This document shows positions 1-64,000 of a stretch of DNA of 64,000 nt, one piece after another. Under the pieces are notes generated by a model that saw nothing but the letters and a program-made list of their open reading frames with translations, had not been told where the DNA came from and searched no databases. Position 1 is the first letter of the stretch. The number at the start of each line of letters is the position of its first letter. The DNA lies in the IMG/VR virus record IMGVR_UViG_3300028422_000919, positions 186,001-250,000 of that record. The stretch is one strand, 5' to 3'. Source of the DNA: a virus. The position numbers and the translations under genes were made by a program.

Positions 1-29
1 GTGTTCTTGGTTCTCCACAAAAAAAGGTA

Positions 30-60
30 ATCCCAACGCATATGTAAGTAGTGCTGGGAT
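30..60 (+). promoter_or_regulatory. Inverted repeat upstream of first gene
   Basis: ATCCCA (30-35) and TGGGAT (55-60) form a perfect 6-bp inverted repeat around a 19-nt A/T-richer loop. It ends 15 bases before the ATG at 76 and just upstream of an AAGGAG ribosome binding site. It could be a leader hairpin or an operator. A TATGTA stretch inside the loop might be a -10 box, but no -35 was convincing. The function is inferred only from position. Confidence 0.3.
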
Positions 61-75
61 GGTAAGGAGAACGCC

Positions 76-330
76 ATGAGAGAGAAAACGCAGTTAGTCG
101 CCACCATCCTGATTTTTTTGGCTCTATGTGTGGCTTGGTTCTTCTTCTACGTGAAGCCGGCTGAGGATCATCGCAATAAGGTGTGGAGCTGCATGGCCGA
201 ATTGCCGAACATGCCTCGTTTCGAGGCATACAAGGCCTGCCACAATGACAATATCGGTCAGGCCGGTCTCCTCATTGGTTTTTTCGACCCACCCATCCCC
301 GTCGGCTACCACCCGCCCCGTCGTCGTTAG
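76..330 (+). CDS. Small single-pass membrane protein, unknown function
   Basis: 84 residues. An N-terminal hydrophobic segment (about residues 8-27, ATILIFLALCVAWFFFYV) follows a short basic start, so the protein is probably anchored in the inner membrane or is a signal-anchored small protein. The soluble part contains two cysteines (C..ELPNMPRFEAYKAC) that could form a disulfide, and a Pro/Arg-rich C-terminus. AAGGAG lies 6 bases before the ATG and fixes the start. The gene converges on the minus-strand beta-helix gene and overlaps its stop by 4 bases. No family is recognised. Size and topology would fit a lysis accessory or superinfection-exclusion protein, but nothing shows that directly. 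Confidence 0.7.
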   Translation: MREKTQLVATILIFLALCVAWFFFYVKPAEDHRNKVWSCMAELPNMPRFEAYKACHNDNIGQAGLLIGFFDPPIPVGYHPPRRR

Positions 331-2597
331 ACCCCGTCGATGTACGCCAGGTAGATGGCGGAGATATCCACCACCACGGCATCCCCACCATATGTGTCCG
401 CCCCCGCCCCCGCCGCCCTTTTGACCGTGATATAGAGAATGTCCCCATGCCCACCGGCTCGGCGAGCCCTCGCCTGAGAGATCTTCAGGACGAACTCACT
501 ATCCACCTCTTGCCGGGCAACCCCCGGGGTTGCGGTCACCACGGGAAGACTCTGCTCATTCGGATGGGGGATTCCTGGGTTAGCGAAACCCAGTACCTCT
601 CCGCTTGCCACGAAAGTCCAGTATACGGTCCACTCAACGTTGCCTACAGTGGCGTCGGAAGGACACCATTTCCACGAAATTCTGATAGGGGTGGAAGTGT
701 CCGTATTCTCGGGAAGAGTGCCTGACCGAGTCACCCGGGAGTCGAACCCTGCTCGGAAGTTGTTCTCAACCGTAGGTGCGGCGATATTCATAGAGACCCA
801 GATGTTCTGGTCAGTCGGAGCGGTGCCGAACCCTACCACCTTCCCGAACTCCCCCAGTGCCCAAGGCAGCGATTCCTCCACCCGAGCCAGCCCATCCATC
901 TCTCGAAGGCCGTTCTCGTCAAACCGAGTCCTGGTGGGGACCATCTTGATGAGGTCTACGATGGGAGATGTGGCGATGGGAGCAGTGATGCGGAACCGCA
1001 CCCAGTACAGGTCTACCCCCAGAGCCATCGGGTCATTAGCCACCCAGAGAGGTGGCATGTTTCTGTCGAACCTCAGGTGTTCCCCTCCGTTGAGGTTCTG
1101 CCACAGATCCATCGCCTGGGGGATAAACGGTGACTCTTCCTCGGTCACCATGAACGTAAAGGCCGTCCAGGCTCCGCCGTCCCAATATTCTGCCTCCACC
1201 GTCCCGCCCCCCAGGGCCATCACCTGAGAGATAGGGGAGAATTCCAGGCCGTAGAAAGGAAACCCACCGTCAAGCTGCCATCCCACGTAGAGGGACGTGT
1301 CGACATTCGTGTTGGGAAACACGGTGACTGGGGAACCCTCAGTTACCGCAGCCACCGACACGTCTGCGAATGCCGTCCCATCCCAGGTGAATGCTCGAAC
1401 TCCAAGGGTTGTCACGTCCCCTTGGCCCGTGACCAGCTCTCGGCCGATGCCAGGGGTACCAACATGTAGGGCCGACCAGACGGTGAGGGACGGGTCGATT
1501 CCCGCTCCGGAGCGGTCGCCATATCCCGTAATCTTGGAGTAATCCTCGGCCCTTACCCTCTCGGCATCCAAGGTAACCCCGTGCAGAACAATATATCCGT
1601 TGATGTCCTCCTGCAGTACATCGAGGGCTGCTGAAACGGTATGTATCCGACTTACACCATTAGCTACGATAACCCCTCCTCCAACCCCCGTGTGCATCAC
1701 TGCCGTCGTTGCCCCCAACACAAATGCACCTTCCCCCCTAATCTCACCCCCGTTTTCGACATACAACGCCGAAGCACACCCTTCCATAGAAGTAGACGAA
1801 AATGCAGAGAAAGCTCCCGCCCCAATAGACTCAAGAGGGTGAATCACCGCACGGTTTACCAGGCCGTGGTTTATGACGGTAGACGCTGGTTGTGCCCGTA
1901 GGCCGTAGGAAATGCCGTCGTTAATCAACCCGTGGCGGACGTACAAGATCGAGCCGTCTTTCGCCGTAGCAGCACCAAACCCCCCCAAAAACACCACACT
2001 TTCGAGCAGCCCTGAGAGGGCTCCTTCTACAACCACCCCCCAGGCGTTGGTTGGTGAGACGATGTTGACTTTTCGGATAGACGCCCGATCCCCAAGAGTG
2101 ATGAGATCAGTGTTCGGAAAGGCCGCCTTCGCCTGAATAGTCACTACGTCGACACCCCAGCAATCCAGATGCACCTGTGCGGCGACGCTAAAAGGATCTT
2201 CCTCGTAAACCCCCGGAAGGAGGAGGATGAGTGTCCCAGCCGTTGTCTCCGCATCGCAGGCGGCCTTGATTGTGGTGTAGTCACCTTGGATGGGGTCCGG
2301 GGAGACACGAACGACCTTGTCGATCTTCGTACCCATCGCCACCTGAATGTCGTCCTCAGCCATGAGCTGAGCGGTGACGTGTCCCCTGTTGATATATCCT
2401 CGAATGACGCCGGAGGTGTAGGAAAGGGAGACCTTCGTGTCGTACACGAGGTCCACGTGCCCACGGGCTGGGACGTAAGGAGGTCCGGCGGCTCTGAACT
2501 TCCCCTCTCCGTCGTCCGTAGTGGTAATGTCGGAGAGGATCAGGCTGTCGCCGGCCAATCCGGTATGGGTCACTCGCAAAAGGATGCCGCCAGCCAT
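327..2597 (-). CDS. Beta-helix (pectin-lyase-like) phage structural protein
   Basis: 756 residues. After a beta-rich N-terminus (1-95), a region beginning around residue 98 has the usual entry of right-handed beta-helix tail proteins (IQGDYTTIKAACDAE, then TLILLLPGVYEE). It is followed by short repeated beta-strand turns up to about residue 360. The rest is beta-rich and resembles phage fibre or appendage proteins. The likely role is a virion appendage or receptor-binding/decorating protein. GGAGG precedes the ATG by 5 bases. It is the last gene of the minus-strand replication operon, separated from the main structural cluster, which is odd for a tail gene. No catalytic residues of a depolymerase are evident. 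The structural role is inferred from fold features only. Confidence 0.75.
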   Translation of the reverse strand: MAGGILLRVTHTGLAGDSLILSDITTTDDGEGKFRAAGPPYVPARGHVDLVYDTKVSLSYTSGVIRGYINRGHVTAQLMAEDDIQVAMGTKIDKVVRVSPDPIQGDYTTIKAACDAETTAGTLILLLPGVYEEDPFSVAAQVHLDCWGVDVVTIQAKAAFPNTDLITLGDRASIRKVNIVSPTNAWGVVVEGALSGLLESVVFLGGFGAATAKDGSILYVRHGLINDGISYGLRAQPASTVINHGLVNRAVIHPLESIGAGAFSAFSSTSMEGCASALYVENGGEIRGEGAFVLGATTAVMHTGVGGGVIVANGVSRIHTVSAALDVLQEDINGYIVLHGVTLDAERVRAEDYSKITGYGDRSGAGIDPSLTVWSALHVGTPGIGRELVTGQGDVTTLGVRAFTWDGTAFADVSVAAVTEGSPVTVFPNTNVDTSLYVGWQLDGGFPFYGLEFSPISQVMALGGGTVEAEYWDGGAWTAFTFMVTEEESPFIPQAMDLWQNLNGGEHLRFDRNMPPLWVANDPMALGVDLYWVRFRITAPIATSPIVDLIKMVPTRTRFDENGLREMDGLARVEESLPWALGEFGKVVGFGTAPTDQNIWVSMNIAAPTVENNFRAGFDSRVTRSGTLPENTDTSTPIRISWKWCPSDATVGNVEWTVYWTFVASGEVLGFANPGIPHPNEQSLPVVTATPGVARQEVDSEFVLKISQARARRAGGHGDILYITVKRAAGAGADTYGGDAVVVDISAIYLAYIDGV

Positions 2598-2660
2598 GAG
2601 TCCTCCGTGGGAGGTCCTAGACCCCCTAACGGTTCCGTCTCATAGGGCAACTATCACCTC

Positions 2661-3089
2661 TCAGGAGTAGCCATCCTTATACCAGCCCCCGCCCTTCAAC
2701 TGGAAGCTCCCCCGGGACATGAGCTTGAAGGTAGGACTCCCACATCTCCGCTCTACGTACCCCACCAGAGAGGTCAGCGCTTCCCCTGTCTCGGTATCAG
2801 AAAACCCCTGGCTCTCGTGGAAACCCCCCGCACTCAAAGGCTCCCCAGCATCGTTGAAAAAGTGGCTCACGTCATAGAGGGGCACGGTACAGCAGCCAGC
2901 AGGAACATGGGTCGGAAGCACCCGGGATGCTCCGGCAGAGAACCCGGGCTTGAGTTGAAAACCGTCGTACTGGAACGGCCGAAGCACTCGGATTCCCACT
3001 GCGGGGCACGACGGGTTGGGATCTGACATCTTCTGGAGGATGTCGAACTTGTGACCGCACTCTTCACACTGGAACTCGTAGATGGGCAT
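2661..3089 (-). CDS. FmdB-like zinc ribbon protein
   Basis: 142 residues. The N-terminus MPIYEFQCEECGHKFDILQ matches the FmdB/CxxC_CxxC_SSSS putative regulatory protein family, which normally continues to a second CxxC about 20 residues on. Here the second pair reads CPAV, so one zinc-ligand cysteine is missing and the knuckle may be incomplete. Two further cysteines (GCC near residue 66) may compensate. Residues 45-142 do not resemble the usual short FmdB tail. It lies 2 bases downstream of the preceding gene's stop, in the same operon. FmdB-like proteins are common small phage and bacterial proteins of poorly known function; a role in nucleic acid or protein binding is inferred. Confidence 0.75.
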   Translation of the reverse strand: MPIYEFQCEECGHKFDILQKMSDPNPSCPAVGIRVLRPFQYDGFQLKPGFSAGASRVLPTHVPAGCCTVPLYDVSHFFNDAGEPLSAGGFHESQGFSDTETGEALTSLVGYVERRCGSPTFKLMSRGSFQLKGGGWYKDGYS

Positions 3090-3091
3090 CT

Positions 3092-3637
3092 CTACTCCGG
3101 GATGGTGACGTCGTATAGGCTAATGAGGGCCAGGCCGTCACAAGGGTCATAGGTGGCCTGAATAGCGCCATGCGGAACTTCGGCCCCCTCTTCCTCCAAA
3201 ACCTCCCTCAGCCGTAGGGCCTCCGGGATGATGTCGCCAGGTGGGGACACCATCATGTGGACGTTGGGGATGTCCAGAGCACACCCCAACGTGTTCGCCT
3301 TGGTCCCGTCCCCGCTATCGCATGTGTCAAAACCGTTTCGGCGAAGCACCCGGACCGTGTGGCGGATGCCGTCATCGAGCTGGTCGTAGTCGAGGTCATC
3401 CACAAGGAGACCGACCCGGGCCGCCCGGAGGGCCTTCTGCTCGGGAGTTTCTTCCTCCGTGTACACCTCGACCGTACAGCCCTGCTGGGCGATCAGGTTC
3501 TCTGCGGCTTCCCGGAGGTTCCTGGTGCCACAGAGCTTCCAGACCGTCATCTCGCCATTATGCTCCAGCTTGGGGTTCCCCGGGAGAGACATCTCCAGGG
3601 GACTTCCGCCCCGAAGGATAAACGTCCAGACCTTCAC
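3092..3637 (-). CDS. Conserved phage-type hypothetical protein
   Basis: 181 residues from a GTG start at 3637. GAGGTGG lies just upstream, and GTGA overlaps the stop of the preceding gene, indicating translational coupling. A longer frame reaches 3694 but would run into that gene. The central stretch LRRNGFDTCDSGDG, followed by a conserved hydrophobic PNVHMMV, resembles a phage hypothetical family with a GF-T-SC-GG pattern. Residues 55-75 are acidic and probably helical. No catalytic function can be assigned. Confidence 0.75.
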   Translation of the reverse strand: MKVWTFILRGGSPLEMSLPGNPKLEHNGEMTVWKLCGTRNLREAAENLIAQQGCTVEVYTEEETPEQKALRAARVGLLVDDLDYDQLDDGIRHTVRVLRRNGFDTCDSGDGTKANTLGCALDIPNVHMMVSPPGDIIPEALRLREVLEEEGAEVPHGAIQATYDPCDGLALISLYDVTIPE

Positions 3638-3951
3638 AGCACCACCTCTTGATGACTTCCCCGCCACAAGGTTGCTCGGGGATCTTTGGAGCACCCCAAG
3701 AAAACGACCTGGTAGGGTTTCTCCGTGTTGAATGTCTCGTCATCTAGGCTGACGACAGAGACATGGCCGCCATCTGGAAGGACCGCAGTTCTTCCCGAAA
3801 ACGTGGCCTGGTAGGGGATTGCTGACGCCATAACTTTCCTCAACAACTGGGCCGAAGCGTCATCCCGACAAACTGCCACCAGCCAGGACCTTCTTGATGC
3901 CGCCTGGCCTAGCAACTCCAACACCTGGTTCATGTGGGGGTCTCCGATCAT
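3634..3951 (-). CDS. Hypothetical protein
   Basis: 105 residues if it starts at the ATG at 3951, whose ATGA overlaps the stop of the upstream gene. A longer frame extends to 4143 but lies wholly inside the upstream gene and is Pro/Gly/Arg-rich, like a shadow reading. The protein is compact alpha/beta (RSWLVAVCRDDASAQLLRKVM, then VVFLGC). It may be a small Rossmann-like or nucleotide-binding fold, but no motif is diagnostic. It sits in a chain of six coupled genes downstream of the DNA polymerase. Confidence 0.65.
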   Translation of the reverse strand: MIGDPHMNQVLELLGQAASRRSWLVAVCRDDASAQLLRKVMASAIPYQATFSGRTAVLPDGGHVSVVSLDDETFNTEKPYQVVFLGCSKDPRATLWRGSHQEVVL

Positions 3952-4982
3952 GCCGTCAACCGAGCGGCCCACCCCACCGACCGCACATCCACGGTGTTTT
4001 TGGGGGTCACCTCCAGATAGAAAGTCCCCTCCATGTCCCCGGGGAGGGTCCGCAGGATACCGCTGGCAAGGGCAGCCGAAGCCGTTTCGATTAGGCTGAA
4101 TGTCTCCTTGACGGAGCCCTTCCCGTGGATGTTCACCGCCCATTCGTGAACAGCCTTGACTTCGACCTCCCGAGTGGGGTCGAACTCCCTCTCCACCACC
4201 CCGAACGTACCCCCTCGGAGTTTGACGGCCACCAGTTCTCGGATGGTGTCCACGGCGCTCCTACGGCCCTGGGTAGTGCTCAGAAACTTGTAGGCGGCCT
4301 CCCGTCTCTGCTCGGGTGTGAGGGCCGCCAGGGCGCTCCCAGAGGGCTTAGCAACCTCCACTGGGGCAGGTACCTCTCCCCTGCGATACAGGGCTAGGTC
4401 GGTCTCGGGGGACCCTTGTACAAGGTCCCCGAAGTCGGGGTCATCCCCCACACGGGCGAGCCAGGTTTCCCCCTTGGCGATGAGAGCTGTGGTGTCTACT
4501 CTCCCAGCAGCCAGGTCCTCGACAAGAGCTGCCCGAGCCTTCTGGTGTTGGCGGACTTCGTTGTCCACGGCGTTACTGGCTCGTTCAAGCATGAGGCCCA
4601 GGGCAACCGGGCTTCTGGCGTTCGTCCGCACCGAGACCGCCGGCTTGACCCCCTCAGGGAGATCACCCGTCCGCATCTCCGGCACATCCTCATCGAACTG
4701 GAGGCGTTCCGCCAGGGCAGCCTGAACCAGAGGGTTCATTTGGGGGCGGCCCACCTCATTGAGGAACAGATCCCCAGGGAGATCACATTTAGTCGCCACG
4801 GAGGGTGAGGCTAGAGCCGTCCTACGAGCCATCTCCATCAAAGCATCGTCGAAGGTTAGGGTGCCCTCTTTGGCGGCATCTAGGATTTCAACCAGTTCGG
4901 GAGCTTCTTCCCGGAGACGGGCAATAACCTTTTCCGGGTCTCCCCCGCACTCATCGAACAGTGTTGCCAGATCAACCCTCAT
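3948..4982 (-). CDS. Hypothetical protein, alpha-helical N-terminus
   Basis: 344 residues. The first 60 residues are acidic and helical. A longer helical/coiled segment spans about residues 125-180, and the last 100 residues are alpha/beta. No recognised domain or catalytic motif. The ATG start overlaps the stop of the previous gene by 11 bases, and its own stop overlaps the next ATG, so it is expressed as part of a coupled operon behind PolA. The position might suggest a replication or nucleotide-metabolism accessory protein, but that is context only. Confidence 0.75.
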   Translation of the reverse strand: MRVDLATLFDECGGDPEKVIARLREEAPELVEILDAAKEGTLTFDDALMEMARRTALASPSVATKCDLPGDLFLNEVGRPQMNPLVQAALAERLQFDEDVPEMRTGDLPEGVKPAVSVRTNARSPVALGLMLERASNAVDNEVRQHQKARAALVEDLAAGRVDTTALIAKGETWLARVGDDPDFGDLVQGSPETDLALYRRGEVPAPVEVAKPSGSALAALTPEQRREAAYKFLSTTQGRRSAVDTIRELVAVKLRGGTFGVVEREFDPTREVEVKAVHEWAVNIHGKGSVKETFSLIETASAALASGILRTLPGDMEGTFYLEVTPKNTVDVRSVGWAARLTA

Positions 4983-5832
4983 CGATCTCCCCCGTAGCCG
5001 TCAGCTTGATCCGGGCTCCAGCCGGAACCTTCTTGCTTGTACCCCCTGCCTGCCTTGGGTCCACCGGGACAGCCCACGGATCTACGGGTTCCGGCAGCGG
5101 GCCACCCCCCACCATGCCCCCCTGAGCGGGGGCATTCCCTTTCCCTGGGACTCGCCCCACGGATTTCTTGGGATGCTGGGGTGCCGGTGCAGCCGGAGGA
5201 GTTTCGGGCTCTGGGTTGAGGTGTTCTTCAGGGGGCTCGGTGCCTTGCGCCAGCCGATTGTAGATAGCCTGGGCATATTCCTCGATGTGGCCTTTCCCCT
5301 GCTTGGTCGCCAGGTCTTTGGCTCTTTGCCAGAGGGTTTCATCCCGTTCCGGCATTTTTGGGGGTTCTACTCCCTTGGCCTGGGCAAGTCGGCGAACAGC
5401 CTCATCCACTCCATCGGGTTGGTTGGTCCTGGGTACCCCGTCGGTGATTTCAAACGAGGGGGCATCCACAGGGTTCCAGTCTCCTCTTCGGGAGCTAACC
5501 TCCAGTCGCATGGCTTCCTGAAGCAAATTGGCGAAGTCCTTGCGGGCAATGTCGGCGTACTTCGGGAGGTTAGGGTCCGCCTGGATGGGCCGAGTCAGCC
5601 GCTCATGCTGACTCTGCACTCGGGTCTTGAACGGGTCCCCCGCCTGGTGGTGGACACATGTGGGGTTCCGGCAGGCGTGGCAGAACAACCCCTGAAACTC
5701 CACCACCGAGGACTGCCCCGAAGTCCCAATCTGCTGAGCCTTCTGTCGCCAGTCGGCCATGCAGTCCTCCAGCAGATCCCGAGTCCTCTGGTCAACCGGG
5801 GCGGCCATGCTCTTGAATGTAGGGTATCTCAT
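4972..5832 (-). CDS. Hypothetical protein with Cys/His cluster and Pro-rich linker
   Basis: 286 residues. A candidate metal-binding cluster FCHACRNPTCVHH lies at about residues 50-62. It is followed by helical sequence and a proline-rich, probably disordered linker (about 195-270). The ATG overlaps the stop of the preceding gene as ATGA, so translation is coupled. No family is recognised. The neighbouring upstream gene also has Cys/His pairs, so the two may form metal-binding partners; this is a guess. Confidence 0.7.
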   Translation of the reverse strand: MRYPTFKSMAAPVDQRTRDLLEDCMADWRQKAQQIGTSGQSSVVEFQGLFCHACRNPTCVHHQAGDPFKTRVQSQHERLTRPIQADPNLPKYADIARKDFANLLQEAMRLEVSSRRGDWNPVDAPSFEITDGVPRTNQPDGVDEAVRRLAQAKGVEPPKMPERDETLWQRAKDLATKQGKGHIEEYAQAIYNRLAQGTEPPEEHLNPEPETPPAAPAPQHPKKSVGRVPGKGNAPAQGGMVGGGPLPEPVDPWAVPVDPRQAGGTSKKVPAGARIKLTATGEIDEG

Positions 5833-6266
5833 CCGTCGCTCTTCGTCCTGGGTCGGGAATGCTCATCCCGCCGCTGACCCGCCAACTTGGCGGACCGACT
5901 TCCTTGGGTGGCTGCGATCAGGTTCGCCCTGCTATGGCCACGGGTAGCGATGTCCACCGAGTCCACAACGGGGTAGCTGTGCTCCCCGTCCAGGCTCTCC
6001 AGGAGGGGAGGCTTGTTGGGACGGCTCACCAATTTGCGGACATGTGGGCACTTGAGACACACCTCGGGATCCATCCCCGAGGCAAGGCCACAAGCTCTCT
6101 CCCACACCTTGTGCCGCTCGTAGTCGGCCGTGTTGATGAGTTTCAAGGTCCGCTGCTCTTCTACACCGATGTCCATCAACGCCGTAACCGGCGGAAACTG
6201 CCGCCAGTGGTGGCAGTAGAAGGTCTCAATTTTCCCCTGGTACGGGGTCTGCATCGGTCTGAGCAC
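5829..6266 (-). CDS. Hypothetical Cys/His-containing protein
   Basis: 145 residues from a GTG at 6266, preceded by AAGGAG at 6 bases, which favours GTG over the internal ATG five codons in. Candidate metal ligands are CHH at residues 18-20, a Cys in WERACGLASG, and CLKCPH around residues 70-75. The C-terminal third is basic and probably flexible. The start overlaps the upstream gene by about 41 bases. Function unknown; the CxxC pair and basic tail would suit a nucleic-acid-binding accessory factor. Confidence 0.65.
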   Translation of the reverse strand: MLRPMQTPYQGKIETFYCHHWRQFPPVTALMDIGVEEQRTLKLINTADYERHKVWERACGLASGMDPEVCLKCPHVRKLVSRPNKPPLLESLDGEHSYPVVDSVDIATRGHSRANLIAATQGSRSAKLAGQRRDEHSRPRTKSDG

Positions 6267-6675
6267 GGGACTCTCCTTGGGCCAACTGGGCTCGGACCTG
6301 AGCCAGCCGATTCTGTCGGGCAGCGTTCAGGTCCGAGCCTATCTTACCGACCGCCCTCTCCAATTCTCGGCTACGGCGGAGCTGCTGCTCCAGCTTCTCC
6401 GCTTCTGCCCGAAGGCGGGCGATCTGTACCAAGTCTTCGTTGACCACCCCCCTTTCAAACAGGATGTTCAGGAGGTGGTGGAGCACGCTCATCTGCTCTT
6501 GGATCCGGTCACTTCCGTCGAGAGCTTGGGATAGGCGGTTATTGACGGTGGGGCAGGTTTCGATGCTGCACCGGGAGTCCGAACAGGTGTCAGGCATCCC
6601 GGTGCAGCCACACTCGTCCAGGTCAATCCCTAGGGCCGATTCGATGACCCTCAGACGACGCAGAACGTCTGTCAT
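6226..6675 (-). CDS. Hypothetical coiled-coil protein with Cys-rich N-terminus
   Basis: 149 residues starting at the ATG at 6675, one base after the polymerase stop. The open frame extends to 6858, but only as an antiparallel-looking Ser/Arg-rich reading inside polA. An N-terminal cluster of cysteines (CGCTG, CSDSRCSIETC; about residues 25-45) is followed by a long heptad-like helix (about 55-135, rich in Leu, Arg, Glu). It could be a zinc-stabilised oligomer. No homology is recognised; location suggests co-expression with polymerase. Confidence 0.6.
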   Translation of the reverse strand: MTDVLRRLRVIESALGIDLDECGCTGMPDTCSDSRCSIETCPTVNNRLSQALDGSDRIQEQMSVLHHLLNILFERGVVNEDLVQIARLRAEAEKLEQQLRRSRELERAVGKIGSDLNAARQNRLAQVRAQLAQGESRAQTDADPVPGEN

Positions 6676-6676
6676 C

Positions 6677-9600
6677 TCAGCAGAGCCGGCGGGCTCGGGC
6701 TGTCCAGAAGAATTCGCTCTCATTGACGAGGACCGCCTCATCCCCGAACAGCTCCTTCCAGGGTTCGAGTTCCTCCAGCATCGTACCGTCAGGCAGCTTG
6801 ATGCGGAGCAGACGGGTGCCCTTCCCTCGACACTGGATGATGACCCGAGCCAGCTCATCCACGGTCTCGTACCGTAGAGGTCCCCTCAGCTCGAAGATGT
6901 ATTCGTCCCCCTTCTTGAGACCCATAGGAGGGCCGGCAGGCTCCTGGGATTCGACGGCGGCGACCGCCAGGGCAGCCACAGCCTCATCCTGGACAGCATG
7001 CAACGCCGACTGGCCATCGGGGTCCCCATCGGCTCCCGTGTAGGCCAGCGGGACATCCTCAGGGGGACTTAGCTCGGGGTCTTCACGAGGGTCTACCACT
7101 GGGGCAGACAGCGGAGCACTGGGCACAGGCTTGGCGGGCACCAGCGGCTTGGCCTCGGGCCTCTGGCTCGGGTCCTTGGACCAGGCAACCACCTCATCGA
7201 AGTTGTGCATCCTGAAGTACGGGGCCAGCTCAGCCGGGAACTTGGACATCTCGCCCCAGACCAGCCCGTCGGCCACTGCCTTGTCCGGCTTTTTGTACTT
7301 CTTGTTGCCGTTGAACCGTACCTCCCCCGCCCGCATGGCATTCAGGTCCCACTCCACGTCCCAGGCGTGACCGATCTCCACGTCCGATGTTAGAGGGATC
7401 GGCCACTTCTTAGCCAGGATGAAGGCGTTTCGACTCATGAGCGGCTTGATGATCTCAATGGCCTCTTCCAGCACGTCCCCGCTAATGTCAAACACCAGCT
7501 CGTCGTGCATGGTGATAATCATGAGGACCTTGTCCTTGTCCCATCCCCGCTGCTTCATCTCCTTGTACACGAGGGCCATTGCGATCTTCGTGATGTCGGC
7601 GCTGGAGTTATGGACGACCACACCGTCGCAGACGAAGGCGTGTACGCAATCCTTCACCTCCACATCGAACATTTCTACCGGCTCACCCGTGTCCTCTACC
7701 TCTACTACCTGCTCGTAGTTATACTCCAGAAGGGCCGTGATGGTTGAAGGTACCTCTTTCGGAGGGAGCTTTGCCAGATACCGCTGGCACTGTGACTTGC
7801 TACCCGATCCCGCTCTGAGACGAAGCACAGCGGATTTCTCACTACGCTGCAAATCAGCATAGATGCTACTGCCATACACCGTCTCCCCAATGCGCCGGAT
7901 CAAATCCTGTGGAAGTGTGTGCCACTGCCCCGTCCGGGGATTCGACTCGATGGCCCACAATCGGGCGGATTCCTCTGGGATCAAGAATCCTACCTGATTC
8001 CGAAACGCCACCCGGTCCTTGACGAATACACGTTTGCTGTCCAACCGGACAGTAGACCGGATGCCCAGGGTGCGCAGGAGTTTATGGGTGTCCATCAACA
8101 GGTCGGGATTCGTACTACGCACGTCTACTGCCTGTGCCACGTTCACGCAGCCCTCGGCACTGAAATAGCCTCGAAGGAAAGCTGCCCGGTGTCTTGCTGA
8201 CTGGGCCCACACGGCTTCCGGCACCCGCTTGGTCCAGGTATTCCAATCACCCAAACCCAACATACGGCAGAACTCCCGGAAAGCTGTGTTCCAGAAACAC
8301 ACCTGCCACGTCGGGAGGCGGCCATCCCCGTCCACACGGGGCTTCTCCTTCACCGTGGCGGCCAACCCCAGAGGGGGCGCCAGACGGTCAGCATAGTAGC
8401 GGGCCTGCTGTGCCGCATCCGGGCCTCCAACGTGGATGATGAGGCCATCTTCCTGAATAGACCCATCTCCGATGACGAGCCCCAGCAGTTCCCACAGTGC
8501 ATCGTGGTTGCCCTCGAACCTGTAACCTTTCTTGTCCTCGAAGGACAGAACTTGATCTGGCAGTTCCACTCCCACGGCATCTGTGACAACCCACATATCC
8601 GGGGTCAAGTCCTCCTGTCGCACCCAGGTGAGAAGCCCTTCCTCATACACACGGAATCTATGGTCGGGACTGGTTCGCATCACCAACCCCGACATGAGGG
8701 TGGTGTGCATCAACTTCTTGAGCCCCGATGGGAAGGCCCTGCCTTTCGCCCAACAAGTGCCAGTCCACACGTCGAATGTTTTTCCCGACAGATCTTCGAT
8801 CCGTCGGATACCCAAGCTGGTGGGCACTCGACTACCACCGTGCAGACAGCCCTGGATGGGCCCATTCACACTGTTTCGCTCCGCCTTGGAGCGAAACCCG
8901 CCGTCCTCGCTGTTGATGTCGGGCACAGGGTACTTGCGGCCGAAGGCCGTAAGCACATACTCGTGCTTGCGAGCGAAATCCCACTGAGCACGCCACCAGG
9001 AAGCCAGCGTCTTGTACGTCTCGTCGAACTGCCTCTTGACCCTCCAGCCTTCGTTCTTCGAGCATCCCGTGGCTCGGATGACAGCGTTGCCGCCGCCGCC
9101 GTAGCACAGGGCGAAGTTGGTGGCCTTGGCATCCTGACGGAGCTGCTTCCAGTTGGGGCGATCGAGGGCGTCCTCCCCAAAGATGTTCAGGGCGGTCAGC
9201 GTGTGCAGGTCCCCGATCTTGTCGGACCCGCAGTTGGGGCACCGGGGAGGCGGAGCCTCGGGTGTGCAGGTACCATCCCCCTTGTCGAAGGTTCGAGAGC
9301 ATGAGCTACACCGGAAGAACTCGGCCATCCATTTCGGCTCTCGGCTGAGGTTCGTGACCAGCCGCAGCTCCACGCCGCTGAAGTCGATGGCGACGATGTA
9401 CCGCCGGGGGGCTTCCGGGGACTTGGGGGGTCGGGCGGCGATGCACTCTCGTAGCCGCCTCATGCACTCAGGTCTCTCGGGATCGTAGGTTGCCGGAACC
9501 GACTGCAGGTTCATCTGGGGCCAGCCAACAAGCTGGACCTTCGCCTTAGCAGGAGTAGCAAAACGCCCCGTGTCCACCTTGTGGGCACGGAAGTTGATTC

Positions 9601-11098
9601 GCATCGTCCCATCGGTAGGATCAGCCCACTCCAACATTGGGAACAGGTAGTTCGTCAGCGCCTTGTGGACCTCTCGGAACCTCTTGATCTTCCCCATGTA
9701 GGGATACTTGTCCTTGGCGCTCTCGATGACGGCATCCAGGATATCCCTGGATGTCTTGACTTGCCCGGATTTCTCGGTGAACACCAGCCCCGGGACCCCC
9801 AGCTCCCAAAACATCTCCCCGAGCTGCTTGGGGGAAGCCACATCGTAGATGGCGGGCCAGGGTTTCCCCGCCCGAACCACCGGCTCCTTCGGGTCCGTGA
9901 ACCCTAGGGCCTGGTACTGATTTTTGGCCCGCTGGATCTGGTCGTTCAGGAGGTTATTGGGGTTATGGGACTCAAACGTCCGCCGGATAGCCTTGTAGTA
10001 GCCCGGCATCACATCCCTGCCCAGGACCTCGGAGACCGCCTCATACAAATCGAAGATGGACTCGAACCACTCCTGTTGGCCAAGCTGAAGCAGCTCCAAC
10101 ACCTTGGACTTGTCCCGGTAGATGCGGTTACGGTGCATCCACCGGACAGCTCCCACACAACTCTTCTCGATGCCGTAGATAGACTTCTGGGACCGCCCAT
10201 CCTCAGGGTTGACAACCTGGTCGTACACGTTGTCGAAGTGGCGGTAGGTCATAATGCCATCGCCACCGCCATACCACAGGACTTCCTGTCTTCCCGGATC
10301 GAGGGTGGCGAAGTCCATCTCCCCAGTGTGCCCTTCGGGGAACAGCTCGTGCAGCTCGATTTGGTCACAGTGCAGCTCCTGCTCCGACAGGTACTTGAGC
10401 TGCTTGTTCTTGCGCCGAGAGTCCTGAAGGTAGTACAGGATTTCGGTGTCCTCCCAGACACTGGGCTTGTCCCAGTCCCCGAAAGGCTCACCACCCCAAT
10501 ACGTCAGGAACTCTTGATCGAAGATCCCGCCATGAAAGACGGCCCGGACCCTCTTGCCCATCGTGGCTTCAATGAGGCGACGGAACTCCTCCTCGAACAA
10601 GTCCCATGGGATGTTGTGCTCAGCTCCAGCGGTATGCCGGAGGGGGATGTAGTAGCCAGTGACACCGTCAGGGCTCATGCAAACCCCAACGATCTTGTCC
10701 ACCGTCTCTCCCACACCCTGAGCGTTGTAGAACACCCGATTGTCCAGGCCGGTAGTCTCCAGGTCGAGAGCGTAGTACCCGTGTGGAGCGTTGATGCAGT
10801 GATCGATGCAAGCCGCAAGGTTGTCCTGATTCACCAGGACAAACTTACAGTCCGTCATCCAGTCCCGCACCGCTACCTGGGGGTACTGCTGATCGATCAG
10901 GAAGTCGGCACCCGAGAGGGCGTCCTCACCATCACATACGGGAGGGGTGCTCTGGGGGGTCAAGGGGAATCCCCCCTCGTCCTCATCTTCATCATCGTAA
11001 ATGTCGAGAGCGCCCAGGTTGAGAATTTCGTCTTCCGGCAAGATAGGTCCTCCGATGTGTCGTCCAAGCCTCCCTACTCGGTTAGAGGCTGAACTCAT
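6677..11098 (-). CDS. polA: Family A DNA polymerase with 3'-5' exonuclease and intein
   Basis: 1,473 residues; replicates the phage genome. Exonuclease motifs: ALDLETTG with D112/E114, FHGGIFD, and YGGGD. Polymerase motif A is AIDFSGVELR (D572), motif B is RQDAKATNFALCYG (K658), and motif C is MHDELVF (D1199). A 414-residue intein at 751-1164 splits the conserved PIQG/SSADI segment, leaving a mature protein of about 1,059 residues. A CxxC...CxxC zinc ribbon (C597, C600, C620, C623) is inserted just after motif A, which is unusual. After about residue 1240 there is a Pro/Ala-rich linker and a roughly 90-residue C-terminal domain of unknown role. The ATG at 11098 overlaps the upstream gene by 17 bases and has a close AGGGGG. 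The assignment is secure; the roles of the zinc ribbon and tail are unknown. Confidence 0.97.
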   Translation of the reverse strand: MSSASNRVGRLGRHIGGPILPEDEILNLGALDIYDDEDEDEGGFPLTPQSTPPVCDGEDALSGADFLIDQQYPQVAVRDWMTDCKFVLVNQDNLAACIDHCINAPHGYYALDLETTGLDNRVFYNAQGVGETVDKIVGVCMSPDGVTGYYIPLRHTAGAEHNIPWDLFEEEFRRLIEATMGKRVRAVFHGGIFDQEFLTYWGGEPFGDWDKPSVWEDTEILYYLQDSRRKNKQLKYLSEQELHCDQIELHELFPEGHTGEMDFATLDPGRQEVLWYGGGDGIMTYRHFDNVYDQVVNPEDGRSQKSIYGIEKSCVGAVRWMHRNRIYRDKSKVLELLQLGQQEWFESIFDLYEAVSEVLGRDVMPGYYKAIRRTFESHNPNNLLNDQIQRAKNQYQALGFTDPKEPVVRAGKPWPAIYDVASPKQLGEMFWELGVPGLVFTEKSGQVKTSRDILDAVIESAKDKYPYMGKIKRFREVHKALTNYLFPMLEWADPTDGTMRINFRAHKVDTGRFATPAKAKVQLVGWPQMNLQSVPATYDPERPECMRRLRECIAARPPKSPEAPRRYIVAIDFSGVELRLVTNLSREPKWMAEFFRCSSCSRTFDKGDGTCTPEAPPPRCPNCGSDKIGDLHTLTALNIFGEDALDRPNWKQLRQDAKATNFALCYGGGGNAVIRATGCSKNEGWRVKRQFDETYKTLASWWRAQWDFARKHEYVLTAFGRKYPVPDINSEDGGFRSKAERNSVNGPIQGCLHGGSRVPTSLGIRRIEDLSGKTFDVWTGTCWAKGRAFPSGLKKLMHTTLMSGLVMRTSPDHRFRVYEEGLLTWVRQEDLTPDMWVVTDAVGVELPDQVLSFEDKKGYRFEGNHDALWELLGLVIGDGSIQEDGLIIHVGGPDAAQQARYYADRLAPPLGLAATVKEKPRVDGDGRLPTWQVCFWNTAFREFCRMLGLGDWNTWTKRVPEAVWAQSARHRAAFLRGYFSAEGCVNVAQAVDVRSTNPDLLMDTHKLLRTLGIRSTVRLDSKRVFVKDRVAFRNQVGFLIPEESARLWAIESNPRTGQWHTLPQDLIRRIGETVYGSSIYADLQRSEKSAVLRLRAGSGSKSQCQRYLAKLPPKEVPSTITALLEYNYEQVVEVEDTGEPVEMFDVEVKDCVHAFVCDGVVVHNSSADITKIAMALVYKEMKQRGWDKDKVLMIITMHDELVFDISGDVLEEAIEIIKPLMSRNAFILAKKWPIPLTSDVEIGHAWDVEWDLNAMRAGEVRFNGNKKYKKPDKAVADGLVWGEMSKFPAELAPYFRMHNFDEVVAWSKDPSQRPEAKPLVPAKPVPSAPLSAPVVDPREDPELSPPEDVPLAYTGADGDPDGQSALHAVQDEAVAALAVAAVESQEPAGPPMGLKKGDEYIFELRGPLRYETVDELARVIIQCRGKGTRLLRIKLPDGTMLEELEPWKELFGDEAVLVNESEFFWTARARRLC
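7607..8848 (-). other. Intein with LAGLIDADG homing endonuclease in PolA
   Basis: A 414-codon in-frame insertion (polA residues 751-1164). It starts with Cys1 (CLHGGSRVPT, block A), has block B as TSPDH, and ends with canonical VVVHN followed by Ser+1, so self-splicing is expected. Two dodecapeptide motifs mark a LAGLIDADG endonuclease: LLGLVIGDGSI near intein residue 122 and FLRGYFSAEG near 215. Both acidic metal ligands appear present (D in GDG, E in AEG), so homing activity is plausible. The insertion point lies between polymerase motifs B and C, a conserved site where splicing is probably needed for activity. Confidence 0.95.
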
Positions 11099-11528
11099 CC
11101 CCCTCGACTACTACGACGTACCGGCCCTCTTTCCACGCCTGGACGACCACTGAGGCAACCGCAGAAGCGAGATCGTTCAGGGGGGCCTCGAAACACAGGG
11201 GGACCCGGGGGCAGGGGTAGCAGTCCTCCCTGGAGAACATCACGCAGTTGCCGTGGATGCGACAAAGGTCCTGAGGGGCCATCTTGAGCAGGCGGGCGGG
11301 GGGACGCCCGATAGCATTCATGAGCGGGGTGCCCATGCCGTGGAGGGCATGGCTCAGGTCCTCACCATCTACCACGGAGATCAGGGGCTCGTAGGGGGTC
11401 CCCAGGAGGGGGCTCAAAACCCCCCAAGGTCCAGCGGCATCTGGTAGAGGGCGGAGGACCATCACGGACCCCCAGTCTGGGGTCGTGATGGTGAACCGAC
11501 GAATGCCGTTTTCGATGTCAGAGAGCAC
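11082..11528 (-). CDS. Hypothetical protein with five-Cys cluster
   Basis: 148 residues from a GTG at 11528 that overlaps the end of the primase gene. The frame continues upstream to 11669 only inside that gene. The C-terminal half carries CRIHGNC, then CYPCPRVPLC (about residues 88-112), a five-cysteine cluster compatible with zinc or an Fe-S centre, followed by a helical, Ala/Val-rich end. Sitting between prim-pol and PolA and coupled to both suggests a replication accessory, such as a primase partner. No family is recognised and the metal type is unknown. Confidence 0.7.
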   Translation of the reverse strand: MLSDIENGIRRFTITTPDWGSVMVLRPLPDAAGPWGVLSPLLGTPYEPLISVVDGEDLSHALHGMGTPLMNAIGRPPARLLKMAPQDLCRIHGNCVMFSREDCYPCPRVPLCFEAPLNDLASAVASVVVQAWKEGRYVVVVEGDEFSL

Positions 11529-13032
11529 TGGCCCACTCTTTGTACTTCTGGGAGACCTTCTGGCGAACCCTCTCCAGAGCAACCCTCCCCTGGTATTCGT
11601 TGAGCTTCTTGCCTTTGCTATCTGTGGTGAGGTAAACCACCTTGTCGAAGGCCTCCCACATAGAGGCAACGGCTCGGGGGTCCATGTCTCGCTCCGACGT
11701 GATTGACTGGAGAGTAGTCTCCAGAGCCCGGCAGTCTTCCTCGAACGTGCGACCGGGGATCAGCTTAACCTCGGGCTTCGGCTCAGAGGCAGGCGGAGGG
11801 GAGGGAGCTGGTGTCGGGACCACCTCTCCGGAAAAGGGTTCCTCCTCTTCCAGCTCTTCCGGGGATTCCACCCCGAGCAGAACCCCCATGTCCAGTTCCG
11901 AGTCTTCATCCAGGCGAACGATCCCCCGGGACAGGAACTCGGCCGGGGAATGGGCTTCGGAAGGGATCGGCCCGGTATACCCGTTCAGCCGGAGACTCTG
12001 GTAGCTGGTCGGGCTGTACCCCGAGGCTAGAGCCTTGTCGAAGGTCCGATCCGTCTCGTCGGGGGTATACCGAGGGTCCAAGGCGCTCAGGCGGTGGAAT
12101 TCGGCCCGGCCGGCATCCCCGAACACGGCCACGAGGTTGGTAGCGAGACCCCACCAGGTATGGAGGTTGACACCCCCGGGTTCGGACTCCGCCCACTCGA
12201 AGAACGGTTCCGTTTCCAGGCCGGACACCTGCCCACGGAAATCCTCACCCGAAATAAGAGCCTTGGCCGTCTCTCCGTAGACAGCCAGCCGGATCTCACG
12301 GTGTTTGCGGTATCTCCGCTCCGAGGACTCTTTGACGTGTCGTTCGTAGGCCGCCACGTCGAACTCGGGGATGTGGGCGATGAACCAAGGGACATCCAGG
12401 GTGTCTAGGTTCACCTGGGGCTGGTAGATGCGGCCGGTTCGGTGCAGGGCCCCAGGGGCCACCACGTAGTTCCGCTTGGATTTCACGTCGATGGCGGTTT
12501 TGCCCCACTCGGCGTGCTTGACGATCTTTTTGCCGTCCTCGACCTCGTAGTCCCAGGAGATGACCCCTTCATCGGGCCCGATAATTTTGTTCCGCCCTGA
12601 GACGTGGATCCCGGCGGGGGTCCGGTAGTAGTGGTGGCTCCCACCGCCCTCACGCCCCGTGGTGACCACGAAGGGTGTCACCCCATACTGATCTTCGATC
12701 CAGGAGGCCATACGGGGATCGTCGGCATCCACCACTGTGAACCGGACCCGGGTCCCGGAGTCGGGGAGCAGAAGGGGGGTGGCGTCCGGCCACTCCCGAG
12801 CCCACTCCAAGATTTGCTCGGGGCCCAAGAGTTCTGGAGACTCGCCGCTGTACGGGGCAAACGGGACATGAGGGGCCTTGTTGACGCTTCCGGGGATGAC
12901 ATTGAACCCCCAGGAGTGCCAGCGCATCGCCACCCTGTAGTACAGGGTTCCCTTCCCCTTGCGCTCGGGGTCATAGGGGGTCGAAACCAGGGCTTCAATG
13001 GCGTCGTCGAGTTTTTCAGGGGCATCCCACAT
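11518..13032 (-). CDS. Bifunctional primase/polymerase (AEP superfamily)
   Basis: 504 residues. The N-terminal half matches the prim-pol (PF09250-like) archaeo-eukaryotic primase fold: VVDADDP (D102/D104, metal binding), TGREGGGSHHYYR (H133/H134, nucleotide binding), and IDVKSKRNYVVAPGALH (D182 plus the conserved Lys and His). It should synthesise primers for the family A polymerase downstream. Residues 205-360 are helical and resemble a primase C-terminal accessory region. An acidic/Pro-rich linker (380-425) leads to a small helical tail. No helicase domain is fused; a DnaB-like helicase is encoded separately at 22004-23557. The start is the ATG preceded by GGGGGG. Confidence 0.9.
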   Translation of the reverse strand: MWDAPEKLDDAIEALVSTPYDPERKGKGTLYYRVAMRWHSWGFNVIPGSVNKAPHVPFAPYSGESPELLGPEQILEWAREWPDATPLLLPDSGTRVRFTVVDADDPRMASWIEDQYGVTPFVVTTGREGGGSHHYYRTPAGIHVSGRNKIIGPDEGVISWDYEVEDGKKIVKHAEWGKTAIDVKSKRNYVVAPGALHRTGRIYQPQVNLDTLDVPWFIAHIPEFDVAAYERHVKESSERRYRKHREIRLAVYGETAKALISGEDFRGQVSGLETEPFFEWAESEPGGVNLHTWWGLATNLVAVFGDAGRAEFHRLSALDPRYTPDETDRTFDKALASGYSPTSYQSLRLNGYTGPIPSEAHSPAEFLSRGIVRLDEDSELDMGVLLGVESPEELEEEEPFSGEVVPTPAPSPPPASEPKPEVKLIPGRTFEEDCRALETTLQSITSERDMDPRAVASMWEAFDKVVYLTTDSKGKKLNEYQGRVALERVRQKVSQKYKEWASAL

Positions 13033-13053
13033 GGCGGTACTACCCCCCGAGGC

Positions 13054-13293
13054 TCAGAATCTGCTGGGGTCTTCGGTGATCCACCCCAAATCGTAGGACA
13101 TGCTCTCGGCGGCCCGCTGGGCGGCGATGACGTCGTAGTGGGGGAATGAAACCTGGATAGTGCCGCTGGAGTCTTGGAGCCTAGCAATGTAGCCGGACCG
13201 CTTCCAGAAAACCTGGAGGACCTGGAGAGGGTTGCCCGGAACCCGAGCACAGAGAATCCCGTTCTGATCCTGATCCCAGCTCAGCTTCAGCAT
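13054..13293 (-). CDS. Small hypothetical protein
   Basis: 79 residues, beta-strand-rich N-terminal half with a helix near residues 55-68 (YDVIAAQRAAESM). It lies 20 bases after peptide deformylase and 21 bases before prim-pol in the same operon. The ATG is usable, with a GGAGG-like AGGATCGG upstream. No motif is recognised. Confidence 0.6.
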   Translation of the reverse strand: MLKLSWDQDQNGILCARVPGNPLQVLQVFWKRSGYIARLQDSSGTIQVSFPHYDVIAAQRAAESMSYDLGWITEDPSRF

Positions 13294-13313
13294 CCGATCC
13301 TCCAGGCCCTAAG

Positions 13314-13787
13314 CTATAGGGAACCCTGCATCTTCGCCCGTTTCTCAAAGGTGATGCCGTCGAGGTGATCCAGCTCATGCTGGAAGCAGATCGCCAGGAG
13401 ACCGGAGACCCAGTCGGCAAACGGCTTGCCGTTTTCATCTAGGGCTCGGATGCGGATACGGAAAGCCCTCTGAACCTTGAGGGTCTCCCCGGGGAACGAA
13501 AGGCACCCCTCAGGGATGGAAGTCTCCCCCTCGAAATCCAAGATCTCCGGATTGATGAACACCATGGGGGCGCTCTTCGGGGACACGTCCATCACGAAGA
13601 GGCGGTGGGTCAAACCCACCTGGTTGGCAGCCAGGCCGATCCCGCCCTTCTGGTACATCGTGACGAACATCCGGTCGATTAGGGGACGGATGGCGGCCAC
13701 GTCCTCGACGAGAAGGCAAGGGGTTTCCAGGCGGACATCGGGAGCCTGGATCAGAGGAAGAGGTTCGGATGCCATGTCGGGGATCAC
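13314..13787 (-). CDS. def: Peptide deformylase
   Basis: 157 residues, close to the usual phage and bacterial PDF size. It removes the formyl group from N-terminal Met of new proteins in the cytoplasm. All three motifs are present: GIGLAANQVG (48-57), EGCLSFPG (93-100, metal ligand C95) and QHELDHLDG (136-144, metal ligands H137/H141, catalytic E138). The start is GTG at 13787, with AAAGGAG six bases upstream. It is the first gene of the left minus-strand operon, behind a candidate promoter with TAGAAA. Phage-encoded PDFs are well known, particularly in phages of marine and environmental hosts. Confidence 0.97.
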   Translation of the reverse strand: MIPDMASEPLPLIQAPDVRLETPCLLVEDVAAIRPLIDRMFVTMYQKGGIGLAANQVGLTHRLFVMDVSPKSAPMVFINPEILDFEGETSIPEGCLSFPGETLKVQRAFRIRIRALDENGKPFADWVSGLLAICFQHELDHLDGITFEKRAKMQGSL

Positions 13788-13889
13788 GGGCTACTCCTTT
13801 CAAGGTTTCTACCTTACCCGCAGGGAGAAGGAGGGGTAACCCCGAGTGAGGGTCTGGGTAGTTGGAGGGTGAACGACGGAGACCACTTC
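13788..13889. promoter_or_regulatory. Divergent intergenic control region
   Basis: This 102-base gap separates leftward def from the rightward helicase. On the minus strand TAGAAA (13811-13806) is a possible -10 box about 20 bases before the def start. TTACCC (13814-13819) and GGGTAA (13834-13839) form an inverted repeat, and GGGGTAACCCC (13833-13843) is a short hairpin. The decamer CTACCTTACC (13809-13818) recurs as CTACCCTACC in the other divergent gap at 28772-28781. Promoter or operator function is inferred from these coincidences. Confidence 0.35.
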
Positions 13890-15617
13890 ATGAAAATCGG
13901 ACACGAAAAAATCTTTCCTCAGCAAATTCAGATGGCCACGCTGATTTGGATGCTGCTCTTGGACCGTCTCCAGGGTAACCCCCATGCCAGAACGCCTCTA
14001 CTAATGGCCCAGCCCCAGCAGGGCAAGACAGGGGCGATCATCTGCCTCATCGACAAGTTCATCGACTACTGCGTGAAGCATTCCAAAACATTCCAGGTTA
14101 TCGTGACCTGCGGACTGGCAGAGTTGTCCCTACGGGACCAGACGCTGGCACGCCTCACGGAATCTGTAGCAGATGACGGAATGACGCTGACAGGGGCCTG
14201 CCTCGACATCAAGGCTCGGAGCACTGGGTTGGCTCGGTACAAGCCTGTTGCGGGTACGACAATGCCCGGGATCCTCGTGGTGAACCGATCCACTAAACTT
14301 CGCAGTCTCAAAAAACATCTTCTCTGTGATGTGGATCTTCGACTGGTCATCTCCGATGAGTGCCACGTCGGTAACGGGAAGGGTGGCTGTATGGATAAGT
14401 TCCTGCAGACACTGGGAGTGCGACCAAATCAACAGATCCATACCTGGCAGGACGATGCCTGTGGCGGGAAAACACTCTTCGTCCCCGTGTCTGCAACCCC
14501 GTTCGCCCATTTCGCCCTCTCTGCCAAATATAAGGGGGCTCCGGCATCCCGCACTCTCTATGACACGGTGTATGTAGCCCCAGGTGAGAACTATACAAGC
14601 CCACTGGATTTGTGGGACAACCGTCTTCTTCCTACAGGAGCCCTTTTCTGTAATGTAGGGGACGAGCTGGTCCCTTCTCCCATCCTGGGAGACATCTTCG
14701 ACCATTTCGAGCAGGAGTGCGAAAGCTACGGTCCGGGGTATTCCCTCATGAGGGCTACCGGAAAAGAACACGAAGCCCTCATGGGTTACATTGAGAACCG
14801 TAACCGCAGAGGGATCCCGACTGAAGTCATGTGCTTCGACAGCAAGCCTGGGAAGGATTCGGACTCCAGACCAATTTCAGAATTGCTGTCGCAATTGGCA
14901 ACTCGGCCACAGGTTCCCGTGGTGTTGGTAATCCGAGGTGCTTTCCGGGCGGGTATGACCCTCCCCCAAAACCACTACATCCGCCTCTGGGTAGAAACAT
15001 CTTCCGACAACGTGGATACCCAACTCCAGGCAGGAGTAGGACGGGCCTGCGGGTATGGGCGAAAAGGGGATGTTTTCCCCATCTACTGTGACATCCCCAA
15101 GATCCAAGAAGCCTTGGACTTCTACCGGAATCTGGAGTTTTTGGAGCCGGTGTCCGCAATCCCCTCTGGGGTACAGAACCACCAGGCCCTCAATACGGTC
15201 GATGTCGCTCCCGTGGGGTGGATCTCCAAGCAGGAATGGATTGATGGAAAGGGCATGCTGCATCCCGCAAGAGACCGGATGTGGTTCAAACCAAGGCATG
15301 CCCAAATTGCTACCACCAGGGGCAACATCGCCAAAGATACCGCTCTGCTGACACTACGAGGAACCCGTGAAAGTGGCAACACATGGGGGCATGAGGTCAA
15401 CGGCAAAGCCGATTCGGAGCGTTACCGGGAGTATGTGAGACTGTACCCCGACCGGCAACCCGATTCCACCCTGGAGGCGATGCACCACCACTATGACCTG
15501 TTGCTTAAAACTTTTCCGGGGTGCGAAGGCAACGTAATCGTGTTCGAGCACACTGGGGATGAATCCCCGGATGGTGACTCTATTCAGAGGCGTCGGTCTG
15601 CTCTGGCGGAATACTAA
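13890..15617 (+). CDS. SF2 helicase-like ATPase, possible Z1-type C-terminal region
   Basis: 575 residues from the ATG at 13890 (GGAG eight bases upstream); an in-frame GTG at 13869 has no proper spacing. SF2 motifs: Walker A PQQGKTG (about residue 46), DECH box in VISDECH (about 156), SATP motif III (about 201), and an arginine-finger region QAGVGRACGYG (about 380-390). The stretch around RGAFRAGMTLP leading to that motif recalls Z1-type restriction-associated ATPases, but this is a tentative reading. Likely a DNA or RNA translocase. It forms a two-gene plus-strand island with the next gene, between oppositely transcribed operons. Base composition looks more A/T-rich than the neighbours, suggesting separate acquisition. 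Confidence 0.8.
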   Translation: MKIGHEKIFPQQIQMATLIWMLLLDRLQGNPHARTPLLMAQPQQGKTGAIICLIDKFIDYCVKHSKTFQVIVTCGLAELSLRDQTLARLTESVADDGMTLTGACLDIKARSTGLARYKPVAGTTMPGILVVNRSTKLRSLKKHLLCDVDLRLVISDECHVGNGKGGCMDKFLQTLGVRPNQQIHTWQDDACGGKTLFVPVSATPFAHFALSAKYKGAPASRTLYDTVYVAPGENYTSPLDLWDNRLLPTGALFCNVGDELVPSPILGDIFDHFEQECESYGPGYSLMRATGKEHEALMGYIENRNRRGIPTEVMCFDSKPGKDSDSRPISELLSQLATRPQVPVVLVIRGAFRAGMTLPQNHYIRLWVETSSDNVDTQLQAGVGRACGYGRKGDVFPIYCDIPKIQEALDFYRNLEFLEPVSAIPSGVQNHQALNTVDVAPVGWISKQEWIDGKGMLHPARDRMWFKPRHAQIATTRGNIAKDTALLTLRGTRESGNTWGHEVNGKADSERYREYVRLYPDRQPDSTLEAMHHHYDLLLKTFPGCEGNVIVFEHTGDESPDGDSIQRRRSALAEY

Positions 15618-15619
15618 GC

Positions 15620-16498
15620 ATGTACCGAGGTGACACCCCCGCAAAAACCCGGTGCCGGAAATTGGTATGGGGCCTGCACAAGCGGCTCTTGGGAGAGGCT
15701 TTTCTGTCCACCCCCCACGTTTTCACGGCCTCTCGCTTCGGTGGTGACATCGAGGTACTATTGAAGAAGGGGGTGCCCCCCGATAATGTGTGGGCGGTTG
15801 ATACTGACCAGGAGGCCGTAAGAGACCTTATCCCCCTAAAGAAGCAACGGGGGTTCCGGCTATTTCCCAGAAACATCACCCAAGTGGTACAGCAGAACCC
15901 CTCGGTGCAGTCGGTCTACCTTGATTTGTGCGGGCATCTGAAAGGCCGAGATACCAGGATGTCCATCACGGAGACCGTTCGGTCCTTGCCCCGAGGCAGC
16001 GTTCTAAGTGTCACGCTGCTTCGGGGGAGAGAACAAAATCTCCATATGGACAGGGAACAAGAGCTGATTGGCCTGATCCAGCAACACACAAAGCACCCCG
16101 TGACTCTTTTGCAGGCCCTTTCCTACTTGTCAAACGACCATAAATCGAAAGGGTCCCCCATGATCACTTGGACTTTTGTGCTTCGGGAGCATAAGTCCAA
16201 GGTGAGGAGAGTTGATTTGAGCAAAAACACCGAAAACAAGTCCCAGAAGCAAAGCCAGGCGGCTCGGAAGGCGTGGGAGACTCGCCGTCGCCTAGCGGCA
16301 GAGAAAGAATCCCTGTCCCAGAAACGAAGCCAGGCGGCTCACAAAGCGTGGGAGACTCGACGCCGCTCCACTGCGGAGCAAGAAACCCTCAGTTTTGTGG
16401 ATGAGGGCCTCGGGTCTCCCACTAGCACCACCGTTGAGCCCCTAACGGTGAAGTTGATTCAGTTGTGGCAGCACATGACCCAAAAGCTGAGGGGATAG
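15620..16498 (+). CDS. Rossmann-like protein (possible SAM methyltransferase) with repeated basic tail
   Basis: 292 residues, starting 2 bases after the helicase stop. Residues 35-110 read like a class I methyltransferase core: a hydrophobic strand and FGGDIEVLLKKG loop, then VWAVDTDQEAV with an acidic residue at the end of strand 2, then VYLDLCGHL in the motif IV position. Canonical GxGxG and catalytic motifs are not clear, so it may be a degenerate or novel member. Residues 200-265 hold two copies of a basic module (SQAA-KAWETRRR) encoded by a 75-bp direct repeat, likely nucleic-acid binding. It converges on the Dam-like gene with 2 bases between the stops. Function is inferred from fold hints and pairing with the helicase. 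Confidence 0.65.
   Translation: MYRGDTPAKTRCRKLVWGLHKRLLGEAFLSTPHVFTASRFGGDIEVLLKKGVPPDNVWAVDTDQEAVRDLIPLKKQRGFRLFPRNITQVVQQNPSVQSVYLDLCGHLKGRDTRMSITETVRSLPRGSVLSVTLLRGREQNLHMDREQELIGLIQQHTKHPVTLLQALSYLSNDHKSKGSPMITWTFVLREHKSKVRRVDLSKNTENKSQKQSQAARKAWETRRRLAAEKESLSQKRSQAAHKAWETRRRSTAEQETLSFVDEGLGSPTSTTVEPLTVKLIQLWQHMTQKLRG
16241..16390 (+). repeat. 75-bp direct repeat pair within coding sequence
   Basis: Two imperfect 75-bp copies (16241-16315 and 16316-16390) encode the basic SQAA-KAWETRRR module near the end of the preceding protein. The core AGCCAGGCGGCTC and GCGTGGGAGACTCG blocks are conserved in both copies, with in-frame substitutions between. This looks like internal domain duplication. 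Confidence 0.8.
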
Positions 16499-16500
16499 CC

Positions 16501-17283
16501 CTATTCTGGGGTATCGCCGAACATAGAAAGGATGTCCTTGGGGTCAGTGTGGTTCTGCCACAGAGCTTCCTTACTCACCTTCCCTCCGTGCTTGGCATTA
16601 CTGGCTTTTATGTCCAGATAGGGCTCGAAGGGAAGCCAGTTAGCCCCTACATTCTCACACACCATGACCTGCCCTTTTCTCCCTCGGCACCACTCCCCTA
16701 GACGCTCAAAGTCAATATCTGTCGAACTACACTTGTAGTATTTTCCGGCCTTGGCATAAGGAGGATCGATGAACCAAGTCGCCTCAATGTCAGGAGCATC
16801 CTCATAGCTACTCTCGATCAGAGTCCAATGCCGAATATGGTCCACCTGGGAGGCGATTCGTCGCTTCACAGGGGACCCCCATCCAACATTGAACGACCTG
16901 CTAGATGCCTTGCCAAACTCTCCCCCTCTGTGCCTGCGAGCCCAGGAACTCAAAGTTTTGCCGGGTCCGGTACCCGCCTGATTGAGCCACCAACCGATCA
17001 AATACCGGGCTTCCTCACACACATTCAGATCCTCCACGCTCTGGCCCTCTTGAATGTCCGGAAGGGCCAGAATTTCCTCGGGTTTGACCCGAATCAGGTA
17101 CTTCCATGTGGCGGCGATCACCGGATCCTTTTCGATCAGGATGATGTTTTTTTTGTGGTGGTATACCGAGTACCCGGCCCCCCCGCAAAAAGGTTCCACA
17201 ATGGTATCGTAGTCTGGCTCAGGGTAATGGGGAGCCGCCCGATACTTCCCGCCGTAGAAGTAGAAAAAAGGCTTAAGGATCAT
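16501..17283 (-). CDS. Dam-like (D12 class) DNA adenine N6-methyltransferase
   Basis: 260 residues. An N-terminal FYGGKYR and SAM motif I VEPFCGGAGYSV (29-40) are followed by ILIEKDP (about 49-54) and catalytic motif IV FIDPPY (171-176). This is the order of D12/alpha-class adenine methylases such as Dam and M.MboII-like enzymes. It would methylate adenine in a short target on phage DNA, probably protecting it from host restriction. The region between 60 and 165 is the likely target-recognition part. The ATG at 17283 follows a GGGGGG tract. It is the last gene of its operon and converges on the plus-strand island. The recognition sequence is not predictable here. Confidence 0.92.
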   Translation of the reverse strand: MILKPFFYFYGGKYRAAPHYPEPDYDTIVEPFCGGAGYSVYHHKKNIILIEKDPVIAATWKYLIRVKPEEILALPDIQEGQSVEDLNVCEEARYLIGWWLNQAGTGPGKTLSSWARRHRGGEFGKASSRSFNVGWGSPVKRRIASQVDHIRHWTLIESSYEDAPDIEATWFIDPPYAKAGKYYKCSSTDIDFERLGEWCRGRKGQVMVCENVGANWLPFEPYLDIKASNAKHGGKVSKEALWQNHTDPKDILSMFGDTPE

Positions 17284-17309
17284 GCGGCCCCCCAGAAGCA
17301 GATGCTGGA

Positions 17310-18746
17310 TTAAATTGGCTTATAGCCCACCATGAAAGGTTCCCAAGATGGGCGGAGGGCAGTTCCGTACCCCTCCCATAGAGCGGCTTCGGATGAGGCG
17401 GCTTTCGTGAGGTACTGCACCCCAGCGGACCCGGCATCCCCTTCCCCCTTGAAACCGTCAACCTCCCCTGCGTTTTTCCGCTTGGAGTTGGGTCGGCTGG
17501 AGGGATTGACTCCTACCACCTCTCGCTGTTCCTCAACACCCAGATACTTGTCGATGCCCCTGCTGACGTTGAGGTTCTTCGGAAATCCGGAATTCCCCGT
17601 GATGAACACTTTGTCCTTGCGGCGAGCCAGGAAAGCACCTGAGGGCACCCGGACGCACCAGACAACACCCTTATACGAGGTCTCAGACTCTCGGAGATGC
17701 CGAGACTGGAACTGCGTCTGAGGGATCATGTGGAGGCTCACTGAGCCCTTGTCGAAGTTTACCCGCCCCTGGCGATCCATTAGGTGGGCCAGGGTCTGAA
17801 ACCAGACCAGATCCCGGGGGTCTTTCTGGTACAATACGGGACACCCGCTCTCGGTAGACCCGTCACTCTTGATGGCAACGCTCACGAAAGCGTGTTTTTC
17901 CTCCTGGCTCATCCCCCACAGTAGCTTCCAGGTGGGGTGTTTGCCCGGCAGGTCCTCCCGCACCCGCTGGGCCGTCTCTCCCGAGAAGAACCAACAGAAC
18001 TCGGTGTCCGGACGGCCCTTGTGCCCCCGATCACAAAGGGACACTTCGTGTTCTGGCACGAGCTTGTCCAGCAGATCCTGAATCTCCTGGACATGTTCGG
18101 GGTTGACCGAACTCTGATAAATGCGGACCCCCGTACCCTTGTCGTCGAAGCCGCCCTTCGCCCAAACCCATGCCAGAAGGCGAGCCCAGTCCGGACCCCC
18201 GATCCCCTGACCGTGGTGCATCCCAGCCAAAGGCAGGAACATGTGGTTCCACCGAGGGATCAGTCCAGCTTCCTTGACATCCCACTTCGGCTCGTACCAC
18301 GACCAGAGGCCCCCTGCCTCCATCTTACGGTGCTGGGGGCGATGGTAGACCCGGTGGTTGGGGGTCAGGAGCTGATCGGTATTGTCGTTGCGGAATACGG
18401 TCATCTGGCCCTCGAAAGGTGCCCGGATAACTTCTGCCACAGCCTCCAACTGGATGGTGCTGGTCTCCGCATCCCAGGCAGCCACCTTTTCCCCCTGCTG
18501 GACATCCACACCCAGCTTCCAGCCCTCAGCGGTCAGAATCTCGGTATCCTCGGACAAGCAGCCATAACCCCACGCCTCCATCTTGAGGTCCTGGAACCCC
18601 ACCTCTTCGAGCACCTGGGCCAAACGGTGGTAGGTTCGGGTGGCCGAGAACACCTTGACCACCCCACCGGGCTTGAGCTTTCGGTACACCAGGGACCACA
18701 GCTCAGCCGAGAAGGCAACACCGGAGCGGTCCCAGTCCTTGGACAT
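17310..18746 (-). CDS. DNA methyltransferase N-terminal third (after stop) with intein
   Basis: 478 residues. Extein residues 1-62 (SKDWDRSG, LKPGGVVKVFSATRTYHRL, EAWGYG) and 386-478 (SGFPKNLNVSRGIDKYLG, GYGTALRPSWEPF) match the front part of phage beta-type adenine/cytosine-N4 methyltransferases. A 323-residue intein separates the conserved YG/SGFPK motif. The catalytic DPPY lies upstream, beyond an in-frame TGA at 18762-18764; both parts share one frame. No good ribosome binding site precedes the ATG at 18746, so reinitiation would be weak and readthrough is possible. The protein ends right after the WEPF motif, where family members normally continue into a middle region and the SAM-binding motif. 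Those parts resemble the genes at 20167-20556 and 20556-21353. Confidence 0.8.
   Translation of the reverse strand: MSKDWDRSGVAFSAELWSLVYRKLKPGGVVKVFSATRTYHRLAQVLEEVGFQDLKMEAWGYGCLSEDTEILTAEGWKLGVDVQQGEKVAAWDAETSTIQLEAVAEVIRAPFEGQMTVFRNDNTDQLLTPNHRVYHRPQHRKMEAGGLWSWYEPKWDVKEAGLIPRWNHMFLPLAGMHHGQGIGGPDWARLLAWVWAKGGFDDKGTGVRIYQSSVNPEHVQEIQDLLDKLVPEHEVSLCDRGHKGRPDTEFCWFFSGETAQRVREDLPGKHPTWKLLWGMSQEEKHAFVSVAIKSDGSTESGCPVLYQKDPRDLVWFQTLAHLMDRQGRVNFDKGSVSLHMIPQTQFQSRHLRESETSYKGVVWCVRVPSGAFLARRKDKVFITGNSGFPKNLNVSRGIDKYLGVEEQREVVGVNPSSRPNSKRKNAGEVDGFKGEGDAGSAGVQYLTKAASSEAALWEGYGTALRPSWEPFMVGYKPI
17592..18560 (-). other. Intein in methyltransferase, degenerate endonuclease
   Basis: A 323-codon insertion beginning Cys1 (CLSEDTEILTAEGW, block A) with block B TPNH (in LLTPNHRVYHR). 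It ends KVFITGN followed by Ser+1. The penultimate residue is Gly instead of the usual His, a tolerated but less common ending. Two regions, LLAWVWAKGGFDD and FVSVAIKSDGS, sit where LAGLIDADG helices belong but are poorly conserved, so the endonuclease is probably decayed. The insertion site between YG and SGFPK is inside a conserved methyltransferase motif, so splicing is needed to restore the fold. Confidence 0.88.
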
Positions 18747-18761
18747 GAATCCAATCTCAAG

Positions 18762-18764
18762 TCA
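18762..18764 (-). other. In-frame TGA interrupting methyltransferase after DPPYE
   Basis: Reading down the minus strand, DPPYE is followed by TGA, then CTT GAG ATT GGA TTC ATG in the same frame, giving DPPYE-stop-LEIGFMSKDWD. Related enzymes typically read DPPYE(I/L)GFM-KDWD. Removing the nine bases TGACTTGAG, which are flanked by a GAG on each side, would restore that motif exactly. The stop is followed by C, a context known to make UGA leaky. It is either a small insertion that broke the gene or a programmed readthrough site. Confidence 0.8.
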
Positions 18765-18896
18765 CTCGTAGGGAGGATCAGTGACGATTGCGACGACCGA
18801 GTCGTCGTCCATCTCCTGAATGCGGACAGTGCAGTCCCCAAGCAGGAGGCGGAACGTCAGATCCTCCCTACGAGCCTTGGCAATCTCCTTCGGCAC
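18762..18896 (-). CDS. Methyltransferase N-terminal fragment carrying DPPY
   Basis: 44 residues from a GTG at 18896 with GGAGG eight bases upstream; the open frame runs back to 18989 without a better site. It contains the typical methyltransferase start: FRLLLGDCTVRIQEM, DDDSVVAIV and catalytic TDPPYE, after which an in-frame TGA ends it. It is the missing front of the 17310-18746 frame. On its own it cannot be an enzyme. It may be read through into the downstream frame, act in trans, or be a pseudogene remnant. Confidence 0.65.
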   Translation of the reverse strand: MPKEIAKARREDLTFRLLLGDCTVRIQEMDDDSVVAIVTDPPYE

Positions 18897-19069
18897 GAGG
18901 GTTTCCTCCAGTGAATGGTTGAACGAACATACCCAGGCTGCGGCACGAGTGGCAGGCCATCTGCTCTCGTGAGTGCGCATACTCCTCACGGGCTGAGAGA
19001 AAGCCTACCCCCTGTACCCACCTGTGGAAGGAGGGCTTCGGGGGGACCCCGTGAAAACAGTCTGGATGG
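18897..19069. other. Gap with no confident gene
   Basis: This 173-base stretch separates the lipoprotein stop from the chosen methyltransferase GTG. A minus-strand frame ending at 18868 could encode a short peptide (from an ATG about 30 codons before the stop, with CHSC), but it lacks a good ribosome binding site and overlaps the methyltransferase start. No hairpin followed by a T-run was seen. Confidence 0.4.
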
Positions 19070-19369
19070 CTATCTCCTGCCTTCTCGGTTGACGGAGCAC
19101 GCCTCGATGGCACTGCAGCTCTGGATCTCGGCCAGGCAAGTCGGGTTGAGGGCGTGACCCTGTTTCTGAGTGACCTCGCAGAATACCTGGCAGGTCGTCC
19201 CATCCTCCAGCGGGGCAGCCTCCGGGCACCTCAGCTCGGCCATCTTGTCGCAGGCTGCCTTGCACATGTGGGTGTCGTTGGGCTCAATAGGGTTCGGGCG
19301 GAGGAAACTGGTGCAGGACAGGGCACCCGCCAGCAACACCGCCCCCAGCAATGCGATCAGCTTCTTCAC
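19070..19369 (-). CDS. Cysteine-rich secreted or lipoprotein
   Basis: 99 residues. MKKLIALLGAVLLAGALSC is a signal peptide with a lipobox-like end (ALSC, not the canonical L-A-G-C), so Cys19 may be lipidated. The mature part has eight regularly spaced cysteines (CKAAC, LRC, TTCQVFC, PTC, QSC, EAC), probably disulfide-bonded outside the cytoplasm. The pattern resembles small lipoproteins of deltaproteobacteria and their phages; this is recollection, not a search. The start is GTG with AAGGAG six bases upstream, four bases after the protease stop. It might modify the host surface or exclude superinfecting phage. Confidence 0.8.
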   Translation of the reverse strand: MKKLIALLGAVLLAGALSCTSFLRPNPIEPNDTHMCKAACDKMAELRCPEAAPLEDGTTCQVFCEVTQKQGHALNPTCLAEIQSCSAIEACSVNREGRR

Positions 19370-19372
19370 GGC

Positions 19373-20170
19373 TTACTCCTTGAAGGGCTCCCAGCCGGCC
19401 TGGGGGACCCAGAACGATTTGGAGACGGGAGAGGCAATGGTCTCGGGAGCCACGATTCCGAACCCGTCCTCCCCCCAGTAAGCCCCCCATGAGTTCTCGA
19501 TGATGAAGTTTCCGCCGACGAACCCCACAATGACGATGGCGTGACGACCCCTTTTCGCATCCTCTGCCACTGGCATCAACGGTCTTAGGGGACCGTTTTC
19601 CTTCCAGTGCATACTCCAGGCCCTATCCACGTTGGTCCCGAACACTACCGGGTTCCCCGCCCGGAGGCAGTTGATGACCTCGTCCACCCGGTTGTTGCCG
19701 GTGGACTGGATCTGGTAGAACGCCTTGACCTTGGTCAGGTACGCCTTCCGCATCGCCATGAAGCTGGGGGGCGTGTTGATCTTGTCCGGGTCGAACGGCC
19801 AATCCTTTTCCGGGGGAACGCCGAACCTCCGCAGAGCGTCAAAAGCGTGTCCGATGTAAGTTCCGTCGTCGACATGGGTCTCAGGAGGCTTCATCATCTC
19901 CCGGGCTAGGTAGTAGACAGCCATCCGACTCAAGTCCACATGGGCAGCATGACCGTACTTCTGGATGCGCTTGATCTCCAGAGCTTTAACCGTGGAGTTC
20001 GCCACACAGGAGTTGGTCCACTGCTGATCATGGCGGGGGCTGGAGAACGGACGGAGGTCGGGTTCGGGGTCTCCGCCGACGACCATCTTCGGCTTGAGCA
20101 GGGCTTCGTATGACCAGTGCTTCGAGGAGGCCGGGTCAGCTCGGAACCCCCCCAACGGATAGGTTCTCAT
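19373..20170 (-). CDS. Papain-like (C1) cysteine protease
   Basis: 265 residues. The papain-family layout is visible: Q49/Q50 and nucleophile C55 in QQWTNSCVANS, catalytic H210 in GRHAIVIVGF, and N226 in ENSWGAYWGEDGFG. No signal peptide or propeptide is evident, so it should act in the infected cytoplasm or within virions. Possible roles are processing of phage or host proteins. The ATG overlaps the stop of the upstream methyltransferase middle fragment (ATGA) and the lipoprotein follows closely. It is encoded between pieces of the split methyltransferase. Confidence 0.92.
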   Translation of the reverse strand: MRTYPLGGFRADPASSKHWSYEALLKPKMVVGGDPEPDLRPFSSPRHDQQWTNSCVANSTVKALEIKRIQKYGHAAHVDLSRMAVYYLAREMMKPPETHVDDGTYIGHAFDALRRFGVPPEKDWPFDPDKINTPPSFMAMRKAYLTKVKAFYQIQSTGNNRVDEVINCLRAGNPVVFGTNVDRAWSMHWKENGPLRPLMPVAEDAKRGRHAIVIVGFVGGNFIIENSWGAYWGEDGFGIVAPETIASPVSKSFWVPQAGWEPFKE

Positions 20171-20556
20171 TCTCTACTCTCCGGTGCATTCAGGTTCTTG
20201 AAGAATGTGTCAGCATCCTTCGACTTCTTGCCCAAAGCCTCCACCGGACAGCCCAAGGCACAAGACACTGACGTGCAGTTGTCTTTGTGCAGCAGGAGGA
20301 TATTGGTCGGAAACTTGCCTTCAGGGTTCCAAACGGCACGTTTCTTGAACGCCTTGTTAAAAACGAAACGGCCCTTTTCATTGTAGCTGTCCCCCTCCCA
20401 GGGGGAATTCACATCCAGGTTGGCAAGAGGAGGAGGGCCGTTGATGTTGGGAAGGCGAGCCCCATCAATGTCCAAAGCCCCCGTCCCATGGGTCAGCACG
20501 TTCTTGACAATGCTGGATTCCCCCAGTGGCTTCCGAACCATATGAATGGCGTACAT
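20167..20556 (-). CDS. DNA methyltransferase middle segment (separate gene)
   Basis: 129 residues from an ATG at 20556 that overlaps the previous stop (TGATG), with GAAGGAG just upstream; a GTG one codon earlier is also possible. The sequence matches the middle part of phage beta-type methyltransferases: MVRKPL followed by VKNVLTHGTGALDIDGARLP, then FPTNILLLHKDNC, then CALGCPVEALGKKS. It lacks both DPPY and the SAM motif. Its start (MVRKPL) overlaps in content with the end of the 17310-18746 protein (MVGYKPI), as if one gene had been cut there. It may be a trans-acting subunit or a remnant. The ATGA link to the protease suggests it is translated. Confidence 0.8.
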   Translation of the reverse strand: MYAIHMVRKPLGESSIVKNVLTHGTGALDIDGARLPNINGPPPLANLDVNSPWEGDSYNEKGRFVFNKAFKKRAVWNPEGKFPTNILLLHKDNCTSVSCALGCPVEALGKKSKDADTFFKNLNAPESRE

Positions 20557-21353
20557 CACTCTCCTTCAAACATCAAGTCGAACAGGTTAGGCTCCGTTTC
20601 CACGAGTGCTTCCGCCGCATACCTTTTCTCAGTCTGGAGGTTCAGCAATCTCTGGCCGGGGTGAACCTGACTCCAGTGCTCCAGCCGTGCGGTGGCAATC
20701 TCCACGTACTCGGGCGTCATGTCGATGCCGGTGAAGTCGTGACCCGTCCGCAGACAGGCGATGCCCGTACTTGCCGTCCCCATGAAGGGGTCAAGGATGT
20801 GACCCTGGGGAACATCCCTCAGAAGGTTGTGGAGGAGCCTCCAGGGCTTTAGGGTTGGATGGTCGTTGTGGACCTCTTTGACCGTGCGGGAGGCCCCTGC
20901 ACGGGGGCTTCTGAGGCCATCCGAACCCTCTTTACGCCCGGTGGCCTCCGCCCCGGACTTACCTGGAAGATGCCCGCAGCCGGCTTCCCTTTCCGCTCGT
21001 CCTACCTTGGGGACGTAATGGAAGGGGTCCGTAGCGTCCTCGACCACCAGGATGGTGTCCCGGATCTCGAACCCCCCGTCTTCGAGGTTTACTGCCCCCC
21101 GGTGTCCGAGGGGGTTCCCCTCGGGAGCAACCACTAGCATGTGGGCTCCCGGCTTAAGGACCCGCATCATCTCAGCGGTGTCCTCTTCCGTCGGAGTCCC
21201 CACTGCCAGGATGCCCGTCACGGTCTCGTCTTTCACCGACGACCAGTTCATCTCCTGAATGTCAGGGATGAACATCGCCCCCGGGTGGGGATCCGGGGGC
21301 GACAGGAAGGTGAGCAGATACTTGACCATGTCCGAGGGGAGGGGTCTGCTCAT
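20556..21353 (-). CDS. DNA methyltransferase with SAM motif but degenerate DPPY
   Basis: 265 residues. The C-terminal half is a classic methyltransferase end: HYVPKVGRAEREAGC, SDGLRSPRAGA, NDHPTLKP (163-170), SAM-binding DPFMGTASTG (188-197), and FTGIDMTPEYVEIATARL. The N-terminal half keeps MMRVLKPGAHMLVVAP and GGFEIRDTI, but the expected catalytic DPPY is replaced by ILAVGTP (about 48-54). The middle target-recognition region is absent. Alone it should bind SAM but probably not catalyse. The DPPY is encoded at 18762-18896 and the missing middle at 20167-20556. The ATG overlaps the ClpP-like stop. Confidence 0.85.
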   Translation of the reverse strand: MSRPLPSDMVKYLLTFLSPPDPHPGAMFIPDIQEMNWSSVKDETVTGILAVGTPTEEDTAEMMRVLKPGAHMLVVAPEGNPLGHRGAVNLEDGGFEIRDTILVVEDATDPFHYVPKVGRAEREAGCGHLPGKSGAEATGRKEGSDGLRSPRAGASRTVKEVHNDHPTLKPWRLLHNLLRDVPQGHILDPFMGTASTGIACLRTGHDFTGIDMTPEYVEIATARLEHWSQVHPGQRLLNLQTEKRYAAEALVETEPNLFDLMFEGE

Positions 21354-21994
21354 TTGCTCTCTCGAATCTCGTCCACGAGACCGTACTTAAGGGCGGTCTC
21401 GGGATCCAGCCACAGGTCCCGCTTGAGGGTTAGGGCCAACTTACGGGCCGGGATCTTGGTCCGCTCCTGGTAGATCGCCTTGACGTGATCCATCAATAGG
21501 GTGGAGTTCGCCAGATCGTCCTTCTGCTCCTCGAAAGTGCCACTGAACCACGTCGAAAGCTGGTGGATCAGAATGAACCCATGCTTGCCGATAGTCCGGT
21601 GGGTCCCCGCCACCGACATGAGGGTAGCAGCCGAAGCGGTAGCACCCTCGATGTGGGTGTGGACATCCAGTGGGCACTCCCGGATGGCGTCATGGAGGGC
21701 GAATCCGGCGAACAGGTCCCCTCCGTGAGAGTTGATGTGCAGATGGATAGGCGGTGGAACAACCCCCCACGTCAGGGCCATCCGCTGCAGGTCCAAAGCG
21801 GTCTCCCGGATGTCAAGGATGAGGGACGCCGCCGACTCTTCGGACACGTCCTCGTAGAAATACAGGTGGTTCCGATCCCGAGAGGATTCCTTCCCCAAGC
21901 TCATAGCCTGGGGCATTCCGGCCTTGATGATGGTGATCGGGGGCAGCTCTTCCACTTCTTCCGCCCCATTCGCCCAGTGTCGCCTTCGAGTCAT
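21350..21994 (-). CDS. ClpP-like serine protease
   Basis: 214 residues. The ClpP fold is marked by HINSHGGDLFAGFALHDAI (86-104), nucleophile Ser121 in EGATASAATLM, catalytic H144 in FILIHQLS, and Asp193 in KRDLWLDPETALKYGLVDEI. Phage ClpP-like proteins often act as prohead proteases, but no capsid genes are nearby. Here it sits between the DnaB-like helicase and the methyltransferase pieces, so a different role is possible, such as degrading host or phage regulators. The ATG has AAGGAG five bases upstream. Confidence 0.93.
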   Translation of the reverse strand: MTRRRHWANGAEEVEELPPITIIKAGMPQAMSLGKESSRDRNHLYFYEDVSEESAASLILDIRETALDLQRMALTWGVVPPPIHLHINSHGGDLFAGFALHDAIRECPLDVHTHIEGATASAATLMSVAGTHRTIGKHGFILIHQLSTWFSGTFEEQKDDLANSTLLMDHVKAIYQERTKIPARKLALTLKRDLWLDPETALKYGLVDEIRESK

Positions 21995-22003
21995 TCCCGC
22001 TCC

Positions 22004-23557
22004 TTAGTCCATTTCCAGAAGTTCGCCGAGAGCGTCGATCTCGGCCTGATCCTCGGGCTCCTGAGAACTGCCCGCCCCACCTCCCTCTCCAGGTGGGAGA
22101 TCGTGGCAGGTCAGAAGTCGCCTACAAGGCCATTCTACTCGGGCAACGAAGATGTTGAACGGGGCCTGGTCACGGGACTTCAGGCACTGGAACTGAGCAC
22201 GGTTGATTTCCCGTAGATCATCATCCACCCATGAGGCGGTGACGATGTCGGCAGACCGTTCGGCTTCGTTGGCGTAACTTAGGTGAGTCAAGTCGTAACG
22301 GGCCTGCTCGGTCCGTTCCTTTCGCTTCATAGCGGCCTTGTAACCTTCACGGTTGATCTGGAACAGGGCCACTACGGCGATCCCCATGCCCCGGTTGAAC
22401 GACATAGCGAGGCGCTTCAGGTCTCGGATGACCTCGTTCAGCCGCTCGGTGGTAGAACTGTTCCACTTCCTGGGGCTCATGAGCCCGACGTGGTCCACGA
22501 AGATTGTGGCGAAAGGGCTCTTGGCGAACAGGATCTCGGACTTGGACCGCAGGTCTGCCACGGTGAAGTCCGACTTGTCCGGGTCACCCACCTCGATGTG
22601 GATCTTGCCATACTCGTTGGCTGGGTTGTTCAGGTCCGGCACCACGTAGTTGAACAGGAATTCCCGCTCTGCCGAGTTCAGGACACCGTCTCGGATCTTC
22701 TGGTAATCCAGGCCCACCGACAGATCGGGGTGGCTCTGGAGCCCCAGCTTGTACCGGATATCCTTGAATTTTTCGTGCATCGAGTGCATGGCGTACAGGA
22801 TGCGCCGGCATTGGTTGTAGGGCATCTCCAGGCTGAAAATGACCGAGTCGTGCTTGTAGTAGACGGCCTGATTGTACATCCAGTTTAGGGCGAACGTAGA
22901 CTTCAGCCCACCCGTGAAGGCGGCATGAATCCACAGCTCGTACCTCTTGGCCCCACTGAGGGTCACATCCGCCTGCTGAAGACCCGTCATCTGGCCTACG
23001 CCGGCCAGGGGGTCTGCCTCGATCCGCTCGTACTCCGATTTGAAGTCTTCCCCGTCCGTCGTCACCTCACCGGAGAGACGAGTCCCCAGGGTGGGGGCCA
23101 CGATGTCGTGGCTCTGCTCCATCACATAGCGGGCAGCGTCAATGGGACCCTTGAGGTGCCGCTCGTTCTTGCCCTCCTTGATAATGATGCCGCCACTGGA
23201 GATAGCGGCAGCCTCCTTCATGATCTCTTCCCAGCGGCGGCGGCGGCGGTCCTCTGCCTTGTCCTCCAGCCTCTTCAGGAAGTCCCCTTTGGTTCGGGCA
23301 GGGAGGGGGCTGAGGACCGTCTCCAGACGGTCCACCACTTCCGTCTCGTTGCCTCTCTGGAAGTGCTGCTGGAGGGTGAGGAGGTCGGGGACATGGTTGT
23401 GGGACCGGACGAACGCCCGAATGAAGTTCCAGATGGCGATGTCTTCCGGGATGTCGAAGCCCAGCTCCGACTCCTGGAGAGCCAGGAAGTTGCGAAGGAA
23501 CAGGGTCTCGTTGTCATCGGGGGAAACCCGAAGGCAGGACCGAAGCAGAACCTTCAT
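22004..23557 (-). CDS. DnaB-like replicative helicase
   Basis: 517 residues. A helical N-terminal domain (1-120) is followed by a RecA-type core with Walker A HAAFTGGLKST (K219), VIFSLEMP after it, Walker B ATIFVDHVG (D355), and a late FQINREGYKA segment, as in SF4 helicases. It unwinds DNA ahead of PolA, probably helped by the adjacent loader-like protein and the primase. The C-terminal tail is acidic. The start ATG overlaps the upstream stop (ATGA). Confidence 0.92.
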   Translation of the reverse strand: MKVLLRSCLRVSPDDNETLFLRNFLALQESELGFDIPEDIAIWNFIRAFVRSHNHVPDLLTLQQHFQRGNETEVVDRLETVLSPLPARTKGDFLKRLEDKAEDRRRRRWEEIMKEAAAISSGGIIIKEGKNERHLKGPIDAARYVMEQSHDIVAPTLGTRLSGEVTTDGEDFKSEYERIEADPLAGVGQMTGLQQADVTLSGAKRYELWIHAAFTGGLKSTFALNWMYNQAVYYKHDSVIFSLEMPYNQCRRILYAMHSMHEKFKDIRYKLGLQSHPDLSVGLDYQKIRDGVLNSAEREFLFNYVVPDLNNPANEYGKIHIEVGDPDKSDFTVADLRSKSEILFAKSPFATIFVDHVGLMSPRKWNSSTTERLNEVIRDLKRLAMSFNRGMGIAVVALFQINREGYKAAMKRKERTEQARYDLTHLSYANEAERSADIVTASWVDDDLREINRAQFQCLKSRDQAPFNIFVARVEWPCRRLLTCHDLPPGEGGGAGSSQEPEDQAEIDALGELLEMD

Positions 23558-24621
23558 CGGCGACCTCCCTTCCGGCGACCCTGCCGGGGGCGCTTGTCCT
23601 GCTCTTCCTCCCGGGCCAGCATCCCCTTGCTCATCTGCTCCAGCCTCCGCTCTTCCTCGCTCATCCCCGAGGCCGGGGTGCTCACTTCTGCATCATCTCC
23701 TAGGGCCGACAACACCTCTTCGATGACCTCATCGGGAGTGTCCTCCTGGACCATGACCGGGACGTGGCTCGAAGTTGGGAGGAACGACATCGTCTTGATC
23801 CCACCAGCCCCGGAGTAACCCTTCTGCACTGCCTGGTCGATGCTCTCCCCTTCCGCCTGGGCGCCCTCTTCCCGCCGGGGCTTGTCAGAGAGCACCCGCC
23901 TCTCCCACATCTCCATATGCTCTGCGATCCGCTGGTCGAAGCTCACCTCCCAGGGCTCGGAGGGGGAGTCCACTACCCATGTGGGAAGCCCCGCCTGTTC
24001 CCGAATCCGCAAGGCCTCCAGGAGAACCTCTGGGGCGGCCTGGTTGCGGGCCGCCTTGACCCCAACCCGGATAACGAGCAAATCCCATCCTCCCACCAGG
24101 TCATCGATCCGGCTGTAGCGGTCCTCTTCTTCTTGCGTGTGACGATGCGTGTCCACCTCTTCGTCGAAGATCTCATTGGCCGTGTACAGCCAGGCCGTCA
24201 TCAAGGCCACGTCAGAGGTCACCTTGAACCGCCAACGACGGCCCTGGCGGTAGGCCGTCCAACCAAGATGGTTGCGGAGAGTCTCCAGATCGGCCGTCGC
24301 CCACAAGTTCTTCTTGACGAAGTCCAGAAGGACGGACCCGTGGAAAGGCTTGCACTTAGTCAAGTTCTTCCACCCCCTCTCCATGTTCAGGAGGGTGTCA
24401 CGGTGGAAGGTGCAAAGACAGGGCTTGGTCACCTCACCTACACTGAAGGGTGGCCTCTCTCCCTCGGGCATGGGAACAACCCCTCGCCCATGGCAACGCT
24501 TGCAGTCTGGCTTTCCGTCTCCCTGTGGATACTGGTGGTCTTTCCGGCCTGGCTTGATCCGATTGGACCCCAGACCGTAGTACATCTCGACGTACTTCTC
24601 TTGCTTGTTCTTCGTCGACAT
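23554..24621 (-). CDS. Putative helicase loader-like protein with zinc finger
   Basis: 355 residues. A Cys cluster CKRCHGRG with later CLC (residues 40-70) looks like a zinc knuckle. The middle (about 175-230, DLLVIRVGVKAARNQAAPEVLLEALRIREQ broken here by residue 200) resembles the end of a DnaC-type AAA+ core but lacks a visible Walker A. The C-terminus is acidic, then basic. Position directly upstream of, and coupled to, the DnaB-like helicase is the main reason to propose a loading or adapter role. It starts 2 bases after the SNF2 helicase stop. The assignment is moderate. Confidence 0.6.
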   Translation of the reverse strand: MSTKNKQEKYVEMYYGLGSNRIKPGRKDHQYPQGDGKPDCKRCHGRGVVPMPEGERPPFSVGEVTKPCLCTFHRDTLLNMERGWKNLTKCKPFHGSVLLDFVKKNLWATADLETLRNHLGWTAYRQGRRWRFKVTSDVALMTAWLYTANEIFDEEVDTHRHTQEEEDRYSRIDDLVGGWDLLVIRVGVKAARNQAAPEVLLEALRIREQAGLPTWVVDSPSEPWEVSFDQRIAEHMEMWERRVLSDKPRREEGAQAEGESIDQAVQKGYSGAGGIKTMSFLPTSSHVPVMVQEDTPDEVIEEVLSALGDDAEVSTPASGMSEEERRLEQMSKGMLAREEEQDKRPRQGRRKGGRR

Positions 24622-24623
24622 CC

Positions 24624-26456
24624 TCAGTCCTCGAACAGAGCGTCAAGGTCTTCATCGTCGTCCCCGAACACCACACCAGGCAGAACCCCCTTTTCTTTGG
24701 GGTCCCTTTGGGACTTCGGGATCCTGCGGGCCTCTTCGGCCAGCTCCTGGTGGACCTTCTTGCTGGTGTTGTTACGCTCAAGTGCCTTGAGGCCAGCCTC
24801 CTGGCGGGCCTCCTCCTCCAGGCTGGCGTAGATGTCCGCCACCTCGGGGGTTACCGGGATGAACGAGATCTCATCCGCCTCGGACTCCCCCTTGATCCGC
24901 TGTCCCAGGACGGCCTCTACGAGTTCCATCTTGTTGTCCAGGACCTCGATGACCATGTGGTCGATGGTCTTCCAAGCCCGCTTGGACTCATGGCGCCGGG
25001 ACACCAAATGAACAGCGTAGCAACGGTCGTGCCGAGAGCCGATTCGGATCATGCGACCCAGAACCTGGAGGTATTCTCCTGCCGACCAGGGGGTATCGAA
25101 GAAGACGATAGCCTTGGCTGATTGGAGATTGATCGCCTCCCCGCCGGCCGATGTGATGCAGATGACCCGGCAGGGATCATCATGGCCCTGGAACTGTTTC
25201 TTGGCCTCGTTCCTTTGCTTGGCGTCCTCATCCCCGGTCACCCGGACCACATACTGGTTTTTGTCTTTCTTGCCGGTGCTGAGGGCCTGCTGGATGGCAG
25301 GCACCAAGATGTCCACCATCGTCTTGAACCGGGTGAATACGATGACGTTCTCCCCATCAAAGTCCTCGGTCAGCAACTCGATTAGCTTATCCAACTTGGA
25401 GCTGGGACCTTCCTGCCCCGCCAGCTCCAAGTGGTTCGCCGCCTGCTGGTAGTACATAAGAGCGGTGAGCTTCGTGATCTCCTTCTCGTTCTCCCCGAAG
25501 AACATGGGGTTCTTGTTGGCGACCGCCGAGGCGATGTCCGAGTACAGGGTCTCCTGAGCCTTGGAAAGGGGGACTTCGACATTCTTACGGATGAGGACCG
25601 GCAGCTCTTCTGCCACGGCGTGCTTGGGGCGCCCGAGATAGAAGGGGTCAATGGTGTCCCGGAACTCCTGGATGCGCTCGGGGATGTACCCCACCATCTT
25701 GGGGACTCTTCGTCCCCGCCCCACGTCGACCATCTCCATGAGGCAGTAGTGCTTCTGGAAATTGGTGACGTGATTGGAGAACAGGCCGGGCATGACCACT
25801 CGGTAGATGGAGTACCCCTCCACCAAATGATTCTTGATGAGGGTAGCCGTGGCGGCCCAGAGTCTGGTGCAGTGGTTGGCAAGATGGCAGACCACCTGGT
25901 GGGTCTGGCTGTCCTTGTTTTTGTAGGCGGTCGCTTCATCCGTGATTAGAATGTAGCCCTCGTAGTCCTTGAACCGACCGAAGTCCTGCCACGCCTTCTT
26001 GTAGTTCATCACGATGACTTTGGGGCCATCGGCAGACAGATACTCGTTCCAGATCTTCCCTCTTTTCTCGGGAGGGCCTTCATAGAGGAAGGCGTTGACC
26101 CCCTCGGTGAACTTGTTGAACTCCTCCACCCACTGAGGGGCCGAAGACTTCGTGGTCAAAATGACGGCGGGGGTGTCGGGGGTCTTATCCCAGATCAGGC
26201 TGAGTCCAGCGATAATCTCCAGAGTCTTGCCCAGGCCGGTGTCGTCCCCTACAAGGAACCGCCGCATAGCAGCCAGATGAACCACCATCTGGATCTGATA
26301 GTAGCGGAGGACAAGGGGCTTCTCCTTGCCGTCCATCGGGTCAATGTAGGTGCTCCGGAGGTACTTGTTCGGAGGGAGCTTGAGGTCCGTTCGCTCCCTC
26401 ATCCTCTTTAGCTTTTCGTACAGCTTCGCCAATCGGTCTTCCGATTCCAAGTCCAC
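24624..26456 (-). CDS. SNF2-family SF2 helicase
   Basis: 610 residues from a GTG start with GGAGG five bases upstream. SNF2 motifs: Walker A DDTGLGKTLE (K77), motif Ia LTTKSSAPQW, motif II TDEATAYKN (D173), motif III ATATL, motif V SAGGEAINLQ, and motif VI LGRMIRIGS. The C-terminal 100 residues are helical and end in an acidic tail. Phage SNF2-type helicases assist recombination and fork remodelling or displace proteins from DNA. It belongs to the helicase-loader-DnaB run. Confidence 0.93.
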   Translation of the reverse strand: MDLESEDRLAKLYEKLKRMRERTDLKLPPNKYLRSTYIDPMDGKEKPLVLRYYQIQMVVHLAAMRRFLVGDDTGLGKTLEIIAGLSLIWDKTPDTPAVILTTKSSAPQWVEEFNKFTEGVNAFLYEGPPEKRGKIWNEYLSADGPKVIVMNYKKAWQDFGRFKDYEGYILITDEATAYKNKDSQTHQVVCHLANHCTRLWAATATLIKNHLVEGYSIYRVVMPGLFSNHVTNFQKHYCLMEMVDVGRGRRVPKMVGYIPERIQEFRDTIDPFYLGRPKHAVAEELPVLIRKNVEVPLSKAQETLYSDIASAVANKNPMFFGENEKEITKLTALMYYQQAANHLELAGQEGPSSKLDKLIELLTEDFDGENVIVFTRFKTMVDILVPAIQQALSTGKKDKNQYVVRVTGDEDAKQRNEAKKQFQGHDDPCRVICITSAGGEAINLQSAKAIVFFDTPWSAGEYLQVLGRMIRIGSRHDRCYAVHLVSRRHESKRAWKTIDHMVIEVLDNKMELVEAVLGQRIKGESEADEISFIPVTPEVADIYASLEEEARQEAGLKALERNNTSKKVHQELAEEARRIPKSQRDPKEKGVLPGVVFGDDDEDLDALFED

Positions 26457-26507
26457 TGTCCCTCCGAGTTCGTCCCCCTTGCTACTCGGGACGGCGGGAG
26501 GATCGGC

Positions 26508-27110
26508 CTACCTCAGAAGGGAAGTCAGGAGAGGCTGCATGATGTCGGGGTACCGGAACCAGGAAGGCTCGGTGACGGCGGCTCCCCGCAAGGCCTCATA
26601 CAGGTACACGAGGGTCTTGCCAGCCAGCCCGTCATGCCGGCGGAGGATCTTCTCCAGCCGCCTCTGGTGTCTCTTGGAGATACCCAGCAACTCCTTTGAG
26701 AGGGCAGCGATGAGGGTCCCCTGAGCCCAGATGGACATCCGTGAGATCAGCACATCCAATTGGTCTTCCAGGCTTTCCGGGATCAACTGGAACCCCTTGT
26801 CGTAGTTGGGGACTTGGTCGGACCGGACCATCAAATCCCTAGCGAGGGCCAGGGCTCGCCGGGGTTCCTTGGCAAGAGGCCACGTCCGGGACTGGGTAAT
26901 CAGAGTCCAGAACACGTAGGGCAGGGCCTCCGGCGGGAGACCCGCCTTGTGGGCTTCCACGATCACCGCCATCTGGAAGTCCCGCCCCTTCGCCAAGGCG
27001 GCCACCTCGAACTCTGCGATGACCTGCTGGACCACCTCATTCTCGGGGGCCTCCCTTTCATGGGGTTCTCCCGTGATCCTGTCCCAGAACCGGGTGAGGA
27101 AATTGCTCAT
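26508..27110 (-). CDS. Hypothetical helical protein
   Basis: 200 residues, mostly alpha-helical with amphipathic segments (for example 25-50 and 110-150) and a basic stretch KRHQRRLEKILRRH near 145-158. No conserved motif is recognised. The ATG overlaps the stop of the upstream peptidoglycan-binding gene; a 51-base gap follows to the SNF2 gene. Operon position suggests a DNA metabolism accessory, but there is no direct evidence. Confidence 0.7.
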   Translation of the reverse strand: MSNFLTRFWDRITGEPHEREAPENEVVQQVIAEFEVAALAKGRDFQMAVIVEAHKAGLPPEALPYVFWTLITQSRTWPLAKEPRRALALARDLMVRSDQVPNYDKGFQLIPESLEDQLDVLISRMSIWAQGTLIAALSKELLGISKRHQRRLEKILRRHDGLAGKTLVYLYEALRGAAVTEPSWFRYPDIMQPLLTSLLR

Positions 27111-27847
27111 GCCAGGTCTCCGATGTCCACCACGACCCTACCGGGACCGCTGATTGCCAGGAGAGCACCCCCCGGGCGCTTCTGCACCTTGACCCCGCCG
27201 GCCCCCTGGATAACCACCTCCCGCCCATGGACGAAGATGTGCCCACTCCCGATCTCAGAAACTCGGGGCTGAGGAGGTTCCATTTCTGTGAGGGCTTCGA
27301 CGAGGTCGTCGAGGGAGCTGCGGCCGAGGGCTAGGGTGTGGATCTGCCCAGTGGTCCGAGGGCCGATGATGCCGTCGATGGGTCCGGGGTTCTTCCCTAC
27401 CCGGTGGAGCTGAGCCTGGATGTACCGCTCCGTCTGGTGAGACCCCTCCCACCTGCCCACATCCACCAAGGCTGCGGCCTGCATTGAGGTCCAGGCGAGG
27501 TGCCCCCTCCCTTCCGCCAGAAGGTTGTCCCCCACGACCTGCCACGGCCCAAGGAAGTGGAACCGAATGTCTGGGTCCCCCTCGATGACCGGCCATCGAG
27601 CCCAGGGGGTGAACCCCAGCGGGATGGCGAACCCCCAAGCGGCGTGCAGGGCCTCCAGTGGAGTCCTGTCCTTTCTCTTGAGCTGGATCAGAACCTCACG
27701 CCCCGCTTGGGACATTGGGGACGGCCCAGCGGAGACGGCTACCTTCCAGTCGTTCTCCGACGCCTTGGTCTCCAATGTGCGAAGAGCCTGGGCCATGTCG
27801 GGGGTCGAGATGAGGCCCCGGTAATTGATGAGTCGGGTACGTTCCAC
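27107..27847 (-). CDS. Protein with peptidoglycan-binding-like domain
   Basis: 246 residues from a GTG start with GGAG seven bases upstream. Residues about 142-180 (IQAQLHRVGKNPGPIDGIIG followed by PRTTGQIHTL) fit the PGBD-like repeat with its DGIIGPRT signature. The front part is alpha/beta, and the C-terminal 50 residues are beta-rich (QGAGGVKVQKR). No lysozyme or amidase residues are evident, so it may be a cell-wall-targeting part of a lysis or virion-associated protein rather than a complete endolysin. It lies with replication genes, away from the holin candidate. Confidence 0.65.
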   Translation of the reverse strand: MERTRLINYRGLISTPDMAQALRTLETKASENDWKVAVSAGPSPMSQAGREVLIQLKRKDRTPLEALHAAWGFAIPLGFTPWARWPVIEGDPDIRFHFLGPWQVVGDNLLAEGRGHLAWTSMQAAALVDVGRWEGSHQTERYIQAQLHRVGKNPGPIDGIIGPRTTGQIHTLALGRSSLDDLVEALTEMEPPQPRVSEIGSGHIFVHGREVVIQGAGGVKVQKRPGGALLAISGPGRVVVDIGDLA

Positions 27848-27868
27848 GTCAGCGCTCCTGCTTGACCT

Positions 27869-28744
27869 TTAGATCTCGTTGTGAATGAGTTGGCCCAACT
27901 CCGAAGAACAATAAGGGCATTCCCCTTTGGGTCCGTAGGTCCAGAAGTGGTCCGATCCCCACTCCGAGGGCTCCCCACACACTGGGCATGTGATAGTCTC
28001 CCTACCGGCCAAGACCAACCTCTTTGAGAAGTGGGGGTTTCCCTCCTGGGGGTAGCTCAGGGGATTGCACCGGAACCGGCAGTTGCCGATCTGGAAAGCC
28101 ATCGAGTCGTGAGTGTGGCCGAACGCCCACCAGTCTCCCCGCCCCAACACCTCCTGGGGCATCTGGCAGAGAAAGAAGCGGTTCATCCCCGCACTCGGCC
28201 CCTTGCGGTATTTGGGATGAATCCCTTGGGCGTCCGGGATGTGGTGAGTGACGACGAAGTCCCCCTCCTGGATGTTCTCCGACAGGTACCTCATGCTGTC
28301 GGAGCACACATCGTACACCCAGTCCTTGAACCCTCGAATGACTCGGAAATCGTTCAACCACCCCTCGTACCTGTAGCTGTCAGGGGTGTCTGGAAACCAG
28401 AGGGTCCCCCCGATGAACCGCTGCCCCGCAAGGGTCACGGTGCTGTTCTCCAACCAGTGAACGGTGGGGAACTCCTTCTGGATCACCTCCATGTGGCGGG
28501 TAATGTCCTCTCGGGTGCCCCCATAGAACTCATGGTTACCGGCCACCATCACGATGGGGGTCTCCCCGTACCGCTGAACAAGGAACCTGAGCCCCTGTCG
28601 CAGACTCCCACCCTTCTGGGTGCCGGTGTCCCCCGCCAGGACCAGGACATCCACACCCTGAGGGTTGAGGCTGCTCACAAAGGCACGGCCCCCATCTCTG
28701 TGGAACTCAAAGTGAAGGTCGCTCAGAAGCTGGATTTTTGGCAT
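27869..28744 (-). CDS. Metallophosphoesterase (calcineurin-like) with C-terminal zinc ribbon
   Basis: 291 residues. Two-metal phosphoesterase motifs are complete: SDLHFEF (D9, H11), LAGDTG (D39), GNHE (N70, H71), VVTHH (about 164-168) and FGHTHD (H210, H212). A CPVCG (253-256) and CPYC (276-279) pair forms a fused zinc ribbon, a less common addition. It could hydrolyse cyclic or linear nucleotides, RNA ends or phosphoproteins; the substrate cannot be read from sequence. First gene of the second minus-strand operon, behind the divergent control region. Confidence 0.93.
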   Translation of the reverse strand: MPKIQLLSDLHFEFHRDGGRAFVSSLNPQGVDVLVLAGDTGTQKGGSLRQGLRFLVQRYGETPIVMVAGNHEFYGGTREDITRHMEVIQKEFPTVHWLENSTVTLAGQRFIGGTLWFPDTPDSYRYEGWLNDFRVIRGFKDWVYDVCSDSMRYLSENIQEGDFVVTHHIPDAQGIHPKYRKGPSAGMNRFFLCQMPQEVLGRGDWWAFGHTHDSMAFQIGNCRFRCNPLSYPQEGNPHFSKRLVLAGRETITCPVCGEPSEWGSDHFWTYGPKGECPYCSSELGQLIHNEI

Positions 28745-28857
28745 GGGGGTTCCTCCCTGTTCTCTGTTTGTCTACCCTACCGGAGACGGTAGAATGGCTA
28801 TGCAAGGCTTCATGGTGAGTGCCGGATTCCCAATCCGAGGCGGAGGACATAGACATC
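28745..28857. promoter_or_regulatory. Divergent promoter region with perfect hairpin
   Basis: The gap separates leftward metallophosphoesterase from rightward UvrD-like helicase. On the + strand TTGTCT (28768-28773), a 16-base spacer and TAGAAT (28790-28795) resemble a sigma70-type promoter. The spacer contains CTACCG GAGA CGGTAG (28777-28792), a perfect six-pair inverted repeat with a GAGA loop that overlaps the -10. It is a good candidate for an operator or RNA hairpin. The decamer CTACCCTACC (28772-28781) echoes CTACCTTACC in the other divergent gap. Confidence 0.4.
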
Positions 28858-31800
28858 ATGCGGGATAGCATCATCCTGATTGCCACCCAACATATGCGTC
28901 GCACGGCGGCAGCAGTCGACTTGACGATCACAGGGCTGATCGATCACCTCAACTTCTTCCTGGCTATCCAGGCCCTCCGAGATTGGGTGGTTGCCAACGA
29001 GGGTGCGAAGGAGGCGGAAGACCACCTGAACGCAGGCCTGGCCTATGCCCTACGCTATCTCCCGGAGGCCCGAGAGCTGTTCATCGAGCATTTCAGCCTG
29101 CTCGCCGCTGAAGACCCCCAAATCCAGCAAGCCCTCCGCATTGCCACCATGGGTGGCGGGAAAGAAGGCGTCTGGAACTTCTGCAAGGCCGTCGTGATGG
29201 CCTTGTCCCGACTGAACCTCAAAAAAGTGGACCTGGCCAAGATTTCCGACGGGGAAGATCTCAAGAGGTTTCGCCAGATCGCTGCCATCGCCGCCACCGA
29301 ATCTCCCGCAGCTCGCCTTAATGCCTGTGCTGGGGTGATCCACAAGAGGAACCGCAGGTCCAAGGCGTGGATCACGAAGGCTGCTTCCCTGGCTCATGCA
29401 GCCCCGTCCGATGATGAGGCCCTGGTTACCGCCGCTGCTGAAGCCCGTTCGGCCGCTGCCGAGATGGCGGTCATCGAAGCTCGCATCGAGGGGGCCGCCG
29501 ATGGCGAGGAAGAGAAGGTCGCAGACCTGAAGATCCAGAAGGCCAATCTGGCAGCGGCTATCGCCGCCATTGCAGAGGCGAGCCCGAACCCCTCCGTGAT
29601 CAAGGCTGTCGCCGCCACTGAACGAACCACCCAAACCTCCCACGCCACCGAGATGGGCAAGAAGCTCGGGATGACTCCCGAGCAGGAGAAAGCGATGATG
29701 GCCTCCGGCAAGGCCATCATCGCCGCAGGTGCTGGATCCGGTAAGACCCGAGTGCTGGCGGGCAAGGTTGTGGACATCATCACCCGAGAGGGCGTCCGGT
29801 CCGACCGCATCATCGCCACCAGCTTCAGCAAGAAGTCCGCTGCCGAGCTAAAGAAGAGGGTCCTCGACTACGGAGGGGCAAACCTTCTGGATGCTGGGGA
29901 TGACGGGTTCGGCACCACCCACTCCGTCGCCCTCAAGCTCCTACGGCAGTTCAGCCCCCAGATCGCCAACGCCAAGATTATGGACTCGGACGCCTACTTG
30001 GTGAAGATGGCAATGAAGCAGGTTATGCTCCGCCCCGAGTACGGCAGCTATCCGGTGGATCCGGAACCTGTCGGAATGTTTGATGGCCTGTACCAGCCCG
30101 ACATCCAAGGTGATGCCCCCATTGACACCGGCTGGGTCCCCGAGGCCGTCGAGGCGGGACCCCCTCCAGACCGGGATTCCGGAAAGAAGGAGCTGCATAC
30201 GGCTATCCGGGGCCGCTGGGGTCTTCGTGGCCTTGGCGAGTGGGCCGACGGCAAGGGATTCTCTTGGGGCCGCAGCCTGATCCGGTTTTGTGATTACATC
30301 ACGGACAACGGCCTTGGGCCCGCCGACCTGGACGATGCGGCATGGCAGGAGCTGAAACGCATCCTGCACACCAACTCGGGGGCGAGCAACATCGGGCGCA
30401 ACCGTGCTCTGAACATGTCCTCCGACGCCTTCTGGCAGCTCATGGAAACCTCCCGAGCAAATGTCATGGGCAAGATGGCTGCGGGGACTAAAGGCCGGGG
30501 GAAGGGGTCGGATAAGGCAAGTCGGTACTGGAACGAACCAGCGAACCAATGGTTCAACCTGGGAATCAAGAAGATGGTGGACACTGGTGGCCGAGCCATC
30601 GGTGTCAAACGGTTCTCAACCGCTATTTCCAAGCACCGGGCGAACCTGGTAACTCCTTCTCAGGCCTGGGCCAAAGAGAAGGACGTATTTGCCGCCGTCT
30701 ACGGAGCCTATGACTGGCTGAAGCACAACGACCCAGTCAACGCTGGGCAAATCGACTTCGACGACATGCTGGTCGAAGCATGCAAGATGCTGGTCGCCAA
30801 CCCAACCGCTCGGGCAATGGTACAGGCCAAGTTCACCCACGTCCTGGTGGATGAAGCCCAGGACCTAAACCGAGCCCAACACGTTCTGTTCGGACTCGTC
30901 ACGGGGTACTACGACCCCCAGACCCTTCAGCCCCGGTCCGATGGCAAGATGAAGGCCAATACTTTCGTCTTCATTGGTGACGACAAGCAGGCCATCTACG
31001 AGTTCCGTGGGGCCACCCCCGATCTGTTCATCGAGCGGTCTGACGCTTTCCAGAGCGGAGAGGGACAGAAGGGTGACTTCGAGACCCACATGCTGGAGAT
31101 GAATTTCCGCTCCGGCAGTGACATCGTGGACGCCGCCAACAAGCTCATCGCCCACAACAGCAAGCAGATCCCGATGGTCTGCAAGGCCAACGTGGATCGG
31201 AAGGGCAAAGGGCTCATCCACAACGTCGAGGTCTCGACCCACGAAGAGGGGGCCGCCTACACCGCCGAACAGATCGAAGAAATGATCGATGGTGAAGGGG
31301 CCATCGCCACCCCCGATGACTTCGGTGTCGCCGTCCGCACCAACGCCGAGGCCTACGCCTTCGGTGTCGAGATGCTGAAGCGGGGCATCCCCTTCCGCAG
31401 CAAGGTCAGCTTCTTCAACGACCCGACCACCCAGGCCCTGGTCCTATGGCTCAAGCTGGCGGGCTCCTCTAACCCTAAGGACATCAACGAGGTAGTCCTG
31501 AACGCCCACCGAGTCCCCAGATTCAACCTGGACAAGACCTTCGAGATGGAAATCCAGAAGCAGGCCAGGGGGCAGAACTACCTAGAGTTCCTGAGCGGTG
31601 GCGGGTGGAGGTACATCTACACGGGTGACCGGCAGGAGTGGCGCAACGAGAAGAATGTCCGCCCCTACGTGGAAGCCCTGGAGTACGTCCACAACCTGGC
31701 GGGGGACCCCCAGGACATCCTTAACGAGATTTTGAACCTCAAGGGCTCCGAGATGTTCGGGGAGCGCCAGACGGTCATTGACTCTCTGATCGAGAAGGTC

Positions 31801-32541
31801 AAGGGGTCCCCCGAACACATGGATATGTTGTCCGAAGAGAGCGAGGACGGGTCCATCACGGACGAGGCCATCAAGGGCCTCGCCCTGGCCCCCATCCAGC
31901 CCCTCATGGGCCTCATTGGGGACTACGAAGACCTGGGCCCCGCCCTGGCCTTCGTGGAACGCCTCCAAAAGGCCAACGATAAGAAGCACAAAGATGATAA
32001 CCCCGATGCCGCCGACTACCACGAGCCGGCCGTCGTCATCGACACATGTCACGGTTGGAAGGGGCTGGAGACGAAGCACATCTTCGTACCGATGGCGAAG
32101 GGGGTGTTCCCCCACAAGGCTTCCGAGGGGGATGAGGAGCAAATGGCCTCCGAGCGTCGTTTGGCCTACGTGGCCCTGACCCGAGGAGAAAACTCGGTGA
32201 CCATCATCAACCCGATGGTCACTCACACCGGGCAGCCCGGTGGGGTCTCCCAGTTCGTGGGCGAGGCGTGCATCCGTCCGCTGGGCGGGGAAGACGTGAC
32301 CGCCAAGCAGGCGTCTCTGGAGCCCTTCGACTGGCAGGAAATGTCCCTCGGGGACATGGGTGAGTCGGACATCGACTTCACCGACTACGAATCCTGGGCC
32401 GAAGAGCAGGTGGACCTGGAGAACACCTGGGAGGGGGACCTATCCCTCAACGGTGACCCCCTGGCAGAGCAATGGAAAGACACCGGGTACGAGGACGACC
32501 TAGACCCCCTCACTGCAGCCTGGGAAGGCCTGGAGGACTGA
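28858..32541 (+). CDS. UvrD/PcrA-like SF1A helicase with long N-terminal extension
   Basis: 1,227 residues from the ATG at 28858 (GGAGG 11 bases upstream); a GTG at 28819 is an alternative. SF1A motifs: AGAGSGKT (about residue 290), LVDEAQDLN, IGDDKQAIYEFRGA, DTCHGWKGLE and YVALTRGEN near the end. It translocates 3'-5' on single-stranded DNA, probably in replication restart, repair or recombination. About 280 residues precede the first motif, with Ala-rich helices and possible coiled coil (about 185-245), an unusual extension. The C-terminal 100 residues are acidic. It is the first of a two-gene plus-strand unit. Confidence 0.94.
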   Translation: MRDSIILIATQHMRRTAAAVDLTITGLIDHLNFFLAIQALRDWVVANEGAKEAEDHLNAGLAYALRYLPEARELFIEHFSLLAAEDPQIQQALRIATMGGGKEGVWNFCKAVVMALSRLNLKKVDLAKISDGEDLKRFRQIAAIAATESPAARLNACAGVIHKRNRRSKAWITKAASLAHAAPSDDEALVTAAAEARSAAAEMAVIEARIEGAADGEEEKVADLKIQKANLAAAIAAIAEASPNPSVIKAVAATERTTQTSHATEMGKKLGMTPEQEKAMMASGKAIIAAGAGSGKTRVLAGKVVDIITREGVRSDRIIATSFSKKSAAELKKRVLDYGGANLLDAGDDGFGTTHSVALKLLRQFSPQIANAKIMDSDAYLVKMAMKQVMLRPEYGSYPVDPEPVGMFDGLYQPDIQGDAPIDTGWVPEAVEAGPPPDRDSGKKELHTAIRGRWGLRGLGEWADGKGFSWGRSLIRFCDYITDNGLGPADLDDAAWQELKRILHTNSGASNIGRNRALNMSSDAFWQLMETSRANVMGKMAAGTKGRGKGSDKASRYWNEPANQWFNLGIKKMVDTGGRAIGVKRFSTAISKHRANLVTPSQAWAKEKDVFAAVYGAYDWLKHNDPVNAGQIDFDDMLVEACKMLVANPTARAMVQAKFTHVLVDEAQDLNRAQHVLFGLVTGYYDPQTLQPRSDGKMKANTFVFIGDDKQAIYEFRGATPDLFIERSDAFQSGEGQKGDFETHMLEMNFRSGSDIVDAANKLIAHNSKQIPMVCKANVDRKGKGLIHNVEVSTHEEGAAYTAEQIEEMIDGEGAIATPDDFGVAVRTNAEAYAFGVEMLKRGIPFRSKVSFFNDPTTQALVLWLKLAGSSNPKDINEVVLNAHRVPRFNLDKTFEMEIQKQARGQNYLEFLSGGGWRYIYTGDRQEWRNEKNVRPYVEALEYVHNLAGDPQDILNEILNLKGSEMFGERQTVIDSLIEKVKGSPEHMDMLSEESEDGSITDEAIKGLALAPIQPLMGLIGDYEDLGPALAFVERLQKANDKKHKDDNPDAADYHEPAVVIDTCHGWKGLETKHIFVPMAKGVFPHKASEGDEEQMASERRLAYVALTRGENSVTIINPMVTHTGQPGGVSQFVGEACIRPLGGEDVTAKQASLEPFDWQEMSLGDMGESDIDFTDYESWAEEQVDLENTWEGDLSLNGDPLAEQWKDTGYEDDLDPLTAAWEGLED

Positions 32542-32544
32542 CAG

Positions 32545-33582
32545 ATGGCAGGTGAGCGATTCGTCCCTATCACCCGGGAAGAGTTCGAGCAGTGGCTCAA
32601 TGGGTTTGCAAAGAAAGCCCCCTACAAAGGCTGGAAGCGGTATGGCTCCACGGCTGGCTCTTACATCGTCAAGTTCTCCGACTATGTGGGCTGCCTCATC
32701 ACCACGACATTGACCAAGGGTGATGAGGTCAAAGGTGTCGGAGAGGCCAGTACGAAGATGCGACTAGTCGCTGTGGAAGACGGACGCCTCCTGAATAAAA
32801 AGGCCTCCCCCCAGAGATACTACCGCACCAAGGGCTGGGCGAAGACCTGGAAAGAGAAGGGGGTAGACTGGTGGTACAAGGACATCTACCTCGCCTCCCA
32901 GGACTTCTACGAGGACAAGGCCAGCATCCCTGACGTGGGCGCCCACGTCGAGGAATGGACGAATAACATCAAGTCCATCCCCGAATGGGAAAAAGACCCC
33001 TTCCTCAAGAAGCAGATGGAGGCCCTGAGTAAGGGCTGGACAATCAGCAAGAAGGTTCGGGATTCCATCGAGAGGATGATGTCTCGCCCCAGTCGGTCGA
33101 GCCGCCCCGCTCCCGAGGAACTGGGGGACGGCGAAACCTCGAACCCGGGGCAGGCCGCTTTGCCCGAGTGGATGACCAAGATCGAGTCCATCGAGGGCTG
33201 GAGGGACAACAGCTTCCTCAAAACCATGCACGACAAGGCTCGACGAGGGTTCCCTCTGACTGACCGGATGCAGGAAGGCATCGAGAAATTCCTGTTGAAC
33301 GAAAAGTCTCGCACTCGCCCCCAGGCCGACCCCCCTGGCAGCAGCCTCACTACGGAACAGAGAGCGTTCGTCGAGCGGATGAGGGCTATGAAAGACCTGG
33401 CTGGGAAAGCCAAGGACGACTGGACGGTCGGATTCCTCAACACCCTCATCACAAGAGCTGAGCGGGGGCAGTCCTTCTCCGACCGTCAGAAAGAGATCCT
33501 ACGGGATAAGATGAGGGTCTACAACACAGGCAGGCGGGCCGCCCTTCGTGTGGCTCGGGCATTCCTAAGGCAGTACCGCTAA
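32545..33582 (+). CDS. Hypothetical protein with three helical repeats
   Basis: 345 residues, starting 3 bases after the helicase stop. The first 130 residues are alpha/beta with many aromatics (KGWKRYGS, WWYKDIY). Residues about 135-330 hold three roughly 45-65-residue repeats with the pattern W-x-SI-x-W-x-FLK then a basic helix: IKSIPEWEKDPFLKK, IESIEGWRDNSFLKT and a more divergent DDWTVGFLNT. The repeats are joined by Pro/Ser linkers. The co-transcribed helicase suggests a DNA-metabolism partner. The stop overlaps the converging gene by a few bases. No family is recognised. Confidence 0.75.
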   Translation: MAGERFVPITREEFEQWLNGFAKKAPYKGWKRYGSTAGSYIVKFSDYVGCLITTTLTKGDEVKGVGEASTKMRLVAVEDGRLLNKKASPQRYYRTKGWAKTWKEKGVDWWYKDIYLASQDFYEDKASIPDVGAHVEEWTNNIKSIPEWEKDPFLKKQMEALSKGWTISKKVRDSIERMMSRPSRSSRPAPEELGDGETSNPGQAALPEWMTKIESIEGWRDNSFLKTMHDKARRGFPLTDRMQEGIEKFLLNEKSRTRPQADPPGSSLTTEQRAFVERMRAMKDLAGKAKDDWTVGFLNTLITRAERGQSFSDRQKEILRDKMRVYNTGRRAALRVARAFLRQYR

Positions 33583-34490
33583 GATCTCGGCTTCCCATCT
33601 CCAGGGGCCGAGATGATATCCATGATGTTGAAGGCGGGTTCAGCCCCCTTCCTTCTCCGGCCCTTTCGAGTCTTCTTCTCCTCTACAGGTTCCGGCTCGA
33701 TCACCTCGGGCTCGATCACCTCGGGCTCGATCACCTCTTTGGGCTTAGCAGCCTTCGTGGGGGGAGTGATTACCCGAGCGCCGGAATGCTGCCTCACCCA
33801 ATCCCCCACCTCTGGTCTCATCTGGTGCAGCCCCTTGCGGGTCCCGTCAGGGTTCCTACGGCACTCCACCGGCAACAGGATGTCTCTCATCAAAAGGAAT
33901 TCCTCCTCAGAGACTTCCTCTTCGCCGATGTACCGGATCACCTCATACACATCCTCAAAAGGAACTAAAGGTGGTTTGTCGGAATCCTTGTTGGATTTTT
34001 CTAGCTCCAGATATCCCTGGGCAAGCCGAGCAACGATACCCAAATCATACCATAGCTCGTCAACAAAGAAGGCGCAGCTATCTCCGGGGTGAATGTCCGT
34101 AATCTTCCCCAGGTTAGGGAAAAGTTGGGAGGGATGCCCAGAGGAACGGTAAACCTCCTGGGTTACAGGAATGACCCGCATACCAGGACTCCCGAAAGCT
34201 AGCCCCTCGCCCGACTGAAATTCCTCGGGTTCCTCGGGCTGAGGCTCCTCGGGCTGAGGCTCCTCAACGACTTCGGCCACCCCGCCGTCTAGGGTCCGCT
34301 CGAACAGCCGAGACCTTTTTCCAATCTCCAAAATCTCTACCCACTTCTTCTCCCCAATCCTCTGCCAGCCCAGGTGGGACTTTGCCACACATTTGGCCCA
34401 AGAAAGGGGGCGAGATTTCCGGATGCCCTCTTGGGAGTCTCCGAGGGCCAGACTAATCGCCAGGGCAGCTCCTTGCAGATCATCACTCAT
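33579..34490 (-). CDS. Hypothetical protein with EVIEP and PQPEE repeats
   Basis: 303 residues. The N-terminal 70 residues look folded, with WQRIGEKKWVEI. A charged linker PQPEEPQPEEPEE (about 78-90) is followed by a folded domain (about 95-245). A second linker with EVIEP in tandem and a basic RKGRRRK stretch precede the C-terminus. The linkers come from 15-bp DNA repeats. Function unknown; the linker design suggests a flexible scaffold or nucleic-acid-associated protein. The ATG overlaps the upstream stop (ATGA). Confidence 0.75.
   Translation of the reverse strand: MSDDLQGAALAISLALGDSQEGIRKSRPLSWAKCVAKSHLGWQRIGEKKWVEILEIGKRSRLFERTLDGGVAEVVEEPQPEEPQPEEPEEFQSGEGLAFGSPGMRVIPVTQEVYRSSGHPSQLFPNLGKITDIHPGDSCAFFVDELWYDLGIVARLAQGYLELEKSNKDSDKPPLVPFEDVYEVIRYIGEEEVSEEEFLLMRDILLPVECRRNPDGTRKGLHQMRPEVGDWVRQHSGARVITPPTKAAKPKEVIEPEVIEPEVIEPEPVEEKKTRKGRRRKGAEPAFNIMDIISAPGDGKPRS
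33694..33738 (-). repeat. 15-bp tandem repeat x3 encoding EVIEP
   Basis: Three head-to-tail copies of GGCTCGATCACCTCG (last base differs in the third) at 33694-33708, 33709-33723 and 33724-33738. They keep the reading frame and encode repeated EVIEP in the gene on the minus strand. Copy number may vary by slippage. Confidence 0.9.
34231..34260 (-). repeat. 15-bp tandem repeat x2 encoding PQPEE
   Basis: TCCTCGGGCTGAGGC occurs twice in tandem (34231-34245 and 34246-34260), with a partial copy before it. It encodes the PQPEE repeat of the same minus-strand gene. Confidence 0.85.
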
Positions 34491-34858
34491 CCTGCCGTCA
34501 CCTGCTGTTCCCGCTTTTTCATGTGTGCAGCTACAACTTGGGCCGCCTCGCCTGGAGTATCCCAGAAGCCCACCCAGTTGTCATCCCGGACAGCGATCCG
34601 ACCCATTACCCCGAATCCGGGAAGTTCGATGTGGTCCGCCCGCCAGCGGCGCTCCCCCTGGTCCATCATGATCTGGTAGTTGTGCCGAACCTTGACCGGA
34701 AGTCCGGTCAGGCGGCAGGGCCGCACGACCTCGGATGTGTGGACGAAGATCACCTTCTCCACGCCACGGTACCCCTCGGGTGGGTTGGGCGGCGTCACCA
34801 TCTTGAAGAGGTGGTCCGTGCCGAGGGTATGCTGGGTCATGGTGACGTTGATCTTCAT
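34487..34858 (-). CDS. Hypothetical protein
   Basis: 123 residues from the ATG at 34858, which has GGAGG five bases upstream. A much longer open frame reaches 35437 but runs through a non-coding gap and against a well-supported plus-strand gene, so it is rejected. The protein is beta-rich (VEKVIFVHTSEVVRP, KVRHNYQIMM) with a C-terminal helix ending in a basic tail. No motif is recognised. The stop couples to the next gene. Confidence 0.75.
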   Translation of the reverse strand: MKINVTMTQHTLGTDHLFKMVTPPNPPEGYRGVEKVIFVHTSEVVRPCRLTGLPVKVRHNYQIMMDQGERRWRADHIELPGFGVMGRIAVRDDNWVGFWDTPGEAAQVVAAHMKKREQQVTAG

Positions 34859-35050
34859 GGTGTCCTCCGTCGTTCTAGTTCCCCTACTCGGAGGAGCAAA
34901 GGAAGTTACCGGGAAAGCGGTGGAATTCCTAGGGGGCGGGAACTCGGACGAGGAGTCCGCTGACCTGGCCGCTTGACAGAAAAGAGTGGGGGCTCCTGGT
35001 AACCCGGGAGCCCCCCCAAGTAGTTTAGCGGAGCCAGGAAGGAGTCCGAG
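34859..35050. promoter_or_regulatory. Divergent intergenic region with promoter-like boxes and hairpin
   Basis: 192 bases between leftward and rightward genes. For the minus strand, TTGCTC (34899-34894), 16 bases, TAGAAC (34877-34872) parallels the spacing at 28768-28795. For the plus strand a consensus TTGACA (34973-34978) is followed by GGGGGCTCC (34988-34996) and GGAGCCCCC (35007-35015), a strong nine-pair hairpin. No T-run follows on the plus strand, so it is less likely a terminator than an operator or leader structure. No gene was found inside. Confidence 0.4.
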
Positions 35051-35383
35051 ATGCTGATCCGGGTCCAGTGTGAAGACGATGAGGGAAACCCCAAGACCTA
35101 CGAAGTAGAGGGGTACTATGAGCCCTACGTACCGGGGTACACCTCGGGGTTGCCCGAAAACTGCTACCCCGACGAAGGAGGGTTCTTCGAGCTGAAGTTG
35201 GTAAGAGACGAGAATGGTAACGATGTCCCCGAAAAAGAGCTGCCCGGGAGCTTCCCGGACGATGCCAGTCTCTACAGGCTGGCCGTGGCAGAAGCCCAGA
35301 GTCTGAAAAGAGAGGCAATCTTCGAGAGGGCGGAACAGGCCACCGAAGGCTGCCATTACGGCGAGCCCGAGGAATGGAGATAG
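35051..35383 (+). CDS. Hypothetical acidic protein
   Basis: 110 residues, strongly acidic, with aromatic-rich YYEPYVPGY and a C-terminal helix. GGAAGGAG precedes the ATG at a good distance, which supports the start. It lies behind the TTGACA/hairpin region and heads a two-gene plus-strand unit. No motif is recognised. Small acidic phage proteins often target host factors, but nothing here proves it. Confidence 0.7.
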   Translation: MLIRVQCEDDEGNPKTYEVEGYYEPYVPGYTSGLPENCYPDEGGFFELKLVRDENGNDVPEKELPGSFPDDASLYRLAVAEAQSLKREAIFERAEQATEGCHYGEPEEWR

Positions 35384-35388
35384 AGACC

Positions 35389-35619
35389 ATGCCCAGCAGA
35401 GAGGATCTGATCCGCCCCTTGGTGAAAGTGGGCACATCCGTGGAGCTGCAAACCCGGCTCCAGGACGACAGCCCCGTGCTTCACACGGGAACGGTCACGA
35501 AGCTGCGCCGGGAGGCTTTCGTGGTGAAGGTGAACGGTCTCCCGTTCCCCATCTCCTTCAATCTCTCCGGCCTCTGCGTGCCGGACCTCCACCAGCTCCA
35601 GGTGAAAGTCCCCAAGTAA
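35389..35619 (+). CDS. Small hypothetical beta-rich protein
   Basis: 76 residues from the ATG at 35389 (GGAG nine bases upstream); another in-frame ATG at 35374 lies inside the preceding gene. The sequence is rich in short strands (VKVGTSVELQTRL, HTGTVTKLRREAFVVKV), consistent with a small SH3-like or OB-like barrel. Function unknown. A hairpin lies about 30 bases after its stop. Confidence 0.65.
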   Translation: MPSREDLIRPLVKVGTSVELQTRLQDDSPVLHTGTVTKLRREAFVVKVNGLPFPISFNLSGLCVPDLHQLQVKVPK

Positions 35620-35650
35620 GGAACCACCAGCAGCCTGAAGACAACAAAGA

Positions 35651-35674
35651 CCCCGCCGGCTGGAGCCAACGGGG
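35651..35674 (-). terminator. Rho-independent terminator candidate
   Basis: CCCCG-CC-GGCT-GG-AGCC-AA-CGGGG forms a stem of five outer and four inner pairs. On the minus strand it is followed by TCTTTGTTGTC, a T-rich tail, 27 bases after the holin-like stop. It would end the long structural operon. It may also stop plus-strand transcription from the small genes converging on it, though the T-tract there is poor. Confidence 0.6.
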
Positions 35675-35700
35675 CCTTAAGATGCTGCCGAGGGTGCAGG

Positions 35701-36261
35701 TTAGGCCGACTCGCCCTCCTTGGTTTTTTTGTGGTTCTGGAGGAACATCTCCCACAGCCCGACCGAGGTAGCCCCTCCCAGGAATCCCTGGACGAGGGCC
35801 TGGGTAAGGGGGATATCCCCCGAGATTAGTGCAGCAGCTACCGAACCCAGGATACCGAGTACAGCGGCAACCCACGGCACGGCTTTCTTTGGGATGTGCT
35901 CCTTCAGCTTGGCTACCCCGTTCAGGAACCAAACCAGCAGCATAACTAGCACACCTGCGAACAGCGCCCACTGACCAGACTCCGCCGCTGCCAGCAGGGT
36001 GCTCACTGCCTGGGCCGCTTCCTCGGTGGTGTCAACCTTCTCCGGGGGAGCCGGGACGGGATCCGAAGCCGGGGACTCGACGTTCGGAGGGACTTCCTCG
36101 CCCACAACAGGCAGGGCCTTCTCGGGCAGAACGAGAGCGGCTTCTCCCATGCTTGCGGGGTCGACTACTACATTGGAAGGTCCGACATCCTGACTGAGTG
36201 CCGTTGCCGGGCAGAGTGCCAGGAACAGAGCCATGAGGGGGACGAACAGAATCTTCTTCAT
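35701..36261 (-). CDS. Holin-like membrane protein with signal peptide
   Basis: 186 residues. A signal peptide or TM segment (1-24, MKKILFVPLMALFLALC...) is followed by a Pro-rich acidic linker (about 30-80). Two to three hydrophobic helices come next (WALFAGVLVMLLVWFLNGV, VPWVAAVLGILGSVAAALIS and a Gly-rich LVQGFLGGATSVGLWEMFL), with a short basic C-tail. Size, helix pattern and the GGATSVGLWE segment resemble phage holins, which form membrane holes at lysis. The cleavable leader plus linker is unusual. It is the last gene of the structural operon, before a terminator. No endolysin lies beside it. Confidence 0.65.
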   Translation of the reverse strand: MKKILFVPLMALFLALCPATALSQDVGPSNVVVDPASMGEAALVLPEKALPVVGEEVPPNVESPASDPVPAPPEKVDTTEEAAQAVSTLLAAAESGQWALFAGVLVMLLVWFLNGVAKLKEHIPKKAVPWVAAVLGILGSVAAALISGDIPLTQALVQGFLGGATSVGLWEMFLQNHKKTKEGESA

Positions 36262-36281
36262 CTGGATCTCCTTGTATCCTA

Positions 36282-36503
36282 TCAGCCTACGGTCACGTCA
36301 ATCGCACCGGGGACTGGAGGTGAGTCCGCATCGTATACCCGAGGCTTCCCCACTTGGTCCAGCTCTGCCTTGATCCTACCACGTTGCTCAGCAGTCAAGC
36401 CGGGGTTGCTCAAGGCCTGGCGGAGTTGGGCCTTGTACTGCCTCTCGTAGGGACCCCGGATGTCCGGGTCAATCCCGTGTCGGCTCAGAATCGGCATCGA
36501 CAT
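36282..36503 (-). CDS. Small hypothetical protein
   Basis: 73 residues, with a central helix (YERQYKAQLRQALSNPGL) and charged QRGRIKAELDQ. It starts at an ATG with an upstream AAGGG and overlaps the previous gene by 35 bases in another frame. It may be a virion-associated small protein, given its place between tail genes and holin. No family is recognised. Confidence 0.6.
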   Translation of the reverse strand: MSMPILSRHGIDPDIRGPYERQYKAQLRQALSNPGLTAEQRGRIKAELDQVGKPRVYDADSPPVPGAIDVTVG

Positions 36504-36801
36504 TACCCTTCCACTCTTCCCTCATCCGAGAGAACTCGAACAGGTTGCCAGCTTCGTCATACCGGGCAGCAACGGGTCCCCATCCATCGGCATCTACCCC
36601 GCACAAGCCGTTGATGATGCCCAGGAGACCTACCATGGCGGGGCACTCCCCTCCGCCCACCACCTGAACCGTAGGATGCCAAGAGAGGGCATTGCTGCAC
36701 GGTACACGGGTCTTTACCAAATCCTCAATGGCTGCCGGATCGATCTCCAGCAGCTCATTGAGATAGTCGATGACCTTCTGGGTCAGGCTCTCGTCAATCA
36801 T
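36469..36801 (-). CDS. Conserved phage-type hypothetical protein
   Basis: 110 residues if it starts at the ATG at 36801, which overlaps the giant gene's stop as ATGA; an ATG at 36810 is possible. The pattern VIDYLNELLEIDPAAIEDLV, TRVPCSNAL, then GLLGIINGLCG and VDADGWGPVAARYD resembles a small hypothetical family common in phages. Function unknown. Confidence 0.75.
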   Translation of the reverse strand: MIDESLTQKVIDYLNELLEIDPAAIEDLVKTRVPCSNALSWHPTVQVVGGGECPAMVGLLGIINGLCGVDADGWGPVAARYDEAGNLFEFSRMREEWKGNVDADSEPTRD

Positions 36802-39800
36802 CCGCCACATCCGCTCGGGGCCCCAGCGGGGGCGATCCTGGAGGCTTCGTCGTAGACGGCCAAGGTCACGCTCGCCGGGTCCGGGGTCCTACGACTGTAG
36901 CCTCGGAACATAGGGCGGCCGTTGATACGGTAGCGGTCCGCAGCAGCGAACCCCTCCCCGTAACCAGCCGGGCTGATAATACCATCCAGGTTAATGCCCT
37001 GCTCCACCGTCTGCCCGTCCCCAAGGATACCGTAGGTCATAAGGACCATCTGGATCTCGTCCCCATCCGAAACCTTGTACGGGGATCCCGAGAAGGCTTC
37101 TTCGTAGAAGTTGCGTACCAGGAAGGCACGGCAGACCAGTACCCCACCCTTGAGGACCGGGTCACTACTGGCAGGCAAAGAGTCCGAGACCCAATCAATA
37201 GGCCCACCCGGGTTCTCACCATGCAGCACGAATGCCGACCCCCCACCCCGGTACAGCCGGAACCTGCGAGTCCCCGTAGGGGTACTCGTAGTCCAGGCGC
37301 CGAAACCGTCAATGGCAATGTTGCCATCCGACATCCCCAACAGCTCCCCGGGGGAACCCAGGAACCTGGTGTACTCGTTGCCCCCTCCGGTGAGGGGCAA
37401 GAGAGACTGAATCGGCTGGATGTTCGCCGGGCTCGACCTCATAGCCGAGGCGTTCCCCCCTAGGGGGTTCTCGCACAGAAAATCGGAGTCCTGGAGCAGA
37501 GCACCCAAGGGGAGCCGTTCGGTCATGCCGGTCAGCTTGAGCTGGCTGGTACCTGCCCCAGCGTTGACCGGCATGTCCACCCCACCTTGGAGGTAAGTCG
37601 CTACGCACGGGACGTAGAGCCCAACCGGCGGGGTAGGGCCGTCGTTGATGAAGGGGGCCAGGAACCGACCGACCTCCAGTTCCGTGTACTGGGTGTTCTC
37701 GTGGTCCGTCCAGATGTAGATGCCATTGCCCTCGGCTCCCGTCGGGATGGCCTCGATCTCCAGGAGCCGGTGGTTGAACCGGGCTCGAACAGACCGCTGG
37801 AGCAGGGGGTGCTGGAGGATGGCCGTAGCCAAGTTGGCAACCGTCTGCTCCACATCCCCCTTCGCCCGGGTGAACCGGATGTTCAGATTCGAGGCCGGAG
37901 CGGGAACCGTCCAGTCTGGGTTGAACGTCACATCCTTGAGGACCGTGAGCTTCATGGTCTGGGGAGCACCAGGAACGTAATTCAGGGTGTCCGTGTTCCA
38001 GACCCAGACCTGGATGGTGTCGGGAGCGGTAACCTGGGCCACCGGGAACACCGGCTGGGAGGCCGGCTGGGAGTTGAACTCGACCAGAACGAGATCGCTT
38101 CCCGTGGCGCCAGGCCAGTTCACTGTCGTGGTGGCCGCACCTGCCGTCCTCGGGGCAATGACGCCCGGAAAGGTCAGCGTTTCGGTGCGGATCTGGTGCC
38201 CTTCCGAGTCCGGGAAGGGGTAGAACCCATCGGGGCCGGGGGTGAGCACCGCCTGGATCCGAACCTGTCCGCTCACCTCGCAGAACCCGCTTAGGACGAC
38301 CTCTGCGTTCGTGGTCCGCCAGTCAGCAGAAAACACCGGACTCACCTGGATGTGGTCTCCAGGACGAACACCGGAAACGGGCACCGTGAACGACTGGACC
38401 GGATTCTGCGGGTCGAAAGCGGTCAGGGCGAAAGAGGTGACAGTCTCCCCAAACCGCACACTACCGCTTTCGTCCACCAGGAACACGTCCTCAGACGAGA
38501 CATCGGGGCGGGCCAGCAGAGCGGCCTGGTTAGCCGCCAGGGTGCCGTAGATCTTGACGACCTCCCCGTCCAGGAGTTTGAAGTTCATGGTCCAGTGGGT
38601 GTTGGCTCCGCCGTAGTTGACCCCGTCATAGACGCCGGGGTTGATGAACTGCGGATACAGCAGCTCGTACTGGATCTTCGCCCTGCTGGGGTTCCTCTTC
38701 TGACCCTCGGAGAAGGCTCGGGGGAAGATCCTCCATCCCGGCTGAGACTCCGATTCGGGCATGCGCCCTGCCGCTTGTGGGGTGTTCTCGGTGTACCCCA
38801 CGTCGAGGACGGTACCCTGATACAGATCCCCGCCGATCTTGCCAGTCCCGAGGGTGGTGAAGAAATCCAGAGAGGCCAGGACCTCGAACGACCGCTCGTT
38901 GATGGTTTCAGGGACGAAGTTCCCGTTGGTATCGAACTGCTGAATGGGCGTCCTCAGACTCCACTGGCCCCCCACAGGGATCTGGCCGTAGCGGAACTCG
39001 TAGTCCGAGGTGGTTCGATTCTCTCCGTGGCGGCTCATGTAGGGGTCCCCCTGGTACACCGTCCGGTTGTGGGAGATGTACAAGGGGTCGTTCGACCCGG
39101 CCGGGCAAGGGATGCACATCGGGACGCCTTCCAGCTCGGGGTCGTCCCCATCCGTCCGAAGTACGCCCTGGCCGTTGTGCTTCCTCACCAGAACGTAGTT
39201 GTTCTCGGAGATGAACCCTCGGGCGAACCCAAAGACTGTCGCCACCACCACGTACTCGAAGTCCTCGAACTCGTCCCCAGTGGCGTAGCCCGGAATGCGG
39301 CTAAGATCCAAGATGTGATCCGGGAGGATGTACGTGTGGTCCCCATCCGCCTCAGTACGGTCCTTGGCCCCGTTCTCCATGATGAACAGGGACATCATCT
39401 CGGCATCCTCCCGCAGGAGGTTGGTCGCCGGGTCGTCCTCGACCTGGTAGCGGTTAGCCTTGAAGGTCCGCCCACCCTTGTTAAGGAAGTCGGCCTTCTC
39501 GAACACGCCCAGGATGCGGGCCGGTCCGTAGTACGGGGGGAGCTGGATGCCCTTGAGACCACGCCCAAACTCTGAGCTGTTCACACTCGCCAGATAGTTG
39601 ACGATCTCCTGGGCGTATGCGTTGAGCGCTGGGTTGATGTCCGTGGTCTTACGAGCTTCAACATTGGGCAAGCCGAGGAACGCCCCGCCCACCGTATCCG
39701 CCACGCCGTAGCAGGTTGGGGTGCCCGTGATGAAATGGAACAGTGTGACCTCGTTGCCTCCCGTCACGTTGTCCTGGGCTCCGCCGATGATGTTGAACAC

Positions 39801-42800
39801 CGGGTTGGTGGCATCCGCCTTGTCGGAGAACAGGTGGTTGATGCCAGAAAGGAAAGTCCCCTGACCACTCTGGGTGTCCCGGTAGTAGGGAATATCCTGG
39901 CGACCGAACCGGGGCATATACTCCCGAGGAACAGCAAAGCCCATCTGCTTGCCGTTACCTCCCGCCGGATTGGACGAATCCGTCCAGATGGTCAGACCAT
40001 CCTTGGCGTCTGCGTTGGGGTACAGGTACGTCCCCAACAGGCAGGCCGGATCCAAAATCCGGTATGTGTGGGCCTCCAGAGTCATCTGGCGATCCCGGAA
40101 GGGGCGGAACACCAGAGTCTTCGACCCCTTGTCCACGAAGAGCTGGCTCTCTCGGTCAACCTCCGTGAACCCTACGATGTTTCCGCCGTAGCTGGGGGCG
40201 TCAGGAGCGTGCCAGCCGTGACCGGGGAGACGGTTCCATGTCTGGATGTGCTGACTTCCAAAGAACGTCTCATCCGTAGGTACGCCCGTGTAGGAGCTGA
40301 ACTCGGTGTCAATGCTAGCACCGCTCTGCTGGAGGTAGGTCCCCACGCTCTGCTCGGTGGGTCCTCGAAGAGCGAATCGCACGATGTCGTCTGGGACTCG
40401 GGCGGCACCACCCCGCCCTGGGTGGTAGAGCAGGCTCAGGCTCAGGACCATCTTGTCGGGTACACCCACCTTGCCTGCCTCAACCTCACCCGTGAACCTA
40501 TTGTCGTAGGCTCCGACGTCGAGGTTGTCCGACATCCAGGGGTACTCAGAGTCCCCCCCCGTCTCGCCCTTCAGATCCGTCATGACGATGACCATGTCAG
40601 CCGTGCGGCTGGCGTAGTCGCTGGTGTCGTCGCTGTTGTGGAACTGAGACCTCATCTCCGCCACGACCTGGTTGCCCGTAGACTCAAAGCGGATCCCGGA
40701 GTCCCAGTCGGCAGAGACCGCCTGCACCACGACACTGGTCGAGTTGCTGGCGTTGTAGCGGGTGTACCCCGCAGTTGCGCCTGCTCCCACGACCCGGAAC
40801 AGCCCGTTGTTCTGGGTGCTGTCCTTGTCCCCGTACAGGACGATGTAGACCTGGGAGCTATTCCCAGATGTGTCCTTGCCACCTCCCGTCAGCATGTCGT
40901 GCAGGGTCTTCGTTCCCCGCAAGAGAGGACGGGTGATGTATCCGGTCTCGCCGGCACTCGCCAGAGGGTTCCCGATCCACAGCCCGTTGGCGTCCTTCAT
41001 GTAAAAGGTACCATCGGTGTCGAAATCCCAACCGAGATCGATCTCCTGGAGACCGCCACCCGCATTTACCAGGGACGTATCCACATCGAGGGTCGTTCTG
41101 GCGGTGGCGTCGAGCAGACCCCCGAGCACACAGAACGGCTTCTCAAAGTTGAAATTCTGCCAGGGGTACATCGGCCCCGGGTTGGCACCCTTCTGGAGAT
41201 CCGTCAGGTCATACGGAGGAGCCGCATGGGCACGGGACCCCTGGAACCGCAGAGTCACCGGGTGCTGGTTGCCCCCTTCGGGGTCCACAATGGGGTAGCC
41301 CGTCTTCCACATTTCGTTGGGGGTGACGAACCGTACCGCCCTTTCGGATCCATCCCGGAATGTCTTACGGGCACCCTGAGTGCCGTCCTCTCCACCAATG
41401 TAGAGCTGGATGCAGGACCCGTTGGTCCACGCCTTCTCGTACCCGGGATTAGGGTTGGATCCGACGTTCAAGAACCCTGTGGGTTTGAAGTCCGGGCTCA
41501 CATCCCAGCGGACGTTCGTGTCAAACTGGTCATTCGTCAGGTTGCCGGGGCTAGAGCCCACGGCACCATCGGTGAGGGTCGGGTCATCATCCAGAAGCAG
41601 AGTAACGTCCTGCTGGATGACCGCCGCATCCGACCAGATGGTACGGATACCATCCGGGCCGTCCAGGGCCTCGGTGTGATTCGGAGGGGCAATGGACCCG
41701 ACGGCGTGAAGATAATCCACCTCGTGGGCACTTACGCCCTCAGAGTCCCCGGCCCCGCTCTTCTTCCAGGCCGTCCGCAGCTCTCCCTTGACGAGGGCAG
41801 CCACGTTATGGGCCAGCAGGCGCTGGTAGTCCCAGTCCCCAGGGTTGATGGCTCGGCGGAGGTCCAGGATGTCGGCCCGGTCGACCTGATCGGCGTACTT
41901 GCCGTCCGGGCGGGTGTTGAAGAGCTGGATGGTCGTCCCAGCGACGTGCCCCACGGCTGCCGTGCCCCAACGACCACGACCCCCACTCGGAATGGTGATG
42001 GTCTCGTTCGCCACGTTGATGGCGGAGATGCCAATGACCTCATCGTTGAGGACAAGGAAGGTGTGGGAAAGCGTCAGGAAGGGGTCTTCCAGACCCGAGC
42101 CGTTCAGGTTCGTGATGCTGATCGTCCCCACCGTGTCGTGGGAGAGAGCGTCAGTCAAGCTGGCCTGAAGCAGAGCCTTAGATCCCTGGAGAGGGTCCGA
42201 CAGATACTTCGTCCCGGGGACCCGCTCACGGGAACCGTTCTGGTTCGGGTTTCCCGAACTAGAAACCGCCACATAAGGGTTGCTGTTCCGGCGGAAGATA
42301 GCACACAGGGGGATGGCGTAGGTGTACCCATCCACCGTCCCCAGGTTATTGTTAGGATCCCCATCACCAGCCCGCCAAAGGCTAGGATCTCCCAGCTTCT
42401 CCCTCATGTTCTCCCACTGGAGACCTGTCACGGGGTCACTGGCAGCACCTTGGCCGAGAATGTTGGGATCGTCCAGGCCATCGGGGTACACATCGAGAGC
42501 CACCCCCGACCCCAACCCGACACCCTGGCCGAAGACCCGAATGCGGTACTGGGTCTGGATTCGGGCCGTGGTCTCGATCCCCACCTCAGCGTCCTCTAGA
42601 TCATCCGTGAGATTCGTCCCCCCGTACTGGACATTGCCGTACTTCCAGATCTCACTGACGCTGGGCTTGTTGACCTCACTGGGATTCGGACGGACGAGGA
42701 CCTGCCACGCCTCCAGGAACGCAAAGTCCACCCGCCCGTCGGACTCCGGGGCGGGGTACAGCTTGATCCAGTTGGAGACATCGCCCTCGGGAGCGTCTGT

Positions 42801-43142
42801 GCCCGATACCGGCAGAACCCAACCGTTGACGTTGGCCCATACCACCGGGGTCTCTTCCGGACCCTCATGGACGCCAAGGGGGCTTCGGGGGGTCCCGAAC
42901 TTAAGCAAGTTAGACCACAACTCGTTGGTCTCGAAGTCGTCGTAGGCCCGGGTCGGGTCCAGAAAGAACCCCGAAGGCATGACTGACCGCACCAATAGCT
43001 GGAACCGATCCCAGTCAATCTGAGCCATCATGTTCAGCTCGGAATCCAGCGGTGGCTTGTCTTGCTGCCACACCACGCCAGCGAACTGACGCATGAGTGC
43101 GTCGAGAGTGCGGGAGACGCCATTTCCGAAATCGAGGCTCAT
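36798..43142 (-). CDS. Giant tail fibre or baseplate-like structural protein
   Basis: 2,114 residues, almost entirely beta-rich. The N-terminal region (about 28-280) shares a module with the 1,235-residue protein at 53893-57600: KPPLDSELN (29-37), FAFLEAW (140-146), QYRIR (198-202) and LGTVDGYTYAIPLC (267-280). That suggests a common attachment domain to the virion. The rest has Gly/Asn/Asp-rich strands typical of fibre and baseplate proteins and no catalytic motif I can recognise. Likely part of the adsorption apparatus. The ATG lies 6 bases after a tiny upstream gene's stop. Exact location in the virion is unknown. Confidence 0.85.
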   Translation of the reverse strand: MSLDFGNGVSRTLDALMRQFAGVVWQQDKPPLDSELNMMAQIDWDRFQLLVRSVMPSGFFLDPTRAYDDFETNELWSNLLKFGTPRSPLGVHEGPEETPVVWANVNGWVLPVSGTDAPEGDVSNWIKLYPAPESDGRVDFAFLEAWQVLVRPNPSEVNKPSVSEIWKYGNVQYGGTNLTDDLEDAEVGIETTARIQTQYRIRVFGQGVGLGSGVALDVYPDGLDDPNILGQGAASDPVTGLQWENMREKLGDPSLWRAGDGDPNNNLGTVDGYTYAIPLCAIFRRNSNPYVAVSSSGNPNQNGSRERVPGTKYLSDPLQGSKALLQASLTDALSHDTVGTISITNLNGSGLEDPFLTLSHTFLVLNDEVIGISAINVANETITIPSGGRGRWGTAAVGHVAGTTIQLFNTRPDGKYADQVDRADILDLRRAINPGDWDYQRLLAHNVAALVKGELRTAWKKSGAGDSEGVSAHEVDYLHAVGSIAPPNHTEALDGPDGIRTIWSDAAVIQQDVTLLLDDDPTLTDGAVGSSPGNLTNDQFDTNVRWDVSPDFKPTGFLNVGSNPNPGYEKAWTNGSCIQLYIGGEDGTQGARKTFRDGSERAVRFVTPNEMWKTGYPIVDPEGGNQHPVTLRFQGSRAHAAPPYDLTDLQKGANPGPMYPWQNFNFEKPFCVLGGLLDATARTTLDVDTSLVNAGGGLQEIDLGWDFDTDGTFYMKDANGLWIGNPLASAGETGYITRPLLRGTKTLHDMLTGGGKDTSGNSSQVYIVLYGDKDSTQNNGLFRVVGAGATAGYTRYNASNSTSVVVQAVSADWDSGIRFESTGNQVVAEMRSQFHNSDDTSDYASRTADMVIVMTDLKGETGGDSEYPWMSDNLDVGAYDNRFTGEVEAGKVGVPDKMVLSLSLLYHPGRGGAARVPDDIVRFALRGPTEQSVGTYLQQSGASIDTEFSSYTGVPTDETFFGSQHIQTWNRLPGHGWHAPDAPSYGGNIVGFTEVDRESQLFVDKGSKTLVFRPFRDRQMTLEAHTYRILDPACLLGTYLYPNADAKDGLTIWTDSSNPAGGNGKQMGFAVPREYMPRFGRQDIPYYRDTQSGQGTFLSGINHLFSDKADATNPVFNIIGGAQDNVTGGNEVTLFHFITGTPTCYGVADTVGGAFLGLPNVEARKTTDINPALNAYAQEIVNYLASVNSSEFGRGLKGIQLPPYYGPARILGVFEKADFLNKGGRTFKANRYQVEDDPATNLLREDAEMMSLFIMENGAKDRTEADGDHTYILPDHILDLSRIPGYATGDEFEDFEYVVVATVFGFARGFISENNYVLVRKHNGQGVLRTDGDDPELEGVPMCIPCPAGSNDPLYISHNRTVYQGDPYMSRHGENRTTSDYEFRYGQIPVGGQWSLRTPIQQFDTNGNFVPETINERSFEVLASLDFFTTLGTGKIGGDLYQGTVLDVGYTENTPQAAGRMPESESQPGWRIFPRAFSEGQKRNPSRAKIQYELLYPQFINPGVYDGVNYGGANTHWTMNFKLLDGEVVKIYGTLAANQAALLARPDVSSEDVFLVDESGSVRFGETVTSFALTAFDPQNPVQSFTVPVSGVRPGDHIQVSPVFSADWRTTNAEVVLSGFCEVSGQVRIQAVLTPGPDGFYPFPDSEGHQIRTETLTFPGVIAPRTAGAATTTVNWPGATGSDLVLVEFNSQPASQPVFPVAQVTAPDTIQVWVWNTDTLNYVPGAPQTMKLTVLKDVTFNPDWTVPAPASNLNIRFTRAKGDVEQTVANLATAILQHPLLQRSVRARFNHRLLEIEAIPTGAEGNGIYIWTDHENTQYTELEVGRFLAPFINDGPTPPVGLYVPCVATYLQGGVDMPVNAGAGTSQLKLTGMTERLPLGALLQDSDFLCENPLGGNASAMRSSPANIQPIQSLLPLTGGGNEYTRFLGSPGELLGMSDGNIAIDGFGAWTTSTPTGTRRFRLYRGGGSAFVLHGENPGGPIDWVSDSLPASSDPVLKGGVLVCRAFLVRNFYEEAFSGSPYKVSDGDEIQMVLMTYGILGDGQTVEQGINLDGIISPAGYGEGFAAADRYRINGRPMFRGYSRRTPDPASVTLAVYDEASRIAPAGAPSGCGG

Positions 43143-43148
43143 GGTTTC

Positions 43149-43280
43149 TCAGTCCTCCGAGAGGGCCACGAAATCGACCCCGTCGTAGATGCCTTCAGTC
43201 ACAGTACCGTCCGAGTGCTGCTGCTTGAACCTGCGAGTCTCGGTATCCGCCCAGGGCTGGGTGTCGGTTGTCAGAAGCAT
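43149..43280 (-). CDS. Very small protein in structural operon
   Basis: 43 residues from an ATG at 43280 that overlaps the previous stop (TAATG); the open frame extends to 43403 but only inside that gene. Sequence TQPWADTETRRFKQQHSDG and VTEGIYDGVDFVALSED is charged and soluble. It ends 6 bases before the giant fibre gene. Overlap and spacing support its reality. Function unknown; perhaps a small structural or chaperone factor. Confidence 0.55.
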   Translation of the reverse strand: MLLTTDTQPWADTETRRFKQQHSDGTVTEGIYDGVDFVALSED

Positions 43281-44125
43281 TAGAACATCACCCCAAAATG
43301 GGACAGGTATATCCTGTCGTTCCCGTCGTTGCGAAAGGCCAGCATAATCTTGGTGGCCTTCTGGCAGAAGGCCACCGGCTCCAATAGACCCACCGGGCAC
43401 CATGTGGCCCCGTTGTCGACGGAGAGATAGACCGTGAGGTCCGTGGGCTCCTGATCCACCTCGTACACGTACTTGACGGCGGGTTCGTTGTTCCCCGCCT
43501 CGGCGCCGTAGTCAGCAGCAATGTCGTGGGTTGTCTCGAATCCGTAGATTTTCCAGTACACCATGAACTGATCTGCCCCCACCTCGTTGCCATCACAGTC
43601 GAGGGTGTAGGGGCCGATGTCCAGCTCTTCGGTGATGATCAGACCAGGGCGCTCGGGGGTCACCGCCTTGTTCGAGGGCAGGATGGCCGTCATGTTGGGA
43701 GCGTTGCCCTGGTTGGGGTCGATGGGCTGCCGCCCATACTGGAACCGAGGGCCGTACAGCACCGGAGGATCCAGGTCTCGGTCCACGAACACCCTCTCCT
43801 GGGGGTCAATTCGCAGGTCGTACAGGTTGTCCGCTGTAAGCAGGGGGTTGAAATAGATGTGATCGTACTGGGGGAACGAAGCCAGTAGATGGGCGAACCC
43901 AATACTGGTCACGTCTCCGCCGTCCACAGCCCCCACCCCGTTCAACACGTATGTGGTCCCGTTCTCGATATACACGTCCCGACCCAGGGGGATGGGGATG
44001 AGGTACTTCCCGTTGATGGGGATGCCCGTAAGCTCCAGCCCCAGGTCATCTGGGGTCTTCTCGGCCTGGATGATCTGGGGGTCCCCCGTGACGAGGTGGG
44101 AGGTCAGATCGACATGGATTCTCAT
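43280..44125 (-). CDS. Putative tail/baseplate structural protein
   Basis: 281 residues, beta-rich throughout, with many Asp/Gly/Pro loops and a C-terminal part (VYLSVDNGATWCPVG, KIMLAFRNDGNDRIYLSHFGV) that looks like a carbohydrate-binding or jelly-roll domain. It lies between two giant fibre genes and 16 bases after the beta-helix gene. Structural role is inferred from context and composition. Confidence 0.75.
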   Translation of the reverse strand: MRIHVDLTSHLVTGDPQIIQAEKTPDDLGLELTGIPINGKYLIPIPLGRDVYIENGTTYVLNGVGAVDGGDVTSIGFAHLLASFPQYDHIYFNPLLTADNLYDLRIDPQERVFVDRDLDPPVLYGPRFQYGRQPIDPNQGNAPNMTAILPSNKAVTPERPGLIITEELDIGPYTLDCDGNEVGADQFMVYWKIYGFETTHDIAADYGAEAGNNEPAVKYVYEVDQEPTDLTVYLSVDNGATWCPVGLLEPVAFCQKATKIMLAFRNDGNDRIYLSHFGVMF

Positions 44126-44141
44126 GGACTCTCACCACCCC

Positions 44142-47100
44142 TTAGATGTTGTTGTCCTTCAAACCACCAGCAGAAGCTGGCATGGCACCGCCGAAGAACG
44201 GTGTACCCGAAGCACCTCCGTTGGCAACTCGGTTGGCCACAAAGATCCCGGCAGCCGGGTCCGGATCGGGGCCTCCTCCTCCGACGGTGTCCTCAACGAT
44301 CAGACCGATGCGGTTCCCCACAATGACGTACCCAGGCTTGTTGACTGCAAGGTCACCTGCCATCTGGTTCCCCGTGATAGTGGGATTGAGACCCGTGCAT
44401 ACCAGATGAGACCCCACCACATTTCCCGAGATGGTGCAGCCGCCTCCACTTACGGTCAACGTGGCGACCACTCGATTCCCTTCGACTGCAGACCCATCCG
44501 TAGCCACAAGCATACTGTAGTTCGCTCGGTTGTTAGCGACTACAGTATCCACCCCAGCGTTGATATTGACATAATCGAGGTGGTTTCCATCCACGATCAC
44601 TCGGTTCCCTGTGGAGTTGAGAGCTACATCACCTCTGTTCCCCGCAATCACCATGTCATCCCCGGTGGCGTTCACCGTGTCTCCAAGCACGTTCCCCACG
44701 AAACTCGTATCCGCCCCCGTGAGAGATGTGATACCCCCGATGATATTTCCGTTGACCACATTGAGGCTGCCAGTACCACTAAATGTGAGAGCCCCCCCTC
44801 CCCCCATGTAGTTGTTCGAGAAGGTCGTGGACCCCGCCGTCACCAAAGCGGCGCCGGCGACGAAATGATTGCCCACGATGAACGTATTGCTTTTCGACGT
44901 GGTGTCCAGGCAGGTTCCAGTCCCCGCACCACTGTCATCACCCCCAACGTAGTTGCCGACGAACATCCCCGACGTACCCAAAGAGACCTTAGTCTTGTTG
45001 GCCACGTTATCGAGATAGTTCCCGACGCACTGGCATCGCTGCCCTGTCAACGTCAGCCCCGTCGCCCCCCTAATCAGATTCCCGGCCACTAGGGTCTCAT
45101 CCCGTCCCGTAGCATCCACGTCTCCAATGATGGCATTGTCTCGGAGGGACACCCGAAGGGACGACAACACACTGACGCTACCATCCACGAAATTATCGGA
45201 AACCGTCGTCTCGTTAGACGTGTAGGGAGCGACATCTCCGATGATCAGAGTACCGTCCAAGAAATTGCCATTGACAACGCAAGCGTCGGAGTTGCCCTGA
45301 GCACCCACATGGAGGCCACCTGAAGACGTGTTCCCATCGATCACGCTCTCGTGCCCTGTCACCTCCATGCTGTAGGTTGAGCCCGAAACGACACCTTCTA
45401 CGTAGTTCCCGAGGACCCGGAGCTTAGAGCCTCTGAGGGACATGCCGACTTGGCAGACGTTTCCTTCAAAGTGGCTGTAGGAAGCGGTGCTGGTCGTAGA
45501 CGACAGGACGCATCCTCCCCGGAACGAATTGCCCACCACGTTAGCGTAGTCCGAGTCATCGAAATCCACCTCGATGGCGCTTAGGAACGCATTCCCCGTG
45601 AAGGTCATGTGATCAGACCGGAACGAGAAGTCCGCAGTGGTTAGGATCGTGTTCCCCGCAATCGTCACCCACTCCGTTAGAGACGGAGTGTAGATCGGGG
45701 GATTGCCCCCCGAATTGATCACGTTGTTCGAGATCTTCATGTTGCTGGCGAGCTGGAGCCCCGCCGAGATGAAGTTCCCCTCATAAACGGCGTAGCCCCC
45801 CGAGCCGTGGTACGGGCCGCTGTAGCCAAGGAAATTGTTCGCCACCACCGTGACTGACGTAGAAGACGAAGACACGGGATGCACGATGCTTCCGCACATG
45901 TTCCCCGTGAACATAGCCCCCGCCGCCGGCCAGGCGTCTCCCGCAATGATGTTGCCCTTGATCAGGGAGTAGTCACCCGTGGCCGCCGTCCCCAGCTCCC
46001 CGTCCACAACATTGTCTGTGACTCGGGAGTTGGCCCCAAACACCAGGTTGTAATCGCAGAAATTCTCGGAGATCACCAACTCCGTGGCCCCTGTCCCGTC
46101 GATACTGCGATCTCCCACAGCAGGGGTGGACAATGTAATGCTGTTCCCCCGGATGATGTGGGCGTTGGTAGGGCCGCTGGTGATACCAATCCCGGTCTTT
46201 TTTCCGAAAGCGATAGGTACCCCGGTGTGTACATCCACCAGGTGGTTATCCAAAATAGAGGCCCGATATGCGCCTGCCCCAAACACCCAGATTCCAGCCT
46301 CGACAGTCTTCTCGATCAGGTTGGCCTGGATGACATCTTCCGTACCCCCCGTCACGATTCCGAATTGGGGGTTATCAGCGATTTTGTTGCCAACGATCTT
46401 GTTGTCCCGGCACACCGAACCGCTCGAACCATCCTCGGGGATCCAAATTCCGCCACAATTCGTAACGGTGGTGACTTTGCCGGACAGAGAGAACAGGTTA
46501 TGCTCAACCAGACACTCCGAAAACTGCTCACCCCCACCGGAATGTTCAATCATGACGCCGTAGTCCGTTACCTCAGCGTCACAGTTTCGGATGATGCACC
46601 TCTGGAGGCCGGTACTTCCCGCCACCACGTTTCCGTAGATAAATCCGTGGGCGTCTCCGCTGACTGAGTTGAATGTCACATTCTCCCACACCCACTCAGT
46701 AACGTAGTCCTGGATGTGGAACAGATTACGCTCTTCTGGGACCGTACTCACCCCCAGGGATCCCGAGTCGTAAATGAACACCAAGTTGCGGAAATGGTAT
46801 CGTTTACCCGAGTTGGGGCCGGACTGGAACAGAGAGGCATTCGTCCCAGACCATGTGATGGTGTTATAGAGATAGCTTCCTGGTCCCGTCCTAGTGGCAG
46901 CTCCCTCGATGATGAGGCCATCCACCTCAGGAAGAGTGTAAGGGAGCTTGGATTTGTCCTCCACCGTCCCAGCGATCACCCGGATGATGTACTGCTGCCC
47001 GTCCCGGCTCCCTGCCGCCATGATCTGGTTCACGTACTCAATGGCTTCGATAAGGGTCGAGAAGTGGGTACTGGAAGGCTGAGGGTGACCGGCGACGTTG

Positions 47101-50051
47101 CCGACTGTGATAACCTGCCGTTTGTCCAAGTCCAACAGCGGGCGCCGTAGATCGTAGTCAACGGACACGACCCCCAACCCATCCACGGACACCCGAGCCA
47201 ACAGGATGTCGTCCGGATCCGGGAGAGGAAGGGTTGTGGTCGTTGCAGGATGACAACCACATAGATCCACTGTGCTGTCGAGGTAGACGTAGCCGTCGAA
47301 ACCGTTGGGGAGAGTCGTGCTATCCCCGAAGTTCGTGCTGCCGAACTCGATGCGTCGGCCCTTCATGAGCACGGTTCCCGAGCTGATTGTGACCTCGTTA
47401 GCCAACCCAGAAGACAGGGAGGCTCCGTCGAGAACCCACGACGAGAACAGATCAGAGAACAGCTCCGTGTGCTGATCGACTCGGGGATCTTTCACATTGA
47501 CGTTGACGGAGCCGTCTGCCAGACGGCGAACCTCAGCCCCCTCAAACCTCATGGCGGAGGCCCGAGCGGCGTACCCCATCGTCATATCCTGACGGTAGTC
47601 CGTGCCGTGATCCCCGTCGTAGGTGTTCGGAGTCTGGATGTCCCTCCGCCACACCGCCGAGGCCGGAGTCGCCGTGTCTACGGTGTACCCGCCGTGTCCA
47701 ATCTGCCCCGAGCCCGAAATGTTCAGCAGAACCGTGACGTACTGGTTGCCGCTAATGTTTCGGCTCTCGAAGCCCTCGTACCGGAAGGTCGAGACCTCAT
47801 TGCCATCGGCATCCACGAACACGGGCATCCCGTTGGGGCCACGCCCCTGGACCAAAGTGACCCATCCCGACATGGGGATGTCCCACCCCTCAGCCACATG
47901 CTCCAGAATAATCTCGAACCGAGATGGGTCTGCAGTCGCCGTCCCCTGCTCCGTCAATGTCTGGGGGTACAGGGGGTAGGATTTCTTCTCCCCATACACG
48001 TCTGCTGAGCCCGCCCCAAGAGTGCAGTCGGCATCCACGGGCTCTCCCGTCACCCGGGGGTTGACCCCGAACTGACCGGGTTCCTTCGAGAACGGCACGA
48101 AGCTGGCGAAAAAGAAGGGCTCTCCCCGGGCGTTGTCCGTCTCAGGGTTGTCCAGAGTCAGATCCGGAAACAATCCCGAACCGAGAGCCGGAGTGTGAGA
48201 CAGGTACACCAGTCCCGCAGAGTAGTCGATGCGAATCCACTGGTCCTCATCCACTGCGGGATCGAGAACAATTTCACCCCTGGTGTCAATGGGGTTGTTG
48301 AAGTCAGGAATCCAAGTAACGGGAGATCCGGGGTTCTTCGTGGCGGGGAAAAACACGGGGCGGAACCCCAGATCCAAAAGACTGCCGGGATCGGCGTTGG
48401 AGCCATCGCTCCCGTCCAGCGACGAGCTGGTATCGAAGATGGCCTTGTCCGCCCGAGACAGGTTTGTCCCCGGGAATCCCCCCTCCCAGCTCTTTGCCGA
48501 CATCCCTGCCCAGGCCGGGTCGATGATGTTTGTCAAGCGAGCGGTGTTCAGAATCTCGGGATGTAGATAGCTCCTCTGCCACAGGTTCTCGATGGTCTCG
48601 TGGATGGAGCAATCTACGTAAGCCCGCTGCTCCGCAGCGGGATTAACCTTCGACAGGCTTTCAAAAAAGGTATCCGCTGCCGCCGGCCAATGGAGGAATC
48701 CCGCTTCCATGTCCCAAGAGGCCGTGGAGAGGACCACCCAGAACTCAGAGCCTGGGGTGGAGACGTTTACGTTCAGGACCAGGAAATCACCTAGGAGGCG
48801 GTCCACTCCCGGATCTTCCCGCTGCCCCCCGATCCCCGAGGCATCCCACTGGACCATGTCGATAGCAGGGTCCACCTGCTTGATGCGGAGAATTTTCCCG
48901 ATATCCTCAACCGATGGGATTCTCTGGTTGGGCACTGCCCATACCACAAACCTGCCTAGATCGGAAGCTACACCCGCCCTGATAGCGTCCGGTAGGGATG
49001 CCCTGAAGTGATCTTTCGAGTAGGGGACCGGAATAGGGATCTCCCTCTGATAGTCGTTCGGGTTGCCGGCTTCCTCGGAGAAAAAGTGAGCAGCACTCAG
49101 ACGATTCCCCAGAGTGTACTCCGTAGCCATTGGCCAGAAGTCCCCAATCAGGGTCGTCTTGGGCGGGAGGAAGGCGTACACCTTTCGGTTGGCCCCTGGG
49201 ACAGGAATGAGTCGGGCGGCATAGGGCCGGATCAGGGCGATGGCCCGAATCACAGGAGTGGCAGGGATCTCAAAATGATCCCGGATCCGCTTCTTGCTGT
49301 CGAGGGTGAACGAGTCGGCACTCATGTCCACCACCCGATAGATCTCGTACTTCGATGTCGTGTACTTCGGTACGACAGCCTGCCGCCCAGAGCTGATCTT
49401 TCCGTCTCCCACACCACCTGCAACGGCCACCGATGCCTGAGTAACCAGCTCCCCCGCACTGCCGGTCTCCAGGACCACCATGTACAACCCCTCGAACGGC
49501 AGGGCCGTAAGCCCGTAGATTTCCTCGATGGTGCTGTACGTTGGTGCCGCCGGGGTGGCGGCCGTGTGGGAGAACGCCAACGTGTCGATGGTCAGGACAT
49601 CGTTCGCTGGCCCCTCCGTCAGGCTCCACTGAAAGTCCAGATTGGAAGGGAGACTGATATTCTGTCCCTTGAGGGTGGGGCCGACGAACTGGAACGAGAC
49701 TGGGTGGCCAAGAAGAGACGGACCGTTCCTGCCCCTCATCAACGTATTTACGTCGTAGGGTCGGAAATTGATCTCCGGATCCCCGTCATGGCCAAGGCGG
49801 TTCCTCTTGATCTGGACACCCGCCGCACTTCCTACCCCGGGCTGCCCTACTCGGGACCCCAGGGACTCCAGAGCCCACTGACCTGCCCACGAACCCACGA
49901 AGTTCTTGAGGATTTCGGGGGCCTGCGAGGCCTTGGACGCTGGAACGGTCTGGTAGCGCTCGAAGGGTTCCTGCCACGCCCTACGGTTGTCGGACGTGGC
50001 TGCAACCGATACGTTAGCCTTAACCAGATTGTCCTTGGGATCGATTGCCAT
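44142..50051 (-). CDS. Giant right-handed beta-helix tail protein
   Basis: 1,969 residues. Residues 1-970 are mixed beta domains. From about 980 to 1,950 there is an exceptionally long parallel beta-helix, seen as dozens of short repeats of the type V-x-GN-x-hydrophobic (for example VTDNVVDGELG, VVGNSFRGG, VAGNLIRGA, VVNGNIIGG, VDGNHLDYV). It begins with the typical IEAIEYVNQIMAAG entry. Such helices form tailspikes or fibres that bind or cut surface polysaccharide. No obvious catalytic Asp/Glu pair can be placed by eye. The C-terminus is Gly-rich. The start ATG has GGAG 11 bases upstream. Confidence 0.85.
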   Translation of the reverse strand: MAIDPKDNLVKANVSVAATSDNRRAWQEPFERYQTVPASKASQAPEILKNFVGSWAGQWALESLGSRVGQPGVGSAAGVQIKRNRLGHDGDPEINFRPYDVNTLMRGRNGPSLLGHPVSFQFVGPTLKGQNISLPSNLDFQWSLTEGPANDVLTIDTLAFSHTAATPAAPTYSTIEEIYGLTALPFEGLYMVVLETGSAGELVTQASVAVAGGVGDGKISSGRQAVVPKYTTSKYEIYRVVDMSADSFTLDSKKRIRDHFEIPATPVIRAIALIRPYAARLIPVPGANRKVYAFLPPKTTLIGDFWPMATEYTLGNRLSAAHFFSEEAGNPNDYQREIPIPVPYSKDHFRASLPDAIRAGVASDLGRFVVWAVPNQRIPSVEDIGKILRIKQVDPAIDMVQWDASGIGGQREDPGVDRLLGDFLVLNVNVSTPGSEFWVVLSTASWDMEAGFLHWPAAADTFFESLSKVNPAAEQRAYVDCSIHETIENLWQRSYLHPEILNTARLTNIIDPAWAGMSAKSWEGGFPGTNLSRADKAIFDTSSSLDGSDGSNADPGSLLDLGFRPVFFPATKNPGSPVTWIPDFNNPIDTRGEIVLDPAVDEDQWIRIDYSAGLVYLSHTPALGSGLFPDLTLDNPETDNARGEPFFFASFVPFSKEPGQFGVNPRVTGEPVDADCTLGAGSADVYGEKKSYPLYPQTLTEQGTATADPSRFEIILEHVAEGWDIPMSGWVTLVQGRGPNGMPVFVDADGNEVSTFRYEGFESRNISGNQYVTVLLNISGSGQIGHGGYTVDTATPASAVWRRDIQTPNTYDGDHGTDYRQDMTMGYAARASAMRFEGAEVRRLADGSVNVNVKDPRVDQHTELFSDLFSSWVLDGASLSSGLANEVTISSGTVLMKGRRIEFGSTNFGDSTTLPNGFDGYVYLDSTVDLCGCHPATTTTLPLPDPDDILLARVSVDGLGVVSVDYDLRRPLLDLDKRQVITVGNVAGHPQPSSTHFSTLIEAIEYVNQIMAAGSRDGQQYIIRVIAGTVEDKSKLPYTLPEVDGLIIEGAATRTGPGSYLYNTITWSGTNASLFQSGPNSGKRYHFRNLVFIYDSGSLGVSTVPEERNLFHIQDYVTEWVWENVTFNSVSGDAHGFIYGNVVAGSTGLQRCIIRNCDAEVTDYGVMIEHSGGGEQFSECLVEHNLFSLSGKVTTVTNCGGIWIPEDGSSGSVCRDNKIVGNKIADNPQFGIVTGGTEDVIQANLIEKTVEAGIWVFGAGAYRASILDNHLVDVHTGVPIAFGKKTGIGITSGPTNAHIIRGNSITLSTPAVGDRSIDGTGATELVISENFCDYNLVFGANSRVTDNVVDGELGTAATGDYSLIKGNIIAGDAWPAAGAMFTGNMCGSIVHPVSSSSTSVTVVANNFLGYSGPYHGSGGYAVYEGNFISAGLQLASNMKISNNVINSGGNPPIYTPSLTEWVTIAGNTILTTADFSFRSDHMTFTGNAFLSAIEVDFDDSDYANVVGNSFRGGCVLSSTTSTASYSHFEGNVCQVGMSLRGSKLRVLGNYVEGVVSGSTYSMEVTGHESVIDGNTSSGGLHVGAQGNSDACVVNGNFLDGTLIIGDVAPYTSNETTVSDNFVDGSVSVLSSLRVSLRDNAIIGDVDATGRDETLVAGNLIRGATGLTLTGQRCQCVGNYLDNVANKTKVSLGTSGMFVGNYVGGDDSGAGTGTCLDTTSKSNTFIVGNHFVAGAALVTAGSTTFSNNYMGGGGALTFSGTGSLNVVNGNIIGGITSLTGADTSFVGNVLGDTVNATGDDMVIAGNRGDVALNSTGNRVIVDGNHLDYVNINAGVDTVVANNRANYSMLVATDGSAVEGNRVVATLTVSGGGCTISGNVVGSHLVCTGLNPTITGNQMAGDLAVNKPGYVIVGNRIGLIVEDTVGGGGPDPDPAAGIFVANRVANGGASGTPFFGGAMPASAGGLKDNNI

Positions 50052-50107
50052 GTCTCAGCTTTCTCCGTTCGGCCTCAGTTCCACATCTCTATAGGCCGCC
50101 CACCGGC

Positions 50108-53100
50108 TTAAAGGGCCTCAGACAGACGGCGCACCCGCATGGTGACCAGCCCCCGCCTTCTGGCGATGGATGTCCCCACGTCTGCCGCCCCGATGAACTG
50201 CGTACCATCGTGCTCGCTCTCTAGGTCGTAATCCGCAGCCCCGGCTCGCATGGTCACCTTCACCAAAACCGGAACCTCACCCAGAGGGGACAACCCGTCC
50301 TGGTATGGCCCTCCAGTCTCGGAGATGTTTTTGAACAGGTTCACTGCCGGTCCGACGTTACACTTGACCTGGCAGGATACCATACCCGATGCGTCGTCGT
50401 AGTCGTCGAATGTGTCCGTGTCCATGACCTTGCAGCCAGCCCCATCGAGGGCAGCATCCTGCTTGGAAGGGCCGGAGCCGTCAACTCGGCCCAGGTCCAT
50501 CCAGGTCGTGAGGCCCGGAACCTTGAGGAAAATCGCCAAACCATCGTCCTCCTGGCGACCCGGGCCCGGTGCCACGTATTGGAAATCTTCCAGCTTGACG
50601 CCGATGAGCTGGACCACCACAAACGGCTGGCCCGCAGCCTCTTCTATACTCAGGCTCTTCGACCATGCCACGTCGAACGCCCGAACGTAGTTCAGGACAG
50701 CATTCGTGATCGGGAGACCAGTGTACGAGGGCTGGTCCCCCGTGAAGTCTGTGCCGCCAGAAACGCTCCCAATAGGCCGGAGCGTGGGGTCATTGAAGTC
50801 CTCCTTGGGGTACATCAACAGCCCTGTCGAAGGAATACGGGCGTTAGCATTGTCGGACAGGGGGATGTTCAGGTCGGGCAGCCCCGACACCTGGAGCCCC
50901 GATCCAGCAGCACCTGAGACCAAAGCCGTCTCATGGTGTCCGCTCTGCAGCCAGGAGCAATCGTCCCAGAACGTAGAGGCAATTCCGGCACGGACCGGGA
51001 ACTCGATGGGCCCCCCCAACCAACCCTGCATCCCAGGGCCATTGAGGCAATCTGCGGCAGCGGCAGAGCCATACAAGGTCAGGATGTCCCCCGTGTTGTC
51101 GAACTCCGACACACAGCGATAGGTCTCGTCGAGGAAACGGTCCTCTACATCCTTCTCGTAGCGGAACAGGTTGGGCCAGCCCGGAGAGGGGAATGGACCT
51201 CCCGTGCCTGCCTGGACGAAGTTGCCGAACTGCCCGACCTGGTTGAACTCGTCAAACCTGGTCGTGTGCAGCATGTAGGAATCTCCGCTAACAGAAGGGA
51301 TCAGCTCCCCGTGGCCGTCCGCCCCCGTGTAGGGGAGGGCAGAGCTGGATGCCGCCACATGACCTCGGGGTCTCCGGAAGATGGCCCGAATACGGGCATC
51401 CTTAGTGAAGGCCGGCACGTCGGCATCGCCTTCCAGCTCCAAGTTCCCCCCCACCAGGCTGAAGCTCAGGGGATCCGTCCTCGCAGGGCCGTTCGTGTTC
51501 GAGAAGTACCCGCTGCCATTCGACCCCAGGTACATAAAAGGGACCTCGATGCGGTGGCGGCGGAAATTCCGCAGCACCCCAACCCCTACTCCGGGAACAC
51601 CCGTGGGGACTGTGATGGACAGCCCCGTGCCGTTGCTGGGATGATCCCCGTATCCGAAAGCACTGAGGTCCAGGAACATGGGATTCGGGCTGGACATCAA
51701 AGCTGGGGCGTTGACCCCATCGGTCAGATAGTCCGAGTCCATCCGGTAGCTGGCGTCCCAGAACCCATGAGGAGCATCGGAGTCGATGTTGATGGTGTTG
51801 ATCTGGAAGCTGGTGGCCCCAGTGATGAGGTCCCTCGGGATGAGATAGGCCACCCCCGAGATAAACACCACATTCTCCGCCACACCAAGGGCGTTGCCGA
51901 TGGTGAAATCGCACTCCGTGGTGAAACTCGGCAAGGACACCACCTGAGCGGGGTCCAGGAACAGGGATGCACGCAGGAAATGATACGGATCAGCACCGTA
52001 GCCGTAGTCGGGGGCCGGTCCGTTAGGAGCCTTGACTGTGGTCAATGTCTCCTGGTTGACCTGGTTGGAGGGGTCCTCCAGATCCGTTGACGTGATCAGG
52101 CTGAGTCCGTAGATCTCGTATCCCGAGGTAACGTCCCACGGCATGATGCCATCACGGACGAACGCCTCAAAGTCCCTCTCCCTCTTGAAGTGGATCAGCC
52201 AGTACGTGCCCACATCTTCGGGGTCCCCGTCGGCCTGCGTCGAAGGGAACATGAACATGTGGCGGTAGCGGGCCACCTGCCAGGGCCAGAAATCCTCCTG
52301 GAAGGGGTTCTGGTAGTAGCCCGCCGTCTCCAGAGTGGAGACGAGGGACCCGTCCGGATACGTGTTGGACATCGGGGTAAGGGGGTTGAAATACCGGAAC
52401 TTCTCCCGGGTGGCCGTTGGGTTGTTCCCCGACGGAGTCCACCTCAAACCCTCAACACTGTAGTCCTTCAGGTAGGGGAGGCGATACGCCAAGAATCCGG
52501 GCTCTTCCCCAATTCCCGTGGCGAGAACCGAGTTCCCCAGCACGATGGCCTGGCCTGCCGTCCCCTCCCAGCTCGCCGCCGGGATCGGGTTGTAAGCGTT
52601 GGACGTAGCTCCCAGGATTGGGATGCCCCACGGCAACACCGGGAAGGGGTATGTGCTGTTGCTGTCAGACTGCTCGTCCGTCCCCAGGCGAACCTGGCCC
52701 GCCCCAGGGATGTGGGAGTTGGCGAACCGCTGACCGTTCCCGAGGCCCGTGTAGTCGTCGAACGGCTCCTTGAGGGCCTGACCGTCGAGGGACGAGATCC
52801 CAAGGTGGATCTCGTCCAAGTTATACTGGCCTGTGGCCTGACCCGGGAACGAGAAGGGATCGTAATGGCCATCATCGTCCGTCCCTACGGCGAAGATACC
52901 ACCGGGCTCCCCGTCGCAGACGTGGTCCTGGCAACCCCCATCCGTGAAGCACGCATCACCAAGGATCCCCTGACCCAGCAGAACAGCCGCTACCACCCGG
53001 TCAAGGGGGTCTTGGGACATGAAGTCGGAAACATCGGCGGGGGCGGTGCTGGCACCCGCCGGCCAGTGGATGAGGGCCAGAACCCCCCGGTCTGCAGGGA

Positions 53101-53902
53101 AAAACGCCCCTGACACCACGACTTCCTGACGGAGGGGCAAACCAGCTCCCGGGCCGACGAGAGCCAGGGACACTGAACGGTCACCGATACGAAGGGTCTC
53201 CGTCACCGGGTTATCGGCCACGGCGAGCCCCCGAGTGAACCCTCCGGCAAACACTTGTCCATTGCCCGCCCCCGTGAGGGAAGCCCCGGAGTTCCACACC
53301 CAGTCCGTGGCAGGATCCTGTCCCGGAACCGGGACGAACCAAGCGTTGCTGGTAACCGTGAGCGTACTGTTCCACTCGGGGTCGGCTTCGTCCAAAGTGG
53401 GAGTCGGGGGTTCCCAGAAGTACGGGAAGACCTCATCCCCGGCGTTCGTCCCGGTGCCAGTAATCAGGCCACGCTCTCCCAGTTCAGAATCCCAGAGCTT
53501 GGCCCACCCCCAGTCGGGAATGGCCGTGAAATTGGTCCAACCCAACCACTCGCCAAGGTACGGTGGGCGGGGGGGTACAGCTCCCGTCAGCTCGTCCAGG
53601 GCTGCCTCGACGTTCTTGGAGAACAGAGGGGTGCTCGGATAGCCGTCCACCGAGATGGCCGAAGCGGGGTGGGCTTTGTTTGGAGTGTTGACGTGGCCGA
53701 GCAGGGCGGCCTCGGACTGATCCCGGATGTAATCCGGGAGGTCCCTAGTTGCCCCGAGGGGATCGATCCAGCCTGCCCCACCCACCAGCGTTGTGGGGCC
53801 GCTCAGTCCACCTCCCGTCAGGACCACCTTGTTAGTCGATGTGGCCGGAGTCCTTTTACCTGGACCAGTCCTGATCTCTCCGGGGCTTTTCGTTACAGGC
53901 AT
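50108..53902 (-). CDS. Large tail structural protein
   Basis: 1,264 residues, beta-rich with Gly/Pro/Asp/Asn loops. The N-terminus (TKSPGEIRTGPGKRTPATS) is flexible and basic. A HVNTPNKAHPASAISVDGY segment at about residues 70-88 resembles the linker found near the start of phage fibre proteins. The ATG overlaps the preceding gene by 10 bases. It sits between the 1,235-residue protein and the beta-helix giant, so it is probably part of the same adsorption structure. No enzymatic motif is recognised. Confidence 0.8.
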   Translation of the reverse strand: MPVTKSPGEIRTGPGKRTPATSTNKVVLTGGGLSGPTTLVGGAGWIDPLGATRDLPDYIRDQSEAALLGHVNTPNKAHPASAISVDGYPSTPLFSKNVEAALDELTGAVPPRPPYLGEWLGWTNFTAIPDWGWAKLWDSELGERGLITGTGTNAGDEVFPYFWEPPTPTLDEADPEWNSTLTVTSNAWFVPVPGQDPATDWVWNSGASLTGAGNGQVFAGGFTRGLAVADNPVTETLRIGDRSVSLALVGPGAGLPLRQEVVVSGAFFPADRGVLALIHWPAGASTAPADVSDFMSQDPLDRVVAAVLLGQGILGDACFTDGGCQDHVCDGEPGGIFAVGTDDDGHYDPFSFPGQATGQYNLDEIHLGISSLDGQALKEPFDDYTGLGNGQRFANSHIPGAGQVRLGTDEQSDSNSTYPFPVLPWGIPILGATSNAYNPIPAASWEGTAGQAIVLGNSVLATGIGEEPGFLAYRLPYLKDYSVEGLRWTPSGNNPTATREKFRYFNPLTPMSNTYPDGSLVSTLETAGYYQNPFQEDFWPWQVARYRHMFMFPSTQADGDPEDVGTYWLIHFKRERDFEAFVRDGIMPWDVTSGYEIYGLSLITSTDLEDPSNQVNQETLTTVKAPNGPAPDYGYGADPYHFLRASLFLDPAQVVSLPSFTTECDFTIGNALGVAENVVFISGVAYLIPRDLITGATSFQINTINIDSDAPHGFWDASYRMDSDYLTDGVNAPALMSSPNPMFLDLSAFGYGDHPSNGTGLSITVPTGVPGVGVGVLRNFRRHRIEVPFMYLGSNGSGYFSNTNGPARTDPLSFSLVGGNLELEGDADVPAFTKDARIRAIFRRPRGHVAASSSALPYTGADGHGELIPSVSGDSYMLHTTRFDEFNQVGQFGNFVQAGTGGPFPSPGWPNLFRYEKDVEDRFLDETYRCVSEFDNTGDILTLYGSAAAADCLNGPGMQGWLGGPIEFPVRAGIASTFWDDCSWLQSGHHETALVSGAAGSGLQVSGLPDLNIPLSDNANARIPSTGLLMYPKEDFNDPTLRPIGSVSGGTDFTGDQPSYTGLPITNAVLNYVRAFDVAWSKSLSIEEAAGQPFVVVQLIGVKLEDFQYVAPGPGRQEDDGLAIFLKVPGLTTWMDLGRVDGSGPSKQDAALDGAGCKVMDTDTFDDYDDASGMVSCQVKCNVGPAVNLFKNISETGGPYQDGLSPLGEVPVLVKVTMRAGAADYDLESEHDGTQFIGAADVGTSIARRRGLVTMRVRRLSEAL

Positions 53903-56900
53903 GTGCGGTCTCCCACCGTGAGCAGCAGGTTTCTGGTCCGGTATACCGCCGCCAGCGTGCGGTTGTCGGAGGGGTCATCCAGGAACAAGATGCTGTTCTG
54001 GTCATCCAGCTCGGCAAACCGGCTGAGGACCACCAGCAGCAGCTCAGACTTCCTGAACAGAATACCCCCATCCACCCCGGCGACATCCTCAACTGCCCTC
54101 ACCAGCATCGGAGCCATGACCTTGTGCCGGGTTGCCCCATGGAGGTGCTGGCTGATAATGGTTGGGCGGTAGGTGCCGATGTCGGCGTAGGGGTAGTACG
54201 CCCGGAACTCAGCGTCCTTGCGGGGCTTCTCATCGTTCCCTGCCCCACCGAACGTCAGGATGTTCTGCACGTCCCCTTGCACGAAAGGATGCAGAGCCAG
54301 GAGCCCCGTGTCAGCGTTGAAGTCGTCGATGGTGACCATAGCCGAAGCAGCGAAATACCACTCCCTCACCGAGGGAGAGGACCCGTCGTTGACCGGGATC
54401 TGGTCCAGAGGAACGGCATAAGGGAAAGCGTTGTGGCTGGCCCCCACACCCACCTGCCCAGTCCACAGGTTCGGGCTCATGAGCAGAGGCTCGACGTTCA
54501 GCGTCGTAGGCAGAGTGCCGCCCGCCGTACTGAGGATGTCCCCCTCCTTGATACCCGCCGTCTGGGGGGCGTTGGAGCGGAAATAGACCCCCACCTGGTA
54601 GCCACCGCCCACCACACCGTAGTTGGGGATAGCGTCCTGGGCGAAATACTGGATCCGGCAGAGGGTCTGCCCCGTCCCTGACAGGTTGCTGGACAGCTTG
54701 ACCAGTCGGCTGGAGCTGCCGAACTCGGTGCTCGCCTCATCCACTGCGGCTGCGGCGGAGGCCACCGTATCGGTCACAGAAGTCTGGTTCGCCATCGGTC
54801 CGCTGCTGGCCCCGAACACCCTTCGGGGGAAGTACAGGTCCGTCCGGTTGCTGCTGACGATGTGCTCCGAAGTCACCGAACCGACGGGGGATCCGTCAGC
54901 CCCTCCGGCGTGAGTCACTGCTCCGTTCGCCACATACTCCAACTGGACTTCTCGGTAGCCGTTGCGGAACCGAGGCTCCAGAAGACCCTCGTAGTCGGCA
55001 GGCCGCTGGGTTGTGCTGGTTTCGATGACGGGTCCAGGCCCCTGCCCGTCCCCGTTGTACACCGTCGCAGAAGGGATGACCTCATGGTCAGGAGTATCGG
55101 TGAGACCCACACCAATAGGGTAGGTCACCTCAAACTCGACAAAGAGGCGACGCTGAGACCCCAAATCGGCAGGATCTACAGGAACCGCTCCCGCAATGTC
55201 GGAACCCACCATAACGTGGTCGATGTTGACCGGGTCCCCACCGTTGACGAGGTTGCTGTTGGCATCGAGAGTGATCTCCACCCTCTGGGTACCCAAACCC
55301 GTGATCACAGAAAGCTGAGCTGCCTGTTCGATCGCTGTGGTGTAATGGCCGTCATCGTGCCAGAAGTTCAAGACGTTCGTGATGACCGTCCCCGGGGGGG
55401 CAAAGTCGGCAAACGTGCTGGGCAGACCCAGGGCCGAAGCCCCACCCCCATCTTCCCCGTGCCAGAAACTCCCCAGAGTCGAGACATCAAGCTGGGTGAG
55501 GTCGAGTACGAGGGTATCTCCCTCGTACCAGGCGTCGGCGTCAGCCACCACAGCGGCGGGGTTTTCGTATTTCGTGACGAACTTTCCCAGGTTCTCCAGT
55601 CCCGGGGCCACTGCCCCACCCTGCGTCAGGGCATCCGGGCGATCCCCTGGGTAAAACGCCACCACCAGACGTTCCACCACCGGCTGATCTGCGAATCGCC
55701 GAGCAACGTGGTCGAAGTTTCGGATGGGCTCCCCCCTGGTCGTATCCCCCGAGAAGGGCGGATTGCCTCCGTCCGCCTGAAGTCTCCCGATCTCGTTGCA
55801 GACCAAGAACCGGGTCGAGACATCCCCCGAGTCGCCCCCGAGGATCTGCTTGTCGGCAGTGTCCACGGACCAGGTCCGCAGAGAGCCATCCATGAGGCTC
55901 TGCATCTGGTACTGAAGCTCAGCGGCCAGATCCACCCCTGGGAACACAACATGACGGCGGAGATCCAGGAGGTTATCCTGATTGATGACATCACAGAAGT
56001 GGCCGTCAGGGCGGTCGGACTCCCCAGCAGGGATGGCCCCCAAAGCCCCGGAATACCCCCCGTGCCCATAGGTAGGAGCCCCGTTGGTGTTGTTGATGGG
56101 GTCGAACCCCTTGAACCCCACCGGAGCATCGGAGGCGTTGTTGTGGCGGTGGACGAAGCAGATGGGGATAGCGTACACGAACCCATCCACCGTGCCAAGG
56201 GCTTGGGCCGATCCATCCGTGCCGTCTCCGGCGATCCAGAGACCGTCGTCCACCACCTCGAAGGACCCAGCATCCGAATCCAGCCACGTCGAACTACCAT
56301 CCGCCCGGACAAAGGGGAACGACAGGGTATCCACCCCGTTTCCCGACCATACCGGAATGGACCTGCCACCCTGAGCGAACACGGAAGCGTCGCTCGGACC
56401 TCCCCCTGCCCGCAAGCTGGAGAAGCCATCCGGGTGGGTCTTGTAGTTGACCTGCTCGGTCACGTCCGTCGTGCGGATGCGGTACTGAAGCTGGATGCGT
56501 TGGCTCGTCTCGGTGTCGATGGTGGGGTCCACCAAATCGTCATCCACCCAGACGTAGGAAGGGCTGAGGACGTTGCCGTGCCGGTACAGCTTGTCCTGGG
56601 CATCTCCGGGCTTGTTGGGTCGGTCTTCCCCTCCCGAGAGGGCAGGTCCCGAAATGACCATCGAGCCCACCACCGCAGTCGTAAGGGTGATGGTGGTGAA
56701 GTTTCCTGTCGGTGGAACCGCCAGGGCATCACCCACGCCAACCACAATCGACTTGATGACGACCGTGTTGCCGTAGCTTCGCCCCACCACCATCGTGGCG
56801 AAGCTGTTCCCGGAGTCGTTCAAGGCAGCAGCGATGTTGATGGCCGTAACAGCCTCATCCACCCCAATCTCGAACTCATCCACCCCGGCAGGGCCTACCA

Positions 56901-57600
56901 CAGCAGTGAGGGGCACTCCATTGATAGTGAGTACGTCTCCCGCAGTAACGTCAGCGTTGGAGACCACTTGGATGTACCCGCCGGCCCTCGGACTCGGAGC
57001 CACCAGAGCCTTCCACACCTCCAAGAAGACAAAGTCCGTCCGCTTGACAGTGGCGTTGGTCCCATCGTAGAGGGTGGCCTCTGCCAGCTCAACGATGTTC
57101 CAGCCGGGGATACCCGTGTTCGTGTACTCCACCACCACTGGCCGGCCCGCTACATGAGCCACCAGCTTGGGGAGGACGAACGAGTTGATCAGGGTTCCGT
57201 CTGGCCCGATGAGATCTTCGGGATCACCGATGGAGGTCCCCACGGAACCCACGGATCCCCCCATAGATCCTGTTGAACCCCCTACGCTCCCCCCATCGAT
57301 CAACTCGTCAGGGGAGGTTTCGGTGTAGAAGTCGCAGTACCCGTCGTGCCGGGCCTGACCCCTCAACCACCCGGAGGGGGCCTGCCACTGTCGCAGCAGC
57401 CAGTTCTCCAGAAACCGGGCGTCCTGGCTGAGGTTCAGCTCGGCGTCGAGGACGGGCTTGCCTGCCTCAGACACCACCCCCGTGATCGCACGATCCCCAG
57501 GTCGAGCGTGCCGAGACACGGTGTTCGGAACCCGCAGATCAGTCGGCGTCGGGGCAGACTGAAGCTCCGAGAAAAATTTCGTGTGGTCCTTCAAGCCCAT
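53893..57600 (-). CDS. Large tail structural protein, paralogous N-terminal module
   Basis: 1,235 residues. N-terminal motifs KPVLDAELN (48-56), FVFLEVW (190-196), QLQYRIR (370-376) and LGTVDGFVYAIPIC (468-481) match those of the 2,114-residue protein in order. Here the module carries a Gly/Ser-rich insert (103-126) and an extra domain (about 207-315) with GDVLTINGVPLTAV and AVTAINIAAALNDS, a pattern seen in repeated phage fibre domains. The rest is beta-rich. It probably attaches to the same or a similar site on the tail as its paralogue. Confidence 0.83.
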   Translation of the reverse strand: MGLKDHTKFFSELQSAPTPTDLRVPNTVSRHARPGDRAITGVVSEAGKPVLDAELNLSQDARFLENWLLRQWQAPSGWLRGQARHDGYCDFYTETSPDELIDGGSVGGSTGSMGGSVGSVGTSIGDPEDLIGPDGTLINSFVLPKLVAHVAGRPVVVEYTNTGIPGWNIVELAEATLYDGTNATVKRTDFVFLEVWKALVAPSPRAGGYIQVVSNADVTAGDVLTINGVPLTAVVGPAGVDEFEIGVDEAVTAINIAAALNDSGNSFATMVVGRSYGNTVVIKSIVVGVGDALAVPPTGNFTTITLTTAVVGSMVISGPALSGGEDRPNKPGDAQDKLYRHGNVLSPSYVWVDDDLVDPTIDTETSQRIQLQYRIRTTDVTEQVNYKTHPDGFSSLRAGGGPSDASVFAQGGRSIPVWSGNGVDTLSFPFVRADGSSTWLDSDAGSFEVVDDGLWIAGDGTDGSAQALGTVDGFVYAIPICFVHRHNNASDAPVGFKGFDPINNTNGAPTYGHGGYSGALGAIPAGESDRPDGHFCDVINQDNLLDLRRHVVFPGVDLAAELQYQMQSLMDGSLRTWSVDTADKQILGGDSGDVSTRFLVCNEIGRLQADGGNPPFSGDTTRGEPIRNFDHVARRFADQPVVERLVVAFYPGDRPDALTQGGAVAPGLENLGKFVTKYENPAAVVADADAWYEGDTLVLDLTQLDVSTLGSFWHGEDGGGASALGLPSTFADFAPPGTVITNVLNFWHDDGHYTTAIEQAAQLSVITGLGTQRVEITLDANSNLVNGGDPVNIDHVMVGSDIAGAVPVDPADLGSQRRLFVEFEVTYPIGVGLTDTPDHEVIPSATVYNGDGQGPGPVIETSTTQRPADYEGLLEPRFRNGYREVQLEYVANGAVTHAGGADGSPVGSVTSEHIVSSNRTDLYFPRRVFGASSGPMANQTSVTDTVASAAAAVDEASTEFGSSSRLVKLSSNLSGTGQTLCRIQYFAQDAIPNYGVVGGGYQVGVYFRSNAPQTAGIKEGDILSTAGGTLPTTLNVEPLLMSPNLWTGQVGVGASHNAFPYAVPLDQIPVNDGSSPSVREWYFAASAMVTIDDFNADTGLLALHPFVQGDVQNILTFGGAGNDEKPRKDAEFRAYYPYADIGTYRPTIISQHLHGATRHKVMAPMLVRAVEDVAGVDGGILFRKSELLLVVLSRFAELDDQNSILFLDDPSDNRTLAAVYRTRNLLLTVGDRTCL

Positions 57601-57611
57601 CCGTCAAGTCC

Positions 57612-58265
57612 TCAGAACGTGAGCCGCCAGGTGATGGCGAGCACTGCATTCGCTGGCTTCGTGACCACGGAGAAGGTCAAGTAGTTGACCATCAAGTCTT
57701 TCCCCGTCACGTCGATGGAGTTGTCGTAGTCCGTCGGGCCATTGGTGATTGGGTTCTTGATCGTGGGGTTCAGGGAGGCAGTGCTCATGAGCCCCATCTC
57801 GTTCAACGGACCCACCGCCTCAGACTCCCCGAAAACTGTAGTGAAATCCACAATGTGAGTCGGGTACGACACGGCCACCCCGGAACCGTTGCGGTAGGTT
57901 GACGAAGAGAACGCCTTACGGGCGATCTCGTTGTTCAGCCTCCGTTGGCCCTGCTGAGGGGCATCTGGCGACAAGAGGTTACCTGTGGCCCCCGTCCCCA
58001 CAGCCAGCATCGTCACGCCGTTGCTCTGAGTGGAGCTGGGATCAAGGGAGTTGCGAAACAGGCGGGCCGCCAGGATGCCAGCGTCGTAGGTGATGATGTT
58101 GTCCTTGACCTGACGGTGCAGGATCTCACCCGTATCAGCATCCCACATCTCGATGATGAAAGTACCCTTGGCGTTCCCCGTGAGGCCCACCTGCTCGTGA
58201 TGCTTGAGTTCCATGCCTACCTTCACCGCTGTGCGGGCCTGTTCCATCTGCTCTCGGAACAACAT
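57612..58265 (-). CDS. Putative virion protein
   Basis: 217 residues. The N-terminus is helical (REQMEQARTAVKVGMELK) and the rest is beta-rich, with MLAVGTGATGN near 86-96 and DLMVNYLTFSVV near the end. Features like a short helix followed by a beta sandwich are common in small phage tail or fibre-linked proteins. GGAGG precedes the ATG. It lies 11 bases before the next structural gene. Structural role is inferred from operon position. Confidence 0.75.
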   Translation of the reverse strand: MLFREQMEQARTAVKVGMELKHHEQVGLTGNAKGTFIIEMWDADTGEILHRQVKDNIITYDAGILAARLFRNSLDPSSTQSNGVTMLAVGTGATGNLLSPDAPQQGQRRLNNEIARKAFSSSTYRNGSGVAVSYPTHIVDFTTVFGESEAVGPLNEMGLMSTASLNPTIKNPITNGPTDYDNSIDVTGKDLMVNYLTFSVVTKPANAVLAITWRLTF

Positions 58266-58293
58266 GACGCCTCCGCCAAGATCCGGCTCATAG

Positions 58294-61200
58294 TCACTGT
58301 ACCGGGATAAGGCCCGAAGGAATCCCCTGCGATCCGTCGAGTGGGATGATCTGACCCGAGTTTGTGATTAGTGCTGCCAACACCTGCATATTGACCAGCG
58401 GGTGCAGCGGGGTGCTGTTGAGGACCCCTGCCAATGCGGGGACATGGCCGGCATAGACGTGCTCGGCAGAATCGACAGGCCCCGCATGGGCCCCACCGGC
58501 TGCGAACAGGATGGATCCAGGCATCCCCCTGTCCGTGAAGGGCTGATTCCTCCGAGCATCCTCCCAGAACAAGGTGCCGCTCAGGTCCACGACGAACCCG
58601 CCGAAGGGCTTACCCACCTTGCCGACTGCCTCCCCACTGGAGTCGTAGACGTCCTCCCCCTCGTCCAGATTGAACCCGCTGATCCCATCCAGTTCGGTGG
58701 CCTCGCAGGGGAACTGGATGAGCCCCGTCTCCCCACCGTTGTCCACCTCGAAGAACGTCATCTGCTCGTAGTAGGTGGGCTGATCGTTGTCGTTATCGGG
58801 AGCCGCATGGTCGAGGAACCTGTCAGGATCTCCCAACACGTTGGCAGAGAGAGAAACCTCGGGGTCATCCAGAAGCCGGAGGTCATTGGCGACGGCCACC
58901 CTCTTCCCCGTTTGAGCTACCTGGCTCTTGGGGTACGGCGGAGTCCGCTCATTCAACTTCGTGAGGCTGTCCAGGAACTCCTGGCCCTGAAGGTAGGTGA
59001 CCGTAACCGGCTTCCCGGGAAAAAACACCACAGACACCTGGGCATGGGCCGTCGAAAATGTCCGAGGATTCCCATCCCTGTCGGGCTGAAGGGTCAGGGT
59101 CTGGCTGGTGAAGTCGAAGTCCCACATCTCATCGGTGAAGATCTGCTCCCCGACAGGCTTACCCGTGTCCACCACCTTGTAAACCCGGCTAGCGTAGATG
59201 TGGAAAGGCTTCAGCGTGACCCGGCGGCTGTCCAGGGTCACAGTCTCGACCGTCTCCAGAATCGTGTCCTGGGTCAGTTCCCCAGATGTGATGATGTTGA
59301 ACTTGTTCAGCACCATCATCTCAGGCTGCTTAATGTCATCCTTCCAGTGGCGGTAGATCTCGTACTGGAATTCGCTCCAGTAGCTCTGGGCCACGTCTTG
59401 GCCAAAGTGACCGAACCTCACCATCCCGAACCGATTATCCGTCAGCTTGGGGAGCAGACCGTACTCGACATTGATCCAAGCTGCCGAAGGTTCCACCTTC
59501 CGGGTATGGAAGCCGGTACCAGCGGCGCTGGACTCCCCTTGGTAGGTGTTCGGGAGGGAGAGATCTGGCCTCAACACAGAGGCTCCCCACAGAGGATCGA
59601 GGACAACCCTCACATCCATGTCGGATCGCCAGTCCCACTCGACCACCTGAGCCGTCGGGGAGCTGTTCGGAACCGAGGTCCCATCCATCCGGGGGACCTT
59701 GTAATCGTTGATTTCGGCACCCCCCGAGTTCGTCCGCACCCCCAAAGTCCTCTTGACCGAGGACAGCGGGATAGCCTGATTGCTGGCAGCCCTCCATTCC
59801 ACCGAAGCAGCAATGGCCGGATCGCCAGCCCCGTTGATGTCGGTGCCGAAAGAACCCAGGGACATGTACGTGTTCCCGGATCCCGGGGCCGTGAACAAGG
59901 ACATGTCCAGCGTAGACCGGAGCACCCCGTCCACATATGTCAGCAGGGTGTTCGAGTAAGTGTCCGCCACGCACCGGAAGATGTGGTATTCGCCGTCCGT
60001 CCAGTCAAAATCGAACTGCCCGATGATGGACGTGCCGCTGACCAGACGAACTCCCGGGGTGGACCCTCCACGAAGAGTGAGGGTGATGGCCTTGTAGGGG
60101 GCAGAACCCACCTCGGCCGTCATCTCGATGCCGGTGTCCCCGTTGGCGTTGGCCGTGTGCGAGGGCACGGCTACCTGCATCTCAAAGACACGCCCCGTCG
60201 AGGCGTATGCCAGAGAGCCCCCCAACTCTCCAAGCCAGCCCCCTTCCCCAGTCGTCAGGAACGACTGCTGGTAGAAGGTCTTGGACAAAGAAAAACCCGT
60301 GGTATTCGTCCATCCCTGGGCCGTCGGGTCGAGAAGTCCCGTGAAAATCACTTCGGGCATTTCGACCAGCAACCGCTCGGCCCCCCCCTCCACATACAGC
60401 AGATTGTGGAGGCTCACCCGCCGCTGGCCGTTGGTGATCCCAATTTCCGTTTCGCCACCGGACTCCACCCGGAACACGGCACGGAGATCCACACCTGCCT
60501 CGGGGGTCAGGAATGCCTCAAGCCGACCATAGCCAAAGCGGTTCCCTGACGTGGACTTCAGCAGCATCCCCGAGCCAACAAGAGTGCTCGACCCAAAAGC
60601 ACTCTCCAAAGCCCAGCCGAAATCATCCGGGTTCTCGTCAGGCCGATACTGGGCCAGGTCCGTGCGGACAGTCTGCACATGGCCACGGACCGAAGCCGTA
60701 TCCGGTGTCACACCGTATCGGAAGAAGGACCACTCCGCTTCGTTGCTGGCCTGCTGACTGAAGGAACCCCAAAATACAGAACCCCAGGACTCAGGCCCTC
60801 CCTGTTTCACTGGAGGAGGAAGGAATGCCGAAGTCTCTGCGGGACTCGGAAGAAGAACCCCCACCCCGTCAAAACTCGTGACAGTGGTGGTGCGCTCCCC
60901 GGACATCTGGAGGACTGCGGTCTCCTGGGAGGGACTGACCGTCAGCCTGTAGGTTGCCGGCTTGACAGACCACTTAGTCTCGAATAGGGCATTCGGGAAC
61001 TTGTTGCCATACAGGTCATGGAAAGCCGGGAACGAGGGGGTTACCCCCAACGTCGTAGTGCCGTCCGTCTGGTTGACCACACTGGTCAGGGTGTAAACTC
61101 CTGCCTGAGTCCCCTCCAGAATCTGGAACCGATCCCCCACGGTGGCATCCTGCGGGATGCCGCTGGTTGAGACCGTGCAGGTACTCTGGCCAGCATTGAC

Positions 61201-63744
61201 CGTCAGTGTAGTCCCCGGCCCGATCTGCCAACTCTCCACCAGGTGGGGCTTGTCGGGATTGAGGCACAGCCCCACATGCTCCAGGCCGTTGACCAGGAGT
61301 GCGCCCGCCAAGTACAGGGTCCGGGCGTTATGCAGGCCGAACCCCACCCCAGTCCAGACACCGTCCGGGACAGGAGTCCCAGAGACCACGAACCTCCCCA
61401 CCACGTAGACCGAAGCGGGGAAACTCAAATCCAGCGCCCGGCTGTACAGGGCCACCGGAGGGTTGTCGATGTCTGGGTTGCCTGCCACAGCGTCGATGAC
61501 CGTGTAGGTCCCAGTGCTGGCGTTCTGCTGTCCGGCATCCGATCCGAACAACATCCAGGGATCAGGGGCTGCCTGCGGAGTCGTGGTGCCATCAAAAGAC
61601 ACGGCCGCTTCCGTAGTGCCGTGAACGAACCCGGGCACCTGGTAGCGATTCGGGTGGTTGTTCAGCCTCAACGTGGTGGGGCTGTTCAGGATGGCGCTGT
61701 AGGCCCTCTCGAACCCAAGGTAACGATGAGCAATAAACTTCGGAGTAGGCCGAGACTTCAGAGGCCCCAACAGGATGGTGTACGGGAACCGCTGAGTCGG
61801 AGCCGACCCCTTTGGGTAATCTGGGAGGTCCTGATTCTCCTGCCCTCTCCCCACAGGATTGTGATGGCCACGGGGGGAGTCATACTTGTTCAGTACCAAG
61901 CCCTTCGTGTTCAGCCCACGGAACGCCATCCTGGGGCTGGCCATCCACTGATAGTTCACGTCCACACTGATACTGCCCGGGGGCATGAGTGGGACGGGGA
62001 TAACGGTTTCGACTCGTCCGGTGTACGGGTTGACCTGGGAGACCTCAACGGCTGTGCCATTTACCTCAACGGTAACATCGGCTTTCGTCGCAGGAGTCCC
62101 ATCCCCGTGTCCCTTGACCAGGGGGCCTCTCTTAGTCTCCAGCCAGCTCTTCGTCAGGGCTTCCGAGCCGGTAAAAAGGCTGGACTCTTCGTGCAGGAAG
62201 TTCCAAGCCCCGGAGAAGATCGTGGAGCTAGCCGTGAGATGCAGCCGGCTCAAATCCAGGATGATGGGATCCACCAGAGAAGTGGTATTGGATGCTACCA
62301 GGGCGACCACTGAAGTAGTCGGGGTGGCCGGGGGCCTCAGATTCGCCAAGGGGGTGGCGTACACGGGCTGCTCGTCGAACAGCCAAACAGCCTGCCCCAG
62401 CTTCTGGTTGTACACGATGGACAGGGTGTGGGACCCCGAAGTCCAGTCGTACCCATAGAGAACCTGGCTGAAACCTCCAGGCCCAGTGTGGATCAGAAGA
62501 TACGGCGCTCCCATGACGCCGTCGTAACCACACCACAGGTCCGCTTCGGTTTGGTTCGTGTCCAGAAACCCGAGCCCGAACACATCCACCGCCAGAGCGG
62601 CCGGGGTGAACGACACCCTCTCAAAGTTCAGGTCCACCCGGAGGCTAGAGCCTGTTGCAGGCCTTCCCGTCAGGTCCACAAACCCGAGCCCCGAATAGCC
62701 TGGAGCTGGAGACAGAGTCAGGCGGTAATTGCCTCCCGACATCTCCCCTGAAGCCCCACTGCCGATCAGGATCGGCAGATAGTCCGGGCTGGAAATGGTC
62801 GTAGGGTCCCCGTCCTCAGCATCCCAATCCACCGAGAACGCAGGGGACAAACGGCTCCGGTACAGGATGGATGTCTGCCCGAGCGTCCGGATCTCCACCT
62901 TCTTGCTGTCCCCCTCGAAGGGGAACGTGACCTCTTGGGCTGTCAGTTCCACGGGATAAGGTGGAGTGACCCCTCGGGCATCCTCGAATCCCCACTCGTC
63001 AGTACTCAGGATCGTCTTGTGGGGATTGTCCGAAGGAGATGTGGGATACTCCGCCACCGGCAGCATCTCCTGATCGAACGTGACCAAGAGCTTGTTCCCC
63101 GCCGTGGGGACGATGGTATGGGCAGGGGCCTCCCCTCGGGTTAGGATGGAGATCTCACTGGCCTGAGCGGGGTTCCCACCCAGGTCTACCGGGCCATCTA
63201 CCCTCAGCGTGTAGGTTCCGCCGAGAGTGGTTCCCGTGTGCGTGAGAATGACTGAAGTCACCTCCGACACATAATCCCCAGCCGCCACATCGGTGGTCCC
63301 CACGTTACCCACCCGGACATTGGAGACAACAGAGGGCGCCCCCGTCACAGGGATGAGGATGTAGCTGGAAGGGTCCAAAAGGGCGGGGGCCCCGGGCTGC
63401 ATTCCCTCGGAGAAGAACACCTCAATCTCGAACCCGTTGAGGCTCAAAGCAGAACTGACCTGCGGAGCAACCACATCCGTGGAGCCGTAGCTCCCGAGGC
63501 CGTAAGGGTCACCACCATAGCCCCCGGTCACCGCTAGCGGGCTTGTCGGCCAGTTGGAAGCCCCCCCGTAGGCCCCCAAACCGTAGCCAGTCTCGCCCCA
63601 GATGTCGGAGTACAGGCCATAATCCACGCCGCCGTACCCGGCGCCAGGTGGATGCGGGACGCACGCCAGCGTCCCCCCTTCGATGGGGAAGGGGCCGAAC
63701 CCGAAGGGGCTCTGGGAGAAGCAGACGCTGGGATCGGTGCTCAA
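58294..63744 (-). CDS. Giant tail structural protein with LamG-like domain
   Basis: 1,816 residues starting with TTG at 63744, supported by GGAGG seven bases upstream and no better in-frame start. Residues about 30-95 are rich in Gly and Tyr (YGGVDYGLYSD, YGLGAYGG). Ig-like or invasin-like beta repeats follow (about 95-220). Around 1,190-1,290 a concanavalin/laminin-G-like domain is suggested by GIEMTAEVG, ITLTLRGG, DFDWTDGEYHIFRC and TYVDGVLRSTLD. Such domains bind sugars. The protein is probably a host-binding fibre or baseplate component. No catalytic motif is seen. Confidence 0.83.
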   Translation of the reverse strand: MSTDPSVCFSQSPFGFGPFPIEGGTLACVPHPPGAGYGGVDYGLYSDIWGETGYGLGAYGGASNWPTSPLAVTGGYGGDPYGLGSYGSTDVVAPQVSSALSLNGFEIEVFFSEGMQPGAPALLDPSSYILIPVTGAPSVVSNVRVGNVGTTDVAAGDYVSEVTSVILTHTGTTLGGTYTLRVDGPVDLGGNPAQASEISILTRGEAPAHTIVPTAGNKLLVTFDQEMLPVAEYPTSPSDNPHKTILSTDEWGFEDARGVTPPYPVELTAQEVTFPFEGDSKKVEIRTLGQTSILYRSRLSPAFSVDWDAEDGDPTTISSPDYLPILIGSGASGEMSGGNYRLTLSPAPGYSGLGFVDLTGRPATGSSLRVDLNFERVSFTPAALAVDVFGLGFLDTNQTEADLWCGYDGVMGAPYLLIHTGPGGFSQVLYGYDWTSGSHTLSIVYNQKLGQAVWLFDEQPVYATPLANLRPPATPTTSVVALVASNTTSLVDPIILDLSRLHLTASSTIFSGAWNFLHEESSLFTGSEALTKSWLETKRGPLVKGHGDGTPATKADVTVEVNGTAVEVSQVNPYTGRVETVIPVPLMPPGSISVDVNYQWMASPRMAFRGLNTKGLVLNKYDSPRGHHNPVGRGQENQDLPDYPKGSAPTQRFPYTILLGPLKSRPTPKFIAHRYLGFERAYSAILNSPTTLRLNNHPNRYQVPGFVHGTTEAAVSFDGTTTPQAAPDPWMLFGSDAGQQNASTGTYTVIDAVAGNPDIDNPPVALYSRALDLSFPASVYVVGRFVVSGTPVPDGVWTGVGFGLHNARTLYLAGALLVNGLEHVGLCLNPDKPHLVESWQIGPGTTLTVNAGQSTCTVSTSGIPQDATVGDRFQILEGTQAGVYTLTSVVNQTDGTTTLGVTPSFPAFHDLYGNKFPNALFETKWSVKPATYRLTVSPSQETAVLQMSGERTTTVTSFDGVGVLLPSPAETSAFLPPPVKQGGPESWGSVFWGSFSQQASNEAEWSFFRYGVTPDTASVRGHVQTVRTDLAQYRPDENPDDFGWALESAFGSSTLVGSGMLLKSTSGNRFGYGRLEAFLTPEAGVDLRAVFRVESGGETEIGITNGQRRVSLHNLLYVEGGAERLLVEMPEVIFTGLLDPTAQGWTNTTGFSLSKTFYQQSFLTTGEGGWLGELGGSLAYASTGRVFEMQVAVPSHTANANGDTGIEMTAEVGSAPYKAITLTLRGGSTPGVRLVSGTSIIGQFDFDWTDGEYHIFRCVADTYSNTLLTYVDGVLRSTLDMSLFTAPGSGNTYMSLGSFGTDINGAGDPAIAASVEWRAASNQAIPLSSVKRTLGVRTNSGGAEINDYKVPRMDGTSVPNSSPTAQVVEWDWRSDMDVRVVLDPLWGASVLRPDLSLPNTYQGESSAAGTGFHTRKVEPSAAWINVEYGLLPKLTDNRFGMVRFGHFGQDVAQSYWSEFQYEIYRHWKDDIKQPEMMVLNKFNIITSGELTQDTILETVETVTLDSRRVTLKPFHIYASRVYKVVDTGKPVGEQIFTDEMWDFDFTSQTLTLQPDRDGNPRTFSTAHAQVSVVFFPGKPVTVTYLQGQEFLDSLTKLNERTPPYPKSQVAQTGKRVAVANDLRLLDDPEVSLSANVLGDPDRFLDHAAPDNDNDQPTYYEQMTFFEVDNGGETGLIQFPCEATELDGISGFNLDEGEDVYDSSGEAVGKVGKPFGGFVVDLSGTLFWEDARRNQPFTDRGMPGSILFAAGGAHAGPVDSAEHVYAGHVPALAGVLNSTPLHPLVNMQVLAALITNSGQIIPLDGSQGIPSGLIPVQ

Positions 63745-63798
63745 GGGGCTACCTCCATGCCTACCGTACCGGACTCATACGGGAGACCGGCGGCGGCA

Positions 63799-64000
63799 TT
63801 AGATGATGAACCAGTTGGTTCCGTCGGAGTACACCGTCAGTGCTGCGTAGTCCGTGACCATGGTGAAGGATGGGTTCCCGTCGATGGTCTCCAGCCCAGA
63901 AGGAAGGACGTTGATGTTGTCCGTAAAGGCGTTCCCTACCTCATCCTTGATAGTCACCCTCCGCCCTGGCATCGGGGTAGGCAGGGTGATGTTCAGGGCA
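63799..64000 (-). CDS. Partial tail-fibre-like protein (C-terminus)
   Basis: Only the last 66 codons lie in the window; the gene continues past its right edge. The translated end, RRVTIKDEVGNAF followed by INVLPSG, ETIDG and TVYSDGTNWFII, is the typical C-terminal pattern of phage tail-fibre or collar proteins. It is upstream of the TTG-started giant gene in the same operon, with 54 bases between. Confidence 0.8.
   Translation of the reverse strand, partial: ALNITLPTPMPGRRVTIKDEVGNAFTDNINVLPSGLETIDGNPSFTMVTDYAALTVYSDGTNWFII

Follow-up and report, generated by a model that had tools for sequence, protein, structure and literature searches.

A low-GC cassette encoding an SF2 helicase and a methyltransferase-fold protein in a variable slot of a large phage, tentatively read as a DNA-modification unit

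The window analyzed here, a 64,000-nucleotide stretch of DNA, runs from base 186001 to base 250000 of a phage record of metagenomic origin that is 402,383 bp long. Two plus-strand genes, which we call genes 1 and 2 (Table 1), lie within it between minus-strand genes on either side: a Dam-like methylase gene downstream and, directly upstream, a peptide deformylase gene (13314-13787; PHROG 2890, 8e-33). The two open reading frames, their inversion relative to both flanks and their contact with the Dam-like gene had been proposed in a preliminary description of this DNA, and all were found as described. Gene 2 begins 2 nt after the stop codon of gene 1, a spacing suited to translational coupling of the two; the stop of gene 2 lies 2 nt from the 3' end of the Dam-like gene. 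The gene 1 frame is open from a GTG at 13869, but a GGAGA at 13878-13882 has better ribosome-binding spacing for ATG 13890, which is therefore the likelier start. No sigma-70 consensus was found in the gap upstream of gene 1.

Table 1. Features of the cassette, in window coordinates
Feature	Position	Strand	Detail or basis
Short spacer separating gene 1 from the divergent deformylase gene; sole place where the pair could have its promoter	13788-13889	+	sequence
Gene 1: SF2 DNA helicase/translocase, apparently related to the GREB1 cpSF2 domain but unpermuted	13890-15617	+	575 aa from ATG 13890
Gene 2: predicted class I methyltransferase-fold protein (residues 1-192) with a helical basic tail	15620-16498	+	
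Gene 2 tail repeats: two tandem 75-nt copies coding basic KAWETRRR	16240-16389	+	80% identity
Adenine DNA methylase of Dam/D12-like type, facing gene 2 in convergent orientation, within the same low-GC stretch	16501-17283	-	profiles, GC

The base composition of this region differs from that of its surroundings. The GC content of gene 1, gene 2 and the Dam-like gene is 0.553, 0.557 and 0.533, respectively, compared to about 0.60 in neighboring genes, and their GC3 values of 0.63-0.67 compare to 0.71-0.79 in the nearest genes. Among all 3415-nt segments of the 64 kb, the GC minimum is the one starting at 13869, at -3.5 sd (GC of the three-gene stretch, 0.550; window mean, 0.603; sd, 0.015). The A/T-richness ascribed earlier to the pair is therefore borne out by GC and GC3, with the low-GC stretch taking in the Dam-like gene as well. 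Because all three genes together form the lowest-GC stretch of that length, we consider the unit to be three genes rather than two. No long direct or inverted repeat bounding the cassette was found when looked for. The cassette looks to have been acquired from another source.

The cassette was sought in two relatives of the phage. It is missing, although its flanking genes can be recognized, from contig L005 (DnaB 87% identical to that of the window) and from LR745208.1 (polymerase about 48% identical). Neither gene 1 nor gene 2 has a match anywhere in the whole records of these two relatives, a type of search that can miss very divergent copies. We conclude from this absence, at the slot and elsewhere, that genes 1 and 2 are accessory genes; the possibility that both are core replication genes conserved in all close relatives, against which the preliminary description had set its reading, does not hold for these two phages. 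On one side of the slot are the methylase genes of the phage and on the other its primase and DNA polymerase genes; in L005 the same slot holds a different N6/N4 methylase together with a ParB-like-looking gene. For this phage group, the cassette also marks a variable site that takes up modification genes. Elsewhere in the window, a ClpP-like protease gene (21350-21994, minus strand) adjoins the DnaB gene; no such gene was found in the corresponding gap of L005.

The Dam-like gene is matched by PADLOC MTase_II (4e-42) and PHROG 56 (3e-19), and by Pfam MethyltransfD12 at a sub-cutoff 4e-4. More methylase genes adjoin the cassette. One of them, of the N6/N4 type (17310-18989, minus strand; L005:18057-18745), is split directly after its DPPYE motif by a stop codon (TGA in the window, TAA in L005); in both, another ORF begins at a nearby ATG, and the split is conserved between the two. 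By eye, this methylase (17310-18746, minus strand) has an intein-like insert, as do the L005 methylase and the LR745208.1 DnaB, and the window's PolA (6677-11098, minus strand) carries a LAGLIDADG intein.

Gene 1 was previously described as an SF2 helicase, and its catalytic motifs support that assignment, as do the Pfam ResIII matches of its family. Numbered from 13869, these are Q50-x-GKTG, D163-E164-C-H, S208-A-T-P, G357-A-F-R-A-G and Q387-x3-G-R-x-C-G-Y. Seven other members of its family were identified, all of them in metagenomic viral contigs, several of which exceed 300 kb. A scan of IMG/VR with a motif-VI DNA pattern (D....Q...GR.CGY) led to relatives in 335-, 317- and 401-kb contigs and one of 4.7 kb, and an alignment-based search to five more relative-bearing contigs of 23 to 388 kb. 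SF2 motifs I (GKT), II (DExH), III (SAT) and VI-like (QxxxGR) are invariant or nearly so in alignments A2 and A3; Q-x-GKTG, DE, the ATP of SATPF, G362 and QxxxGRxCGY are invariant in all eight members. A profile of six members, leaving out gene 1 and L028, its closest relative, recovered gene 1 at 2.7e-22, as the only match among 516 window ORFs and 200 shuffles. Pfam ResIII matches six of the eight members, and gene 1 itself has no ResIII match at E<=1. Since none of the SF2 catalytic motifs is missing, gene 1 very probably encodes an active translocase of nucleic acids driven by ATP.

This helicase family seems to be little described, since tblastn with six of the eight members against 50,697 phage records gave no match. 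For gene 1, plain tblastn against phages and plasmids gave nothing worth following, and no relatives were returned by default peptide-pattern searches or by a pattern from alignment A1, whose artificial rows were made to steer the choice towards motifs. Bacterial genomes were scanned solely with poor patterns that missed the viral relatives too. Sequence searches of the PDB gave nothing meaningful, and the predicted structure of gene 1 (pLDDT 36) was useless as a model. The Z1 helicase family, tried as a candidate, has no match in the phage.

All eight members match the Pfam family cpSF2-GREB1 (PF20692), whose curated cut-off is 26.2. Gene 1 scores 24.6 bits at motif I, below the cut-off and its sole hit in the profile libraries, and the relative in L032 scores 26.3, just over it. 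In the profile, motif I lies at 669-704 and motifs Ia-III of the relatives align at 26-164; motif I of gene 1 (residues 36-62; 46-82 in the L034 member) aligns to positions 669-702. The viral proteins do not have the circular permutation that places motif I at the C-terminus. Because motif I comes first, in reverse of the profile order, they appear to be relatives of the GREB1 domain in unpermuted form. A gene of L028 (4817-5710) considered as a TAGT glycosyltransferase was dropped, as Pfam TAGT does not match it.

Gene 2 has no match in Pfam, PHROG, NCBIfam or PADLOC and no detectable homologue, pattern searches having returned chance matches only. Its structure model is of low confidence (pLDDT 51.7). 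Compared with the PDB by Foldseek, the model gave 296 matches at E<=0.001 (best E, 3e-6), and nearly all of those listed are methyltransferases; the best VIA-align Z for this low-confidence model was 14.2, over residues 10-192. Judged from the model, residues 1-192 form a Rossmann-like class I methyltransferase fold, so that the methyltransferase-like partner with ill-fitting catalytic motifs proposed earlier is supported at the level of predicted fold. The loop that follows strand 1 contains a GG and strand 2 has D61 at its end; motif IV, YLDLCG, is non-standard for DNA methylases and lacks homologues with which to judge its conservation. The repeated basic tail is also as first described: QAA(R/H)KAWETRRR units are coded by the tandem duplication, and no second copy of the tail repeat was found in the phage record.

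We favor, tentatively, the interpretation that the three genes constitute an acquired accessory cassette for DNA modification or processing in a variable slot. The anatomy of the cassette is well supported, and its mechanism is offered with the same tentativeness as the interpretation. Gene 1 would move on or remodel DNA, the tail of gene 2 would hold nucleic acid, and gene 2 would either methylate the bound nucleic acid in an unusual manner or act as a SAM-binding scaffold. Together with the Dam-like enzyme, they may act on the DNA of the phage itself, modifying or processing it, most likely to counter host restriction. In favor of this interpretation we count the family membership of gene 1 with its intact motifs, the ResIII and cpSF2-GREB1 matches of that family, the predicted fold of gene 2, the low GC shared by three genes, the absence from two relatives and the methylases nearby; against it stand the lack of a detectable gene 2 homologue, the non-standard motif IV, the low confidence of the gene 2 model, and the absence of a gene 2-like partner beside other helicase family members.

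The main rival, possible if somewhat doubtful, is that gene 1 serves large phages on its own, as an accessory helicase in replication, recombination or transcription, with gene 2 an unrelated passenger that follows it by chance. Consistent with this, most relatives of gene 1 stand alone, with no neighbors common to contigs outside close pairs, and the cassette adjoins primase, polymerase and DnaB genes. However, the phage already has an SNF2-type SF2 helicase (24624-26456) in addition to DnaB, both phage relatives do without gene 1, and genes 1 and 2 are alike in composition as well as nearly contiguous.

The preliminary description had proposed either a defense against competing phages or DNA modification. 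The second proposal is retained in the interpretation we favor; the first, a restriction-like system in which gene 1 is a Res-type translocase and gene 2, the Dam-like enzyme or both are the modification arm, is unlikely. The ResIII matches in six family members would fit such a system, as would L014:1-4707, the only other contig of the family in which a methylase was seen nearby. There, an SF2 helicase of the GREB1-like kind, bearing a C2H2 zinc finger at its N-terminus, is flanked by an N6_N4 methylase and an ORF in which a PD-(D/E)XK pattern can be made out by eye; this may be a viral restriction-modification locus. However, Pfam does not match that ORF, in the neighborhoods retrieved a methylase is missing beside most relatives, which mostly stand alone, and no nuclease domain was found in genes 1-3 with Pfam and NCBIfam, profiles that can miss divergent nucleases. 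Nor did PADLOC yield a convincing family, its best E value being 0.048 for gene 1 with none for gene 2. A role in a glycosylated or oxidized base pathway, by analogy with the helicase-glycosyltransferase fusion of GREB1 (PMC6163654) and given the cpSF2-GREB1 similarity of every member, is very improbable, as TAGT, Tet_JBP and thymidylate synthase families are unmatched in the phage record, which may be incomplete, and the first two also in ten other records searched, eight of them helicase-bearing.

The cassette can be compared with three known systems. Gene 2 would share its Rossmann-like fold with class I SAM-dependent methyltransferases such as MnmM (8h26), PMT-2 (4kri) and NodS (3ofk), but is only about 4-16% identical to them, has degenerate motifs I (SRFGGD) and IV (LDLCG), and adds the repeated basic tail. 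The gene 1 family shares the SF2 core and motifs of ResIII-type helicases (type III restriction subunit, UvsW-like), but has the distinctive Q-x-GKTG, SATPF and QxxxGRxCGY motifs, and the profiles found no nuclease domain in gene 1. With metazoan GREB1 cpSF2, all eight viral members share similarity at motif I, across motifs Ia-III, or both. Human GREB1 is oestrogen-induced and its biochemistry is poorly understood (PMC6163654). Unlike the viral proteins, the GREB1 helicase is circularly permuted and presumed catalytically inactive, and it forms a fusion with a glycosyltransferase of the TET/JBP-associated type (PMC6163654). It is conceivable, though improbable, that large viruses hold an undescribed helicase family, catalytically intact and unpermuted, that the GREB1 helicase of animals descends from kin of this family, and that the viral helicase is here teamed with an orphan methyltransferase-fold enzyme to install a novel DNA modification. 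With its intact and normally ordered motifs, the viral family provides a tractable biochemical relative of GREB1.

Follow-up and report, generated by a model that had tools for sequence, protein, structure and literature searches.

The window, by which we mean the whole 64,000-nt stretch of DNA analysed, is included in a 402,383-bp virus record. On its minus strand, a beta-class DNA methyltransferase extends over three genes, here called N (17310-18896), M (20167-20559) and C (20556-21353). The features of the locus are the following:

17310..18896, minus strand: gene of the putative N subunit; GTG start with GGAGG upstream; contains DPPYE, a stop, LKPGG, an intein, YG/SGFPK and WEPF, and ends in KPI
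18765..18896, minus strand: N part 1, 44 codons ending in DPPYE; the last codon, GAG 18767-18765, is the proposed take-off codon
18759..18764, minus strand: stop and gap in N, TGA CTT, with the TGA at 18764-18762; proposed 6-nt coding gap
17310..18758, minus strand: N part 2; proposed landing codon GAG 18758-18756, then ATT GGA TTC ATG
17592..18560, minus strand: intein in N at YG/SGFPK; 323 aa, from CLSEDTEIL to VFITGN, with Ser at +1
18935..19009, plus strand: likely homing-endonuclease remnant, divergent from N; RLRHEWQAICSRECAYSSRAERKPT
20167..20559, minus strand: putative M subunit, a target-recognition segment alone (phrog_3008, 1.1e-5; profile 187-274)
20556..21353, minus strand: putative C subunit; a DPPY-less remnant, motif X (NDHPTLKP) and SAM motif I (DPFMGTASTG), without target-recognition segment

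The minus-strand order is Clp-like protease, C, M, papain-like protease, lipoprotein, N and D12-like methyltransferase. Neighbouring start and stop codons overlap from the Clp-like gene through C and M to the papain-like gene; M starts within the stop of C (TGATG), and its own stop overlaps the papain-like gene (ATGA). The initial annotation had placed three methyltransferase pieces here, with overlapping signals for the first two and the papain-like protease and lipoprotein genes between M and N, and its coordinates, motifs and gene order are all confirmed. As for the surroundings, the Clp-like gene (21350-21994, minus) lies directly before C, where L005, a related phage from another sample, has another small gene. 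The D12-like gene (16501-17283, minus) adjoins N and gives a weak Pfam match, while a complete N6_N4 methyltransferase gene of L005 (14748-15629) adjoins N and overlaps its end. Two plus-strand genes at 13869-16498, one of them helicase-like, have a GC content of 0.56 versus about 0.60 and the look of inserted cargo. A DNA polymerase I-like gene (6677-11098, minus) apparently has an intein of its own (NGPIQG/CLHGG...VVVHN/SSADITK).

The three products were compared with a reference profile of 442 positions built from 41 single-chain homologues. N, joined across its interruptions, covers positions 6-194, M covers 187-274, and C covers 317-431 plus 63-104. The Pfam N6_N4_Mtase profile is matched by N at positions 3-82 (7e-5) and by C at 159-220 (1.5e-13), which identifies them as methyltransferase pieces well beyond chance. 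DPPY and SAM motif I of the PF01555 family are found only jointly: N has DPPY and C has DPFMGTASTG, and rather than sharing one chain the two are split over a three-gene set in eight records. The motifs TDPPYE, LKPGG, SGFPK and WEPF of N and those of C (NDHPTLKP, DPFMGTASTG, and AVGTP at the DPPY position) are present where they had been annotated, and M is indeed the middle segment alone, with the pattern RKPLG..HGTGALDIDG..HxxxC..C..GCP..FFK, in which CALGCPVEAL is included. The further claim that each piece lacks the parts of the others agrees with this tiling, except that C retains, at about residues 45-102, a partial copy of the N-half without its DPPY (the LKPGG...GFEIRD part). This region is conserved in all C-pieces. 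C reads in sequence as a trimmed, DPPY-less paralogue and not as a bare C-terminus. In the AF2 model of C (pTM 0.55), most of residues 31-100 and 161-230 exceed pLDDT 80; superposition on known methyltransferases with Foldseek gives an rmsd of about 20 A, the halves being confident and their packing not. The DPPY-less region may stabilise C or serve as its interface to N.

N of the window has two interruptions, the intein and a stop codon that immediately follows DPPYE, whereas N is uninterrupted in relatives such as L139 and L151. The intein is 52% identical to the same-site intein of Mycobacterium phage Bobi gp73. N of L005 has no intein, and C of L005 carries a different one at NHHP/TVKP; the intein sites are conserved, lying in N in the window and in C in L005 and L114.

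Whole records were searched with alignments of the N-, C- and M-pieces, and extra M genes were located with a DNA pattern for stand-alone M. In addition, 191 loci were sorted by which parts share one reading frame. Family members had been described as normally consisting of one chain, and a single-chain N-M-C is the only arrangement in 118 of the 191 loci; the single-chain comparison set was gathered mostly by N- and M-piece queries and is not a random sample. The three-way split occurs with the same profile cut points in eight different phage records, all metagenomic assemblies, among them the nearest relatives of the window, as would be looked for in an arrangement shared by related phages. 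Across the family, N spans about 11-194, M about 187-320, and C about 61-104 plus 315-432; N ends at 192-195, M starts at 183-187 and C resumes at 314-318. L005, whose helicase is 87% identical to its relative in the window, has the same order (SF2 helicase, DnaB-like helicase, C, M, papain-like gene, lipoprotein, N), with identities of 64% for C, 36% for M and 49-80% for the N parts.

C is always single, whereas N occurs in one or two and M in one to three copies: N/M/C is 1/1/1 in the window, G002, G004 and G005; 1/2/1 in G008 and its near copy G009; 1/3/1 in G003 (one M fused to C) and G007; and 2/3/1 in G011. M matches were found in 14 of the 14 records searched. M is present in each record that has both N and C, and every C-holding record has N; a 63-kb fragment (L214) has N and M without C, and four fragments of 23-68 kb have only M. 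The gene orders are C-M..N, C-N-M, C-N..M, N-[MC]-M, M..M-N-M-C and C-N-M-M, so that the co-occurrence is not explained by an inherited neighbourhood alone. It follows also that the reversed order C, M, N, to which the initial annotation had drawn attention, is real in the window but carries no special meaning. In trees with single-chain proteins, the eight split C-pieces form one clade (support 100/96; 82 alignment columns only) and the nine split N-pieces another (100/99), each recovered in 100% of 200 bootstrap trees. As judged from these sequences, the split of the N and C pieces has a single origin and is old and conserved. PHROG 6025 and 3008 match the N-half and the M plus C part, respectively, a hint of two-gene splits in isolated phages; the isolate relatives that we looked at are annotated as single genes. 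In bacterial genomes, the C-piece search found no relative, and the stand-alone M pattern found two stretches, both without any family match. The huge phage L012 (LR756508, 5575-10902) has four tandem methyltransferase paralogues, of which the one at 8743-9741 has lost DPPY.

M varies in a particular way. Between paralogues of one phage, the first approximately 33 residues (N-arm) are 83% identical, the GRWPAN..HxxGC block 84% and the end GASRFFKQ (C-arm) 78%, while two variable centres are only 10% and 25% identical. Conversely, M proteins of different phages (L151_Mb, L019, L195) have a first centre in common (65-77% identity), and the window and L005, though close relatives, share 76% of the arm but 4% of the first centre. 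Conserved arms around variable centres are what exchangeable recognition subunits should look like, and the position of M in the single-chain enzyme suggests that M reads DNA. M matches no family in Pfam or NCBIfam, and hence none related to HsdS.

The initial annotation had offered decay by recombination as an alternative. On this view, one ancestral gene was broken by recombination and inserts, leaving non-functional remnants. The stop and the intein in N are in keeping with such decay, as is the fact that the two halves of N lie in different frames in L005. However, the pN/pS ratio between the window and L005 is 0.37 (CI 0.18-0.68) for N before the stop, 0.30 (0.22-0.42) for N after it, 0.43 (0.31-0.58) for M and 0.33 (0.27-0.40) for C, and a second pair, L214 and L207, gives 0.41 and 0.29 on either side of the stop. 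All pieces are under purifying selection, with pN/pS significantly below 1. Moreover, one would not expect debris to show the same cut points across eight phages whose gene orders differ, a single origin of the split pieces, or multiple M paralogues with conserved arms. Since the nearest relatives are split alike, instead of carrying intact single-chain homologues beside a decayed copy here, we consider decay very improbable; the comparative evidence supports the trans-complementing multi-subunit enzyme that had been proposed alongside it.

The stop in N poses a genuine problem for synthesis of the DPPY half. The site reads TAC GAG TGA CTT GAG ATT GGA TTC ATG in the window, TAC GAG TAATAATACCT GAG ATT GGA TTC ATG in L005 and TAC GGA TAGTACCAC GGC CTT GAG TTC ATG in L214, with gaps of 6, 11 and 9 nt, respectively, and a frame change in L005. 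The codons flanking the gap are GAG/GAG in the window and L005 and GGA/GGC in L214 (same amino acid, different third base). If the gap and one repeated codon are removed, the family motif is regained in three cases out of three (DPPYEIGFM, DPPYGLEFM). Reassignment of the TGA, which the initial annotation had suggested reading through, is contradicted by the 13 of 26 window genes that end in TGA and by the TAA TAA of L005 and the TAG of L214 at the same spot. Plain read-through would be possible in frame in the window and L214 but not in L005, with its two stops and 11-nt gap. A stop at the DPPY site was seen only in the window, L005 and L214 among the loci scanned, and a DNA pattern for stop plus landing site found in viral contigs only the window and L005, besides two chance matches. 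L005 and L214 have homologous (49%) endonuclease genes pointing away from N, whose PHROGs matches are homing or HNH endonucleases. In the window, the RLRHEWQAICSRECAYSSRAERKPT remnant has the same place and orientation and 13 of 25 residues identical to the L005 endonuclease, with an E-value of 0.07 from sequence alone; no endonuclease gene was found beside the other N genes. In the N-parts of L114, L195 and L155, about 30 extra in-frame residues follow DPPY(D/E)L, the same spot as the stop inserts.

We give a ribosomal hop from GAG to GAG over the stop of the window N about an even chance. Weighing against it are the fold z-scores at the three stops (-0.13, -0.01 and 0.19), which reveal no stem-loop signal, the imperfect codon match of L214, and the small number of cases, three, of which two are related. 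Translation could instead restart at the ATG at 18746, the conserved Met of GFM 15 nt past the stop; an ATG also follows in L005 and L214. The enzyme would then have a fourth piece, a 44-aa peptide with the catalytic DPPY at its C-terminal end; the family-matching residues between gap and ATG (IGF, LEF) would be left untranslated, and the match between the codons that flank stop and gap would go unexplained. This restart appears unlikely to us; read-through, non-function or something else would account for the remainder.

In our preferred interpretation, which we regard as probable from the sequences, N, M and C are subunits of a beta-class (N6-adenine type, DPPY) methyltransferase with exchangeable target-recognition subunits. 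N would supply the catalytic DPPY half, for which its intein must be removed by splicing and ribosomes must get past the stop after DPPYE, most probably through a short hop; C would contribute the SAM-binding half, its motifs X and I being carried by a scaffold that has no DPPY. The predicted structure of a single-chain relative (pTM 0.75) has a fold like CcrM, M.BceJIV, RsrI and M1.HpyAVI, in which DPPY and motif I face one SAM pocket, so that N and C would build one core together, with M as its recognition lobe. The conserved ends of M would dock to N and C and its variable centre would set the DNA sequence methylated. One N-C core could thus take different M subunits, several sites being protected or the site being changed by a swap of M. 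We infer that the subunits assemble physically, that the active site is composite, that adenine is methylated and that the role is anti-restriction.

It could be argued that two enzymes are present, C (or C plus M) being a complete small methyltransferase or SAM-binding regulator and N an accessory or independent protein. The DPPY-less N-half region kept in all C-pieces could be read in this way, and so could L060, a natural fusion of M to the front of C without N. In none of these phages, however, does C have DPPY or N a SAM motif, and by known beta-class chemistry neither half would be catalytic alone; furthermore, N and C stand together in every C-holding record. We find two enzymes improbable, a little more so than the restart in N. 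The complete picture, a modular three-subunit methyltransferase with plug-in recognition subunits and, in some phages, a second natural family of short hops right at the DPPY codons and beside a homing endonuclease, is more tentative than the three-subunit enzyme itself and falls somewhat short of an even chance.

To our knowledge, this would be the first beta-class methyltransferase with its catalytic half, SAM-binding half and recognition part as separate proteins; a search of the open-access literature found no three-protein precedent in this class. If the interpretation is right, phages could carry several protective methylation specificities, or exchange them, at little cost, and research and engineering would gain a methylase whose recognition subunits can be detached. 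Should the stop be hopped, the three sites would be short natural analogues of T4 gene 60, once more associated with a homing endonuclease; the existence of such analogues has long been presumed (PMC5009743).

The closest homologues of the pieces are single-chain N6_N4 methyltransferases of the PHROG 67 type (Salmonella phage Sasha gp58, Klebsiella phage LASTA hindIIIM), whose representatives in viral contigs carry the motifs of the pieces, arranged N-M-C. These have one chain, one DPPY and one target-recognition segment, whereas here there are three genes, with an additional DPPY-less region in C and, in some phages, more than one copy of M. Bobi gp73 and gp75 belong to the same enzyme family and are likewise split, with the same intein at the same site (52%) and a weak endonuclease-like remnant nearby; however, they are split once (N-intein-M plus C), at another place, and their C has no DPPY-less region. 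In both Bobi (L003, 381-2850) and L155 (5347-7902), the methyltransferase is split once (N-M plus C), and weakly endonuclease-like sequence lying between its halves hints that homing endonucleases caused the fission. In T4 gene 60, an endonuclease split a gene and a stop-started insert is bypassed between matching codons (PMC5009743). The proposed bypass in N resembles it in the stop directly after the take-off codon, the matching codon before the resume codon, the homing endonuclease alongside and the insert after codon 44 (46 in T4), and differs in its gap of 6-11 nt instead of 50 and in having no stem-loop signal. M.AquI and M.EcoHK31I are also single methyltransferases made from separately encoded chains, but are of the C5-cytosine class, with two chains, and multi-copy recognition subunits are not described for them (PMC3404938). 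As in natural split methyltransferases of the M.AquI kind, N, M and C are conserved, complementary and co-occurring pieces. METTL3-METTL14 and MTA1-MTA9 each pair a catalytic methyltransferase domain with one that is catalytically dead; in those enzymes the SAM site lies on the catalytic chain itself, while here the DPPY chain has no motif I. In Type I systems, HsdM carries the SAM site and the catalytic motif in one chain. As we propose for M, a separate specificity subunit, HsdS, serves a common methylation core (e.g., M.EcoKI; PMC3510504, PMC3874165). M shows no sequence relation to HsdS, having no Pfam or NCBIfam match, but it is HsdS-like in its organisation, with conserved arms (78-84%), divergent centres (10-25%) and several versions per core.
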